Positions 1-64,000 of a DNA stretch of 64,000 nt are shown piece after piece. How positions within the stretch are numbered: position 1 is the first letter of the stretch; every line of letters begins with the position of its first letter. The stretch spans positions 1,178,001 to 1,242,000 of the forward strand of contig NZ_JACIEN010000001.1 of NCBI RefSeq assembly GCF_014196925.1, in the 5' to 3' direction. This DNA is from Chelatococcus caeni. GTDB lineage: Bacteria; Pseudomonadota; Alphaproteobacteria; Rhizobiales; Beijerinckiaceae. Below the pieces are notes generated by a model that worked only from the letters and a program-made list of their open reading frames with translations, was not told where the DNA came from and ran no database searches. Made by a program: the position numbers and the translations under genes.

Positions 1-1
1 G

Positions 2-256
2 GCCGAGCTCTCCGGCGGCGAGCAGCAGCGCGTCGCCATCGCCCGCGCCGTCGCCAACGCACCGCGGGTGCTCCTCGCCGACGAGCCGACCGGCAACCTC
101 GACCCGAAGACGTCGGACTACGTCTTCTCGATGCTGGTCGCGCTGGTGCGCGCCTCGCGCCTCGCGGCCGTGATCGCGACACACAACCTCGACCTTGCCG
201 CGCGGATGGACCGGCGCGTCACCATCCGCGACGGCCTCGTGGTCAGCCTCGACTGA
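2..256 (+). CDS. lolD: ABC transporter ATP-binding protein LolD, 5' truncated
   Basis: C-terminal part of the ATPase that powers LolCDE, the inner-membrane machine that extracts outer-membrane lipoproteins. The window opens inside the gene, in frame from base 2. The ABC signature LSGGEQQR is followed by the Walker B segment [12 protein letters not shown] and the switch histidine in IATHN, then a short C-terminus ending at the TGA at 254-256. The Walker A part lies upstream of the window. LolD rather than another ABC ATPase is inferred from the ADEPTGNLD wording and from dnaE lying downstream, because lolC-lolD-dnaE is a common order in Hyphomicrobiales; here about 9 kb separates the last two. 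Confidence 0.85.
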
Positions 257-406
257 ACCGCGAGGCGCAGGCCGCGATGCGCCGGCACCAGCACCGGCGA
301 ACCACCCGATCCCCCAGGACATCTCCACATTGCCTCACCGGCCGTCAGGCGCTCCTATGTCGGCAGGGGGACGCTCGGTCGCCCGCCATTCGACAGGAGG
401 CACGCG

Positions 407-1435
407 ATGCCAGCAGCCACGGTTTGGTCACCCGCCGATGTGCGGCCCGTCGCGGCCGACCGGCTGAAGATCTTCGCACTCGTCGGCTCGCAGGATCTCG
501 GTCAGGCGGTTGCGCGGCTCATCGGGCAGGAGCCGGCCCGGCACGAGGAGCGGGATTTCGAGGATGGCGAGCACAAGGCGCGGCCGCTGGAGCCCGTTTC
601 CGGCGCCGATGTCTACGTGATCCACTCGCTGCACGGCGGCCCCGAGCAAAGCGCCAACGACAAGCTGTGCCGGCTGCTCTTCTTCATCGGCGCGCTCAAG
701 GATGCGGGGGCGGCGCGCGTCACGGCCGTCACGCCCTATCTCTGCTACGGGCGCAAGGAGCGGCGCACCAAGGCGCTCGATCCAGTGATCACCCGCTACA
801 TCGCAGCCCTCTTCGAGGCCGTGGGGACGGATGCGGTCGTGGCGCTCGACGTGCACAGCGAAACCGCCTTCGAGAATGCCTTCCGTCGGCCGGCGGTGGC
901 GCTCACGGCGGCGCCGCTGCTCGTCGGACACCTTGCCGCGAGCCTCGGGGACGAGCCGCTGTGCGTCGTCTCGCCGGATCTCGGCGGCGGCAAGCGGGCC
1001 GACCTGTTCCGCGACGTGCTGGAGGCGATGACGGGCCGGGTGGCCGGCAAGGCCTTCGCGGAGAAGCGGCGCAGCGGCGGCGTCGTCTCGGGCGATCTCT
1101 TCGTCGGCGACGTCGCGGGCGCCACCTGCATCATCGTCGACGATCTCGTCAGCACGGGCGGCACTCTGGCGCGTGCGGCGAAGGCGGCCCGGGCGGGCGG
1201 CGCGCGGAGCGTCATCGCCTGCGTGACGCACGGCCTCTTCATGCCCGGCGCCGAAACGGCCCTCGCGGATCCCGCCATCGACCGCATCGTGGCGAGCGAC
1301 AGCGTGCCGCCGTTCCGCCTGCCGGATGGGCCGGTGCGTGACAAGCTCGACATCGTGCCGATCGCGCCGCTCGTCGCCGAGACGATCGCGCGGATGCATA
1401 CGGGCCGGACGCTCAGCGACCTGTTCGTCTACTGA
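407..1435 (+). CDS. Ribose-phosphate pyrophosphokinase family protein
   Basis: 342 residues. Predicted to make PRPP from ribose 5-phosphate and ATP in the cytoplasm. The type I PRTase fold is recognisable: the PRPP-binding loop IIVDDLVSTGGT at about residues 241-252, an N-terminal DGEHKARP segment and YGRKERRT. It diverges from housekeeping Prs (N-terminal extension, unusual C-terminus ending LSDLFVY), so it is probably an accessory paralogue. The start is supported by AGGAGG six bases upstream of the ATG. Its 3' end overlaps the convergent kinase-like gene by 23 bp. A nearby broken nicotinate phosphoribosyltransferase, a PRPP consumer, suggests a former NAD-salvage pairing; that link is inference. 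Confidence 0.85.
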   Translation: MPAATVWSPADVRPVAADRLKIFALVGSQDLGQAVARLIGQEPARHEERDFEDGEHKARPLEPVSGADVYVIHSLHGGPEQSANDKLCRLLFFIGALKDAGAARVTAVTPYLCYGRKERRTKALDPVITRYIAALFEAVGTDAVVALDVHSETAFENAFRRPAVALTAAPLLVGHLAASLGDEPLCVVSPDLGGGKRADLFRDVLEAMTGRVAGKAFAEKRRSGGVVSGDLFVGDVAGATCIIVDDLVSTGGTLARAAKAARAGGARSVIACVTHGLFMPGAETALADPAIDRIVASDSVPPFRLPDGPVRDKLDIVPIAPLVAETIARMHTGRTLSDLFVY

Positions 1436-2480
1436 GGATGCGCTCAAGCCGTCCTGCATCGGCAAGGGCAAGATCGATGTAGGTGCGCGCGAGGCGTGGC
1501 CATTTCTCCGGCGTGCGGGGATCGGCATCGAGAAGGTGGGCGATGGCGAGGCGCGCCCGCAGCAGGGCCCGGTGGCTGCGGTAGAACAGAAAGAGGCCGC
1601 TGCCGCTGCGGTCGCCGAGCGGCCGCGCGAGGCGCCGGTGCAGCGCTTCTCCCGCCCAGCGCACGCCGAGCCGCTCGCATTCGAGATGGAGGAAGGCTAT
1701 CTCGTCGAGCGGGTCGAGCGCGCGCAGCTGCGCTGAGAACTCGAGGCAGTCGATGACGACGACGGGATCGCTCAGCCAGATGTGCTCAGGTCTGAGGTCT
1801 CCATGCGCCTCGACGATGCGGTGCGCGCGCCGGCCGATGATGTCCGGCCGCCGGGCAAGGAAGGCGCGCTGCGCGCGGCAGATGCGCGCGATCGCGCCTT
1901 CCGGCAGGTGAAAGCGCGGATCGCGCAGGAGCTGCTCGTTCTCGAGCAGGGCTCGCCGCCAGCGCGCCAGATGCACGGCGGGAGCGACGGGAAGGCGGCG
2001 GACCCGCCGGTAGAACGTCGCGAGCCGAGCCGCGAGTCGCTCTGCGTCCGCCCGCGTCAGGCGCTGCTCGCGGGCGCGAGTCTCGAGCGTATGGCGCTCG
2101 TCCAGGCGGCGCATGAGGACGAGCCAGTCGACGATCGTTCCGACCGCGCCGAAGGACAGGCCGTCCGGCGTCCGCCTGAGCGGCAGGACCTCCAGATAGA
2201 CATCGGGGGCAAGGCGGCGGTTGAGCGCCAGCTCGGTGCGGCAGGCTGCCGCCCGCTGGTCGATGGTCGAAAAATCGAGATAGGCGGACCGCACGGGCTT
2301 CTTGAGCTTGTAGACGTGCTGCTCGGTCAGGAACAGCCAGGACATGTGCGTCTCGTGCGCCTCGACCGTGCATGCGGGCAGGGCGAGGCACTCCGGCTGG
2401 CAGAGGAAGCGCACCTTGTCCGCAAGCGGAACATCCGGCGCGGGCTCGGCCTTGAGGCGCGATGTCGAAGGCGCGAACAT
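1413..2480 (-). CDS. Aminoglycoside phosphotransferase-like kinase (COG2187 type), stand-alone
   Basis: 355 residues of unknown substrate. The fold is that of aminoglycoside or choline kinases: a Brenner-like HGDLRPEHIWL loop, followed by VVVIDCLEF as the metal-binding DFG equivalent, and an N-terminal VYKLKKPVRSAYLDFS segment typical of COG2187. Many relatives carry a C-terminal P-loop ATPase domain of about 170 residues; this protein ends before any such domain. The ATG at 2480 has no Shine-Dalgarno, and a TATAAC -10 lies at 2489-2494 on the minus strand, so the mRNA may be nearly leaderless. An FNR/FixK-like box at 2514-2527 sits upstream. No drug-resistance role should be assumed. Confidence 0.75.
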   Translation of the reverse strand: MFAPSTSRLKAEPAPDVPLADKVRFLCQPECLALPACTVEAHETHMSWLFLTEQHVYKLKKPVRSAYLDFSTIDQRAAACRTELALNRRLAPDVYLEVLPLRRTPDGLSFGAVGTIVDWLVLMRRLDERHTLETRAREQRLTRADAERLAARLATFYRRVRRLPVAPAVHLARWRRALLENEQLLRDPRFHLPEGAIARICRAQRAFLARRPDIIGRRAHRIVEAHGDLRPEHIWLSDPVVVIDCLEFSAQLRALDPLDEIAFLHLECERLGVRWAGEALHRRLARPLGDRSGSGLFLFYRSHRALLRARLAIAHLLDADPRTPEKWPRLARTYIDLALADAGRLERILSRRTGR

Positions 2481-2488
2481 GCGCTAAG

Positions 2489-2494
2489 GTTATA
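2489..2494 (-). promoter_or_regulatory. Candidate -10 element (TATAAC) of the kinase-like gene
   Basis: On the minus strand the hexamer is TATAAC. Its centre is 29 bases from the centre of the FNR/FixK-like box at 2514-2527, close to the geometry of a class II activator promoter. Transcription would begin within a few bases of the ATG at 2480. Confidence 0.4.
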
Positions 2495-2513
2495 CACCGC
2501 CCCGCCTGCGGCG

Positions 2514-2527
2514 TTGACGTCGATCAA
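2514..2527. promoter_or_regulatory. FNR/FixK-type operator, TTGACGTCGATCAA
   Basis: A 14-bp palindrome fitting TTG(A/C)-N6-(T/G)CAA, the box bound by FixK, FNR and related CRP-family activators; it differs from the FNR consensus TTGAT-N4-ATCAA at one base. It lies between the minus-strand kinase-like gene and the plus-strand nicotinate phosphoribosyltransferase remnant and could serve either. It is one of four such boxes in this island. Confidence 0.65.
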
Positions 2528-2580
2528 GGCGAGATGGCCCGTGAGGCGCCATTGTCGCCAGCCAAGGGCACCCTTCGGGG

Positions 2581-2615
2581 CCGGTGCGGCGGGCCGCCAG
2601 CGGGCGCCGCACCGG
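2581..2615. repeat. Perfect 11-bp inverted repeat in the leader of the NAPRTase remnant
   Basis: CCGGTGCGGCG at 2581-2591 pairs with CGCCGCACCGG at 2605-2615 around a 13-base loop. No T-tract follows. It could be a leader hairpin left from the time the downstream gene was active, or a small palindromic repeat. Confidence 0.5.
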
Positions 2616-2662
2616 TTGCCGTAAGGCGGGTTGTCCGCGAGGAGCCTGTCCGAGGTGTGCGG

Positions 2663-3457
<795 letters not shown>

Positions 3458-3560
3458 GGTCCGCGAGCTGAATCGCCCCCGGGGCTGAGAAGGAAGGGAC
3501 CGCCTGCGGCTGGCGCGGGCGGTCCTGGGATCGTCGTTGCGGGGCCGCCGGCGTGGGCGG

Positions 3561-4007
3561 TCACGCGTTCGTCAGCAGCCGCTCGATCTCGTAGACGGGG
3601 TGCTTGGTCAGGTCCTTCCCGACCTCGGCGAGCAGCGTCGCGCGCATGTCGTCGGCGAGGCATTCGCGCATGGCGGCCAGCATGCGCGGCGGCGCAACGA
3701 GCACGAGGCCGGGCGGATGCATCGCCTTGTGCAGGGATTCGAGCGTCCGCATCGTCTCTTCGGCGAACTGCACCTTGGCCTCGCGGTGCCAGTCCGTGCC
3801 GTCGACGGCGCTCGCCGGGCCGGCGGCATTCTGCGTGCGGCCGGGCCGATCGGTGCCGGTCGTCGCATTGGCACCGTTCTCGGGAGCTTCCGCATGGCGC
3901 TCGACCTTGAGGTTGGGAAAGACCTCGTCGCCCTCGTTGCGCAGGAAGAGGGCCTTGCGGGCATCGCACACGACGACGAGGGCATCGTGGGGGAGGGAAA
4001 GCTGCAT
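3561..4007 (-). CDS. Host attachment family protein
   Basis: 148 residues. It matches the family annotated as 'protein required for attachment to host cells' (COG5622), which has a release-factor-like fold and no settled biochemical role. Family features visible are the start LPHDALVVVCDARKALFLRN, the central DWHREAKVQFAEE and the end GKDLTKHPVYEIERLL. The frame is open upstream to 4052, but ATG 4007 is preferred because GGAG lies six bases ahead and homologues begin here. It is transcribed away from a CBS-BON gene; an FNR/FixK-like box at 4068-4081 and a TATC-type -10 near 4040-4045 fit this gene. Confidence 0.7.
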   Translation of the reverse strand: MQLSLPHDALVVVCDARKALFLRNEGDEVFPNLKVERHAEAPENGANATTGTDRPGRTQNAAGPASAVDGTDWHREAKVQFAEETMRTLESLHKAMHPPGLVLVAPPRMLAAMRECLADDMRATLLAEVGKDLTKHPVYEIERLLTNA

Positions 4008-4067
4008 GAGAAGCTCCAGCTGCGAAAAGTGACGCTGCCGATAGTCGAGCACCTGCAGGAGCGTTCA

Positions 4068-4081
4068 TTGATCGACCGCAA
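4068..4081. promoter_or_regulatory. FNR/FixK-type operator, TTGATCGACCGCAA
   Basis: Fits TTG(A/C)-N6-(T/G)CAA. Its centre is 67 bases from the ATG of the minus-strand host-attachment gene, leaving room for a TATC-type -10 near 4040-4045 and a leader of about 25 bases. Both boxes in this divergent region share the GCAA right half. Confidence 0.6.
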
Positions 4082-4114
4082 CCTGGCGTCGAAATCGCAC
4101 ATGCGCCTGCGCCG

Positions 4115-4128
4115 TTGATCTGTCGCAA
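4115..4128. promoter_or_regulatory. FNR/FixK-type operator, TTGATCTGTCGCAA
   Basis: Second box in the divergent region, 47 bp from the first, facing the plus-strand CBS-BON gene that starts at 4232. It fits TTG(A/C)-N6-(T/G)CAA. I see no convincing -10 at the expected distance, so the promoter assignment is weaker than for the other boxes. Confidence 0.55.
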
Positions 4129-4231
4129 TGCCCGGCGGCTCCCTCCGTGCCAGCGTTGCAAGGTCCCGCGCCTGCGAAGGCAGACCTCGCGGATTGCGCC
4201 GGGCGGTCCATTGCCGAACGGGAGGCGAGCG

Positions 4232-4927
4232 GTGGAACAGACAGCCAGGGACGTCATGGCGACGGACGTGGTGAGCGTCCGCCCCGACACCAGCGTGCGG
4301 CACGCCGCCGAGATCATGCTGGCGCGGGGGCTGAGCGGCCTGCCGGTGATCGACGACGACGGCCGGCTCGCCGGCGTCATCACCGAGGGCGACCTCATGC
4401 GCCGGGCCGAGCTGCGCGATGCGCTGGGATCCGCAGAGACGTCGGGCGCATCGGAGCCGGACAGGAGCCGCGACTACGTCACCGGCCACAGCTGGCGTGT
4501 CGGCGACGTGATGAGCACCCCCGCCGTCGCGGTGGAGGAGACGACGCCGCTGGGCGAGATCGCAGCGCTGTTCGACCGGCGGGCCATCAAGCGCGTGCCG
4601 GTGCTGCGCGCGGGCGTGCTCGTCGGCATCGTCAGCCGGTCGGACCTGCTGCGGGGCATCGTCACGGCCGCGCCGGACCGCACGGCCGCCGGCGACGCCG
4701 CCATCCGCCTCGGCATCGTCACGCGGCTGCGCCACGATCTCGGGCTCGCGGAGCCTCTGCCCGACGTCGTCGTGACGCGCGGCATCGTCCACCTGTCCGG
4801 CATCGTCCGCTCCGAGACGGAGCGCGCGGCGGTGCGCGTCGTCGCGGAAGGTGTCCGTGGCGTGGCCGGCGTCGACGACCGTCTCGTCGTGCAGCCGCAG
4901 GAGCCGTCCGGACCTGAAGCGGCATGA
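4232..4927 (+). CDS. CBS domain pair plus BON domain protein (first copy)
   Basis: 231 residues from GTG 4232; GGGAGG six bases upstream decides the start although the frame is open from 4115. Two CBS repeats (about residues 5-65 and 85-145: TARDVMATDVVSVRPDTS, GLSGLPVIDDDGRLAG, then VGDVMSTPAVAVEE, RAIKRVPVLRAG) form an adenosyl-nucleotide-binding Bateman module. A BON domain follows at about 155-225 (VTRGIVHLSGIVRSETERAA). Such stand-alone proteins are thought to sense energy charge or bind AMP/ATP; the partner is unknown. It is followed after 19 bp by the PfkB kinase. A paralogue of the same layout lies at 8377-9075, so the pair brackets pfkB-ppsA. Confidence 0.8.
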   Translation: MEQTARDVMATDVVSVRPDTSVRHAAEIMLARGLSGLPVIDDDGRLAGVITEGDLMRRAELRDALGSAETSGASEPDRSRDYVTGHSWRVGDVMSTPAVAVEETTPLGEIAALFDRRAIKRVPVLRAGVLVGIVSRSDLLRGIVTAAPDRTAAGDAAIRLGIVTRLRHDLGLAEPLPDVVVTRGIVHLSGIVRSETERAAVRVVAEGVRGVAGVDDRLVVQPQEPSGPEAA

Positions 4928-4946
4928 AGGCAGAGAAGGAGGCGAC

Positions 4947-5885
4947 ATGGCGCCCATCCTCACGGTGACGCTCAGTCCGACCATCGACATGGCGAGCGAG
5001 GCCGAGGTCGTGCGGCCGACGCACAAGGTGCGCACGGCGCAGGAGCGGTTCGATCCCGGTGGCGGCGGCATCAACGTCGCCCGTGTCATCGCGATGCTCG
5101 GCGGCACGGTCGAGGCGGCCTATCTCGCCGGCGGCATCACCGGCGCGCTGCTCGACCAGCTCGTCGCGCCGACCGGCATCGAGGGCAGGCCCTTTCCGAT
5201 CGCCGGGGCGACACGGGTCAGCTACACGGTGCACGAGCGCAGCACCGGGCTCGAATACCGCTTCGTCGCATCAGGGCCCGAGGTGAGCACGCGGGAGCTC
5301 GAGCCCTGCCTTGCCCTCCTGCGCAAGACCGACAGCCGCTGGATCGTCGCGAGCGGCAGCCTGCCGCGCGGCTTGCCGCTGGAGACGTTCGCCAGGATGG
5401 CGGATATCGCCGCGCAGCGCGGCGCACGCTTCGTCCTCGACAGTTCGGGGGAGGCGCTGGCGGCGACACTCGACCGTTCCCGCGTCTTCCTGGTCAAGCC
5501 GAGCCGGGGCGAGCTCGAGCAGTTCGTCGGCCATCCGCTCGACGAGATGGGCGTGCGCGAGGCCGCGCTCGCGCTGGTACGGCGCGGCGCGGCCGAGATG
5601 GTGGCCGTGACGCTCGGGGCCGGCGGGGCGGTGCTGGCGAGCAAGGCTGGCATCACGCGCGTGCCGGCGCTGCATGTGCCCGTGCGCTCCGCCGTGGGTG
5701 CCGGCGACAGCTTTCTCGGGGCCATGACCTTCGCCCTCGCTGCGGACCGCTCGCCCGAGGAGGCCCTGCGCCTCGCCATCGCGGCCGGGGCGGCCGCAGT
5801 GCTGACGCCGGGCACCACCTTGTGCCGGCGCGAGGACGTGCTGCGCCTCTATGCCGAGGCCGAGGCGTGCGAAACAGCCGGCTGA
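4947..5885 (+). CDS. PfkB-family hexose/phosphohexose kinase (1-phosphofructokinase type)
   Basis: 312 residues from ATG 4947, preceded by AGGAGG at 4937-4942. A ribokinase-fold sugar kinase: GGGGINVARVI near residues 36-46 binds substrate and VGAGDSFLGAM near 250-260 holds the catalytic aspartate and anion hole. The start PILTVTLSPTIDMA is typical of the 1-phosphofructokinase/tagatose-6-phosphate kinase/PfkB subfamily; fructose 6-phosphate is the likely but unproven substrate. It lies between a CBS-BON gene and ppsA, so the cluster holds both a glycolytic kinase and a gluconeogenic enzyme. The mycobacterial hypoxia regulon contains a kinase of this family (Rv2029c). Confidence 0.8.
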   Translation: MAPILTVTLSPTIDMASEAEVVRPTHKVRTAQERFDPGGGGINVARVIAMLGGTVEAAYLAGGITGALLDQLVAPTGIEGRPFPIAGATRVSYTVHERSTGLEYRFVASGPEVSTRELEPCLALLRKTDSRWIVASGSLPRGLPLETFARMADIAAQRGARFVLDSSGEALAATLDRSRVFLVKPSRGELEQFVGHPLDEMGVREAALALVRRGAAEMVAVTLGAGGAVLASKAGITRVPALHVPVRSAVGAGDSFLGAMTFALAADRSPEEALRLAIAAGAAAVLTPGTTLCRREDVLRLYAEAEACETAG

Positions 5886-5886
5886 T

Positions 5887-5900
5887 TTGATCACCCTCAA
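5887..5900. promoter_or_regulatory. FNR/FixK-type operator, TTGATCACCCTCAA, upstream of ppsA
   Basis: One mismatch from the FNR consensus TTGAT-N4-ATCAA. It begins two bases after the pfkB stop and its centre is about 81 bases before the ppsA ATG. A GCTAT sequence at 5926-5930 could be the -10, with transcription starting near 5935-5940. Of the four boxes this has the most complete promoter layout. Confidence 0.65.
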
Positions 5901-5974
5901 GGCCCCGGCTTCGCTGTCGGCCGAGGCTATGCCTGTCCGGGCCGCCGGGAGGCCCGGGAAGGGGGAGTGGAGCG

Positions 5975-8376
<2,402 letters not shown>

Positions 8377-8380
<4 letters not shown>

Positions 8381-9075
8381 TGAAGGTTGGCGACATCATG
8401 ACCCTGGGCGCGGCGACGGTGCGTCCCGACACGCCGCTCCTCGAAGCCGCGCAGCTGATGCTGCACCACGGCATCAGTGGCGTGCCTGTCGTTGACGCGG
8501 ACGGACGGCTCGTCGGCATGGTGACCGAGCGCGACCTGCTGCGGCGGGCGGAGACCGGCACCGAGCACAGGCGCCCGCGCTGGCTCACCTTCCTCATGGA
8601 TCCGGCGGCGCGGGCGGAGGACTATGTGCGCAGCCACGGCCGCAAGGTGTCCGACGTCATGTCGCACGACCCCGAGAGCGTCGCCCCCGACGCTCCGCTC
8701 ACCGATGCGGTGGAATTGATGGAGCGGCGCGGCTTCAAGCGGCTGCCGATCGTGCGCGACGGCAAGGTCATCGGCATCGTGAGCCGAGCCAATTTCCTGC
8801 GCGTCCTGGCGCGCCGGCTCGAGGACGCGGCAGAGGCCACGGCCGAGGACATGGACATCCGCCGGCGCATCCTCGACGAGGTCGATCGCCAGGGCTGGGT
8901 GTCGAATTCGTCGCTCGACGTCGTGGTCAACGCCGGCAAGGTCGAGCTCGACGGCACGGTCGACGACGAGCGCGTGCGCGATGCCGTCCGCGTCTTGGCC
9001 GAGAACGAGCCGGGCGTCAGCGGGGTGGTGGATCGCCTGCGCGTCCAGCGCCCCATGACGCAATGGCCCATCTGA
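8377..9075 (+). CDS. CBS domain pair plus BON domain protein (second copy)
   Basis: 232 residues from ATG 8377, which overlaps the ppsA stop; GAGGAG precedes it. Layout as in the 4232 gene: CBS1 (VGDIMTLGAATVRPDT, HGISGVPVVDADGRL) at about 3-60, CBS2 (VSDVMSHDPESVAPDA, RGFKRLPIVRDGK) at about 90-150, and BON (SSLDVVVNAGKVELDGTVDD) at about 165-230. The linker YVRSHGRKVSDVM also parallels the first copy, so the two are paralogues. Coupling to ppsA suggests a nucleotide-sensing partner or regulator of that pathway, which is inference. Confidence 0.82.
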
Positions 9076-9305
9076 CGGCGGTTCCCGCGACATCGCGCTA
9101 TCGGTTCCGGGGGCCAGCGATCCGCCGGTCTCGAGGGCGGCCGAGGCGTCGGGTGCTTCGGTGACATCCGCCACGAACCGATTGCTTCCCCGTGCGCAGG
9201 CGAGCGCCCGCGCTCCGGCTGCTTCGCGCCGCCATCCCTGAAGGCACGCCGCACGGAGCGCCGGCGACGGTAATGATTTATTGACTCAAACACGCGCCGG
9301 GACTT

Positions 9306-9341
9306 GAACAAACAGTGAATAACGGTGAACATAAGACGAAC
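9306..9341. promoter_or_regulatory. Tandem LexA (SOS) operators
   Basis: GAAC-N7-GAAC at 9327-9341 is an exact alphaproteobacterial LexA box (GTTC-N7-GTTC on the other strand). A near-match, GAAC-N7-GAAT, lies at 9306-9320; the two start 21 bp apart, two helical turns. The candidate -35 TTGAAC (9304-9309) lies within the pair, so LexA binding would block RNA polymerase. The exact box ends 15 bp before the ATG of the 34-residue peptide. The lexA gene itself has the same exact box at 34409-34423. Confidence 0.85.
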
Positions 9342-9355
9342 AAGAGGAGCGAGAC

Positions 9356-9460
9356 ATGTTCAAAACCGTTGTCACCTCACTTGTCGAGATCGCATCGCTC
9401 GGCGTTTTCGTCACCATGATCGGCGTCTGGGCCACGGTTGCCAGCGCGCCTCCCGTCTGA
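9356..9460 (+). CDS. 34-residue SOS-controlled membrane peptide (SidA-like)
   Basis: ATG 9356 follows GAGGAG at 9343-9348. It encodes 34 residues: a short start MFKTVVTSLVE, one hydrophobic stretch (IASLGVFVTMIGVWATVA) and the tail SAPPV, so it is predicted to be a single-pass inner-membrane peptide. It has its own exact LexA box and is followed by a strong hairpin, so it looks like a separate transcript ahead of dnaE. In Caulobacter the SOS-induced 29-residue inner-membrane peptide SidA blocks division by binding FtsW. Size, topology and control match that design; orthology is not shown, since such a short sequence cannot settle it. Confidence 0.72.
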   Translation: MFKTVVTSLVEIASLGVFVTMIGVWATVASAPPV

Positions 9461-9478
9461 TCGAAAGACCGTCCACAG

Positions 9479-9513
9479 CCGGTCGGGCGCCGACCCTCGA
9501 CGGCGCCGACCGG
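9479..9513 (+). terminator. GC-rich hairpin between the SOS peptide gene and dnaE
   Basis: CCGGTCGGGCGCCG (9479-9492) pairs with CGGCGCCGACCGG (9501-9513) with one bulged G and an 8-base loop. No T-tract follows, so it is an atypical terminator or attenuator, or an mRNA-stabilising end for the short transcript. Confidence 0.5.
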
Positions 9514-9598
9514 TCAAGGCGATACTGCGGCGCTCCCGAGCGATCGGATGGATCAGCAGCGAGTCGCCGGGGCCGAAGGGACGAGGACGGAACGAACG

Positions 9599-13069
<3,471 letters not shown>

Positions 13070-13133
13070 ACGCCGTAGCCGTTGTTCGGCAGGACTGGCA
13101 GGATCCATGCGGTGATACCCCGCCGGTATCAGG

Positions 13134-13273
13134 TCATGCGCTGGTGCTCGGCTCTCGCCTGCGCCTCGCGCATGCGGGCCGGGAAACGAGGGCCTGACCG
13201 GGAGATCCTCATTCCCCGGACGCATGCAGTGGAGCGCAGCGGAACGGAATGCGAGCCGGGGTCCAGCGCATGA
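13134..13273. repeat. Nested palindromic (REP-like) element
   Basis: An outer 11-bp inverted repeat, TCATGCGCTGG at 13134-13144 and CCAGCGCATGA at 13263-13273, encloses an inner one, CCCCGG at 13214-13219 and CCGGGG at 13256-13261, which flanks a TGGAGCGCAGCGGAACGGAA core. Similar GGAGCGNAGCGGAA/CCGGGG palindromes are common intergenic repeats in Hyphomicrobiales. Copy number in this genome cannot be judged from one window. Confidence 0.5.
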
Positions 13274-13406
13274 TGCCGAGCCGCAGGCTCTCCTGATCCC
13301 CACACTTCCCTGCATCCGCCCCGATGGCGGAATGCTCGCGCCTGCCGCCATCGCCCTTTGGCACGAGATCCCCCGCGAAAATTGCCACGCGTGAAGCGCC
13401 CGAAGG

Positions 13407-13436
13407 CTTGCGTCACGGCCGCCGCACCCGTATAAG
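13407..13436 (+). promoter_or_regulatory. Candidate sigma-70 promoter of rpsB-tsf
   Basis: CTTGCG (-35, 13407-13412), an 18-bp spacer and TATAAG (-10, 13431-13436), about 100 bp before the rpsB ATG. The TATAAG stands out in GC-rich surroundings. Confidence 0.5.
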
Positions 13437-13533
13437 CGCCGCCATCCCACACGCGGAGAACGCTCGAAGAGCATCCGGTGGCCGGCGGCAGCGCCGGTCG
13501 CAGCTCCGCGGAGGCTTAACCGGAGAAACTGTA

Positions 13534-14538
13534 ATGGCGCTTCCCGATTTCTCGATGCGTCAGCTGCTTGAGGCTGGCGCGCATTTCGGACACCAGTCCC
13601 ACCGTTGGAACCCGAAGATGGAATCCTACATCTTCGGCGCCCGCAACGGCATCCACATCATCGACCTCGCCCAGACGGTGCCGGCGCTCTACCGCGCGCT
13701 GCAGGCGATCTCGGACACGGTCGCGGCCGGCGGTCGCGTGCTGATGGTCGGCACCAAGCGCCAGGCGGCCGATGCCGTCGCCGATGCGGCCAAGCGCTCG
13801 GCCCAGTACTACGTCAACTCCCGCTGGCTCGGCGGCATGCTGACCAACTGGAAGACCATCTCGGCCTCCATCCAGCGCCTGCGCAAGGTCGAGGAGATGC
13901 TCGCCGGTGGCGCGCAGGGCCTGACCAAGAAGGAGCGCCTGATGCTGTCGCGCGAGCGCGACAAGCTCGAGCGCGCCCTCGGCGGCATCAAGGACATGGG
14001 CGGCACGCCGAACCTGCTCTTCGTGATCGACACGAACAAGGAGCAGCTCGCCATCAAGGAGGCGCAGCGCCTCGGCATTCCGGTGGCCGCGATCGTCGAC
14101 ACGAACTGCGATCCCGACGGCATCACCTATGCGGTGCCGGCCAACGATGACGCGGGCCGTGCGATCGCGCTCTACTGCGACCTCGTCGCCCGTGCGGCGA
14201 TCGACGGCATCTCGCGCAGCCAGGGCGACTTCGGCATCGACATCGGCGCTTCCGAGGCTCCGCTCGTCGAGGATCTGCCGGCCGAGACCGAGCAGCCGGG
14301 CGAGGCTTTCGAGCTGCTCGACGCCCCGCGCGGCGCTCCCGACGACCTGACCAAGATCACGGGTGTCGGCCCGCAGCTCGAGAAGTCCCTGAACGAAGCC
14401 GGCATCTTCCACTACTGGCAGATCGCCGCCATGGGCGAGGCCGATGTCGCCAAGCTCGATGCCGAGCTCAAGCTCAACGGCCGCATCGAGCGCGACGGCT
14501 GGGTGGCGCTCGCCCGCACCCTGATCGAGGCCGCGTGA
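13534..14538 (+). CDS. rpsB: 30S ribosomal protein S2 with C-terminal helix-hairpin-helix extension
   Basis: 334 residues against about 240-260 for the usual S2. The S2 body starts [20 protein letters not shown] and includes [39 protein letters not shown] and [15 protein letters not shown]. After about residue 230 come an acidic linker ([20 protein letters not shown]) and a helix-hairpin-helix-like segment, [19 protein letters not shown], at about 271-289, running to LARTLIEAA. Such extensions occur in several Hyphomicrobiales S2 proteins; whether they bind rRNA or another partner is unknown to me. GGAG lies nine bases before the ATG. tsf follows, as in most bacteria. Confidence 0.95.
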
Positions 14539-14645
14539 CCTCGTCGCAATTCCGTGCCGCTTTGGCGGCATGATGATGTCTGGGACATGGTGCGGCCTGG
14601 CGCTTCGGTGCCGGGCCGTGCCGCATCGACGATTAAGAGGACGAA

Positions 14646-15563
14646 ATGGCTAATATCACCGCAGCGATGGTCAAGGAGCTCCGCGACAAGACCGGCGCGG
14701 GCATGATGGACTGCAAGACGGCGCTCGCGGAGACCAACGGTGACGTGGAGGCCGCGGTCGACTGGCTGCGCAAGAAGGGTCTCGCCAAGGCGGCCAAGAA
14801 GTCGGGCCGCGTCGCGGCCGAGGGCCTCGTGGCGCTCGCCATCGAGGGCACCAAGGGCGTCGTCGTCGAGGTGAATGCCGAGACCGACTTCGTTGCGCGC
14901 AACGATCAGTTCCAGGCGCTCGCCGCCAACATCGCCCGTGTCGGCCTCACCGTCGGCGACGATGTCGAGGCCATCAAGGCCGCGGCCTATCCGGGCGGCG
15001 GCACGGTGGCCGACGCCATCGCCAACGCCATCGCCACCATCGGCGAGAACATGACGCTGCGCCGCGCGGCCGGCGTCTCGGTGCCGCAGGGCGTCGTCGC
15101 CTCCTACATCCACAACGCCTCGGGCGAGGGCCTCGGCCGCATCGGCGTGCTCGTCGGCCTCAACTCGGCCGGCAAGACCGATGAGCTTGCCGCGCTCGGC
15201 CGCCAGATCGCCATGCACATCGCCGCGGCGAGCCCCTTGGCGCTCGACCCGGCCGGCCTCGATCCGGCGACGGTGGAGCGCGAGAAGGCGATCCTCGGCG
15301 AGAAGCATGCCGGCAAGCCGGCCAACGTGATCGAGAAGATCGTCGAGAGCGGCCTCAAGACCTACTACAAGGAGGTCTGCCTCCTCGACCAGGCCTTCAT
15401 CCACGATCCGTCGAAGACGGTCGCCCAGGCGCTCAAGGAAGCCGAGGGCAAGGTGGGCGCGCCCGTTTCGCTGACGGGGTTCGTGCGCTACAGCCTCGGC
15501 GAGGGCATCGAGAAAGAGGAAACCGACTTTGCCGCCGAAGTGGCGGCAGCGGTCGGCAGCTGA
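14646..15563 (+). CDS. tsf: Elongation factor Ts
   Basis: 305 residues. Nucleotide exchange factor that releases GDP from EF-Tu. The N-terminal UBA-like module holds the EF-Tu contact motif [13 protein letters not shown] at about residues 16-28; the core shows [14 protein letters not shown] and later [27 protein letters not shown] before the ATG supports the start. It lies 107 bp after rpsB with only a short hairpin (TGCCGC/GCGGCA, 14555-14570) between them, so rpsB-tsf is one operon, ended by a strong terminator at 15579-15608. Confidence 0.97.
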
Positions 15564-15578
15564 GGCCGGAATTTCCAG

Positions 15579-15608
15579 AAACGGCGGCGCCAAGCGCCGC
15601 CGTTTTTG
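15579..15608 (+). terminator. Rho-independent terminator after tsf
   Basis: ACGGCGGCGC (15581-15590), loop CAA, GCGCCGCCGT (15594-15603), then TTTTT. A 10-bp perfect stem with a T-tract: a textbook terminator. Confidence 0.9.
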
Positions 15609-15746
15609 TAAGATGAGACGGTCAAGGGCATGTTCGCCGGCGCGGGGCCGAATGGCACGGCGGCGGGAATGCTCGGCCACACGAGTTGCGACGCCTGCTG
15701 AGGTCCGGTCGGATCGGAGCAGGCCCTGGCGGAGGCTTAAGGGACG

Positions 15747-16460
15747 ATGGCTGGCAAACGGGCGCTGATCAAACTGTCGGGTGAGGCACTGGCGGGGCCG
15801 GGCGGAGCCGGCATCCATGGCGAAACCCTGACCGCGCTCGCCAACGACATCGCCACGGCCGCGCGCGTCGGCCACGAGATCGCCGTCGTCGTCGGCGGCG
15901 GCAACTTCTTCCGCGGCGTGCAGGGCCTCGCCAAGGGCCTCGACCGGCCCACCGCCGATTCCATCGGCATGCTCGGCACGGTCATGAACGCCCTGGCGCT
16001 GGAGCACGCCATCGAATCGGCCGGCGTGCCCGCGCGCGCCATGTCGGCCGTGCCGATGCCCTCCCTGTGCGAGAGCTACGCGCGCAAGCGCGCCCTCGAC
16101 CACATGGCTCACGGCAAGGTCGTCATCCTCGGCGGCGGCACCAGCAATCCCTATTTCACGACCGATACGGGCGCGGCCCTGCGCGCCGCCGAGCTGTCGT
16201 GCACGCTGCTCATGAAGGCGACGAACGTCGACGGCGTCTACACGGCCGACCCCAAGACGGACCCGACCGCCACCCGCTTCGAGCGCCTGACCCACGACGA
16301 GGCCATCGCCCGCAATCTCAAGGTGATGGACACCGCCGCCTTTGCCCTGGCGCGCGAGGCCGGGCTCACCATCGTCGTCTTCTCCCTGCAGGAGCCGGGC
16401 TCGATCGGGGCCGTGCTCGAGGGCGGGGGACGGGCCACCGTCGTTGTTCCTTCCGCGTGA
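15747..16460 (+). CDS. pyrH: UMP kinase
   Basis: 237 residues. Phosphorylates UMP to UDP; bacterial-type hexameric enzyme of the amino-acid-kinase fold. Motifs: LIKLSGEALAG at the start, VVVGGGNFFRGVQG, the GTSNPYFTTDT phosphate loop and LMKATNVDGVYTADPKTDPTA. It starts the pyrH-frr-uppS-cdsA-dxr-rseP-bamA series after the tsf terminator. Confidence 0.96.
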   Translation: MAGKRALIKLSGEALAGPGGAGIHGETLTALANDIATAARVGHEIAVVVGGGNFFRGVQGLAKGLDRPTADSIGMLGTVMNALALEHAIESAGVPARAMSAVPMPSLCESYARKRALDHMAHGKVVILGGGTSNPYFTTDTGAALRAAELSCTLLMKATNVDGVYTADPKTDPTATRFERLTHDEAIARNLKVMDTAAFALAREAGLTIVVFSLQEPGSIGAVLEGGGRATVVVPSA

Positions 16461-16563
16461 AGCGCACACGCCCGTGTTCACCGATTCGAGACGAAGGTCT
16501 TGACCCGGAGGCCCGGGCGCGCTCAACGTCGCCGCGATATCTTGCAGGGAGCGAGCAAAAACA

Positions 16564-17124
16564 ATGAGCCAGACATACGACCTCGCCGACATCAAGCGTC
16601 GCATGCAGGGTGCCGTTCAGTCCCTGAAGCATGATCTCGGCGGACTGCGCACCGGCCGCGCCTCGGCCAGCCTTGTCGAGCCCATCCAGGTTGACGCCTA
16701 CGGCAGCCTGATGCCCATCAACCAGGTCGCGACCATCAGCGTCCCGGAGCCGCGCCTCCTCAGCGTGCAGGTGTGGGACCGCGGCATGGTCTCGGCCGTC
16801 GAGAAGGCCATCCGCGATTCCGACCTCGGCCTCAATCCGCAGACGGAAGGGCAGGTGATCCGCCTGCGTATTCCCGAGATGAACGAGCAGCGCCGCAAGG
16901 AGATGGTCAAGGTCGCCCACAAATATGCGGAGGAATCGCGCATCGCGGTGCGCCACGTCCGCCGTGACGGCCTCGACACGCTGAAGAAGCTCGAGAAGGA
17001 CGGCGACATGAGCCAGGACGACCAGGCCCGCGAGGCCGACCTCGTCCAGAAGGCGACCGACCAGGCGATCGCCGAGATCGACCAGCTCCTCGCCGCCAAG
17101 GAAAAGGAAATCATGCAGGTTTGA
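16564..17124 (+). CDS. frr: Ribosome recycling factor
   Basis: 186 residues, standard length. With EF-G it splits post-termination ribosomes. Family features: [58 protein letters not shown] and EERRKEMVK-like [20 protein letters not shown]. It follows pyrH with about 100 bp between and precedes uppS. Confidence 0.97.
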
Positions 17125-17187
17125 TCTGCGTGAGGGGGGCGGCGGCGCGGTGCGACGTCGAGCCGATGGCGCCGTGAGGACGGGTCG

Positions 17188-17958
17188 ATGACGGTAGTGA
17201 CCGAGCCGGCAACGGCAGCGGAAGATGTGCGGGCGGCGGCAGGCGAGGCCGGCGTGCCGGCGCATGTCGCCATCATCATGGATGGCAACGGCCGCTGGGC
17301 GCAGAAGCGCCACCTGCCGCGGGCCGAGGGCCATCGGCGCGGCGTGGAGGCGCTGCGCCGCGCCGTGCGTGCGGCCGCCGCGCGGGGCATCCGCTATCTG
17401 ACCATCTACAGCTTCTCGTCCGAGAACTGGCGCAGGCCGGCGAGCGAGATCGCCGACCTCATGAACCTCCTCAAGCTCTTCGTGCGACGGGACCTTGCCG
17501 AGCTGCACCGGGCCAACATCCGCGTCCGCATCCTCGGCGAGCGGGCCGATCTCAAGCCCGATATCGCGGCCCTGCTCGACGAGGCGGAGAGCATCACGCG
17601 CGACAACACCGGCCTGACGCTGGTCGTGGCGTTCAACTACGGCTCGCGGCAGGAGATCGTCCGTGCCGCCCGGCGCATCGCCGAGGATGTCGCCGCCGGC
17701 CGCCTCGCCCCCGACGCCATCGACGCCGATGCCGTCGCTGCCCGGCTCGACCTTGCCGGCGTGCCGGATCCGGACCTCATCATCCGCACCTCGGGCGAGC
17801 AGCGCCTGTCGAACTTCCTGCTCTGGCAGGCGGCCTATGCCGAGCTCGTCTTCCTGCCGGTGCTGTGGCCCGATTTCGACGAGGCCGCCTTCGACGAAGC
17901 CCTTGCGGAATTCGCCCGGCGCGAGCGGCGTTACGGCGGCCTGACGGCGAGCGCCTGA
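17188..17958 (+). CDS. uppS: Isoprenyl (undecaprenyl diphosphate) synthase
   Basis: 256 residues. Cis-prenyltransferase that extends FPP with IPP to make the C55 carrier for peptidoglycan and other envelope glycans. The catalytic aspartate is D32 in [11 protein letters not shown]; also seen are [25 protein letters not shown] and the C-terminal [20 protein letters not shown]. The next gene, cdsA, begins 5 bp after the stop. Confidence 0.95.
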
Positions 17959-17963
17959 GCGTC

Positions 17964-18839
17964 ATGGCTTCTCCAGAGCCGCGACCGCCGGCCACGCCCC
18001 GCAGCATCGGTTCCTTCCTCTCATCCGAGCTCGGCCGGCGCACCCTGTCCGGCATTGCCCTCGTCGCCGTGGCGCTCGGCACCGCGTGGTGGGGCGGACT
18101 TGCCTTCGACATCCTCTGGGCCCTGGCGGGCGCGCTCGTCTGCCGCGAATGGGTGGCGCTGTCGCCGGCGCGCGCGGAGACCGTCCTGGGGCTCGGCGGT
18201 GCCGCGGCCGTGGCCGTCGCCAGCGTCGTTCTGTCGGTGAGCGGCCACCTGCCGTCTGCCTTGACCGCGCTTGCGGTGGGGGCCGCCGGCCTTGCCGCCC
18301 TCGGGCGTGATCGCACCTCGCGCCTGTGGGCGCTGGCGGGCCTCATCTATGCGGCCGTCATCGGGCTCGTGCCCGTCGCCGCCCGGGCCCTGCCGGAGGT
18401 CGGCCTCGTCGTCATCCTGTGGATGTTCGCCGTCGTCTGGATGACGGATATCGCCGCCTATTTCACTGGGCGCAGCCTCGGCGGGCCGAAGCTGTGGCCG
18501 AGCGTCAGCCCCAAGAAGACGTGGTCCGGCTTTCTCGGCGGGCTGGCGGCGGGCAGCCTCGCCGGCATGGCGGTCGTCGCCGTCGCCCAGGGCAACGGCA
18601 TCGCCGAGGGCGCGCCGCTCTGGATGGTCGGCTGCGGCTCGGCCGTTGCTTCCGCGTTCGGCCAATTGGGCGATCTCGCCGAATCCGCGCTGAAGCGCCG
18701 GGCGGGAGTGAAGGATTCCGGGCACATCATTCCGGGCCACGGCGGGGTGATGGACCGCCTCGACGCCTTCTGGGCGGTGGCGCTGCTCGTCGGCCTGGGG
18801 CTTGTCGTCAGTTCCGCCGTCCGGGCTCCGGCGCTCTGA
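17964..18839 (+). CDS. cdsA: Phosphatidate cytidylyltransferase
   Basis: 291 residues, polytopic inner-membrane enzyme making CDP-diacylglycerol from phosphatidic acid and CTP. A hydrophobic N-terminal half with several membrane helices is followed by SPKKTWSGFLGG and the C-terminal signature KRRAGVKDSGHIIPGHGG at about residues 243-260, then MDRLDA. ATG 17964 is chosen because it lies directly after the uppS stop; the open frame upstream overlaps uppS. Confidence 0.93.
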   Translation: MASPEPRPPATPRSIGSFLSSELGRRTLSGIALVAVALGTAWWGGLAFDILWALAGALVCREWVALSPARAETVLGLGGAAAVAVASVVLSVSGHLPSALTALAVGAAGLAALGRDRTSRLWALAGLIYAAVIGLVPVAARALPEVGLVVILWMFAVVWMTDIAAYFTGRSLGGPKLWPSVSPKKTWSGFLGGLAAGSLAGMAVVAVAQGNGIAEGAPLWMVGCGSAVASAFGQLGDLAESALKRRAGVKDSGHIIPGHGGVMDRLDAFWAVALLVGLGLVVSSAVRAPAL

Positions 18840-18849
18840 GGCGGCGGCG

Positions 18850-20010
18850 ATGGCGACACGTCTCACCATTCTCGGTGCCAGCGGTTCCGTCGGCCGGGCA
18901 GTGGCCGATGTGGTCGCCGCCCATCCCGGGCGCTTCGAAGTCGAGGCCGTCGTCGCCGGCCGCGATGCGCGGGCTCTCGCCGACGTGGCGTTGCGGCTGC
19001 GCGCGCGCTGTGCCGTGCTGGCGGACGGCGAGGGCGGGGCGGCCCTGGCGGAGGCCCTGTCCGGCAGCGGCATCGCGAGCGGGGCGGGCGAGGAGGCGGT
19101 GCTCGAGGCGGTCGACCGGGACTGCGATCTCGTCGTCGCCGCGATCGCCGGCACGGCGGGGCTCCGCCCGACCCATCGCGCGCTCCGCCCCGGCCGCCGC
19201 ATCGCGCTCGCCAACAAGGAATGCCTCGTCAGCGCCGGTGCCGCCTTCATGCGCGATGCCGCGGCAGCCGGCGCCACCATCCTGCCGCTCGATTCCGAGC
19301 ACAACGCTCTTTTCCAGGCGCTCGGTGGCGCTGCCCTCGATGACGTGGAGGCGATGACCCTCACGGCCTCCGGCGGCCCTTTTCGCGACTGGCCGGCGAA
19401 GGCCATTGCCGAGGCGACGCCGCAGGAGGCGCTGAAGCACCCCAACTGGTCGATGGGGGCGAAGATCACCGTCGATTCCGCCGGGCTCATGAACAAGGGC
19501 CTCGAACTGATCGAGGCCCACCACCTCTTCGGCCTTCCGGCCGCGCGGCTCAGGGCGGTGGTGCATCCGCAGTCGATCGTCCATGGCATCGTGCATTTCC
19601 GGGACGGGTCGCTTTCGGCCGGCCTCGCGGTGCCCGACATGCGGGTGCCGGTGGCGCATTGCCTCGCCTGGCCCGAGCGCGTCGAAACAGAGGTCCCGCG
19701 GCTCGATCTTGCCGCAATGGGCTGCCTTACTTTCGCCGAACCCGACACGGCACGCTTTCCCGCGCTGCGGCTGGCGCGCGAGGCCCTGGAGCAGGGCGGG
19801 GCCGCGCCGACGGTGCTCAACGCGGCCAACGAGGTCGCGGTGGAGGCTTTCCTTGCGGGACGCATCAGGTTCGGCGATATCGCCCGCCTCGTCGAGGCGG
19901 TATGCACGCACGAGGGCGTGGGCGCCGCGCCGGCGGGGATCGACGAAGCGCTCGCGGTGGACTTTGCCGCGCGGGAACGAGCCCGCGCGCTTTTGCAGCA
20001 ATCACGCTGA
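18850..20010 (+). CDS. dxr: 1-deoxy-D-xylulose 5-phosphate reductoisomerase
   Basis: 386 residues. Second step of the MEP isoprenoid pathway (DXP to MEP, NADPH and divalent metal). NADPH fold GASGSVG at residues 9-15, ANKECLVSAG, the metal and substrate site LPLDSEHNALFQAL, SGGPFRDWP and HPNWSMGAKITVDSA. ATG 18850 is ten bases after cdsA. The bifunctional IspDF at the other end of the window belongs to the same pathway. Confidence 0.96.
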   Translation: MATRLTILGASGSVGRAVADVVAAHPGRFEVEAVVAGRDARALADVALRLRARCAVLADGEGGAALAEALSGSGIASGAGEEAVLEAVDRDCDLVVAAIAGTAGLRPTHRALRPGRRIALANKECLVSAGAAFMRDAAAAGATILPLDSEHNALFQALGGAALDDVEAMTLTASGGPFRDWPAKAIAEATPQEALKHPNWSMGAKITVDSAGLMNKGLELIEAHHLFGLPAARLRAVVHPQSIVHGIVHFRDGSLSAGLAVPDMRVPVAHCLAWPERVETEVPRLDLAAMGCLTFAEPDTARFPALRLAREALEQGGAAPTVLNAANEVAVEAFLAGRIRFGDIARLVEAVCTHEGVGAAPAGIDEALAVDFAARERARALLQQSR

Positions 20011-20043
20011 ACGGGCGCAAGCGAGCCCGGCGAGGAGTGGACG

Positions 20044-21207
20044 ATGGACATAGCGGGCACGGTGATCGGCGCGGGGTGGGGGCTCCTGAGCTATGTGGTC
20101 CCCTTCCTGTTCGTGCTGACGATCGTGGTCTTCTTCCACGAGCTCGGCCACTTCTGGGTCGCCCGCCGCTGCGGCGTCGCCGTCCAGGCCTTCTCCATCG
20201 GCTTCGGCCGGGAGCTCGTCGGCTGGACGGACCGGCACGGCACGCGCTGGCGCATCTCGGCGATCCCGCTCGGCGGCTATGTGAGATTCGCCGGCGATGC
20301 CAACAGCGCCAGCATGCCGGACCGCGGCGCGCTCGACACCATGTCCGAGGTCGAGCGGCGCGGCAGCTTCTACCACAAGGGCGTCGGCGCCCGCGCGGCG
20401 ATCGTGGCCGCCGGCCCCATCGCCAACTTCCTGCTCGCCATCGCCATCTTCACCGCGAGCGTCTACTTCGGCGGCCGGGCCATCCTCCTGCCGCGCGTCG
20501 ACGCGGTTGAGGCGGGCAGCGCCGCCGAGCGCGCCGGCGTCCGGCCGGGCGATCTCGTGCTCTCCATCGACGGGCGTCCCATGGAGAGCTTCGCCGACAT
20601 GCAGCGCATCATCAGCGCCCGCCCGGGCGAGGCGCTGACCGTCACCGTCGAGCGGGACGGCAGCGAAGTGACGCTGACGGCGACACCAGACCTGCGCGAG
20701 ATGACGACGCCGTTCGGCAAGCAGCGCATCGGGCTTCTCGGCCTGCGCGCCTCCCGTGACCCTGGCGATTGGACCGTCAGGCAATACGGCATCGTTGATT
20801 CTCTGCGGATAGGGTTAACAGATACTTGGTACATCGTGGAACGTACCGGCGATTATGTCGGAAAGCTCCTGACGGGCCGCGAATCGACCGATCAGCTCTC
20901 GGGGCCGATCCGCATCGCACAGGTTTCCGGAGAGGTCGCCTCGATGGGCGGACTTGCCGGCCTCATCAACCTGGCGGCCATCCTATCTGTCTCTATTGGC
21001 TTGATAAATCTCGTTCCGGTGCCGATGCTCGATGGCGGCCATCTGCTGTTCTACGCCATCGAGGCCGTGCGCGGACGCCCGCTCAGCGAGCAGGCGCAGG
21101 AGATCGGCTTCAGAATCGGGCTTGCCTTGGTGCTCATGCTCATGCTCTTCGTGACGTGGAATGATCTGCAGCATCTGGGCGCCGCTTTCGGTCTCGGGGC
21201 GACGTGA
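20044..21207 (+). CDS. rseP: RIP metalloprotease RseP (site-2 protease)
   Basis: 387 residues, polytopic inner-membrane zinc protease that cuts anti-sigma factors and cleared signal peptides within the membrane. The zinc motif HELGH is at residues 32-36; the second active-site motif MLDGGHLLF is near 327-335. One PDZ domain (about 130-200: VEAGSAAERAGVRPGDLVLSI) is clear, against two in E. coli RseP. It lies between dxr and bamA, the standard order. Confidence 0.95.
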   Translation: MDIAGTVIGAGWGLLSYVVPFLFVLTIVVFFHELGHFWVARRCGVAVQAFSIGFGRELVGWTDRHGTRWRISAIPLGGYVRFAGDANSASMPDRGALDTMSEVERRGSFYHKGVGARAAIVAAGPIANFLLAIAIFTASVYFGGRAILLPRVDAVEAGSAAERAGVRPGDLVLSIDGRPMESFADMQRIISARPGEALTVTVERDGSEVTLTATPDLREMTTPFGKQRIGLLGLRASRDPGDWTVRQYGIVDSLRIGLTDTWYIVERTGDYVGKLLTGRESTDQLSGPIRIAQVSGEVASMGGLAGLINLAAILSVSIGLINLVPVPMLDGGHLLFYAIEAVRGRPLSEQAQEIGFRIGLALVLMLMLFVTWNDLQHLGAAFGLGAT

Positions 21208-21355
21208 CCGACGGGCAACGCTTGCTCGAAAAATGCGCGCCCGGCGCCTTCGGCCCGTTTGCAGACCGGCGTAAACTCTGTAGAAGCGTCTTCGACCCAT
21301 ACTCCGGGCAATCGAGACGGTTCGTTCGGGAAAGAATAAAGAGGGTAGGCACCTG

Positions 21356-23692
21356 ATGACGCGGAATGTGAACAACCGCCGGGCCAGAGTGGCGCGCCGC
21401 CTGACGGGCGTGCTCCTTGCCAGCGTGGCCATCGTTGCGAGCGCCCAGGTTGCCACCGCCCAGTCGGCACGCAGCCCGCGTGCGGGCGCACAGACGGCGA
21501 CTGTCGGCGCTCCGCTCATCAACCGCGTGGTGTTCCAGGGCAACAAGAAGCTGAAGTCCGAGCAACTCGGCCCCGAGATGCAGACCCAGGCGCGCACGCC
21601 CTTCAGCCAGTCGGTTGTCGACGGCGACATCGAGCGCATCCGCGAGATCTACCGCCGTGGCGGCCGCAGCCTCGCCAAGGTCGACGCGCGCGTGGTGTCG
21701 CTGTCCAACGACCGGGTCGACGTCGTCTTCACCATCGACGAGGGCGACAAGACCGGCGTCAAGGAAATCAACTTCGTCGGCAACAATGCCTTCTCGTCGT
21801 CGAGGCTGCGCAACCTGATGACGACGACGGAAATGAATTTCCTGTCGTTCCTCAAGAACACCGACGTCTACGATCCCGATCGCATCTCCACCGATCTCGA
21901 GCTGATCCGCCGTTACTACCTCAAGAACGGCTACGCCGATTTCCGCGTCGTTTCCGCGGATGCGGTGTTCGACGAGGCGCGCGAGGGCTACATCGTCACC
22001 ATCGCGGTCGACGAGGGCCAGCAGTATCGTGTCAGCGGCGTCACGGTCGATTCGACTGTTCCGGAAGTGCAGGCCGCGGAGCTGCAGCGGCTCGCGCGTC
22101 TTTCCTCGGGCGACGTCTACAACGCCGAGGCCGTCGAGAAGACCCTCACCAACATGACGACCGAGCTCGGTCGGCGCGGCTACCCGTTCATGGTCGTGCG
22201 TCCGCGCGGCACGCGCGATCCGGCCTCGCACACGATCGCCATCGACTACGTCGTGGAAGAGGGGCCACGGGTCTACATCGAGCGCATCAACGTGCGCGGC
22301 AATACCCGCTCGCGCGACTACGTCATCCGCCGCGAGTTCGATATCGGCGAGGGTGACGCCTACAACCAGGTGCTGATCGACCGCGCCGTGCGGCGCCTCA
22401 ACAACCTCGGTTACTTCAAGAACGTCCGCATCACCAACGAGCCCGGCTCGACGCCGGATCGCGTCGTGGTCAACGTGGATGTCGAGGATCAGTCCACGGG
22501 CCAGTTCTCCGTGTCGGGCGGCTATTCGACCTCCGACGGCTTCATCGGCGAGGTGGCTGTCTCCGAGTCGAACTTCCTCGGCCGCGGCCAGTATGTCCGC
22601 CTCGCCGGCACCTGGGGCCAGCGCACGCAGGGCGTCGAGTTCTCCTTCACGGAGCCTTACTTCCTCGACCAGCGCATGGCCTTCGGTGTCGACCTGTTCT
22701 CGAAGTACACCGACAACACCAACTATTCGCGCTACGAGAACCGCGTGACCGGCGGCCAGCTGCGCCTCGGCCTGCCGATCACCGAAGAGGTCACGCTGAC
22801 GCTGCGCTACTCGCTGTATCAGTCGGAGCTCAAGATCCCGAATACCTATTCCAAGCCGTATAACGACTGCTCGATTCCGCTGCCCGGCCTGACGCCGCTG
22901 ATTCCGGGCACAGGGGTTGCTCAGTATCCGGAGTGCACATGGAACGGAGAAGCCTCAATCGCGGTTAAGGAAGCCGTTGGAACGACCTGGACGTCGCTCG
23001 TTGGCGCCACGCTGTCGTACAACACTCTCGATAACATCCGCGATCCGCGTTCCGGTTTTTATGCCGAGATCAAGCCCGAGGTCGCCGGACTTGGCGGTGA
23101 CTCGCGCTTCATCCGTGCCACGGCCGAGGCCCGCTACTACCATGAGCTGTTCGACGACGTCGTCGGCATGATCAAGGTGCAGGGCGGTCACATCCGTGCC
23201 TTCGGCGGCAACGACCTGCGCATCGTCGACAACTTCTTCCTCGGCCCGTCGCTGGTGCGCGGCTTCGCCCCGTCCGGCATGGGCCCGCGCGACATGACCG
23301 GCGACTACCGCGCTAACGCCCTCGGCGGCACCACCTATTTCGGCGGCACGCTCGAGGTGCAGTTCCCGATCTTCGGTCTGCCGCGTGAATTCGGCCTGCG
23401 CGGTGCCGTCTTCGCGGACGCCGGTACCCTGTTCGGCTATGAAGGCCAGCGGTACTTCGATCTGAATGGCAATGGCTCGATCAATTGCGCTGGATTTGCC
23501 GGATACAATCCGAATGCGGAGCCTGAGTGCCTCAACGTCGAGGACAGCAAGAAGATCCGCTCCTCCGTCGGCGTGAGCCTGCTCTGGCAGTCGCCGCTCG
23601 GGCCGCTGCGCTTCGACTACGCCTTCGTGCTGTCGAAGGCGACAGGGGACCAGACCCAGGCCTTCCGCTTCTCGGGTGGCACGAGCTTCTGA
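21356..23692 (+). CDS. bamA: Outer membrane protein assembly factor BamA
   Basis: 778 residues. Core of the BAM complex that inserts beta-barrel proteins into the outer membrane. An N-terminal signal peptide ([18 protein letters not shown], cut near residue 38) precedes about five POTRA domains (residues roughly 45-400, e.g. [14 protein letters not shown] and [16 protein letters not shown]) and a 16-strand barrel ending in FRFSGGTSF. The VRGF loop motif ([16 protein letters not shown]) is near 630. A GAGGG site precedes the ATG. Confidence 0.96.
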
Positions 23693-23702
23693 TGCTCTCC
23701 TC

Positions 23703-23731
23703 GAAGCGGCCCGCAAGGGCCGCTTCTGTTT
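23703..23731 (+). terminator. Hairpin between bamA and lpxD
   Basis: GAAGCGGCCC (23703-23712), GNRA-type loop GCAA, GGGCCGCTTC (23717-23726), then TGTTTC. The 10-bp stem is perfect but the T-tract is poor. It probably lowers rather than stops read-through into the lpx genes. Confidence 0.65.
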
Positions 23732-23753
23732 CAGGCGAAAGATATTTCTGGCG

Positions 23754-24809
23754 ATGTCGGATCCGGTGTTCTTCGTCCAGGCCGTGCGCCCGACGCTCGC
23801 CGAGGTGGCGTCTCTCACCGGCGTGACGCTGCCTGCGGGCGCGGACCCGCAGATGGTGCTGAGCGGGGTCTCGCCGCTCGAAAGCGCGGCGCAGGGTGAT
23901 CTCGCCTATATGGACAACCCGCGCTATGCCGCCGCGCTCGATGTGACGCAGGCGAGTGCCTGTTTCGTCTCGAAGCGCTTTGCCGCGCGCGTGCCTGCCG
24001 GCTGCGTGGCGCTCGTGGTCGCCGAGCCTTACCGCGCCTTCGCCAAGGTGCTCACGGCGATGTATCCGGCGGCGGCGCGGCCGGGCTCGCAGTTCGGTGC
24101 CGACGGCATCTCGCCCGGCGCCTATGTGCATCCCCAGGCGCGGCTCGAGCCGGGCGTCGTCGTCGATCCGGGGGCGAGCGTCGGCCCGGGAGCGGAGATC
24201 GGCTCCGGCACGGTCATCTCGTCGAATGCCGTGGTCGGCCCCGGCGTCCGCATCGGCCGCAACAGCTCCATCGGCCCCGGCGTCGTGCTGCAGCACGCGC
24301 TCGTCGGCAACCGCGTCATCCTGCACGCGGGCGCCAAGATCGGGCAGGACGGCTTCGGCTTCGCCATGAGCGCCCAGGGCCATCTCAAGGTGCCGCAGAT
24401 CGGGCGCGTCATCATCCAGGACGACGTCGAGATCGGTGCCAACACCACCGTCGACCGGGGCGCCAGCCGCGACACCGTGATCGGCGAGGGCACGAAGATC
24501 GACAACCTGGTGCAGATTGGTCATAACGTCGTCATCGGCCGCCATTGCGTCATCGTCTCGCAGGTCGGCATCGCGGGCAGCGCCACGTTGGAGGACTTCG
24601 TCGTCCTCGGCGGCCAGGTCGGTGTCGTCGGGCACGTTCGCATCGGCATGGGCGCGCAGATCGCGGCGACGAGCAATGTCGCGACCGACGTGCCGGCGGG
24701 GGTCAAGTGGGGCGGCTCGCCCGCCAAGCCCATGCGGGCCTGGCTGCGCGAGGTGATGACGTTGAAGAGCCTGGCGGCACGACGCGGCGGCGACGCCGGC
24801 GAAGGATAA
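23754..24809 (+). CDS. lpxD: UDP-3-O-(3-hydroxyacyl)glucosamine N-acyltransferase
   Basis: 351 residues from ATG 23754; an in-frame GTG at 23676 would overlap bamA and run through the hairpin, so it is not used. Third step of lipid A synthesis: adds the N-linked hydroxyacyl chain. The N-terminal uridine-binding domain is followed by a left-handed beta-helix of hexapeptide repeats (for example [17 protein letters not shown], residues about 110-300) with the catalytic histidine region [15 protein letters not shown]. First gene of lpxD-fabZ-lpxA-lpxI-lpxB. Confidence 0.95.
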
Positions 24810-24860
24810 GGAACCACGGCGGGCGCCCGGCGCCTGCGTTGTGCGGGGAGACAACCATAC

Positions 24861-25325
24861 ATGAACGATGCGACCACGGGCCTCGAGGCTGCCGACATCG
24901 TGCAGATCCTGAGCTATCTGCCGCACCGTTACCCCTTCTTGCTCATCGACCGCATCATCGAGATGAAGGGCGACGAGAGCTGCATCGGCATCAAGAACGT
25001 CACCTACAACGAGCCGCAGTTCATGGGGCATTTCCCCAGCCGCCCCATGTTTCCCGGCGTGTTCATGATCGAGGGCATGGCCCAGACCGCCGGCGCCATG
25101 TGCGTCGCCTCCAAGCTCGCGCAGAAGGCGCGGCCCAAGGAGGTCTATTTCATGACCATCGACAAGGCCAAGTTCCGCAAGCCGGTCGGCCCGGGCGACA
25201 CGGTGGAGTACCACATGACCAAACTCGCCAACCGCCGCAACATGTGGTGGTATCGCGGTGAGGCGAAGGTCAATGGCGTGCTCGTCTGCGAGGCTGAAGT
25301 CAGCGCCATGCTGGTCGTAGAGTAG
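24861..25325 (+). CDS. fabZ: 3-hydroxyacyl-[ACP] dehydratase FabZ
   Basis: 154 residues. Hot-dog-fold dehydratase of fatty-acid elongation. Active-site His57 lies in [13 protein letters not shown] and the glutamate in [10 protein letters not shown] near residue 71. Its place between lpxD and lpxA is standard and balances the shared 3-hydroxyacyl-ACP pool between membrane lipid and lipid A. Confidence 0.96.
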
Positions 25326-25329
25326 GTTG

Positions 25330-26130
25330 ATGTCGCAGATTCATCCGACGGCGATTGTCGAGGACGGTGCGCGCCTCGGCGAGGGTGTGCGTATCGGTCC
25401 CTATTGCCACGTCGGCCCCGAGGTGTCGCTGGGGGACGGCTGCGAACTCGTCAGCCACGCGGTGGTCGCCGGCCGTACCCGCATCGGGGCCCGCACGCGG
25501 ATATTCCCCTTCGCCTCCATCGGCCATCAGCCGCAGGACCTGAAGTATCACGGCGAGCCCTCGACGCTCGAGGTCGGCAGCGACTGCATCATCCGGGAGG
25601 GCGTCACGCTCAATCCCGGCACCGAGGGCGGGGGCATGAAGACGGTCATCGGCGACCGCTGCGCCTTCCTCGCCAACTCGCACGTCGGGCACGACTGCGA
25701 GGTCGGCAGCAATGTGATCCTGTCGAACAACGTCATGCTGGCGGGCCACGTGACCGTGGGCAACTACGTCATCATCGGCGGCGGGGCGGCGGTCATCCAG
25801 TTCGCGCGCGTTGGCGCGCACGCCTTCGTCGGCGGCATGTCGGGGCTGGAGAACGACCTCATCCCCTATGGCATGGCCATGGGCAACCGGGCCCATCTGT
25901 CGGGCCTTAACATCGTCGGCATGCAGCGCCGCGGCTTCTCGCGCGAGGACATCCACACCGTCCGGCGCGCCTACCGCCTGCTCTTTGCGGATGAAGGCAG
26001 CCTGCGCGAGCGCGTGGAGGACGTGGCGGCGGAGTTCCAGAACCACGCCGTCGTGCACGAGATCCTCGACTTCATCCGCGAGGGCGGCAAGCGCTCCATC
26101 TGCACCCCGCGGGCTTCCGAAGAGAGCTGA
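25330..26130 (+). CDS. lpxA: UDP-N-acetylglucosamine acyltransferase
   Basis: 266 residues. First committed step of lipid A synthesis. A left-handed beta-helix of hexapeptide repeats starts at IHPTAIVEDGARLGEGVRIG; the catalytic histidine segment LANSHVGHDCEVG is near residues 115-127; the C-terminal helical part is GFSREDIHTVRRAYRLLF. ATG 25330 lies four bases after the fabZ stop; the in-frame TTG just before it is not needed. Confidence 0.95.
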   Translation: MSQIHPTAIVEDGARLGEGVRIGPYCHVGPEVSLGDGCELVSHAVVAGRTRIGARTRIFPFASIGHQPQDLKYHGEPSTLEVGSDCIIREGVTLNPGTEGGGMKTVIGDRCAFLANSHVGHDCEVGSNVILSNNVMLAGHVTVGNYVIIGGGAAVIQFARVGAHAFVGGMSGLENDLIPYGMAMGNRAHLSGLNIVGMQRRGFSREDIHTVRRAYRLLFADEGSLRERVEDVAAEFQNHAVVHEILDFIREGGKRSICTPRASEES

Positions 26131-26132
26131 CC

Positions 26133-26990
26133 ATGGCTGCTGGCGCGCCGGTCGCCCTGCTCGCCGGCGGCGGGGCCCTGCCGGGCCTGCTCCGCGCAGC
26201 CTTGCTCCGGCGCGATCGGAGCGTCCGGGTCCTCGCCCTGCGCGGCTTCGCCGAGCGGGCGCTGGCCCGTCAGGCCGACGTCGTCGTCGATATCCTCGAT
26301 TACAAACGCATCTTCGCCCAGCTCGAAGCCTGGGCGCCGGCCGAGGTGGTGCTCGTCGGCACCGTGCATCGGCCCAAGCCCACGGCCTTTGCCGGGGCTC
26401 TCGCTGCATTCAGGAACCGGGACGAGATCGCCGCAATCTTGGGGGCGGGCGACGACGGCCTGCTCGCCGGCGTCATCCGTCTCCTGGAGGAGCGCGGCCT
26501 CACGGTGGGCGGCATCGATCGGCTGGCGCCGGAGCTGCTCGCCGGGGCGGGCGTTCTCGGCGCCGTGGCGCCCGATGAGCCGGGCCTTGCGGCCGCGGCG
26601 ACGGGGCAGGGGGTGCTCGAGGCGTTGTCGCCGTTCGACGTCGGGCAGGCGGTGGTCGTCGCCGCGCAGCGTGTCGTCGCCATCGAGGGGCCGGAGGGCA
26701 CCGATGCGATGCTCGCCCGTGCGCGCCGCCTGCGGCGCAGCCCGCGCCTGCGCGCCATCCATGGCGGCGTGCTGGTCAAGATGGCGAAGGTCGGCCAGGA
26801 CCTGCGCGTCGACCTGCCGACCATCGGGCCGCGCACCGTCGCCTGTGCGGCGCGGGCCGGCCTTGCCGGCATCGCCATCGGCGCCGGTGCGACGCTGATC
26901 GTCGACGGGCCCGGCACGATCGCCGAGGCGGACCGGCGCGGCCTCTTCCTCCTCGGCATCGAGCGACGGCACGACAGGATCGAGACCTGA
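26133..26990 (+). CDS. lpxI: UDP-2,3-diacylglucosamine pyrophosphatase LpxI
   Basis: 285 residues. Alphaproteobacterial functional replacement of LpxH: hydrolyses UDP-2,3-diacylglucosamine to lipid X and UMP. The start LLAGGGALPGLLRAAL, the middle GRDEIAAI-like FRNRDEIAAILGAGDDGLL and the C-terminal KMAKVGQDLRVDLPTIGP with AGLAGIAIGAG match the DUF1009/LpxI family. Its ATG lies two bases after lpxA and its TGA overlaps the lpxB ATG, so the genes are tightly coupled. Confidence 0.92.
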   Translation: MAAGAPVALLAGGGALPGLLRAALLRRDRSVRVLALRGFAERALARQADVVVDILDYKRIFAQLEAWAPAEVVLVGTVHRPKPTAFAGALAAFRNRDEIAAILGAGDDGLLAGVIRLLEERGLTVGGIDRLAPELLAGAGVLGAVAPDEPGLAAAATGQGVLEALSPFDVGQAVVVAAQRVVAIEGPEGTDAMLARARRLRRSPRLRAIHGGVLVKMAKVGQDLRVDLPTIGPRTVACAARAGLAGIAIGAGATLIVDGPGTIAEADRRGLFLLGIERRHDRIET

Positions 26991-28153
26991 TGCAGCAGCA
27001 GGCCGGATTGCACGTCTTCATCGTCGCCGGGGAGGAATCGGGCGATCAGCTCGGCTTCAAGCTCATGCGCTCGCTGCGGGCCCGGCATCCGGACATCCGC
27101 TTTTCCGGCGTCGGCGGCCACGCCATGGCGGGCGAGGGGCTGACGAGCCTCTTCCCGCTCGACGACATCGCCGTCATGGGTTTCACCGCCGTCATCGGCC
27201 GCCTCAGAACGATCATCGACCGCGTGCATCGCACGGTCGATGCCGCCGTGGCGGCCCGGCCGGATATCCTCGTCATCATCGACAGCCCCGATTTCACCCA
27301 TGCGGTGGCGAAGAGGGTGCGCAAGCGCCTGCCCGACCTGCCGGTGGTCGACTATGTCAGCCCGAGCGTCTGGGCCTGGCGCCCCGGCCGCGCCCGCAAG
27401 ATGCGCGCCTATGTCGACCACGTATTGGCGCTGCTGCCCTTCGAGCCGGCGGCCCACGCGCGTCTCGGCGGCCCCCAATGCAGCTATGTCGGCCATCCGC
27501 TCATCGAGCGGCTGGCCGAGCTGCGCCCGGCAAGCGGGGAGCGGCCGGCCCTTGCCGAAGGGGCGCCCGCGACGGTTCTGGTGCTGCCGGGCAGCCGCCG
27601 CTCCGAGGTGTCCCGGCTCATGCCGGTCTTTCGCGAGACCTTGCCGCTGGTCGAGACGGCGAGCCGGCGGCCGCTGCATTGGCTGATGCCGGTCGTCCCG
27701 CACCTCGCCGATGAGATCGAGGCCGCCGTCGCCGCCTGGCCCGTAAAGCCGCAGATCGTCCACGGCGCCGCGGCCAAGCTGGCGGCCTTCCGGCAGGCCC
27801 ACGCGGCCCTCGCCGCCTCCGGCACGGTCACCTTGGAGCTTGCTTTGTCCGGCGTGCCGATGGTGGTCGCCTACAAGGTGGGCTGGCTCGAATCCCAGGT
27901 GCGCCACTTCCTCACCGTGTCGACCATCACCCTCGCCAATCTCATCCTCGGCGAGAGCGCCATCCCCGAGCGTCTGCAATGGGACTGCACGCCCGAGAAG
28001 CTTGCCGGCACGCTCGCGCCGCTGATCGAGGAAGGGCCGGAAAGGCAGGCCCAGCTCGCCGCGCTCGCCCGCCTCGATGCGGCGATGCGCATCGGTGACG
28101 AGGAGCCGAGCGAGAGGGCCGCGCGCATCGTGCTCGCCGTCGCCGGGCGCTGA
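26990..28153 (+). CDS. lpxB: Lipid-A-disaccharide synthase
   Basis: 387 residues. Peripheral membrane GT-B glycosyltransferase joining lipid X and UDP-diacylglucosamine. Motifs: FIVAGEESGDQLG at the start, FSGVGGHAMAGEGL, DYVSPSVWAWRPGRARKM, VLVLPGSRRSEVSRLMP and AASGTVTLELALSGVPMVV. Its ATG overlaps the lpxI stop. It is the last gene before a bidirectional terminator shared with gltA. Confidence 0.96.
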   Translation: MQQQAGLHVFIVAGEESGDQLGFKLMRSLRARHPDIRFSGVGGHAMAGEGLTSLFPLDDIAVMGFTAVIGRLRTIIDRVHRTVDAAVAARPDILVIIDSPDFTHAVAKRVRKRLPDLPVVDYVSPSVWAWRPGRARKMRAYVDHVLALLPFEPAAHARLGGPQCSYVGHPLIERLAELRPASGERPALAEGAPATVLVLPGSRRSEVSRLMPVFRETLPLVETASRRPLHWLMPVVPHLADEIEAAVAAWPVKPQIVHGAAAKLAAFRQAHAALAASGTVTLELALSGVPMVVAYKVGWLESQVRHFLTVSTITLANLILGESAIPERLQWDCTPEKLAGTLAPLIEEGPERQAQLAALARLDAAMRIGDEEPSERAARIVLAVAGR

Positions 28154-28190
28154 GCAGCGAGAAACGCAGGCAAGGAGAACGAAGGCATGA

Positions 28191-28220
28191 AAAAAGGGCC
28201 CCGTGAGGGGCCCTTTCGTT
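28191..28220. terminator. Bidirectional terminator between lpxB and gltA
   Basis: AAAGGGCCCC (28193-28202), loop GTGA, GGGGCCCTTT (28207-28216). An A-run on the left gives gltA its T-tract on the minus strand; TTTCGTTTGT serves lpxB. It fits the convergent layout. Confidence 0.9.
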
Positions 28221-28232
28221 TGTCCGAACCGC

Positions 28233-29525
28233 TCAGGAGCGCTGGGCGATCGGGGTGTAGTCGCGCTGCGGCGCGCCGGTGTAGAGCTGGCGCGGACGGC
28301 CGATCTTCTGGGACGGATCCTCGATCATCTCCTTCCACTGCGCGATCCAGCCGACGGTGCGGGCCAGAGCGAACAGCACGGTGAACATGGAGGTGGGGAA
28401 GCCCATCGCCTTCAGCGTGATGCCCGAGTAGAAGTCGATGTTCGGATAGAGCTTCTTCTCGATGAAATATTCGTCGTGCAGGGCGATGCGCTCGAGCTCC
28501 ATGGCGACATCGAGCAGCGGGTCGTCCTTGATGCCGAGCTCGTTCAGCACCTCGTGCGTCGTGCGCTGCATGATCTTGGCCCGCGGGTCGTAGTTCTTGT
28601 AGACCCGGTGACCGAAGCCCATGAGGCGGAACGGATCGTTCTTGTCCTTCGCGCGGGCGATGAACTCGGGGATCCGGTCGGGCGTGCCGATCTCTTCCAG
28701 CATCTTGAGCGCCGCCTCGTTGGCGCCCCCGTGAGCCGGGCCCCACAGGCAGGCAACGCCCGCCGCGATGCAGGCGAAGGGATTGGCGCCCGAGGAACCG
28801 GCGAGCCTCACCGTCGAGGTGGAGGCATTCTGCTCGTGGTCGGCATGCAGGATGAAGATGCGGTCCATCGCCCGGGCGAGCACCGGGTTCGGCACGTATT
28901 CCTCGCACGGCACGCCGAAGCACATGTGCAGGAAGTTCGACGTGTAGTCGAGGTTGTTCTTCGGATACATGAACGGCTGGCCGATGGAATATTTATAGGC
29001 CATGGCCGCAAGCGTCGGCACCTTCGCGATCATGCGCATGGAGGCGATCATGCGCTGCTGCGGATCGGAGATGTCGGTGGAGTCGTGATAGAAGGCCGAG
29101 AGGGCGCCGACGGAGGCTACGAGGATCGCCATCGGGTGGGCGTCGCGGCGGAAGCCCTGGAAGAACCGCGTCATCTGCTCGTGCACCATCGTATGGCGCG
29201 TCACGCGGTAGTCGAAATCGGCCTTCTGGCTCGCCGTGGGCAGCTCCCCGTAGAGGAGGAGGTAGCAGGTTTCCAGGAAGTCGCCGTGCTCGGCGAGCTG
29301 CTCGATCGGGTAGCCGCGGTAGAGAAGCACGCCCTCGTCACCGTCGATATAGGTGATCTTGGACTCGCAGCTCGCGGTCGAGGTGAAACCCGGATCGTAA
29401 GTGAACATCCCGGCATTTTTGTAGAGCGGCGCGATGTCGACGACGCTCGGCCCAATCGTTCCCTCTCGCACGGCAAGGTCGATATTCTTGCCGTCGATGG
29501 AGAACGTGCCCGTTCCTGCGCTCAT
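28233..29525 (-). CDS. gltA: Citrate synthase
   Basis: 430 residues from ATG 29525; the open frame continues to 29720 but homologues start at [12 protein letters not shown]. Condenses acetyl-CoA and oxaloacetate, first step of the TCA cycle. The hexameric, NADH-sensitive type seems likely from the N-terminal beta domain ([38 protein letters not shown]). Catalytic regions: [25 protein letters not shown] and [14 protein letters not shown]. It follows gltX on the minus strand after 261 bp in which I see no gene. Confidence 0.96.
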
Positions 29526-29779
29526 GGATGCATCCCCTTTCTTCGGGTAAAGCGCACAGGACAACGGCTCATCGGCAGGGGGCTGACCCCTTGGCTGTGA
29601 TTGCCTTTCCGCTCCGCCGTCCCGCGGTTTTCGATCCGATCGAGATAAGATCGAGGCCTGCGTATCGCATTCGCGGCATGCGTTCAAGCAGCGCCGGAAG
29701 CGGGACTTGTCGGGCGACAATGCCGGCGCCGCAACCCTTGGGGCAAGTCGTTGCTGCGCCGCATCAAAGTGTCTGGTCG

Positions 29780-29797
29780 AGGCCCGTCAGCGGGCCT
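29780..29797 (-). repeat. Hairpin overlapping the gltX stop codon
   Basis: AGGCCCG, loop TCAG, CGGGCCT: a perfect 7-bp stem that contains the gltX stop codon. No T-run follows on the minus strand. It may be a weak terminator or a 3'-end stabiliser. Confidence 0.45.
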
Positions 29798-31208
29798 GGT
29801 CGCGCAGCCGCGCCAGGCTCTCCTCGCGGCCGAGCACCTCCATGACGTCGAACAGGCCGGGCGAGGTGGAGCGCCCCGTCAGCGCCGCCCTGAGTGGCTG
29901 CGCCATCAGGCCGAGCTTGACGCCCGCCTCCTCGGCGGCCGCGCGCACGGCGGCCTCCGTTTCCCCCGGCGTCCACGCGTCGAGGCCCTCGAGGCGACGC
30001 AGCACCTGCCCGAGCCGCCCCCGGGCGGCATCATCGAGAATGCCGCGCGCCTTGTCGTCGAGCGCGAGGGGGCGCGACGCATAAAGATAGGAGGCGCTGT
30101 CGAGGAGCTCGATCAGCGTCTTGGCGCGCTCCTTGAGGCCGGGCATGGCGGCGAGCAGCTTCTCCCGCAGGGACGGCTCCAGCGACGCGCCGAGGCCGCG
30201 GGCCGGGCCGATCTCCGGCAGCAGCGCCTCGATGGCCTGGAGAAGCTCTTCGTCCGGCGCGAGCCGCATGTAATGGCCGTTGAGGTTCTCCAGCTTGGCG
30301 AAATCGAAGCGGGCGGGCGAGCGGCCGATGCTGGTGAGGTTGAAGGCCGCGGTCATCTCCTCGGTGGAGAAGACCTCCTGGTCGCCGTGGCTCCAGCCGA
30401 GGCGCACGAGATAGTTGCGCAGGGCCGCCGGCAGGTAGCCCATGGACCGGTAGGCGTCGATGCCGAGCGCCCCGTGCCGCTTGGACAGCTTGGCGCCGTC
30501 CGGCCCGTGGATGAGCGGGATATGCGCCATCACCGGCACCGCCCAGCCGAGCGCCTCATAGATCTGCGTCTGCCGCGCCGCGTTCGTCAGATGGTCGTCG
30601 CCGCGGATGATGTGGGTGACGCCCATGTCGTGGTCGTCGACGACGACGGCAAGCATGTAGGTCGGCGTGCCGTCGGAGCGCAGCAGAACGAGGTCGTCGA
30701 GGTCCTTGTTCTGCCACGTCACGCGGCCCTGGACCTGATCGTCCACCACGGTCTCGCCGGTCTGCGGTGCCTTGAGGCGGATGACGGGCTTGACGCCGGC
30801 GGGCGCCTCGGCGGGATCGCGGTCGCGCCAGCGCCCGTCGTAGCGCATCGGCCGCCCCTCCTTGCGGGCGAGCGCGCGCATCTCCTCGAGCTCCTCGGGC
30901 GTGGCGTAGCAGTAATAGGCCTTGCCCCGGCGCAGCAGCTCCTCCGCCACTTCGCGATGACGCGCGGCGCGCGCGAACTGGTGCACGACCTCGCCGTCCC
31001 AGTCGAGGCCGAGCCAGGTCATGCCGTCGAGGATCGCCTGGATCGCGGCCTCGGTGGAGCGTTCCCGGTCGGTATCCTCGATGCGCAGCAGCATCTTGCC
31101 GCCGTGGTGGCGGGCGAAGAGCCAGTTGAACAGGGCCGTGCGGGCGCCGCCGATGTGGAGGAAGCCCGTGGGCGAAGGCGCGAAGCGGGTGACGACCGTG
31201 CCTGACAT
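29787..31208 (-). CDS. gltX: Glutamate--tRNA ligase
   Basis: 473 residues. Class I synthetase charging tRNA-Glu; glutamyl-tRNA also feeds haem synthesis in bacteria using the C5 route, though most alphaproteobacteria use ALA synthase. The HIGH-equivalent is HIGG at residues 18-21 in [15 protein letters not shown]; the KMSKS-equivalent is KLSKR at 240-244. The all-helical anticodon domain follows. Rhizobia often carry two GltX paralogues, of which one may be a non-discriminating enzyme; this cannot be decided here. It is transcribed divergently from comEC. Confidence 0.95.
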
Positions 31209-31364
31209 GGGTGTTCGGAACTCTCGGAAGGTGGCGGTGACGAATCGATGCGAGCTTGCCGCATGCCGCGTGCTGCTCGCAAAATCCGGCGACTTGATGG
31301 TTCAATGCGGCGGGCGCTCGTGTAGCATGACCTGCCGTCAGACGTAAGGAATTCCTCGCTCCGC

Positions 31365-33656
31365 ATGCCGTCGGACCGATCCCGCCAGGCCCGTGCCGTT
31401 GCCGCCGTGCTCGATCGCGCGACCGGCGGACGCGGCGCCGTTCTGGCTGGTGGCCTGTCCCTTGCCGATGTCGGCTCGTTTCTTACCCGCTGCCTCGACG
31501 AGGAGGGCACGCACCGGCGCCTGTTCCCCTGGGCGGCGGTGAGCTTCGGCATCGGGGTGCTGCTCTATTTCGCGGCCGACCGCGAGCCGAGCGTCTGGGC
31601 GCCTGTCGTGGCGCTTGCCGTCACCGTCGGGGTGGCAGCCGTTTCGCGACGCTATGCGGCCTTCGTCGCGGCGGTTGCCGCCGCCTTTCTCTTTGCCGGC
31701 TTCCTCGCCGGTGCGGCCCGGACGGCCCGGGTGGAGGCACCGGTGCTCGCCCGCGTGACCATCGCGCCGCTCATCGGCTTCGTCGAAAGCGTGGAGGAGC
31801 GGCCGCAGGGGCCGCGCGCCGTCGTGCGCGTCGAGACGCTCGGCAATCTCGGCGACGGCGAGCGCCCGGCGCGGGTGCGGGTGTCGATGCGCGAGCCGGC
31901 CCGGCTGCGCGCCGGCGACTTCATCAAGGCCACCGCCCGCCTGATGCCGCCGCCCGGGGCGGCCTGGCCGGGCGGCTACGATTTCACGCGCGACGCCTTC
32001 TTCCGCGGCATCGGCGCCGTGGGCTCTCTTGTGGGGCGTGTCGAGATCGGTGCCCCGCCACGGCCACCGGACTGGCGCCTGGGCCTTGCGACATGGCTCG
32101 ATGAGACGCGCAATGCGCTGACGGCGCGCATCGCCCGTGCCGCGGGCGGGCAGGAGGGGGCGGTCTCGGCCGCGCTCGTCACCGGCAAGCGCGGCCTCAT
32201 CACCGAGGACACCAACGAGGCCCTGCGCGCCGCCGGCCTCTATCACATCGTGTCGATCTCCGGCCTGCACATGGCGCTGGCCGCCGGCACGGTGTTCTGG
32301 GCCGTGCGCGCGCTCCTCGCGCTCTTTCCGGCCATCGCCCTCACGTGGCCGATCAAGAAGATCGCCGCCGCGACGGCCATGGCGGGGGCCGTGGGCTACT
32401 GCCTGTTCTCGGGCGCCGACGTCGCCACCCAGCGGGCGCTGATCATGACGCTGACCATGCTCGGCGCCATCCTCGCCGACCGGCCGGCGCTCTCGATGCG
32501 CAATCTCGCCTTCGCCGCCATCCTGTGCCTCGCCCTCGAGCCGGAGGCGGTGCTCGGGCCGAGCTTCCAGATGTCGTTCTCGGCGGTCGCCTGCCTCGTG
32601 GCGCTGGCGGAATGGCAGGCGGCCCGCGCGGGCAGGGGCGAGGCGTCGCTCGGCCCGGTCGCGCGCGTCCTGCGCCATGCCTGGCGGTGGACCGTCGCCC
32701 TCGTCGTGACGACGCTCGTCGCCTCCCTGGCGACGGGGGCCTATGGCGCCTATCATTTCCAGACCGCCATGCCGCTGAGCGTCGTCGGCAACGGCATCGC
32801 GCTACCCTTCGTCTCCTTCATCGTCATGCCGGCGGCGGTGCTCGGGGTGCTGCTCAATCCCTTCGGCCTCGACGCGCCCATCTGGTGGCTGATGGGGCAG
32901 GGCACGGCCATCGTGCTCGCCGTCTCCCATGCCATGCAGGACTGGCGCCTGTCCGTGGTGGCGATACCGGCCTTTCCGGGCAGCGCGCTCATCCTCTTCT
33001 CGCTGGCGCTGCTCGTCCTGACCATCTGCATCTCGCCGCTGCGCTGGCTCGCCGCCGTGCCCGCAGCCGCCGCCCTCGCCATCGCCGCCGGAGCTGCGCG
33101 GCCCGACATCTTCGTCGACCGCAACGGTGCGAGCGCGGCCGTCCGGGGGACGGAGGGTCGCCTCGCCGTGCTCGGCCGCGCCTCGTCCTTCGTCGTCGCG
33201 CAATGGCTGCGCGCAGACGGCGATGCGAGGCAGCCGGGCGACGAAAGCCTCAAAAGCGGTGTCTTCTGCGACCGCGACGGCTGCACCATGCAGGCGGTCG
33301 ACGGCCGCATGGTCGCCCTGGTGCGCCGCCCCTCGGCCTTCGTCGAGGACTGCCGGCGGGCCGACATCCTCGTCACGGCGCTCACCGTCCCGCCCGGCTG
33401 TGCAGCGCCCGTGGTGATCGACCGCACGAAGCTGCGCGAGAACGGCGCAATGGCCGTCATCCTCGGGAATGGCGGCAGCGATCGGCTCATCGGCCAGTTG
33501 CCCTCCGACGAGCGCCGCGCCTGGATGCAGGCGCTTCCTTCACGACCGTTGCGCCAGACGACCGGCGCCGCGACGGGCCGGCCACCATCACCGACAGCCG
33601 ATGAGACGGGCGGGGAGGATCAGGAGCCCGACGTCAGTAGCGACGCAGCAGATTGA
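31365..33656 (+). CDS. comEC: ComEC/Rec2-family competence membrane protein
   Basis: 763 residues, polytopic inner-membrane protein. It has an N-terminal DUF4131-like part with membrane helices and an extracytoplasmic OB-like section (about 20-230) and the competence domain with [27 protein letters not shown] and [16 protein letters not shown] (about 270-560). The C-terminus has no HxHxDH motif, so the metallo-beta-lactamase domain of classical ComEC is absent or unrecognisable; alphaproteobacterial homologues often look like this. Proposed role: channel for single-stranded DNA during natural transformation. Its 3' end overlaps the end of lexA on the other strand by 23 bp. Other competence genes are not in view. 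Confidence 0.85.
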
Positions 33657-34332
33657 CGAGCTTGCCCTGGATGCGCACCCGGTCGGGGCCGAGCACGCGC
33701 GTCTCGTAGGCCGGGTTGGCCGCCTCGAGCGCGATGGAGGAGCCGCGGCGCCTCAGGCGCTTCAGCGTCGCTTCCTCGTCATCGATCAAGGCGACGACGA
33801 TATCGCCCGTATTCGCCGTATCCTGCTTGCGGATGACGACCGTATCGCCGTCGAGAATGCCGGCCTCGATCATCGAGTCGCCGCGCACCTCGAGCGCGAA
33901 GTGCTCGCCGCTGCCCAGCATGTCCGGTGGCAGCGAAACGGTGTGGCTGCGGCTCTGGATGGCGGAAATGGGCGTGCCGGCCGCGATCCGGCCCATGACG
34001 GGGATCGCCACCGTCTGGACCGCGGGTTCGACCGCCTGGGGCGCCGGCGCGCGCACCTTGCCGAGCCCGCCCTCGACGACGCTTGGGTTGAAGCGGCCGC
34101 GCGGGGCAGCGGCGACGCCGTCGGGCAGGCGCAGCACCTCGAGCGCCCGGGCGCGGTTCGGAAGCCGGCGAATGAAGCCGCGCTCCTCCAGCGCCACGAT
34201 GAGGCGATGGATGCCGGATTTCGACTTGAGGTCGAGCGCTTCCTTCATCTCGTCGAAGGACGGCGGCACGCCGGTCTCACGCAGGCGTTCGTGGATGAAA
34301 CGCAGGAGTTCGTGCTGTTTGCGCGTCAGCAT
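33634..34332 (-). CDS. lexA: LexA repressor
   Basis: 232 residues from ATG 34332; the frame stays open to 34434 but homologues begin [13 protein letters not shown]. Winged-helix DNA-binding domain at about 1-70 ([20 protein letters not shown]), then the self-cleaving S24 domain: scissile Ala118-Gly119 in [10 protein letters not shown], nucleophile Ser153 in RGDSMIEAG and general base Lys191 in ATLKRLRR. An exact LexA box 77 bp upstream shows autoregulation. It closes the minus-strand ppiD-trp-moa series, a usual place in Hyphomicrobiales. Confidence 0.97.
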
Positions 34333-34408
34333 GGCCGGCGATCTCGCTCCCCCTCGTCGAATCGCATTGTCGATGCGAGTCGAAAACAAATCATGAACGA
34401 GATTAGAC

Positions 34409-34423
34409 GTTCTCGGTGTGTTC
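34409..34423. promoter_or_regulatory. LexA (SOS) operator of lexA
   Basis: GTTC-TCGGTGT-GTTC, exactly GTTC-N7-GTTC, the direct-repeat operator of alphaproteobacterial LexA. It lies between moeA and the lexA ATG, giving lexA its own SOS promoter within the larger minus-strand cluster. Confidence 0.9.
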
Positions 34424-34448
34424 CGCAAGTTCAACCGACGCGGGAAAC

Positions 34449-35660
34449 TCAGAGCCGGATGATGCGGCAGGGCTCGCCCGCCCGGGCGGCGGGGGCATGG
34501 GGCGCACGCACGACGAGCGCCTCGGCCTCCGCCATCAGGCGCAGCATGGAGCTGTCCTGGCGCGGGAAGGGGCTGGCGACGAGGGTGCCGTCGTCGGCCG
34601 TCGCGAGGCGGGCGCGCAGATAGTCCTGCCGCTCGTCATTGGCCGGCAAATCGGTGCCGAGCCGGGCCGGCAGGGTCGCGATTTCGGCCGCATCCGGATC
34701 GCCGCTCAGCGCCCGCACGAGCGGCGCGAGGACGATGAGCGAGCACACGATGCTGGAGACGGGATTGCCCGGCAGGCCGAGCACGGCCATGGCGCCGAGG
34801 CGCCCGTGCATCAGGGGCTTGCCCGGGCGCATGGCGATGCGCCAGAAGCCGAGCTGCCACCCCTGCGCCGAAAGGGCGCGCTGCACGAGATCGTGATCGC
34901 CCACCGAGGCGCCGCCGAGCGTCACGAGGACGTCGGCCCCAGCCTCCTTGGCCGCATCGATCGCGGCAGACAGCACGGCAAGATCGTCCCCCGCGATGCC
35001 GAGGTCGATGGCCTCGGCGCCGGCCCCTTCGGCGATGGCCGCGACGGCATAGGTGTTGGAGGCGACGATCTGGTCGGGGCCGGTCGGCTCGCCGGGGCGG
35101 ACGAGTTCGTCTCCCGTTGCGAGAATGGCGACGCGCGGCCGCCGCACCACCGGCAGCGTGGCGTGACCCATGGCCGCGGCGAGCGCGACCGCCGAGGGGC
35201 CGAGCCGCCGGCCGGCCTGCAGCAGGACCTCGCCTTCGCGGAAATCGAGCCCGGCCTCGCGCACGAAGCGCCCCGCCGCCACCGTGGACAGCGCTTCGAC
35301 CCAATCCCCCTCGGCGCGGGCATTCTCCTGGATCAGGATGGCGTCGGCGCCCGCCGGCACGGGCGCGCCCGTGAAGATGCGCACGCATTGGCCGGACCCG
35401 ACCGCGCCCTCAAAGGCATGGCCGGCGGCACTGGTGCCGATCAGCGAGAGGCGCGCGGGAACGGCCGCGACATCGGCGGCACGCACGGCATAGCCGTCCA
35501 TCGCCGAGGCGGCGAAGGGCGGCTGGGTGCGCAGGGCGGCAACGTCCGCGGCGAGCGTGCGGCCCGCGGCCCGGTGCAGCGTCACCGTCTCCTGCTCGCG
35601 GACAGGGCTCGCGCCGGCGAGGATGCCGGCGAGCGCATCGGCGACCGGCGTCAGGGCCAA
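34449..35660 (-). CDS. moeA: Molybdopterin molybdenumtransferase
   Basis: 403 residues. Inserts molybdate into adenylylated molybdopterin to finish the molybdenum cofactor. Motifs: [11 protein letters not shown] near residue 50, [18 protein letters not shown], the MoCF_biosynth core [14 protein letters not shown] and [15 protein letters not shown], and PGKPLMHG with [10 protein letters not shown]. The start is TTG 35660, placed five bases after AGGAGG; nearby ATGs on this strand run straight into stops. A 14-bp tandem duplication covers this ribosome site. Confidence 0.94.
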
Positions 35661-35688
35661 GCTGGCCTCCTCATGCTGGCCTCCTCAT
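35661..35688. repeat. 14-bp tandem duplication at the moaC-moeA junction
   Basis: GCTGGCCTCCTCAT occurs twice without a gap (35661-35674 and 35675-35688). On the minus strand each unit reads ATGAGGAGGCCAGC, so it doubles both the TGA that ends moaC and the AGGAGG that serves moeA. Confidence 0.9.
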
Positions 35689-36188
35689 GCCGTCTTCTCC
35701 GCATCCGGCCGGTCGCCGGCGCGGAAATCGCCGGACTTGCCGCCGCTCTTGGCGAGAAGGCGGATGCCCTCGATGCGCATGGCCCGGTCGGCGGCCTTCA
35801 CCATGTCGTAGATGGTGAGGCAGGCGACGGAGACGGCGGTCAGCGCCTCCATCTCGACGCCGGTCTGACCCGTGACGCGCGCCTCGCCCGTCACGCGTAC
35901 GCCCGGAAGCGCCTCGTCGATGGTGCAGTCGACCTTCACCTTGGTCAGGTTCAGCGGATGGCAGAGGGGGATGAGCTCGTGCGTCCGCTTCGCCGCCATG
36001 ATGCCGGCGATGCGGGCCGTGGCGAGCACGTCGCCCTTCTTGGCTTCGCCCGAGCGGATGAGGGCGAGCGTCTCCGGCAGCATGACGACATGGCCCTCCG
36101 CCTGCGCGACGCGCTGCGTCACGGCCTTGTCGCCCACGTCGACCATGTTGGCCTTGCCCGAGGCGTCGACATGCGTGAGCCGAGTCAT
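35685..36188 (-). CDS. moaC: Cyclic pyranopterin monophosphate synthase
   Basis: 167 residues. Second half of the first step of molybdenum cofactor synthesis, forming cPMP after MoaA. Family motifs: [17 protein letters not shown] at the start, [14 protein letters not shown] near residue 75, and [20 protein letters not shown] near 115-135. Its ATG overlaps the trpC stop, and moeA follows after the small duplication. Confidence 0.96.
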
Positions 36189-36991
36189 GCCGCCTCGGCC
36201 TCACCGAAGAGGAGGGCGCGGGTCGCGGCCGCCACGTCCGTCTGGCGCATCAGGCTTTCGCCGACGAGGAAGGTGCGGATGCCGACGCCCGCAAGCCGCG
36301 TGATGTCGGCATGGGTGAAGATGCCGCTCTCGCCGACGACGATGTGCCCCGAGGGGATGCGCGGCGCCAGCGCCTCACTGACGGCGAGCGACGTCTCGAA
36401 GGTGCGCAGGTCGCGGTTGTTGATGCCGATCATGCGCACGTCGAGGGCCAGCGCGCGGTCGAGCTCCTCGGCATCGTGCACCTCGACGAGGACGTCCATC
36501 GTAAGTTCCTCTGCCGCGGCAACGAGGGCGCGCGCCTCTTCGTCGCTGACGGAGGCCATGATGACGAGGATGCAGTCGGCGCCCCACGTGCGCGCTTCGT
36601 AGACCTGATAGGGCTCGAACAGGAAGTCCTTGCGCAGGGCGGGCAGGCCGGAGGCCGCGCGCGCCGCGCCGAGATAATCCGGATGGCCCTGGAAGGAGGG
36701 GCCGTCCGTCAGCACCGACAGGCAGCTCGCGCCGCCGTCCGCATAGGCCTTCGCCAGCGCCGGCGGGTCGAAATCGGCGCGGATGAGACCCTTCGACGGG
36801 CTCGCCTTCTTGATCTCCGCGATGAGGGCCGGCCGGTCCTCGGCCAGATGGGCCTCGACGGCGGCAAGGAACGGGCGCGGGGCCGGGGCGGCATGGGCGA
36901 GGCGCACCATCTCCTCGTGCGGGATGCGGGCCTTCGCCGCCGCGATCTCGCGGCGCTTGTAGGCTTCGATCTTCGCCAGAATGTCGCTCAT
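36185..36991 (-). CDS. trpC: Indole-3-glycerol-phosphate synthase
   Basis: 268 residues from ATG 36991; the long open frame upstream is antisense noise over trpD. TIM-barrel enzyme converting CdRP to indole-glycerol phosphate. Motifs: [44 protein letters not shown], the catalytic glutamate in [12 protein letters not shown] and [11 protein letters not shown]. It overlaps moaC by four bases. Confidence 0.96.
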
Positions 36992-36998
36992 GGGGCCC

Positions 36999-38012
36999 TC
37001 AGGCATTCGACGCTGCAACGAGCCGCTCGAGCGTAGCGCGTGCGGCGCCGCTGTCGAGGGCGGCCTCGGCGGCGGCAACGCCCTCCTTGAGATCGGCGGC
37101 CTTGCCGGCGACCACGAGGCCGGCGGCGGCATTGAGCACGGCGATGTCGCGGTAGGGCGTCTTCTCCCCGGCGAGCACCGCGCGCAGCGCGGCCGCATTG
37201 TGCTCGGCCTCGCCGCCGCGCAGGTCGGCGATCGACGCCCGGACAAGCCCGACATCCTCCGGCGTGACGGTGAAGCGGCGGATGCGCCCGTCCTCCAGCG
37301 CCACCACCGAGGTCGGCCCGGTCGTCGTCATCTCGTCGAGCCCGTCGGATCCGTGCACGGCCCAGACGCGCTGCGCGCCGAGGGCGGCGAGCACCTCGAC
37401 GAGCGGCTGGAGCCAGCTCTCGGAATAGACGCCGAGCAGCTGGTGGCGCACGCCGGCCGGATTGGCGAGCGGCCCGATGAGGTTGAAGACGGTGCGGGTG
37501 CCGAGTTCGACGCGCACCGGCGCCACATGGCGCATGGAGGCGTGGTGGGTGGGCGCGAACATGAAGCCGACGCCGGCCGCGGCAAGGCAGCGCTCGATAC
37601 CGGCCGGGTCGAGCCCCACCTTGACGTCGAGCGCGGCGAGCACGTCGGCGGCGCCGGATTTCGACGAGGCGGCCCGGTTGCCGTGCTTGGCGACCGGCAC
37701 GCCGCAGGCGGCGGCGATGATGGAGGCGAGCGTCGAGACGTTGTAGCTGCCCGAGTTGTCGCCGCCGGTGCCGACGATGTCGATGGCGCCCGCCGGGGCG
37801 CTGACGCGCACCATGCGTGCGCGCAGCGCCTCGACCGCGCCGGCGATCTCGTCCACCGTTTCGCCGCGCACGCGCAGCGCCATCAGGAAGGCGCCGCTCT
37901 GGGCCGGCGTCACCTCGCCCGAGAGCAGGGTGTCGAAGGCCTGGCGGGCCTCCTCGCGACTCAGCGAGACACCGGTGGCGACTTTGGCGATGAAGGGTTT
38001 GAAGGCGTCCAT
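36999..38012 (-). CDS. trpD: Anthranilate phosphoribosyltransferase
   Basis: 337 residues. Joins anthranilate and PRPP. The PRPP-binding loop [17 protein letters not shown] is near residues 78-94, with [35 protein letters not shown] and [16 protein letters not shown] downstream. trpC follows after seven bases and trpG precedes it by ten. Confidence 0.96.
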
Positions 38013-38022
38013 CGGTGTTCCG

Positions 38023-38634
38023 TCAGCTCGTTCTTGCGGGGCGCCCGGTCTCGTTCCAGCGCGCGGCGATATCGAGGAAATTGCGCATCATGGTCGCGCC
38101 ATGCTCCGAGAGGATGCTCTCGGGGTGGAACTGCACGCCGTGGAGCGGCAGCCGGCGGTGCGCCATGGCCATCACGAGGCCGTCCTCGCTCTCGGCGGTG
38201 ACGGCAAGGTCGGCCGGGCAGGTCTCGCGCGCCACGATGAGCGAGTGGTAGCGCGTGGCCTCGAACGGGCCGTTGATGCCGCGGAAGAGGCCCTCTCCCT
38301 TGTGATGCACGCGCGAGATCTTGCCGTGCATCGGCAAGGGCGCGCGCACCACCTCGCCGCCGAAGGCCTGGCCCATGGCCTGCAGGCCGAGGCAGACGCC
38401 GAACATCGGCACGCTCGGTGCGGCCTTCTCGATGAGCTCGAGGCAGATGCCCGCCTCGTTGGGCGTGCACGGGCCGGGGGAGAGGACGATGGCGTCGGGG
38501 TCGAGCGCCAGCACCTCGTCGGCGGTGATGGCGTCGTTGCGGCGCACGTCGATCTCGGGGCCGAGCGCCCCGATGAGATGCACGAGATTCCAGGTGAAGG
38601 AATCGTAGTTGTCGACGAGGAGGATGCGGAACAT
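38023..38634 (-). CDS. trpG: Anthranilate synthase glutamine amidotransferase component
   Basis: 203 residues from ATG 38634 ([14 protein letters not shown]). Releases ammonia from glutamine for TrpE. The catalytic Cys81 lies in [11 protein letters not shown]; the downstream histidine-glutamate pair is in [14 protein letters not shown]. Many rhizobia have a fused TrpE-TrpG; here they are separate genes 88 bp apart. Confidence 0.95.
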
Positions 38635-38722
38635 GCGCGTGGCTTTCTGAGAGACAAAGCTTTGCCCGTCGGGGCAGTGGTGGGTCAAGCCTCCAGAAGC
38701 CGGCGCCATCGCTCCCGCCGCA

Positions 38723-40243
38723 TCATTGCCCCCGTCGCGCGCGCATGGCGAAGCGCACCGCATCCTCGGCGGCGCGGAACTGGGCCTTCGCCTTGCTGAT
38801 GCATTCCTGCTGCTCGAACTCCGGGTCGGAATCATAGACGATGCCGGCGCCGGCCTGCACGGCCATGCGGCCGTCCTTCACCACGGCGGTGCGCAGCACG
38901 ATGCAGGTATCCATCTCGCCGTCGGCGCCGAAATAGCCGATGCAGCCGGCATAGGCGCCGCGCTTCTCCTTCTCCAGTTCGTCGATGATCTCCATGGCCC
39001 GCACCTTGGGCGCGCCGGAGACCGTGCCGGCCGGAAAGCCGGCGACGAGGGCGTCGAGCGCGTCGTGGCGCGGATCGAGCCGTCCCTCGACATTGGAGAC
39101 GATGTGCATCACCTGGCTGTAATATTCGAGGAAGAAGCTGTCGGTGACCGTCACCGAGCCGATCTCGCTGACGCGGCCGACATCGTTGCGGCCGAGGTCG
39201 AGCAGCATGAGATGCTCGGCCCGTTCCTTCGGGTCCGCCAGCAGCTCCTCGGCGAGCGCCTTGTCCTCCTCGGGCGTCGCCCCGCGCCGGCGCGTGCCGG
39301 CGATGGGCCGGATCGTCACCTTGCCCTCGCGTACCCGCACGAGGATCTCCGGGCTCGAGCAGACGATCTGGAAGTCGAGAAAGTCGAGATAGCAGAGGAA
39401 GGGCGAAGGGTTGAGCCGGCGCAGCGAGCGGTAGAGCGACAGCGCCGGCAGCGTGAACGGCGCCTCGAAACGCTGCGACAGCACCACCTGGAAGATGTCG
39501 CCGGCGCGGATATATTCCTTCGCCCGCGCCACCATGGCCTTGAATTCGTCCGGCGTGGTGTTGGAGACGGGCGCCGGCGCCGCGATGGCGGCGGGGTCGA
39601 AGCGCGCATCGTGGGGCAGGGGGCGCTCCAGCGCCTCGAGCGTCGCATCGAGCCGCGCCAGCGCCGCCTCGTAGGCCGCGCGGGCGGAGACGCCCTCCTT
39701 CGGCCGCACGGGCGTGACGAGCGAGAGCTCGTCCCTGACGGCGTCGAAGACCACCATGACGGTGGGGCGCACCAAGACCGCATCCGGCAGGCAGAGGGCA
39801 TCGGCCGGCTGGTGCGGCAGGCGCTCCATCAGCCGCACCATGTCGTAGCCGAGATAGCCGAAGATGCCGGCCGCCATCGGCGGCAGGTCGCCCGCGAGCG
39901 GGATGCGGCTCTCGGCGATGAGGGCCCTCAGGCTGTCGAGCGGGGCCGCTGCCTCCGGCACGAAGTCCTGCGGCCGGTTGAGGGCGTCCCGGTTGATCTC
40001 GGCTCGCCCATCCCGGCAGCGCCAGATGAGGTCGGGCCTGAGGCCGATCATCGAATAGCGGCCGCGCACGGCGCCGCCTTCGACCGATTCGAGCAGGAAG
40101 GCGGGCGCCTGCCCGCCGTCCGTGAGCTTGAGGAAGGCTGCGACCGGCGTCTCGAGATCCGCGACCAGCGTCGCGCTCACGACGCTTGCCGCGCCTTTCT
40201 CGTAGCCGGCGGCGAAATCCTCGAAGGAAGGGGTCGGCTGCAT
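38723..40243 (-). CDS. trpE: Anthranilate synthase component I
   Basis: 506 residues. Makes anthranilate from chorismate. Chorismate-binding fold motifs: YIRAGDIFQVVLSQRF, NPSPFLCYLDF, PIAGTRRRGATPEEDKALAEE, DLGRNDVGRVSEIGSV, and GTVSGAPKVRAMEIIDELE. The feedback-site LLES motif appears near the N-terminus as FLLESVEGG. It begins six bases after the ppiD stop, with no leader peptide or attenuator visible between them, so trp transcription may come from the ppiD promoter. Confidence 0.96.
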   Translation of the reverse strand: MQPTPSFEDFAAGYEKGAASVVSATLVADLETPVAAFLKLTDGGQAPAFLLESVEGGAVRGRYSMIGLRPDLIWRCRDGRAEINRDALNRPQDFVPEAAAPLDSLRALIAESRIPLAGDLPPMAAGIFGYLGYDMVRLMERLPHQPADALCLPDAVLVRPTVMVVFDAVRDELSLVTPVRPKEGVSARAAYEAALARLDATLEALERPLPHDARFDPAAIAAPAPVSNTTPDEFKAMVARAKEYIRAGDIFQVVLSQRFEAPFTLPALSLYRSLRRLNPSPFLCYLDFLDFQIVCSSPEILVRVREGKVTIRPIAGTRRRGATPEEDKALAEELLADPKERAEHLMLLDLGRNDVGRVSEIGSVTVTDSFFLEYYSQVMHIVSNVEGRLDPRHDALDALVAGFPAGTVSGAPKVRAMEIIDELEKEKRGAYAGCIGYFGADGEMDTCIVLRTAVVKDGRMAVQAGAGIVYDSDPEFEQQECISKAKAQFRAAEDAVRFAMRARRGQ

Positions 40244-40249
40244 GGCGCC

Positions 40250-42163
40250 TCAGAACTCGCCGCTGGTGCCCAGCGCCGTGCGCAGGGCCTGCTGGTTGAT
40301 GCGCACGTTGAGCTCGCTCTGCAGGCTGGCGACATATTCGCCGAGGATGTCGTCCGTCATCGCCGTCGCGAGCTGGCCCTGCAGGCGCTCCGCCTCCTGG
40401 GTCGAGGTCACGAACTCCGGCACCGTCGCCGCCGTCACCTTGAAGACGACGCGGCGGTCGCCGTCGCCGATCCCGGCCGAGGCGGCCTTGCCGGCGTGGA
40501 CGGAGAAGGCCTGGGTCACGACATTGGCCGGCAGGCCGTCCTGGGCCTGGCCGCGGGCGAGGCCTTCCGCGGTCCTTGCCTCGAGCGAGAGCTCGGCGGC
40601 GATGGCCTCGATGGTTTCGCCCTGGTCGAGCCGGGTGACGATCTCCTGCGCCTTGTCCGACAGGCGCCGGGCGATCTCGTCGACCCGCCACTGGGCGGCG
40701 ACGTCGGCGCGCACCTCGTCGAGCGTGCGGTCGCGCGTGCCCTCCACATTGGTCACGTCGTACCAGAGATAGCCGCCGTCGGCGAGGCGCAGCGCCTCGT
40801 TGTCGGCACCGATATCGGTCTCGAAGGCCGAGCGCAGCAGCACCTCGCGCTCGGGAATGTCGGCGACGGGCTGTCCGTCCTTGCCGTTGCCGCCCTGGTC
40901 GAGCGGGCCGATCGTGCGCTCGTTCAGCGAGAATTCCCGCGCGATCTCGGTGAGCGGCTTGCCGGCGATGCGCTGGTCCTCGATGCGGTCGTGGGTCTCA
41001 TCGAGGAGCGAGCGGGCGCGCTCGATGGCGATCTCCCGCTTGAGCTCGTCGGCGACCTCCGCGAAGGGCCGCACCGCGGCGGGCGTGACCTCGGCAGCAC
41101 GCACGAGCACGATGCCGAAGCGGCCGCTGACCGGCGTGCTCACGTCTCCGGCGGAGAGGGCGAAGGCCGCTTCCGCCACCGCCGGATCGATCATCTGCTC
41201 GCGGGTGAAGGTGCCGATCTCGATGTCCTCCGGCCGCACGCCGCGCTCGGTGGCGATGTCGGCGAGGGACGCGCCGGCGAGGATCTTCTCGCGCGCGGCA
41301 TTCGCCTCCTCCTGCGAGGGGAAGGACAGCTGCTGCAGCTTGCGGGTTTCGGGCGTCGTGAAGCGGCGGGCCTTCACCTCCTCGTAGCGCGCCGTGGCGT
41401 CCGCGTCGGACACCTCGCCGGGCTTGGCGAGATCCTCTGGTCGCAGCGACAGGATGGAGACCGTGCGGTATTCCGGCGCGCGGAAGGCGGCCTTGCGTTC
41501 GTCGAAGAAGGCCTGCAGCGCGGCATCGTCAGGCGCGCCGACGTCGCCGGCGAGCGCGGCGGGCAGCTCGACATAGGCGATGCTGCGCCGCTCGGCGCCG
41601 TAGCGGTAGACGGCCTCGCGCATCGCGAGCGGCGGCACGATGGCGCCGGTGAGCGCATCGGCCAGCTGGCGGCGGGCGAGGACGGCCTGCTGCTCGGTGA
41701 TGAAGCCCTGCTCGGTCAGGCCGTTGGCGCGCAGGATGCTGTCGAAGGCGAAGCGGTCGAACTGGCCGCTGGCGTTGCGGAAGGCCGGATCCTTGACGAC
41801 GGCTTCGCCCGCCGTGTCGCGCGAGACGGCGAGGCCGAGCTCGGATGCGCGCTCGTCGAGCGCCGCTTCCGCGATCAGGCGGCCGAGGAGCTGCTGCTCG
41901 AGGCCGAGCGCGCGCGCCTGGTCGGCGGTGATCGAGCGGCCGAAGCGGCGCGAGAGCTGCTGCAGCTCGTTCTGGTAGGCGGTGCGCACCTGCTCGACGC
42001 CGATTTCACGGTCGCCGACCGTGGCGACGGTGTTGACGCCATAGCCGCGGAAGACGTCGCCGATGCCCCAGATCGCAAACGACAGGATGAGAAGGCCGAA
42101 GAGGATGCCCACGATGAGCTTGCCGAGCCAGCTCTTGCCGAGATTGCGAAAACCCTGAAGCAT
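40250..42163 (-). CDS. ppiD: SurA/PpiD-type peptidyl-prolyl isomerase
   Basis: 637 residues. Membrane-anchored periplasmic folding factor. One N-terminal membrane helix (about 12-34: WLGKLIVGILFGLLILSFAI) is followed by a SurA-N-like region and a parvulin domain (about 240-360: TRKLQQLSFPSQEEANAARE, FTREQMIDPAVAEAAFALSAGD). The layout fits PpiD/SurA-N proteins that assist secreted and outer-membrane proteins. It lies ahead of trpE, a common Hyphomicrobiales arrangement, and is divergent from tpiA over 151 bp. Confidence 0.88.
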   Translation of the reverse strand: MLQGFRNLGKSWLGKLIVGILFGLLILSFAIWGIGDVFRGYGVNTVATVGDREIGVEQVRTAYQNELQQLSRRFGRSITADQARALGLEQQLLGRLIAEAALDERASELGLAVSRDTAGEAVVKDPAFRNASGQFDRFAFDSILRANGLTEQGFITEQQAVLARRQLADALTGAIVPPLAMREAVYRYGAERRSIAYVELPAALAGDVGAPDDAALQAFFDERKAAFRAPEYRTVSILSLRPEDLAKPGEVSDADATARYEEVKARRFTTPETRKLQQLSFPSQEEANAAREKILAGASLADIATERGVRPEDIEIGTFTREQMIDPAVAEAAFALSAGDVSTPVSGRFGIVLVRAAEVTPAAVRPFAEVADELKREIAIERARSLLDETHDRIEDQRIAGKPLTEIAREFSLNERTIGPLDQGGNGKDGQPVADIPEREVLLRSAFETDIGADNEALRLADGGYLWYDVTNVEGTRDRTLDEVRADVAAQWRVDEIARRLSDKAQEIVTRLDQGETIEAIAAELSLEARTAEGLARGQAQDGLPANVVTQAFSVHAGKAASAGIGDGDRRVVFKVTAATVPEFVTSTQEAERLQGQLATAMTDDILGEYVASLQSELNVRINQQALRTALGTSGEF

Positions 42164-42314
42164 GTCGATCCGGTTCCAGTCCCTGAGGTTTCAGGAGGGC
42201 GGTGGCCCCCGCGAAGGCGGCGGATCATAGATAGACACACCGCCTCCCGCAATGTCGCGCGTTGCCGAGCTTTCCGTCCTCTGTTAGTCCACCCCCAAAC
42301 GGAGGCAGGACCGG

Positions 42315-43079
42315 ATGACGACGGAACGACCGCGCCCGCTCGTGGCGGGCAACTGGAAGATGAACGGCACGCGTGCCGCCACCAAGACCTTCGCCGCGAT
42401 TCTCGAGGGCTGCGACGCGGCCCTGCGCAGCAAGGTCGACCTCCTCGTCTGCGCGCCGGCGACGCTGACCTATGTCTTTGCCGTCGCGGCCGTCGGCACG
42501 CCCGTCAAGGTCGGCGGGCAGGACTGCCATGCCGCCACCCACGGCGCGCATACCGGCGACATCTCGGCGGCGATGCTGGCCGACGTCGGCGCGAGCTACG
42601 TCATCGTCGGCCATTCGGAACGGCGCACGGACCACCGTGAAACCGACGAGATGGTCAAGGCCAAGGCCCGGGCCGCGATCACGGCGGGGCTGACGCCGAT
42701 CGTCTGCGTGGGCGAGACGCGCGAGGAGCGCGACGCCGGTCGTGCGCTGGCGGTCGTCGGCGCCCAGCTTGCCGGGTCGATGCCCGAGGAAGCGGCGCGC
42801 GAGCCGGTGGTCGTGGCCTACGAGCCGGTCTGGGCCATCGGCACCGGGCTGACGCCGACGGTGGCCGACGTCGCCGAGATGCACGGCTTCATCCGCCAGA
42901 GCCTCGTCGACCGCTTCGGCGCGGCCGGCCGCAACATGCGCCTGCTCTACGGCGGCTCGGTCAAGCCGGGCAATGCGCGCGAGCTCCTCGGCGTCGCCGA
43001 GGTCGACGGTGCTCTCGTCGGCGGCGCCAGCCTCGTCGCGGAGGATTTCCTGGCGATCGCGCGTGCCTATATGGAGTGA
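42315..43079 (+). CDS. tpiA: Triosephosphate isomerase
   Basis: 254 residues. Interconverts dihydroxyacetone phosphate and glyceraldehyde 3-phosphate. Substrate loop [10 protein letters not shown] at the start, catalytic His in [10 protein letters not shown], catalytic Glu in [13 protein letters not shown] and the phosphate loop [16 protein letters not shown] lies upstream of the ATG. Confidence 0.97.
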
Positions 43080-43203
43080 CGGACCGATCGTCCGCGGACG
43101 CGGCGATGCGTCCTTTGATCCGCGGCGCGGGCTGTGCTAAAGGCCGCGCCAATTGAGTTTGCCGCCGCGCCCGGCTTGTCGCCGCGCGGCCCTGGAACAG
43201 AGC

Positions 43204-43623
43204 ATGCTGACCGTCCTCATCGTCGTTCATCTCATCATCGTGCTGGCGCTCGTCGGCGTCGTGCTGCTCCAGCGCTCCGAAGGCGGAGGCCTCGGCATGG
43301 GTGGGGGCGGCGTCTCCGGCTTCATGACCGGCCGCGGCCAGGCGAACGTGCTGACGCGCACGACCGCGATTCTCGCCGCCGCCTTCTTCGTGACGAGCCT
43401 GCTCCTGTCCGTGCTCGCCGGCTATCAGGGCGCCCCGAGCTCCGTCATCGACCGCGTCGCGCCCGGTTCCGGCCAGAACGGCCCCTCGGCGCCGGCTTCC
43501 GGCCCGGGCGTCCTCGAGGAGCTGCAGCGCCTGCAGGGCGGCCCGGCGCAAGGCGCAGGCCAGGCACCGTCACAGCAGCCGCCAGCCCCGCCGGCGGGGC
43601 CACAGGTGCCGAGCTCCCAGTAA
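43204..43623 (+). CDS. secG: Preprotein translocase subunit SecG
   Basis: 139 residues from ATG 43204. Auxiliary subunit of the SecYEG channel. Two membrane helices (about 1-22 and 53-75: TVLIVVHLIIVLALVGVVLL, then ILAAAFFVTSLLLSVLAGY) flank the family's QRSEGGGLGMGGGG loop. The C-terminal 60 residues are a Pro/Ala/Gln-rich tail, common in alphaproteobacterial SecG. A strong terminator follows. Confidence 0.94.
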   Translation: MLTVLIVVHLIIVLALVGVVLLQRSEGGGLGMGGGGVSGFMTGRGQANVLTRTTAILAAAFFVTSLLLSVLAGYQGAPSSVIDRVAPGSGQNGPSAPASGPGVLEELQRLQGGPAQGAGQAPSQQPPAPPAGPQVPSSQ

Positions 43624-43634
43624 TCGGCAGCAGC

Positions 43635-43664
43635 GAGGGCCGGGGTTCCGGCCCTCTCTTTTTG
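43635..43664 (+). terminator. Rho-independent terminator after secG
   Basis: GAGGGCCGG (43635-43643), loop GGTT, CCGGCCCTC (43648-43656), then TCTTTTTG. Nine perfect pairs plus a T-tract. Confidence 0.9.
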
Positions 43665-43772
43665 TGGGAACGCCTGGCGCGCGCAGCAGGTTGGCGCGTG
43701 GCGGGGAGGTCTTTGTTGATTCCGGTTGCCGCTTGTACGAGCCGCATTCCCGAATCGCGCAGTTCGGAGTAA

Positions 43773-45413
<1,641 letters not shown>

Positions 45414-45461
45414 CAATTCACGGCCAGGGCTGGCGGCAGGGAAACGGGGCTGGGGGCGCCG

Positions 45462-45866
45462 ATGGTGTTTGAATCGATCAACAATCTGCCGGATTTTCTG
45501 GTCGACTACCTCATCGCGCTCGTCCTCGTCCTCGTCTATATCGGCATCTACACCTTCATCACCGCGCACAACGAATTCGCGCTCATCCGCCGCGACGTCG
45601 CGGCGGCCAGCCTGTCGCTCGGGCTCAGCATCGTCGGCTTCGCGCTGCCGCTGTCGAGCGCCGTGGTGCACGCGCGCACCTGGCCGGACCTCGTGGTCTG
45701 GGGCCTCGTCGCCATGATCGTGCAGATCAGCGCCTACTGGCTCGTGCGCCTCGCGATGCCAAACCTCTCCCAGCGCATCGCCAACAACGAGATCGCGGCG
45801 GCGCTTTTCCTCGGCGCGGCCTCGCTGGCCGCCGGCATCCTCAATGCCGGCGCCATGACGTTCTGA
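45462..45866 (+). CDS. DUF350 (YjfL-family) inner-membrane protein
   Basis: 134 residues with four predicted membrane helices (about 14-34, 48-68, 76-95 and 108-130). The short FNEFALIRRDVAAASLSLG-type segment after the first helix and the INNEIAAALFLGAASLAAGILNAG-type last helix fit DUF350. Function is unknown; in other bacteria such proteins are linked to envelope or phage-shock-like stress, which may not hold here. It lies between pyrG and kdsA. Confidence 0.75.
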   Translation: MVFESINNLPDFLVDYLIALVLVLVYIGIYTFITAHNEFALIRRDVAAASLSLGLSIVGFALPLSSAVVHARTWPDLVVWGLVAMIVQISAYWLVRLAMPNLSQRIANNEIAAALFLGAASLAAGILNAGAMTF

Positions 45867-45963
45867 ATGACCTTCCGAGGCCGGGCGGACGCAATTCGGC
45901 CTTTCTCCTGCGCCATCGAGCGCCTTTCTTCACCTCTTGTCTTCACCTCCTGGGGCGGGAAAC

Positions 45964-46806
45964 ATGAGCGCCAACGCAACCGTCAAGGTCGGCAACGTCT
46001 CCTTCGGCAATCACCTGCCGCTGGCGATCGTCGCTGGGCCATGCCAGCTGGAGAGCCGGGCCCATGCGCTGGAGATGGCGACGGCGCTGAAGGAGATCTG
46101 CTCCCGCCTCGGCCTCGGCCTCGTCTTCAAGACCTCTTTCGACAAGGCCAACCGCACCTCCGCCGGCGCGGCCCGCGGCGTCGGCCTTGAGGCCGCCCTG
46201 CCGATCTTCGCCGAGATCCGCGAGAGCCTCGGCCTGCCGGTCCTGACCGACGTGCACGACGCGGCCCAGTGCGCACCCATCGCGGAGGCGGTCGACGTGC
46301 TGCAGATCCCGGCCTTCCTGTGCCGGCAGACCGACCTTCTCGTCGCGGCCGCGAAGACGGGCCGGGCGGTCAACATCAAGAAGGGCCAGTTCCTCGCGCC
46401 GTGGGACATGGCGAACGTCGCCGCCAAGGTCACGGGCGCCGGCAATCCCGACGTCCTGGTGACCGAGCGCGGCGTCTCCTTCGGCTACAACACGCTCGTC
46501 TCCGACATGCGGGCGCTGCCGATCATGGCCGAGACGACGGGCGCGCCCGTCATCTTCGACGCCACCCATTCTGTGCAGCAGCCCGGCGGCAAGGGCACGT
46601 CCTCCGGCGGGCAGCGCGAGTTCGTGCCCGTGCTGGCACGCGCCGCCGTGGCCGTCGGCGTCGCCGGCCTCTTCATCGAGAGCCATGAGGACCCGGACCG
46701 CGCACCGTCCGATGGCCCCAACATGGTGCCGCTGAACGAGATGGAAGGCCTTCTGGCGGAGCTGAAGGCTTTCGATTCCCTAGCAAAGAAGCGTGCTGAC
46801 AGCTGA
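45964..46806 (+). CDS. kdsA: 3-deoxy-8-phosphooctulonate synthase
   Basis: 280 residues from ATG 45964. Condenses PEP and arabinose 5-phosphate to Kdo-8-phosphate for the LPS core. Motifs: AIVAGPCQLESRAHAL, FKTSFDKANRTS, LTDVHDAAQCAPIAE, LQIPAFLCRQTDLL, VNIKKGQFLAPWDM and DATHSVQQPGG. A cysteine in the AGPCQLES segment suggests the metal-dependent form, although this position alone is not decisive. It complements the lpx genes elsewhere in the window. Confidence 0.96.
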   Translation: MSANATVKVGNVSFGNHLPLAIVAGPCQLESRAHALEMATALKEICSRLGLGLVFKTSFDKANRTSAGAARGVGLEAALPIFAEIRESLGLPVLTDVHDAAQCAPIAEAVDVLQIPAFLCRQTDLLVAAAKTGRAVNIKKGQFLAPWDMANVAAKVTGAGNPDVLVTERGVSFGYNTLVSDMRALPIMAETTGAPVIFDATHSVQQPGGKGTSSGGQREFVPVLARAAVAVGVAGLFIESHEDPDRAPSDGPNMVPLNEMEGLLAELKAFDSLAKKRADS

Positions 46807-46841
46807 GGTTAGCCTGAAAGACTGATTCGCTTTGTGAAAAG

Positions 46842-46890
46842 CGCGCCGCTGCCGGACTTCCATAGCCGGACTTGCAGTGGCGCGTTTTTT
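46842..46890 (+). terminator. Rho-independent terminator after kdsA
   Basis: CGCGCCGCTGC (46842-46852) pairs with GCAGTGGCGCG (46874-46884), eleven pairs with one G-U, around a loop that itself can fold; TTTTTT follows at 46885-46890. The AAAA before the stem could make it work in both directions. It separates kdsA from the thiamine riboswitch. Confidence 0.88.
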
Positions 46891-46904
46891 GTCGTGTATA
46901 TGAC

Positions 46905-46989
46905 GCGTCGGCCTGGGGTGCCGCACGGCAGTGCGGCTGAGATCATACCCATCGAACCTGTCTGGATCATGCCAGCGTAGGGAGCAGCC
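46905..46989 (+). ncRNA. TPP riboswitch (thi box)
   Basis: The conserved blocks are present in order: GGGGTGCC (46915-46922), a variable P3 hairpin CGCAC-GGCA-GTGCG, GGCTGAGATCATACCCAT, GAACCTG, and the terminal TGGATCATGCCAGCGTAGGG. The 3' block also holds the AGGGAG that serves the thiO GTG at 46991, so TPP binding probably hides the ribosome site (translational control). No terminator hairpin lies between the aptamer and the gene. Controls thiO-thiS-thiG-thiE. Confidence 0.95.
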
Positions 46990-46990
46990 G

Positions 46991-48156
46991 GTGAGTGCAG
47001 AAGCATCATCGCGACCGGATAAAGTCATCATCATCGGCGGAGGGGTCATCGGCCTCTCCATCGCCTGGCGTCTCGCCACGCAAGGCGTCGACGTCGACCT
47101 GTTCGAGGCTGGCCGCTGCGGCACGGGCGCGAGCCATGCCGCCGCCGGCATGCTGGCCGCCTGCGCCGAAGTGGAGCCGGGCGAGGAGCCGCTCCTGCCT
47201 CTCAACCGCGCGAGCCAGGCGCTGTGGCCCGACTTTGCCCGAGAACTGGAGGCGGCGAGCGGCCTTGCCGTCGATCTGCGCACCGAAGGCACGCTCGTCT
47301 GTGCCTTCTCGGCCGACGACCAGGCGCGGCTGAAGCACCATCTCGCTCTGCAGGAGCGGCTCGGCCTGCCTGTTTCATGGCTCGATGCCGCCGAGGTGCG
47401 GCGCCGCGAGCCGTTTCTCAGCCCCGGCGTCGTCGGCGGCCTGTGGAGCCCCGAGGACCATCAGGTCGACAACCGCAAGCTGGCCGCCGCCCTGCATGTG
47501 GCCGCCGGGCGGGCCGGTGTGGCGATCCACGAGGACAGCCCGGTCGAATCGGTCGTCGTCGAAGACAGGCGAGCGCGCGGCGTCGTTACCCGCGGCCGGC
47601 GGATCGATGCCGACGCCGTCATCCTTGCCGCCGGCGCCTGGTCGCGGCGGATCGAGGGCCTGCCGCGGGCCGCCTTGCCGCCGGTGCGGCCCGTCAAGGG
47701 CCAGCTGGTGGCGGTCCAGATGGATCCGGCCGCTCCCGTCCTCAGCCATGTGACCTGGGTGCCGGGCGCCTATCTCGTGCCGCGCCGCGACGGGCGCCTC
47801 ATCATCGGCGCCACGGTGGAGGAGAAGGGGTTCGACACCCGCATGACGGCCGGCGGCCTCCTCGCGCTCCTCGACGCCGCCTGGCGGGCCCTGCCGGTCA
47901 TCGAGGAACTGCCGATCGCCGAGACCTGGGCCGGCCTCAGGCCCGGCAGCCGCGACGACGCGCCGATCCTCGGGCCGGGTGAGCTTGCGGGCCTCGTCTA
48001 CGCCACCGGCCACCACCGCAACGGCATCCTGCTCACGCCGGTCACCGCCGCCGTGGTCGCCGACTATGTCCTCACCGGGCGGCTCGCCGATGTGGCGCGC
48101 CCCTTCACCCTTGCGCGCTTTCAGGCGCGCGCCGATGCGCCGAGCGAGGTTTCGTC

Positions 48157-48160
<4 letters not shown>
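46991..48160 (+). CDS. thiO: Glycine oxidase ThiO
   Basis: 389 residues from GTG 46991, nine bases after AGGGAG in the riboswitch tail; upstream in-frame codons lie inside the aptamer. FAD-dependent oxidase giving dehydroglycine for the thiazole ring. Dinucleotide fold IIIGGGVIGLSIAW near residues 15-28, AGRCGTGASHAAAGM, the strand and loop DADAVILAAGAWSRRI, and the C-terminal WAGLRPGSRDDAPILG with TGHHRNGILLTPVTA. First gene of the thiamine operon; its TGA overlaps the thiS ATG. Confidence 0.92.
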
Positions 48161-49186
<1,026 letters not shown>

Positions 49187-49189
49187 GCC

Positions 49190-49953
49190 GTGGCCCTGCC
49201 GCAGCCGCCGCTGCTGCTCGTCACCGATCGCCGGCAGGCGAGGGGTGACCTCGTTGCCGTCGTCCAAGCAGCGGTGGCCGGCGGCTGCCGCTGGGTGAGC
49301 CTGCGCGAAAAGGATCTGCCGGAAGACGAGCAGGTCGCTCTGGCGCTGCGCTTGAGGGATGCGCTGCCAGAGGACGTCTGTTTGATGGTGCATGGCTCGG
49401 CGGAGGTGGCGCGGCAGGCTGGGCTCGGCGGCGTGCATCTGGCGGCCGGCGGTGACGCGAGGAGAGCGCGGGAGATGCTGGGCCGGGCATACTCCCTCCC
49501 CCCTTGCGGGGGAGGGTTGGGGAGGGGGGTGCCGCCTGGAGGGCCGCCATCACCTCTCGCCACGCCCCCCACCCCCAGCCCCTCCCCGCAAGGGGGAGGG
49601 GAGCAGGGCGTGCCGGGCCTCTTCGGCGCTCCCCATGCGCTGATCGGCATGTCCGTCCATTCGCCTGGCGAGGCGCGCGCGCTCGACCGCGAAACCGTCG
49701 ACTACGCGATCGCCGGCCCCTTCGCCGAAACCGCGAGCAAGCCCGGCTACGGCCCCGCGCTGGGCGTCGATGGTCTTGCCGCCATCGTCCGCGCCAGCCC
49801 CGTGCCCGTGATCGCCATCGGCGGCATCGACGCGGCCAACGTAGCCGATTGCCTTGCCGCGGGCGCCGCCGGCATCGCCGTCATGGGCTCCGTCATGCGG
49901 GCGGCGGATCCGGCCGCGGAAATGGCGCGGCTCGTCGCGGCGCTGGCCGGCGC

Positions 49954-49972
<19 letters not shown>
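49190..49972 (+). CDS. thiE: Thiamine-phosphate synthase with an in-frame repeat-derived insert
   Basis: 260 residues against about 205-220 for the family; starts GTG 49190, three bases after thiG. Couples HMP-PP and thiazole phosphate. Conserved parts: [47 protein letters not shown], then after the insert [34 protein letters not shown] and [20 protein letters not shown]. About 45 residues rich in Pro and Gly (roughly 100-145: [17 protein letters not shown] onward) are encoded by a palindromic repeat element and separate [14 protein letters not shown] from [10 protein letters not shown]. Both ends stay in frame and no stop is introduced, so activity may survive if the insert loops out. The 3' end overlaps queF by 19 bp. 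Confidence 0.9.
49492..49601. repeat. Palindromic repeat element inside thiE
   Basis: Two GC-rich hairpins face each other: CCCTCCCCCC-TTGC-GGGGGAGGG at about 49494-49516 and CCCCTCCCC-GCAA-GGGGGAGGGG at about 49579-49601, each followed or preceded by a GGGGAGGGGGGTG-type arm, so the whole element is one larger inverted repeat of about 110 bp. It resembles the small Y-shaped palindromic repeats scattered in alphaproteobacterial genomes. A shorter relative lies at 56470-56489. Confidence 0.85.
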
Positions 49973-51893
<1,921 letters not shown>

Positions 51894-51914
51894 CATTACC
51901 GGTCACCGTTGACG

Positions 51915-51946
51915 AAGGGCGCCGTTCCAACCGGAGCGGCGCCCTT
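51915..51946 (+). terminator. Weak terminator-like hairpin after eno
   Basis: AAGGGCGCCG (51915-51924) and CGGCGCCCTT (51937-51946) form ten pairs around a 12-base loop. No T-tract follows; the right arm runs into the CtrA box, so folding and CtrA binding involve the same bases at RNA and DNA level respectively. Confidence 0.5.
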
Positions 51947-51961
51947 AATGCATCCTTAACC
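51945..51961. promoter_or_regulatory. CtrA binding site, TTAA-N7-TTAACC
   Basis: TTAATGCATCCTTAACC matches the full CtrA consensus TTAA-N7-TTAA, with the favoured CC after it. It sits 21 bp before the preferred ftsB start. Binding there could activate a promoter reading into ftsB or block read-through from eno. Confidence 0.65.
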
Positions 51962-51982
51962 ATGGGCTTCCATGCTCGCCCC

Positions 51983-52306
51983 ATGGTCATTCGCAAGCGC
52001 CTCCGCTCGGTCCTCATTCCGCTCGTGCTCTACGGCGTGTCGAGCGCCGTGGTCGGCTATTTCGTCGTCCATGCGCACAGCGGCGCGCGCGGGCTCGAGG
52101 CCAGGCAGTCGTTCGAGGCGCAGATCGCCGAGCTCAAGGGCGAGCTTGCGGATATCAAGGAGCGCCGCGGCGAGTGGGAGACGCGCATCGCCCTCATGCG
52201 CGCCCAGTCGGTGGACCGGGACATTCTGGAGGAACTGGCGCGTGAAGAGCTCGGTTTCGTGCATCCCAACGATGTCGTCGTGATGTTGCCGGCCCAAAAG
52301 CGATAA
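51983..52306 (+). CDS. ftsB: Cell division protein FtsB/DivIC (septum formation initiator)
   Basis: 107 residues from ATG 51983 (MVIRKRLRSV). An in-frame ATG at 51962 abuts the CtrA box and is less likely; neither has a clear ribosome site. One membrane helix (about 9-29: VLIPLVLYGVSSAVVGYFVV) is followed by a coiled coil (about 40-75: FEAQIAELKGELADIKERRG) and the family's ending ELAREELGFVHPNDVVVML. It links FtsQ and FtsL in the divisome. Its place between eno and pdhA is standard in alphaproteobacteria. Confidence 0.85.
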   Translation: MVIRKRLRSVLIPLVLYGVSSAVVGYFVVHAHSGARGLEARQSFEAQIAELKGELADIKERRGEWETRIALMRAQSVDRDILEELAREELGFVHPNDVVVMLPAQKR

Positions 52307-52346
52307 AGGGCGCCGAAATGCTGAGGCCGAAGGCAGTCAAGCCCGC

Positions 52347-52365
52347 TTAACCGAAGCCCGGTTAA
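52347..52365. promoter_or_regulatory. Palindrome upstream of pdhA (TTAACCG-N5-CGGTTAA)
   Basis: Perfect 7-bp arms with a 5-bp spacer, about 130 bp before pdhA, with an extra CCGGTTAG half at about 52389-52396. It looks like a dimeric repressor or activator operator for the pdh genes. The regulator is unknown; the 11-bp gap between TTAA halves rules out a standard CtrA box. Confidence 0.45.
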
Positions 52366-52492
52366 CTGCAAAAACCGCACTGTTATCAGCCGGTTAGTTT
52401 CAAACGTATCCATTTATCCTGCGCCGATGGGGCTCGCCTTCGGCGCGCGGCTGCGCTACAACACCGCTCAACAACCCCTTGGGAGGATGTTC

Positions 52493-53560
52493 ATGGCCGT
52501 AGCCGCTCGTAAGGCATCGCGCTCCGATGCCGCGCCATCTGCCGTAAAATCGCGCACTGCAAGAAAGACGCAGTCGCCAGCCCAGAAGAAGGGCGCGGCG
52601 GGCTTCACGAAGGACCAGGATCTCTTCGCCTATCGCGAGATGTTGCTGATCCGCCGCTTCGAAGAGAAGGCGGGGCAGATGTACGGCATGGGCCTCATCG
52701 GCGGCTTCTGCCATCTCTACATCGGCCAGGAAGCCGTCGTCGTCGGCATGCAGATGGCCACGAAGGAAGGCGACCAGGTCATCACCGGCTACCGTGACCA
52801 CGGCCACATGCTGGCCTGCGGCATGGATTCGAAGGGCGTCATGGCCGAGCTTACGGGCCGCCGCGGAGGATACTCCAAGGGCAAGGGCGGCTCGATGCAC
52901 ATGTTCTCCAAGGAGAAGCACTTCTACGGCGGGCACGGCATCGTCGGCGCCCAGGTCTCGCTCGGCACCGGCATCGCCTTCGCCAACCGCTACCGAAAGA
53001 ACGGCAACGTCTGCCTGACCTATTTCGGCGACGGCGCGGCCAACCAGGGCCAGGTGTACGAGAGCTTCAACATGGCCGAGCTGTGGAAGCTGCCGGTCGT
53101 CTTCGTCATCGAGAACAACCGCTACGCCATGGGCACCTCGGTCTCCCGCGCCTCCGCGCAGACCGATTTCTCCAAGCGCGGCGCCTCCTTCAACATTCCC
53201 GGCGAGCAGGTGGACGGCATGGACGTGCGTGCCGTCATGGCCGCTGGCGAGCGCGCCATCGAATGGGCTCGGTCCGGCAAGGGCCCCTACATCCTGGAAA
53301 TGCAGACCTACCGCTACCGCGGCCACTCCATGTCCGATCCGGCGAAGTATCGCTCGAAGGACGAGGTGCAGCGCATGCGCGAGGAGCACGACCCGATCGA
53401 GCAGGTGCGCCGCCGCCTGATCGATCAGTGGAAGCTCAGCGAGGACGAGCTGAAGGCCGTCGACGCCAAGGTGCGTGAGATCGTCAACGAGGCGGCCGAG
53501 TTCGCCACGAACGATCAAGAGCCCGACGTCGCCGAGCTCTACACCGACATCCTGAAGTAG
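52493..53560 (+). CDS. pdhA: Pyruvate dehydrogenase E1 component, alpha subunit
   Basis: 355 residues from ATG 52493, six bases after GGGAGG; the ATG at 52487 touches that site and is rejected. Thiamine-diphosphate-dependent decarboxylation of pyruvate with PdhB. The TPP motif [15 protein letters not shown] is near residues 178-192; also [21 protein letters not shown] and the [19 protein letters not shown] phosphorylation-loop region. The N-terminal 35 residues are a basic Ala/Lys-rich tail, common in this group. First of pdhA-pdhB-pdhC-lpd. Confidence 0.96.
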
Positions 53561-53660
53561 GCCGGCCGCCCCGTCGCCGTCTCCGCCCGGTGCGGATGCG
53601 GCCCGGCGGGGCAGTGCCGCCGCTTCGATCGCCCGCAATGCTTCGCTCCGAGATCGCCCC

Positions 53661-55061
<1,401 letters not shown>

Positions 55062-55076
55062 CGCGGGGAGGGGCCC

Positions 55077-56447
55077 ATGCCGATCAACATCCTGATGCCC
55101 GCCCTGTCGCCGACGATGGAGAAGGGCAATCTCGCCAAGTGGCTCAAGAAGGAAGGGGATGCCGTCAAGTCCGGCGACATCCTCGCCGAGATCGAGACGG
55201 ACAAGGCCACCATGGAGGTGGAGGCCGTCGACGAGGGCGTGCTGGCGAAGATCGTGGTGCCCGAGGGCACCAGCGACGTGCCGGTGAACGACGTCATCGC
55301 CGTTCTCGCCGCCGAGGGCGAGGACCCGAAGGCGGTTTCCGCCTCGGGCGGCGCGCCGGCCAAGGAAGCTCCTAAGGAAGCTGCCAAGGAACCCGCCAAG
55401 GCCGAGGCGCCCAAGGCTGAAGAGCCCAAGGCGGAGCCCGCCAGGGCCGAAGCGCCGGCCCCGGCCGCCAAGGCCGGCCCCGCGCCGGTCGCCGACGGCA
55501 ACCGCGTCTTCGCCTCGCCGCTCGCGCGGCGCCTCGCGAAGGAGGCGGGGATCGACATCGCCGCCATCGCCGGTTCCGGCCCGCACGGGCGCGTCGTCGA
55601 GCGGGACGTGAAATCCGCGCTCGCCGGCGGCGCCAAGCCCGCGGCGGCGGCCGCCCCCGGCGCGGCCCCGGCCCCCAAGACGGCACCTGCGCCCGCTCCG
55701 GCCGGCATGGTCGACGAGCAGGTCAAGAAGCTCTTCGAGCCCGGCTCCTACGAGGAGGTGCCGCACGATTCCATGCGCAAGACGATTGCGCGCCGCCTGA
55801 CGGAATCGAAGCAGACCATCCCGCACTTCTACCTGTCGGTGGATTGCGAGCTCGACGCGCTGCTCGCGCTGCGCGAGCAGATCAACGCCGCCGCGCCGAA
55901 GGACAAGGACGGCAAGCCGGCCTACAAGGTCTCGGTCAACGACTTCGTCATCAAGGCGCTGGCCCTGTCGCTGATGCGCGTGCCGGACGCCAACGTCTCG
56001 TGGACAGACAGCGCCATGCTGCGCCACAAGCAGGCGGATGTCGGCGTGGCGGTCTCCATCCCCGGCGGCCTCATTACGCCCGTGGTGCGCAAGGCCGAGA
56101 CGAAGTCGCTGTCCACCATCTCCAACGAGATGAAGGACTACGCGGCGAGGGCCCGCGCCCGCAAGCTCAAGCCCGAGGAATACCAGGGCGGCTCCACCGC
56201 CGTGTCGAACCTCGGCATGTTCGGCATCCGGGACTTCTCGGCCGTCATCAACCCGCCGCACGCGACCATCCTCGCCGTCGGCGCGGGTGAGAAGCGGGTC
56301 ATCGTCAAGAATGACGCGCCCGCCGTCGCCACGGTGATGACGGTGACGCTGTCCACCGATCACCGCGCGGTCGACGGTGCGCTCGGCGCCGAGCTGATCG
56401 CCGCGTTCAAGCAGCTCATCGAGAACCCGATGGGGCTGCTGGTCTGA
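55077..56447 (+). CDS. pdhC: Pyruvate dehydrogenase E2 (dihydrolipoamide acetyltransferase)
   Basis: 456 residues; also called aceF. Lipoyl domain with Lys43 (residues 1-80), an Ala/Pro/Lys linker (about 85-140), a peripheral-subunit-binding domain ([20 protein letters not shown], about 143-180), a second linker, and the catalytic trimer-forming domain ending with His429 and Asp433 in [14 protein letters not shown]. Transfers the acetyl group to CoA. GGGGAGGGG before ATG 55077 supports the start, 15 bp after pdhB. Confidence 0.96.
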
Positions 56448-56469
56448 ACCCGCCTCGCCGTTGCCATGC

Positions 56470-56489
56470 CCCCTCCCTGCGGGGAGGGG
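56470..56489. repeat. Short palindrome between pdhC and lpd, related to the thiE element
   Basis: CCCCTCCC, loop TGCG, GGGAGGGG: eight perfect pairs. The arms and loop resemble the hairpins of the repeat element in thiE (49492-49601), so it may be a shortened copy. It lies 17 bp before the lpd start. Confidence 0.65.
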
Positions 56490-56505
56490 AATAGCGGGAG
56501 TTCCC

Positions 56506-57945
56506 ATGTCCAGCTACGACATCATCATCATCGGCGCCGGTCCCGGCGGCTACGTCACCGCCATCCGCGCCGCGCAGCTCGGCTTCAAGACGGCGGTGGT
56601 CGAGCGCGAGCACCTCGGCGGCATCTGCCTCAACTGGGGCTGCATCCCCACCAAGGCGCTGCTGCGCTCGGCCGAGATCTACCACTACGCCACCCATGCC
56701 AAGGATTACGGCCTCGTGCTCGAGGGCACGATGAAGGTGGATACGGCGGCGGTGGTGAAGCGCTCGCGCGGCGTTTCCAGCCAGCTCAACACCGGCGTCG
56801 GCTTCCTGCTCAAGAAGAACAAGGTCGACGTCATCTGGGGCGAGGCCAACATCACCAAGCCGGGCGAGGTCGTCGTCAAGGCGCCGACGAAGTCGGTCCA
56901 GGGCGCGCCCATCGAGGCGCCCAAGGGTGCGCAGCCGCCCGGCACCTATCAGGCCAAGCACATCATCGTCGCCACCGGCGCGCGCCCGCGCGTGCTGCCC
57001 GGCCTCGAGCCGGACAAGAAGCTGGTGTGGACCTATTTCGAGGCCATGGTGCCCGAGAAGATGCCGAAGTCGCTGCTCGTCGTCGGCTCCGGCGCCATCG
57101 GCATCGAATTCGCCTCCTTCTACCGCACCATGGGCGCCGAGGTCACGGTGGTCGAGGTGCTGCCGCAGATCCTGCCCGTCGAGGACGCCGAGATCGCCGG
57201 CGTCGCGCGCAAGCGCTTCGAGAAGCAGGGCATCAAGATCCTGACCGGCGCCAAGGTGACGAAGCTCGACAAGGCGGCCGACAGCGTCACCGCCCATATC
57301 GAGGACGAGAAGGGCGCCAAGCAGACGATCACGGTCGATCGTGTCATCTCCGCCGTCGGCGTCGTCGGCAACATCGAGAATCTCGGCCTCGACAAGCTCG
57401 GGGTGAAGACCGAGCGCGGCTGCGTCGTCACCGACGGGCTCGGCCGCACCAACGTGCCGGGCATCTACGCCATCGGCGACGTCGCCGGCCCGCCGATGCT
57501 TGCCCACAAGGCCGAGCACGAGGGCGTCATCTGCGTCGAGACCATCAAGGGCCTGCCGACGCACGCCATGGACAAGGCGATGATCCCGGGTTGCACCTAT
57601 TGCCACCCGCAGGTCGCCTCCGTCGGCCTCACCGAGGCGAAGGCCAAGGAGGCGGGCTACGATGTGCGCGTCGGCCGCTTCCCCTTCATGGGCAACGGCA
57701 AGGCGATCGCCCTCGGCGAGCCGGACGGCCTCGTCAAGACGATCTTCGACAAGAAGACCGGACGCCTCCTCGGTGCCCACATGGTCGGCGCGGAGGTGAC
57801 GGAGCTCATCCAGGGCTTCGTCATCGCCATGAACCTGGAGACGACGGAGGAGGAGCTCATCCACGCCGTCTTCCCGCACCCGACTTTGTCGGAGATGATG
57901 CACGAATCCGTGCTCGACGCTTACGGACGCGTCATCCACGTATGA
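56506..57945 (+). CDS. lpd: Dihydrolipoyl dehydrogenase
   Basis: 479 residues from ATG 56506 (MSSYDIIIIG); the TTG at 56461 would place the repeat in the coding region. E3 flavoenzyme that re-oxidises lipoyl groups with NAD+. FAD fold IIIIGAGPGGYVTAI, redox disulfide C41-C46 in GGICLNWGCIPTK, NAD fold LLVVGSGAIGIEFAS, IYAIGDVAGPPMLAHKA and the catalytic His-Glu end HAVFPHPTLSEMMHE. A Pro-rich insert (VQGAPIEAPKGAQPPGTYQ, about 140-158) is typical of PDH-linked rhizobial Lpd. Confidence 0.95.
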   Translation: MSSYDIIIIGAGPGGYVTAIRAAQLGFKTAVVEREHLGGICLNWGCIPTKALLRSAEIYHYATHAKDYGLVLEGTMKVDTAAVVKRSRGVSSQLNTGVGFLLKKNKVDVIWGEANITKPGEVVVKAPTKSVQGAPIEAPKGAQPPGTYQAKHIIVATGARPRVLPGLEPDKKLVWTYFEAMVPEKMPKSLLVVGSGAIGIEFASFYRTMGAEVTVVEVLPQILPVEDAEIAGVARKRFEKQGIKILTGAKVTKLDKAADSVTAHIEDEKGAKQTITVDRVISAVGVVGNIENLGLDKLGVKTERGCVVTDGLGRTNVPGIYAIGDVAGPPMLAHKAEHEGVICVETIKGLPTHAMDKAMIPGCTYCHPQVASVGLTEAKAKEAGYDVRVGRFPFMGNGKAIALGEPDGLVKTIFDKKTGRLLGAHMVGAEVTELIQGFVIAMNLETTEEELIHAVFPHPTLSEMMHESVLDAYGRVIHV

Positions 57946-58011
57946 GGAACGTGCGCACCGCACGATGAGCGGCGCGTACAGAACTTCTACCGACTTCTTG
58001 CTGTCGAGACG

Positions 58012-58043
58012 AAGAGGAGCGATCCTTGGTCGCGCTCTTTTTC
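58012..58043 (+). terminator. Terminator after lpd
   Basis: AAGAGGAGCG (58012-58021) can pair with CGCTCTTTTT (58033-58042), with two G-U pairs and an 11-base loop; the right arm ends in TTTTT and is followed by CTCG. A moderate terminator separating the pdh operon from the next gene. Confidence 0.6.
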
Positions 58044-58063
58044 TCGATTGCAAGGGGGCATTC

Positions 58064-58345
58064 ATGCAAGGGGTCGGTATTCTTGGAGTTCAAGGCGTCA
58101 ATCTTCTCTGGCTCATTCTTATCGGTATTCTGGCGGGCTTCATCGCCGAGAAGGTGATGAACCGCAACCACGGTCTCCTCACCAATCTCATCGTCGGCCT
58201 CATAGGCGCCCTGATCGGGCCCTCGATCCTCGGCGCGCTTGGCCTGATGCCGGCAGGCAGAAGCCTGGTGGTCAGCCTCGTCGTGGCGACGATCGGCGCC
58301 ATCGTGCTCCTGTTCCTGCTCAGCCTCATCAGGCGGCGCTGGTAG
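58064..58345 (+). CDS. GlsB/YeaQ/YmgE-family stress membrane protein
   Basis: 93 residues from ATG 58064, with AAGGGGG a few bases upstream. Three predicted membrane helices (about 14-31, 42-60 and 66-88) with the family features LIGILAGFIAEKVMNRNHGL and LIVGLIGALIGPSIL. Such transglycosylase-associated proteins are small general-stress membrane proteins of unknown mechanism. It lies between lpd and lipA and looks like a separate unit. Confidence 0.8.
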   Translation: MQGVGILGVQGVNLLWLILIGILAGFIAEKVMNRNHGLLTNLIVGLIGALIGPSILGALGLMPAGRSLVVSLVVATIGAIVLLFLLSLIRRRW

Positions 58346-58383
58346 CGTAAAAATCGTACGGTCATGAACGGTCTGAGGATCTG

Positions 58384-58414
58384 CGCGAGGAGGATGTTTC
58401 GCATCCTGCTCGCG
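58384..58414. repeat. Inverted repeat downstream of the GlsB-family gene
   Basis: CGCGAG-G-AGGATG (58384-58396) pairs with CATCCT-G-CTCGCG (58402-58414) with one G-G mismatch. No T-tract follows. Terminator-like or a protein-binding site in the 190-bp gap before lipA. Confidence 0.5.
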
Positions 58415-58536
58415 GAGCCGTGCTTCGATAATGGGCGCTTTGCCGCGCCCGGATCGGCTTGCCTACTTGCGATACGGCCTGCAAATACATAACCAAGAGA
58501 GGTCGTCCGCCAGGGACGACCCCGCGGAGATGTCTG

Positions 58537-59496
58537 ATGGCCGTCGTTCTCGACCTGCTCAATAGCGACCCACGCCCGCGCCACCCGGAGAAGGCCCACC
58601 GGCCGGACCAGCCGGTGATGCGCAAGCCGGACTGGATCCGTGTGAAGGCGCCGGGTTCGCCCAAATGGGCCGAGACCAACCGCATCGTGCGCGAGAACAA
58701 GCTCGTCACCGTCTGCGAGGAGGCGGGCTGCCCCAACATCGGCGAGTGCTGGGAGAAGAAGCACGCGACCTTCATGATCATGGGGGATACGTGCACGCGC
58801 GCCTGCGCCTTCTGCAATGTCAAGACCGGCATGCCCCAGCCGCTCGACAGGGACGAGCCGGAGGGCGTCGCCAAGGCCGTCGAGAAGCTCGGCCTCAGCC
58901 ACGTCGTCATCACCTCGGTCGACCGTGACGATCTCGCCGACGGCGGCGCGCAGCATTTCGCCGAGGTCATCGCCGCCATCCGCGCCCGCTCGCCGAAGAC
59001 GACCATCGAGGTGCTGACGCCGGACTTCCTGCGCAAGGAAGGCGCGCTCGAGGTCGTGGTGAAGGCGCGGCCGGACGTGTTCAACCACAATCTCGAGACG
59101 GTACCGTCGAAGTACCTCAAGGTGCGGCCCGGCGCCCGCTACTTCCATTCGGTGCGCCTGCTGCAGCAGGTGAAGGAGCTCGATCCGACCATCTTCACGA
59201 AGTCCGGCATCATGGTCGGCCTCGGCGAGGAGCGGAACGAGGTGCTGCAGCTCATGGACGACCTGAGGGCGGCCGACGTCGACTTCCTCACCGTCGGCCA
59301 GTACCTGCAGCCGACGAAGAAGCACCATCCCATCGTCCGCTTCGTCACGCCGGACGAGTTCAAGGCCTATGAGACGACGGCCTATGCCAAGGGCTTCCTC
59401 ATGGTGTCGTCGAGCCCGCTGACGCGCTCCTCGCACCATGCCGGCGAGGATTTCGAGCGGCTGAAGGCAGCACGCGCGGCCAAGCTGGGCGCCTGA
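58537..59496 (+). CDS. lipA: Lipoyl synthase
   Basis: 319 residues from ATG 58537, six bases after GGAGA. Radical-SAM enzyme that inserts two sulfurs into octanoyl groups. Auxiliary-cluster cysteines C60, C65 and C71 lie in [14 protein letters not shown]; radical-SAM cysteines C86, C90 and C93 in [10 protein letters not shown]. The C-terminal [15 protein letters not shown] contributes the serine ligand. It directly serves the lipoyl domains of PdhB and PdhC upstream. Confidence 0.97.
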
Positions 59497-59505
59497 CGGG
59501 GCATC

Positions 59506-59982
59506 ATGCCGTCATTTCGCAACAAGCGTCGCGTGCCGCACACTCCGGCACAGATGTTCGACCTCGTGGCGGATGTGGAGCGCTACCCCGCATTCCTGCC
59601 GCTGTGCGAGGCGCTGCGCGTGCGCCGGCGCGCCGCGAGCGGCGAGGGGGTGGAGACCCTCGTCGCCGACATGACGGTCGGCTACAGGGCCATCCGCGAG
59701 ACCTTCACGAGCCGCGTCACCCTCGACAGGCCGCGCATGCGCATTCTCGTCGAATATGTCGACGGGCCCTTCCGCCATCTCGAGAACCGCTGGGCCTTCC
59801 ATCACCTCGACAACGGCGGCTGCGAGGTGGATTTCTTCATTTCCTACGAGTTCAAGAGCATGGCGCTCGGCCTCGTCATGGGCGCGGTCTTCGAGCGCGC
59901 CTTCCACAAGTTCGCGGAAGCGTTCGAGGAGCGGGCCCGCGACGTCTACGGCCGGGGCGGAAGCGTGGCTGCCCGCGCCTGA
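59506..59982 (+). CDS. COQ10/RatA-family START-domain protein
   Basis: 158 residues. Single START-like (SRPBCC) domain: starts RRVPHTPAQMFDLVADVERY, with FLPLCEALRV, and later VDFFISYEFKSMALGLVMGA. In mitochondria COQ10 binds ubiquinone and aids its synthesis or delivery; bacterial relatives were also named RatA toxin, but a toxin role is not supported by this context. It starts ten bases after lipA, probably in the same transcript. Confidence 0.85.
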   Translation: MPSFRNKRRVPHTPAQMFDLVADVERYPAFLPLCEALRVRRRAASGEGVETLVADMTVGYRAIRETFTSRVTLDRPRMRILVEYVDGPFRHLENRWAFHHLDNGGCEVDFFISYEFKSMALGLVMGAVFERAFHKFAEAFEERARDVYGRGGSVAARA

Positions 59983-59989
59983 AGCCAGG

Positions 59990-60487
59990 TCAAGCCCCGG
60001 CGCAGGCCTCTTCGAGCATCGTGAGGGCCACCGCCACCGACAATCGCCGCACCTCGGAGCGGCCGATGTCGCCGAAGCGCTCCTCCCGGTGGAGGACCTT
60101 GCCGGTGCGCATGGCGACGGCGAAATGAACGAGGCCGACCGGCTTTGCGGCGCTGCCGCCGCCGGGGCCCGCGATACCGGTGACGGCAACGGCGAGATCG
60201 GCCCGCGAGCGGGCGAGGGCGCCCGTCGCCATGGCCCGCGCCACCGGCTCGCTGACGGCGCCGTGTCCGGCGATCAGATCCGCATCGACGCCGATGGCCT
60301 CGATCTTCGCCTCGTTGGAATAGGTGACGAAGCCGCGCTCGACGACGTCGGACGATCCGGCGATGGCCGTGAGCGCGCCGGCGACGAGCCCGCCGGTGCA
60401 GGATTCGGCCGTGGCGATCTTCAGGCCGCGCTGGCGGCAGGCCGCAAGCAGGGCCTCCGCCTGGGCGAGAATGGCTCCGTCGATCAT
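59990..60487 (-). CDS. CinA C-terminal-type protein (nicotinamide-nucleotide amidohydrolase)
   Basis: 165 residues from ATG 60487, whose TGA-overlapping position with ispDF implies coupling. Consists only of the CinA C-terminal domain (PncC type): [20 protein letters not shown] near residues 24-43, [14 protein letters not shown], and [20 protein letters not shown] near 115-135. The family deamidates NMN to nicotinate mononucleotide in pyridine-nucleotide recycling. It overlaps the ispDF stop by four bases, a standard alphaproteobacterial pairing. Confidence 0.9.
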
Positions 60488-61695
60488 GCCTGTCCCTCCG
60501 GGGATGCCGGCAGGCGCACCGTGGCGCTCGCCTGGGCGGCGATGCCCTCGCGCCGGCCGGTGAAGCCGAGCCCTTCCGAGGTCGTCGCCTTCACGGAAAC
60601 CTGCCCCGTGCCGATGGCGAGGATCTCGGCGATCCGTGCGCGGATGGCCTCGCGATGCGGCCCGATGCGGGGCCGCTCGCAGACGACGATGACGTCGACA
60701 TTGTCGATGATGCCGCCGCGCCGGCGCACGCGCTCGCGGGCATCGCGCAGGAAGAGGTCGGAGGATGCGCTCTTCCACTGCGGGTCGGACGGGGGGAAAT
60801 GGGTGCCGATGTCGCCGTCCGCGATGGCGCCGAGCAAAGCATCGGTCAGGGCATGCAGCACCACGTCGCCATCCGAATGGGCGACGATGCCGCGTTCGTG
60901 CGCGATGGCGATGCCGCCGATCATGATGTGATCGCCCTCGCCGAAGGTGTGCACGTCATAGCCGATGCCGAAGCGCACGGTCATGTCGTGCCGGGCCGAC
61001 AGGCGCCGTTCCGCCTCAACGAAGTCCTCGCCGGTCGTCAGTTTCACGTTGCGCGCCTCTCCGGGAAAGATGTGGACGGTGCCGCCCGCCCATTCGGCGA
61101 TGGCGCCGTCGTCGGTGAAGCCGTCGATGGCCTGCTCGGCTGCCGCGCGATGGGCGGCGAGGAGCGCCGGGAAGGCGAAGGCCTGCGGCGTCTGTACCGT
61201 GCGCAGCATGGCCCTGTCCGGCGTTTCGGCCACGCAGCCGTCGGCGCCGACGACCTTGACCGTATCCGTCACCGAGAGACCGGGCACGGCCGCGCCGTAG
61301 AGCTCGGCGGCGGCGATCGCCCGGTCGATGAGCTGCGGCGAGAGGAACGGGCGCGCCGCGTCGTGCACGAGGACGATGTCCGGGGCGCGGCCCATGTGGC
61401 CTGCGAGCGCCTCGAGCCCCGCATGGACCGAAGCCTGCCGCGTCGCGCCGCCGAAGCCCGCCGGCAGCAGCTTGCCGTCATGGTCCAGGGAACGCGCGAT
61501 CTCCTCGTAGATGGCGTGGTCGTCGGGATGGATGACGCACAGGACCTTGGCGATGGCCGGATGGCGCAGCGTCGCCTCGAGGCTGTGGGCGACGAGCGGC
61601 CGCCCCGCCAGCGGCCGGTACTGCTTGGGCAGCGCGTGCGGGCGCGCCCGGGTGCCGCGACCGGCGGCGACGATGATGGCTGCAACGAGCGGCAT
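60484..61695 (-). CDS. ispDF: Bifunctional IspD/IspF (MEP pathway)
   Basis: 403 residues from ATG 61695 ([14 protein letters not shown]). The N-terminal IspD half (1-230) makes CDP-methylerythritol: [26 protein letters not shown] and [12 protein letters not shown]. The C-terminal IspF half (about 245-403) forms the cyclodiphosphate: [40 protein letters not shown] and [13 protein letters not shown]. The fusion is common in alphaproteobacteria. Together with dxr (18850) it covers three steps of the pathway. It is divergent from dusB. Confidence 0.96.
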
Positions 61696-61880
61696 CGAAC
61701 GGCTCTCGACCTCTCCCCGACCATCCACCCCACTTTGGGGCACGACGAGTCCCGGCCGTTCTGATAAGGCGGCGGGGCGCTGAGCGCAAATGCACCGGGC
61801 TGCGTCGAACGGGCCTATTGTGCAGCGCAAGATTATGCGCAATTTTGATGCAATGCTGTGCATGATCAAGAAATAGGCAG

Positions 61881-62885
61881 ATGACTTTAGCAATCGGCCC
61901 TGTCGCAATCGACGGACGTGCCTTTCTCGCCCCCATGTCGGGCGTGACCGATGTCGGGCTGCGCCGGCTGGCGCGCCGTTTCGGCGCCTCGCTCGTGGTG
62001 TCCGAGATGGTGGCCTCGCAGGAGCTGGCCCGCGGCGACGAGGAAGCGCGCATGCGGGCCGAAGGCGAGGGCGTCTTGCCGCACGTGGTGCAGATCGCCG
62101 GCTGCGATCCGCACTGGATGGCGGAGGGGGCCCGCGTTGCCGCGGAGGCGGGCGCCGACATCATCGACATCAACATGGGCTGCCCGGCGAAGAAGGTGAC
62201 GGGCGGCTGGGCCGGCTCGGCGCTGATGCGCGACCTCGACCATGCCATGCGGCTGGTGGAGGCGGTCGTCGCCGCCGTCCGCGTGCCTGTCACCCTGAAG
62301 ATGCGGCTCGGCTGGGACGACGCGAGCCGCAATGCACCGGAGCTCGCCCGCCGCGCCGAGGCGGCCGGCGTACGCCTCGTCACCGTGCACGGGCGCACGC
62401 GCCAGCAGTTCTACAAGGGCAGCGCCGACTGGGCGGCGGTCGCGGCCGTGCGCGCCGCCACGTCCCTGCCGCTCGTCGTCAACGGCGACATCACCGATGC
62501 GGCAGACGCCCGCGAGGCCCTGCGGCTGTCGGGCGCCGATGCCGTCATGGTCGGCCGCGCCGCCGTCGGCCGGCCCTGGCTCGTCGGCGAGATCGCCCGC
62601 GACCTTGCGGGGGATGCGGACCGGCCGGGCGCGGCGCCCGATGCCGAGACGAGGGGCGCGGCCGCCGTCGAGCATTACGAGACCCTTCTCTCGCTCTATG
62701 GCCGCGAGATGGGCCTCAGGCACGCCCGCAAGCATCTTGCAGCCTATGCCGAACATGCCATCGCGCTCGGCAGCGCGCGCGCCCGCATCGAGCGGGCGCG
62801 GATCGTCACGTCCGAGACCCCCCAACATGTCATCGCGGCCCTGCGCGCCATGTTCGCCGACGTGCCGCTCGAGGATGCCGCATGA
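61881..62885 (+). CDS. dusB: tRNA-dihydrouridine synthase
   Basis: 334 residues. FMN- and NADPH-dependent reduction of uridines in the tRNA D-loop. TIM barrel with [19 protein letters not shown], the active-site cysteine in [47 protein letters not shown] and [15 protein letters not shown]. In Hyphomicrobiales it precedes ntrB-ntrC, as here; its TGA overlaps the ntrB ATG by four bases. Confidence 0.95.
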
Positions 62886-64000
62886 ACGCCCAGGAGATCT
62901 TCGCGAGCGAAGAGTTGCCGCTCATGAACAGAGGCTTCGAACAGGACGGCGATGCAATCGTCAATGTCCTGCCGCTTCCCGTCATCACTGTTGATGCCGA
63001 GGGGCTCATCACCCAGGCCAACATCGCCGCCGAGAGCTTCTTCGAGACGGGGCTCAACCTCCTGCGCCGGCAGCGCCTCAGCGAGCTCCTGCCGTTCGGC
63101 TCGCCGGTCATCGCGCTCGTCGAGGAGGTGCGCCAGCGCGGGGCCAGCGTCAGCGAATACCGGGTCGACATCGGTTCGCCGCGTCTCGGCGGCTCGCGCA
63201 TCGTCGACGTTTTCGCGACGCCCCTCGCCGAGCCGCGCGGCCGCGTCGTCCTGATGCTGCAAGAACGGACAATTGCCGAAAAAATGGACAGGCAGCTGAC
63301 CCATCGCGGCGCGGCCCGGTCCATCACCGCGCTGGGCTCCATGCTGGCGCACGAGATCAAGAACCCGCTCTCCGGCATCCGCGGCGCCGCACAATTGCTG
63401 GAGGCGACTGCGAACGAAGGCGACCGCCTGCTCACGCGCCTCATCTGCGACGAGAGCGACCGTATCGTGAAGCTCGTCGAGCGCATGGAGGTCTTCGGCG
63501 AGGAGCGGCCGATCGAGCGCGGCCCGGTCAACATCCACGACGTGCTCGACCACGTGAAGCGGCTGGCGACCTCGGGCTTCGCGCGCCACATTCGCTTCGT
63601 CGAGGAATACGACCCGTCGCTGCCGCCGCTCTACGGCAACCGCGACCAGCTCATCCAGGTGCTGCTCAACCTCGTGAAGAACGCGGCCGAAGCGATCGGG
63701 CCGGACGCCGTCGACGGCGAGATCACGCTGGCCACCGCCTTCCGCCCGGGCGTGCGCATGCAGATCCGCGGCTCGGAGGAGCGCCTCAGCCTGCCGCTCG
63801 AGATCCGCGTGCGCGACAACGGCCCGGGCGTGCCGCAGGACCTCCTGCCGAACCTCTTCGATCCCTTCGTGACCACCAAGGCGCAGGGAACTGGCCTCGG
63901 TCTTGCTTTGGTCGCCAAGGTCATCGGCGATCATGGCGGCATCGTCGAGTGCGAATCCGCCCCGCGGCGCACGACCTTCCGCCTGCTGATGCCGATGCTT
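62882..64000 (+). CDS. ntrB: Nitrogen regulation sensor histidine kinase NtrB, 3' truncated
   Basis: The first 373 residues; the window ends before the stop. Phosphorylates NtrC when nitrogen is scarce, under PII control. PAS domain at about 25-120 ([20 protein letters not shown]), HisKA domain with phosphoacceptor His157 in [17 protein letters not shown], then the ATPase domain with the N-box [12 protein letters not shown], the G1 box [10 protein letters not shown] and G2 [13 protein letters not shown]. Only a few residues should be missing. Coupled to dusB by an ATGA overlap; ntrC should follow. Confidence 0.94.

Follow-up and report, generated by a model that had tools for sequence, protein, structure and literature searches.

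A 34-codon gene preceded by two LexA-type boxes lies directly upstream of dnaE in Chelatococcus caeni, whose lexA gene was found farther along the same window (the whole stretch of 64,000 nucleotides that was analysed). The features on which this report is based are the following.

9306..9320, + strand: upstream LexA box with one mismatch, GAACAAACAGTGAAT; same GAAT half-site in congeners G001 and G003, exact in congener G002
9327..9341, + strand: exact LexA box GAAC-N7-GAAC, GAACATAAGACGAAC, by pattern match; exact in four of four genus members compared, window included
9343..9349, + strand: ribosome binding site AGAGGAG, 6 nt 5' of the ATG at 9356
9356..9460, + strand: sidA-like gene encoding a 34-aa single-helix peptide (ORF call, ATG start, purifying selection, profile homology to SidA)
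about 9478..9514, + strand: GC-rich hairpin, by folding, in the intergenic spacer 5' of dnaE, lacking a T run
9600..13069, + strand: dnaE, replicative DNA polymerase III alpha subunit (TIGR00594, 1196 bits; start by alignment)
33634..34332, - strand: lexA (TIGR00498, 184.9 bits; LexA DNA-binding domain and Peptidase S24)
34409..34423, - strand: exact LexA box GAACACACCGAGAAC, by pattern match, 76 bp upstream of lexA

The translation of 9356-9460 (+) is MFKTVVTSLVEIASLGVFVTMIGVWATVASAPPV (34 aa), in which one membrane helix is predicted from hydropathy, with a Kyte-Doolittle maximum of 2.0 (17-residue mean). The first-pass annotation had described here a 34-codon ORF with a ribosome binding site and one hydrophobic helix, preceded by an exact LexA box and a near match 21 bp apart, and each of these elements was recovered at the positions listed above. 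The distance between the starts of the boxes at 9306 and 9327 is indeed 21 bp, the half-sites lying at 0, 11, 21 and 32 bp. No match to the peptide was found in NCBIfam or Pfam, and the PHROGs search returned only weak matches of unknown function (E of at least 0.037).

Purifying selection acts on the peptide frame within the genus. When compared to the window, pS was 0.44 and pN 0.08 in G003, two synonymous and no nonsynonymous changes were counted in G001, and pS was 0.56 and pN 0.24 in G002 (30 codons from the start only). Unlike the frame, the spacer leading to dnaE has drifted in both G003 and G002, and in the alignment, residues of the peptide recur across families.

The conserved start of dnaE is the ATG at 9600, 139 bp beyond the peptide stop. 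The hairpin that had been claimed to separate the two genes is present, with a stable stem (-33 kcal/mol for the fold of 9458-9525, z -3.4), but the separation was not accepted, and the hairpin was rejected as a terminator, because the T tract is absent and the terminator search between the two genes in the window called none. At the place of the hairpin, another possible stem was seen by eye in G003. A second TIGR00594 match (482 bits) was detected on contig C9; it is presumably dnaE2, given its far lower score and the presence, some 2 kb away, of a weak imuA match (44.6 bits to NF033429, whose cut-off is 150).

LexA boxes and probable SOS control

Exact boxes are enriched in the genome as a whole, with 85 occurrences versus 45 for the backward pattern. 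Within the window, GAAC-N7-GAAC with at most one mismatch showed no enrichment (31 found versus 35.8 expected), and the significance of the site at the peptide gene thus comes from its conservation and not from its frequency in the window. We examined the neighbourhoods of boxes in 20 regions of the C. caeni genome (G000), mostly picked by eye for A/T-rich spacers. The adjoining genes included recA (GAACAAAAAAAGAAC), ssb, the weak imuA match, and ruvC and rmuC, whose boxes were in reversed orientation; the remaining regions held genes not recognised as SOS genes or doubtful ORFs only. Both boxes at the peptide gene have the same make-up as those at known SOS genes. The SOS control proposed by the first-pass annotation is therefore supported by the boxes themselves and by the occurrence of the same motif at known SOS genes such as recA, ssb and lexA. 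No sigma-70 promoter match was found for the peptide gene.

The spacing of half-sites was analysed in 60 upstream segments containing a short membrane ORF and at least one GAAC. Peaks were observed at 11 (55), 21 (15) and 32 bp (10), and also at 18 bp (12). Spacings of 11, 21 and 32 bp would fit neighbouring LexA dimers bound to the same face of the helix, but a spacing of 18 bp would not.

Elsewhere in the genome, the near-identical sequence GAACATATAGNGAAC was found three times (L334, L335 and L339, at C1:299205, C1:429178 and C3:69795), in the neighbourhood of a radical SAM gene (PA0069 type), a DUF6456 gene and further ORFs; these sites possibly mark unusual SOS genes or represent another motif. 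At C3:46251 (L338), the box GAACGAATAGTGAAC, inverted relative to the gene, lies 10 bp before a DUF2800/PD-(D/E)XK gene.

Conservation upstream of dnaE and probable kinship with SidA

A dnaE gene was found in 57 of 60 relatives belonging to the window's order. Fifty-six upstream regions, one per genome and including that of the window, made up the order set, from which G005 was left out for its weak match (E 1e-9). The set from the rest of the class comprised 80 regions, mostly one per family, drawn from the listed part of the dnaE-bearing genomes (270 of 289), one region (L102) being only 243 bp long. Under a strict test, which asked for an exact box followed at a distance of 12-100 bp by a short membrane ORF, 34 of the 56 order regions and 8 of the 80 class regions were positive. 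The control patterns CAAG and CTTG gave no positive region in either set, and the inverted box GTTC gave two regions in the order and three in the class. The arrangement of ORF and box that the first-pass annotation suggested looking for in relatives is thus conserved upstream of dnaE in part of both sets, with the frame kept in the genus. Beyond the eight class regions, the exact box of three others read by sequence (L158, L090 and L091) is accompanied by a similar ORF, 29, 46 or 47 codons long, and the 11 regions with box and ORF outside the order represent 10 families.

The box and the ORF were strongly associated. In the order, 32 regions had both, 2 the box only, 2 the ORF only and 20 neither (Fisher 6e-11), that is, the ORF was present in 32 of 34 regions with a box and in 2 of 22 without. 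The corresponding class counts were 9, 2, 2 and 67 (Fisher 1e-8; 9 of 11 versus 2 of 69). Those of the Caulobacter set, 10, 1, 6 and 0, do not bear on the association, no region there lacking both. ORFs of the opposite strand, used as a control, were found in 1 of 56 and 0 of 80 regions and showed no association with the box. The arrangement upstream of dnaE is patchy: 22 of the 56 order regions fail the strict test, some from the window's own family among them, and an exact box is absent from 6 of 17 Caulobacter/Phenylobacterium upstream regions and from three of the four dnaE-linked copies examined in family f201.

Genomes of Caulobacter and Phenylobacterium were reached by a PopZ query, and 18 were picked from 80 loci. 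Seventeen of them contained dnaE, the C. vibrioides MAG (G345) giving no match. All 17 have an ORF of 29-30 aa directly 5' of dnaE, with an exact box in 11. Two of the peptides, one per genus, were scanned and scored 74 and 69 bits with NF033228 ('cell division inhibitor SidA'), well over its cut-off of 35, and the ORF at this place was therefore taken as sidA in both genera. The same model did not match the window peptide (E up to 10), two of its relatives, or anything in the window's own genome. Over its cut-off, it matched none of 297 order genomes and none of 289 class genomes (one and four weaker matches, respectively), and among 14 control genomes it matched Caulobacter vibrioides only.

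A profile of 36 order peptides was compared with alignment A2. Of the 17 peptides from Caulobacter and Phenylobacterium, A2 holds 14, with L255 and two duplicates omitted. The two profiles aligned start to start across 28 columns, with a probability of 90, an E-value of 1.5e-6 and a score of 25.7. None of 200 shuffles reached this score, the best values being 18.9 for 200 region-preserving column shuffles and 14.2 for 200 free shuffles, and the reversed profile scored 7.8. The order HMM scored the 14 A2 peptides at 12.3-22.3 bits. For hydropathy-preserving shuffles, the 99th percentile was 9.2 and the highest score 12.4; the lowest-scoring A2 peptide, at 12.3 bits, lies inside the shuffle range. 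Since NF033228 fails on the window peptide and its relatives, the kinship rests on a weak signal in a 30-residue helix and on the shared position.

The window peptide thus has the length and single predicted helix of SidA, a LexA box, the locus 5' of dnaE and profile homology, but it is not recognised by the curated model. As position, regulation and profile hold while this model fails, the 34-codon gene is very probably a diverged sidA ortholog, encoding a putative SOS division inhibitor that would probably act via FtsW. The SidA-like arrangement noticed by the first-pass annotation is corroborated by the same gene order as at Caulobacter sidA, the profile homology, the LexA boxes and the conserved frame. 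Its suggestion of an undescribed peptide peculiar to this lineage does not seem to hold: the peptide looks like sidA itself, box and ORF occur in 10 families outside the order, and a small ORF is already known at dnaE1 of S. meliloti. For Caulobacter strain NA1000, the adjacency of sidA and dnaE rests on CCNA_02004, which is sidA (PMC10769358), on CC1926, which is dnaE (PMC1839093), and on the other Caulobacter species examined. We infer that CC1926 corresponds to CCNA_02003, a name of which a literature text search found no mention.

Second copies and phage-borne peptides

Alignment A3 was built from 49 peptides, four being left out as too unlike the others: L117 and L121, two of the eight class regions passing the strict test, and L040 and L051, from A1. 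At E up to 0.01, the A3 HMM matched 126 of 297 order genomes, with about three expected by chance. A class-wide search with the A1 HMM gave matches with E not above 0.1 in 29 of 289 genomes; 17 of its 30 rows lay in frames longer than 100 aa, and it was not taken as a count of SidA.

Twenty A3 matches, picked to include second copies, were examined with their flanks; 13 adjoin dnaE and 7 do not. Eight genomes had two matches, one of them by dnaE in each case (in the window for G000 and at L047 for G049). The second copies were strong in G000, G420 and G606 (E 5e-5 or better) and weak in G049, G400, G422, G423 and G589 (E 0.001 to 0.01), such that individual copies among the latter five could be due to chance. 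Phage-type genes were found beside six of eight non-dnaE copies. The neighbours of these copies, and of viral contigs discussed below, are as follows.

L086 1444-1620 (G000, contig C1 near 1797265), + strand: SidA-like peptide of 58 aa, encoded in a Mu-like prophage (early region); MuA, MuB and repressor nearby (L086/L087)
L301: integrase nearby
L305: Erf and repressor nearby
L310 and L313: phage-type repressor only
L312: repressor; MuA 48% identical to the MuA of the window's genome
L321, IMG/VR contig: repressor and SSB nearby
L326, IMG/VR contig: RecT and repressor nearby
L329, IMG/VR contig: exonuclease, Erf and repressor nearby
L332, IMG/VR contig: integrase and repressor nearby

The peptide of L303 is the same as that of L301, its neighbours falling outside the gene scan. 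In G606 (family f201), 19 of 27 residues are common to the prophage and chromosomal peptides, by manual count. No recognised phage gene was seen near L307, the second copy of G422 (contig C132, E 0.0019).

The 58-aa peptide of L086 was found in identical form in three IMG/VR contigs (L266-L268), and tblastn of the prophage peptide against phage records gave chance-level matches only (E of at least 8). Two scans of IMG/VR with degenerate patterns yielded 12 distinct stretches, eight of which scored 20-30 bits, L327 repeating the frame of L322; the backward-pattern control yielded three. Four of the 11 stretches of one scan were set aside: L323 and L325, which share a frame and gave no score, L328 at 3.8 bits and L331 at 11.0 bits. 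Clear phage neighbours were found in four of the eight contigs (L321, L326, L329 and L332). For the others, L322 gave FtsK/terminase-like matches to one protein only, one protein of L324 gave no match, and L330 fell outside the gene scan. The DNA of L321 had no near match among phage records.

With an order-only HMM, 11 phage or non-dnaE peptides scored 18.6-34.4 bits, all above the maximum of 13.1 for hydropathy-preserving shuffles, although these scores are partly built in, the peptides having been found by a family-derived pattern or HMM. No exact LexA box was found in 3 kb of L086, within 200 bp in seven non-dnaE loci, or up to 400 bp upstream in the eight IMG/VR contigs. A tentative reading, which may prove right but to which we give somewhat less than even weight, is that sidA has long belonged to the SOS genes of alphaproteobacteria, linked to dnaE, and that temperate phages have repeatedly acquired it, as in the Mu-like and integrase-type prophages. 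At induction, a SidA-like arrest of host division would then be set off by the prophage repressor rather than by LexA, since no exact LexA box lies near the copies in early or immunity regions. If so, the phage copies would tie prophage induction to the same target and would parallel lambda Kil, with FtsW as the point of attack.

Proposed mechanism, alternatives and known systems

By analogy with SidA, LexA would occupy the two boxes (half-sites at 0, 11, 21 and 32 bp) and repress the putative promoter of the peptide gene. Upon DNA damage, activated RecA would lead to LexA self-cleavage and the peptide would be made, insert into the inner membrane as a single helix and most likely block the late divisome through FtsW, thereby delaying division until repair is complete. 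Damage induction, membrane insertion, FtsW as the target and division arrest are all drawn from what is known of SidA, which, as Modell reportedly described in 2011, is released by LexA cleavage, binds FtsW and stops the last division step. With 29 aa, SidA resides in the inner membrane and acts on FtsW to inhibit division (PMC4211646), and loss of lexA in Caulobacter leads to filamentation via sidA (PMC12700426); in this published work, LexA cleavage sets free the tiny membrane peptide, which binds FtsW and arrests the last division step. Low-confidence models in a 2026 paper place SidA on TM7 of FtsW (PMC13396833).

The ORF could instead act as a leader or upstream ORF, being translated to adjust dnaE under SOS and yielding an inert product. 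It lies in the 5' region of dnaE with no terminator called between them in the window, and a small ORF in the dnaE1 5'-UTR of S. meliloti has been proposed as a possible uORF (PMC10117765). We regard this explanation as unlikely, since the residues of the peptide recur across families, its frame is under purifying selection, its profile is homologous to that of SidA, which acts as a protein, and related peptides exist at sites remote from dnaE, with phage-type genes adjoining six of the eight. Less probable still is a membrane-active peptide that depolarises the membrane and does not inhibit the divisome. TisB is a short hydrophobic peptide behind a LexA box, and the window peptide is likewise short, hydrophobic and preceded by LexA boxes, as is DinQ (PMC3567139); against this reading stand the profile homology and the locus shared with SidA. 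Finally, ORF and boxes could be chance occurrences in a GC-rich intergenic region, for which speaks that the window holds no excess of boxes with at most one mismatch. Against this, frame, box and position are conserved and the association tests are strong; a chance ORF is highly improbable and was rejected on the conserved frame and the association of box and ORF.

If the peptides are SidA, the SOS division checkpoint known from Caulobacter would be an old, class-wide feature hidden by the size of its gene, and they would provide a large natural set of sequences for mapping the face that contacts FtsW. What looks new is the recurrence of SidA-like peptides in temperate phages and in relatives whose copies escape the curated SidA model. 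No description of sidA outside Caulobacter, or of a phage copy, was recognised among the matches listed from the open-licence literature, mostly titles and abstract starts. The finding is already known in part from S. meliloti, where sORF25, a novel small ORF in the dnaE1 5'-UTR, was detected by ribosome profiling and proteogenomics and described by its authors as a possible uORF (PMC10117765). It occupies the same place in another alphaproteobacterium and is likened here by position only; SidA, LexA and SOS do not occur in the main text of that paper.

The window peptide and Caulobacter SidA (NF033228) have in common their place 5' of dnaE, a LexA box, about 30 residues, one helix and an S-L/V-x-x-F-V stretch in the 28-column alignment. 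They differ in length (34 versus 29 residues) and in the residues following the shared F-V (TMIG in the window peptide, WMMC in SidA), and identity with the six Caulobacter/Phenylobacterium rows of A3 is only 17-24%. DidA of Caulobacter is also a small, single-helix, damage-induced division inhibitor, but it has 71 residues and is SOS-independent (PMC4211646), whereas the window peptide has 34 residues and LexA boxes, and does not belong with DidA. YneA, SosA and ChiZ are likewise membrane inhibitors induced by DNA damage, from other phyla; FtsW as a target is backed by evidence for YneA and by low-confidence models for SosA and ChiZ (PMC13396833). Lambda Kil, like the phage-borne copies, is a small peptide of a temperate phage that blocks host division, but it acts on FtsZ assembly (PMC3961180), whereas the phage-borne copies found here resemble SidA.
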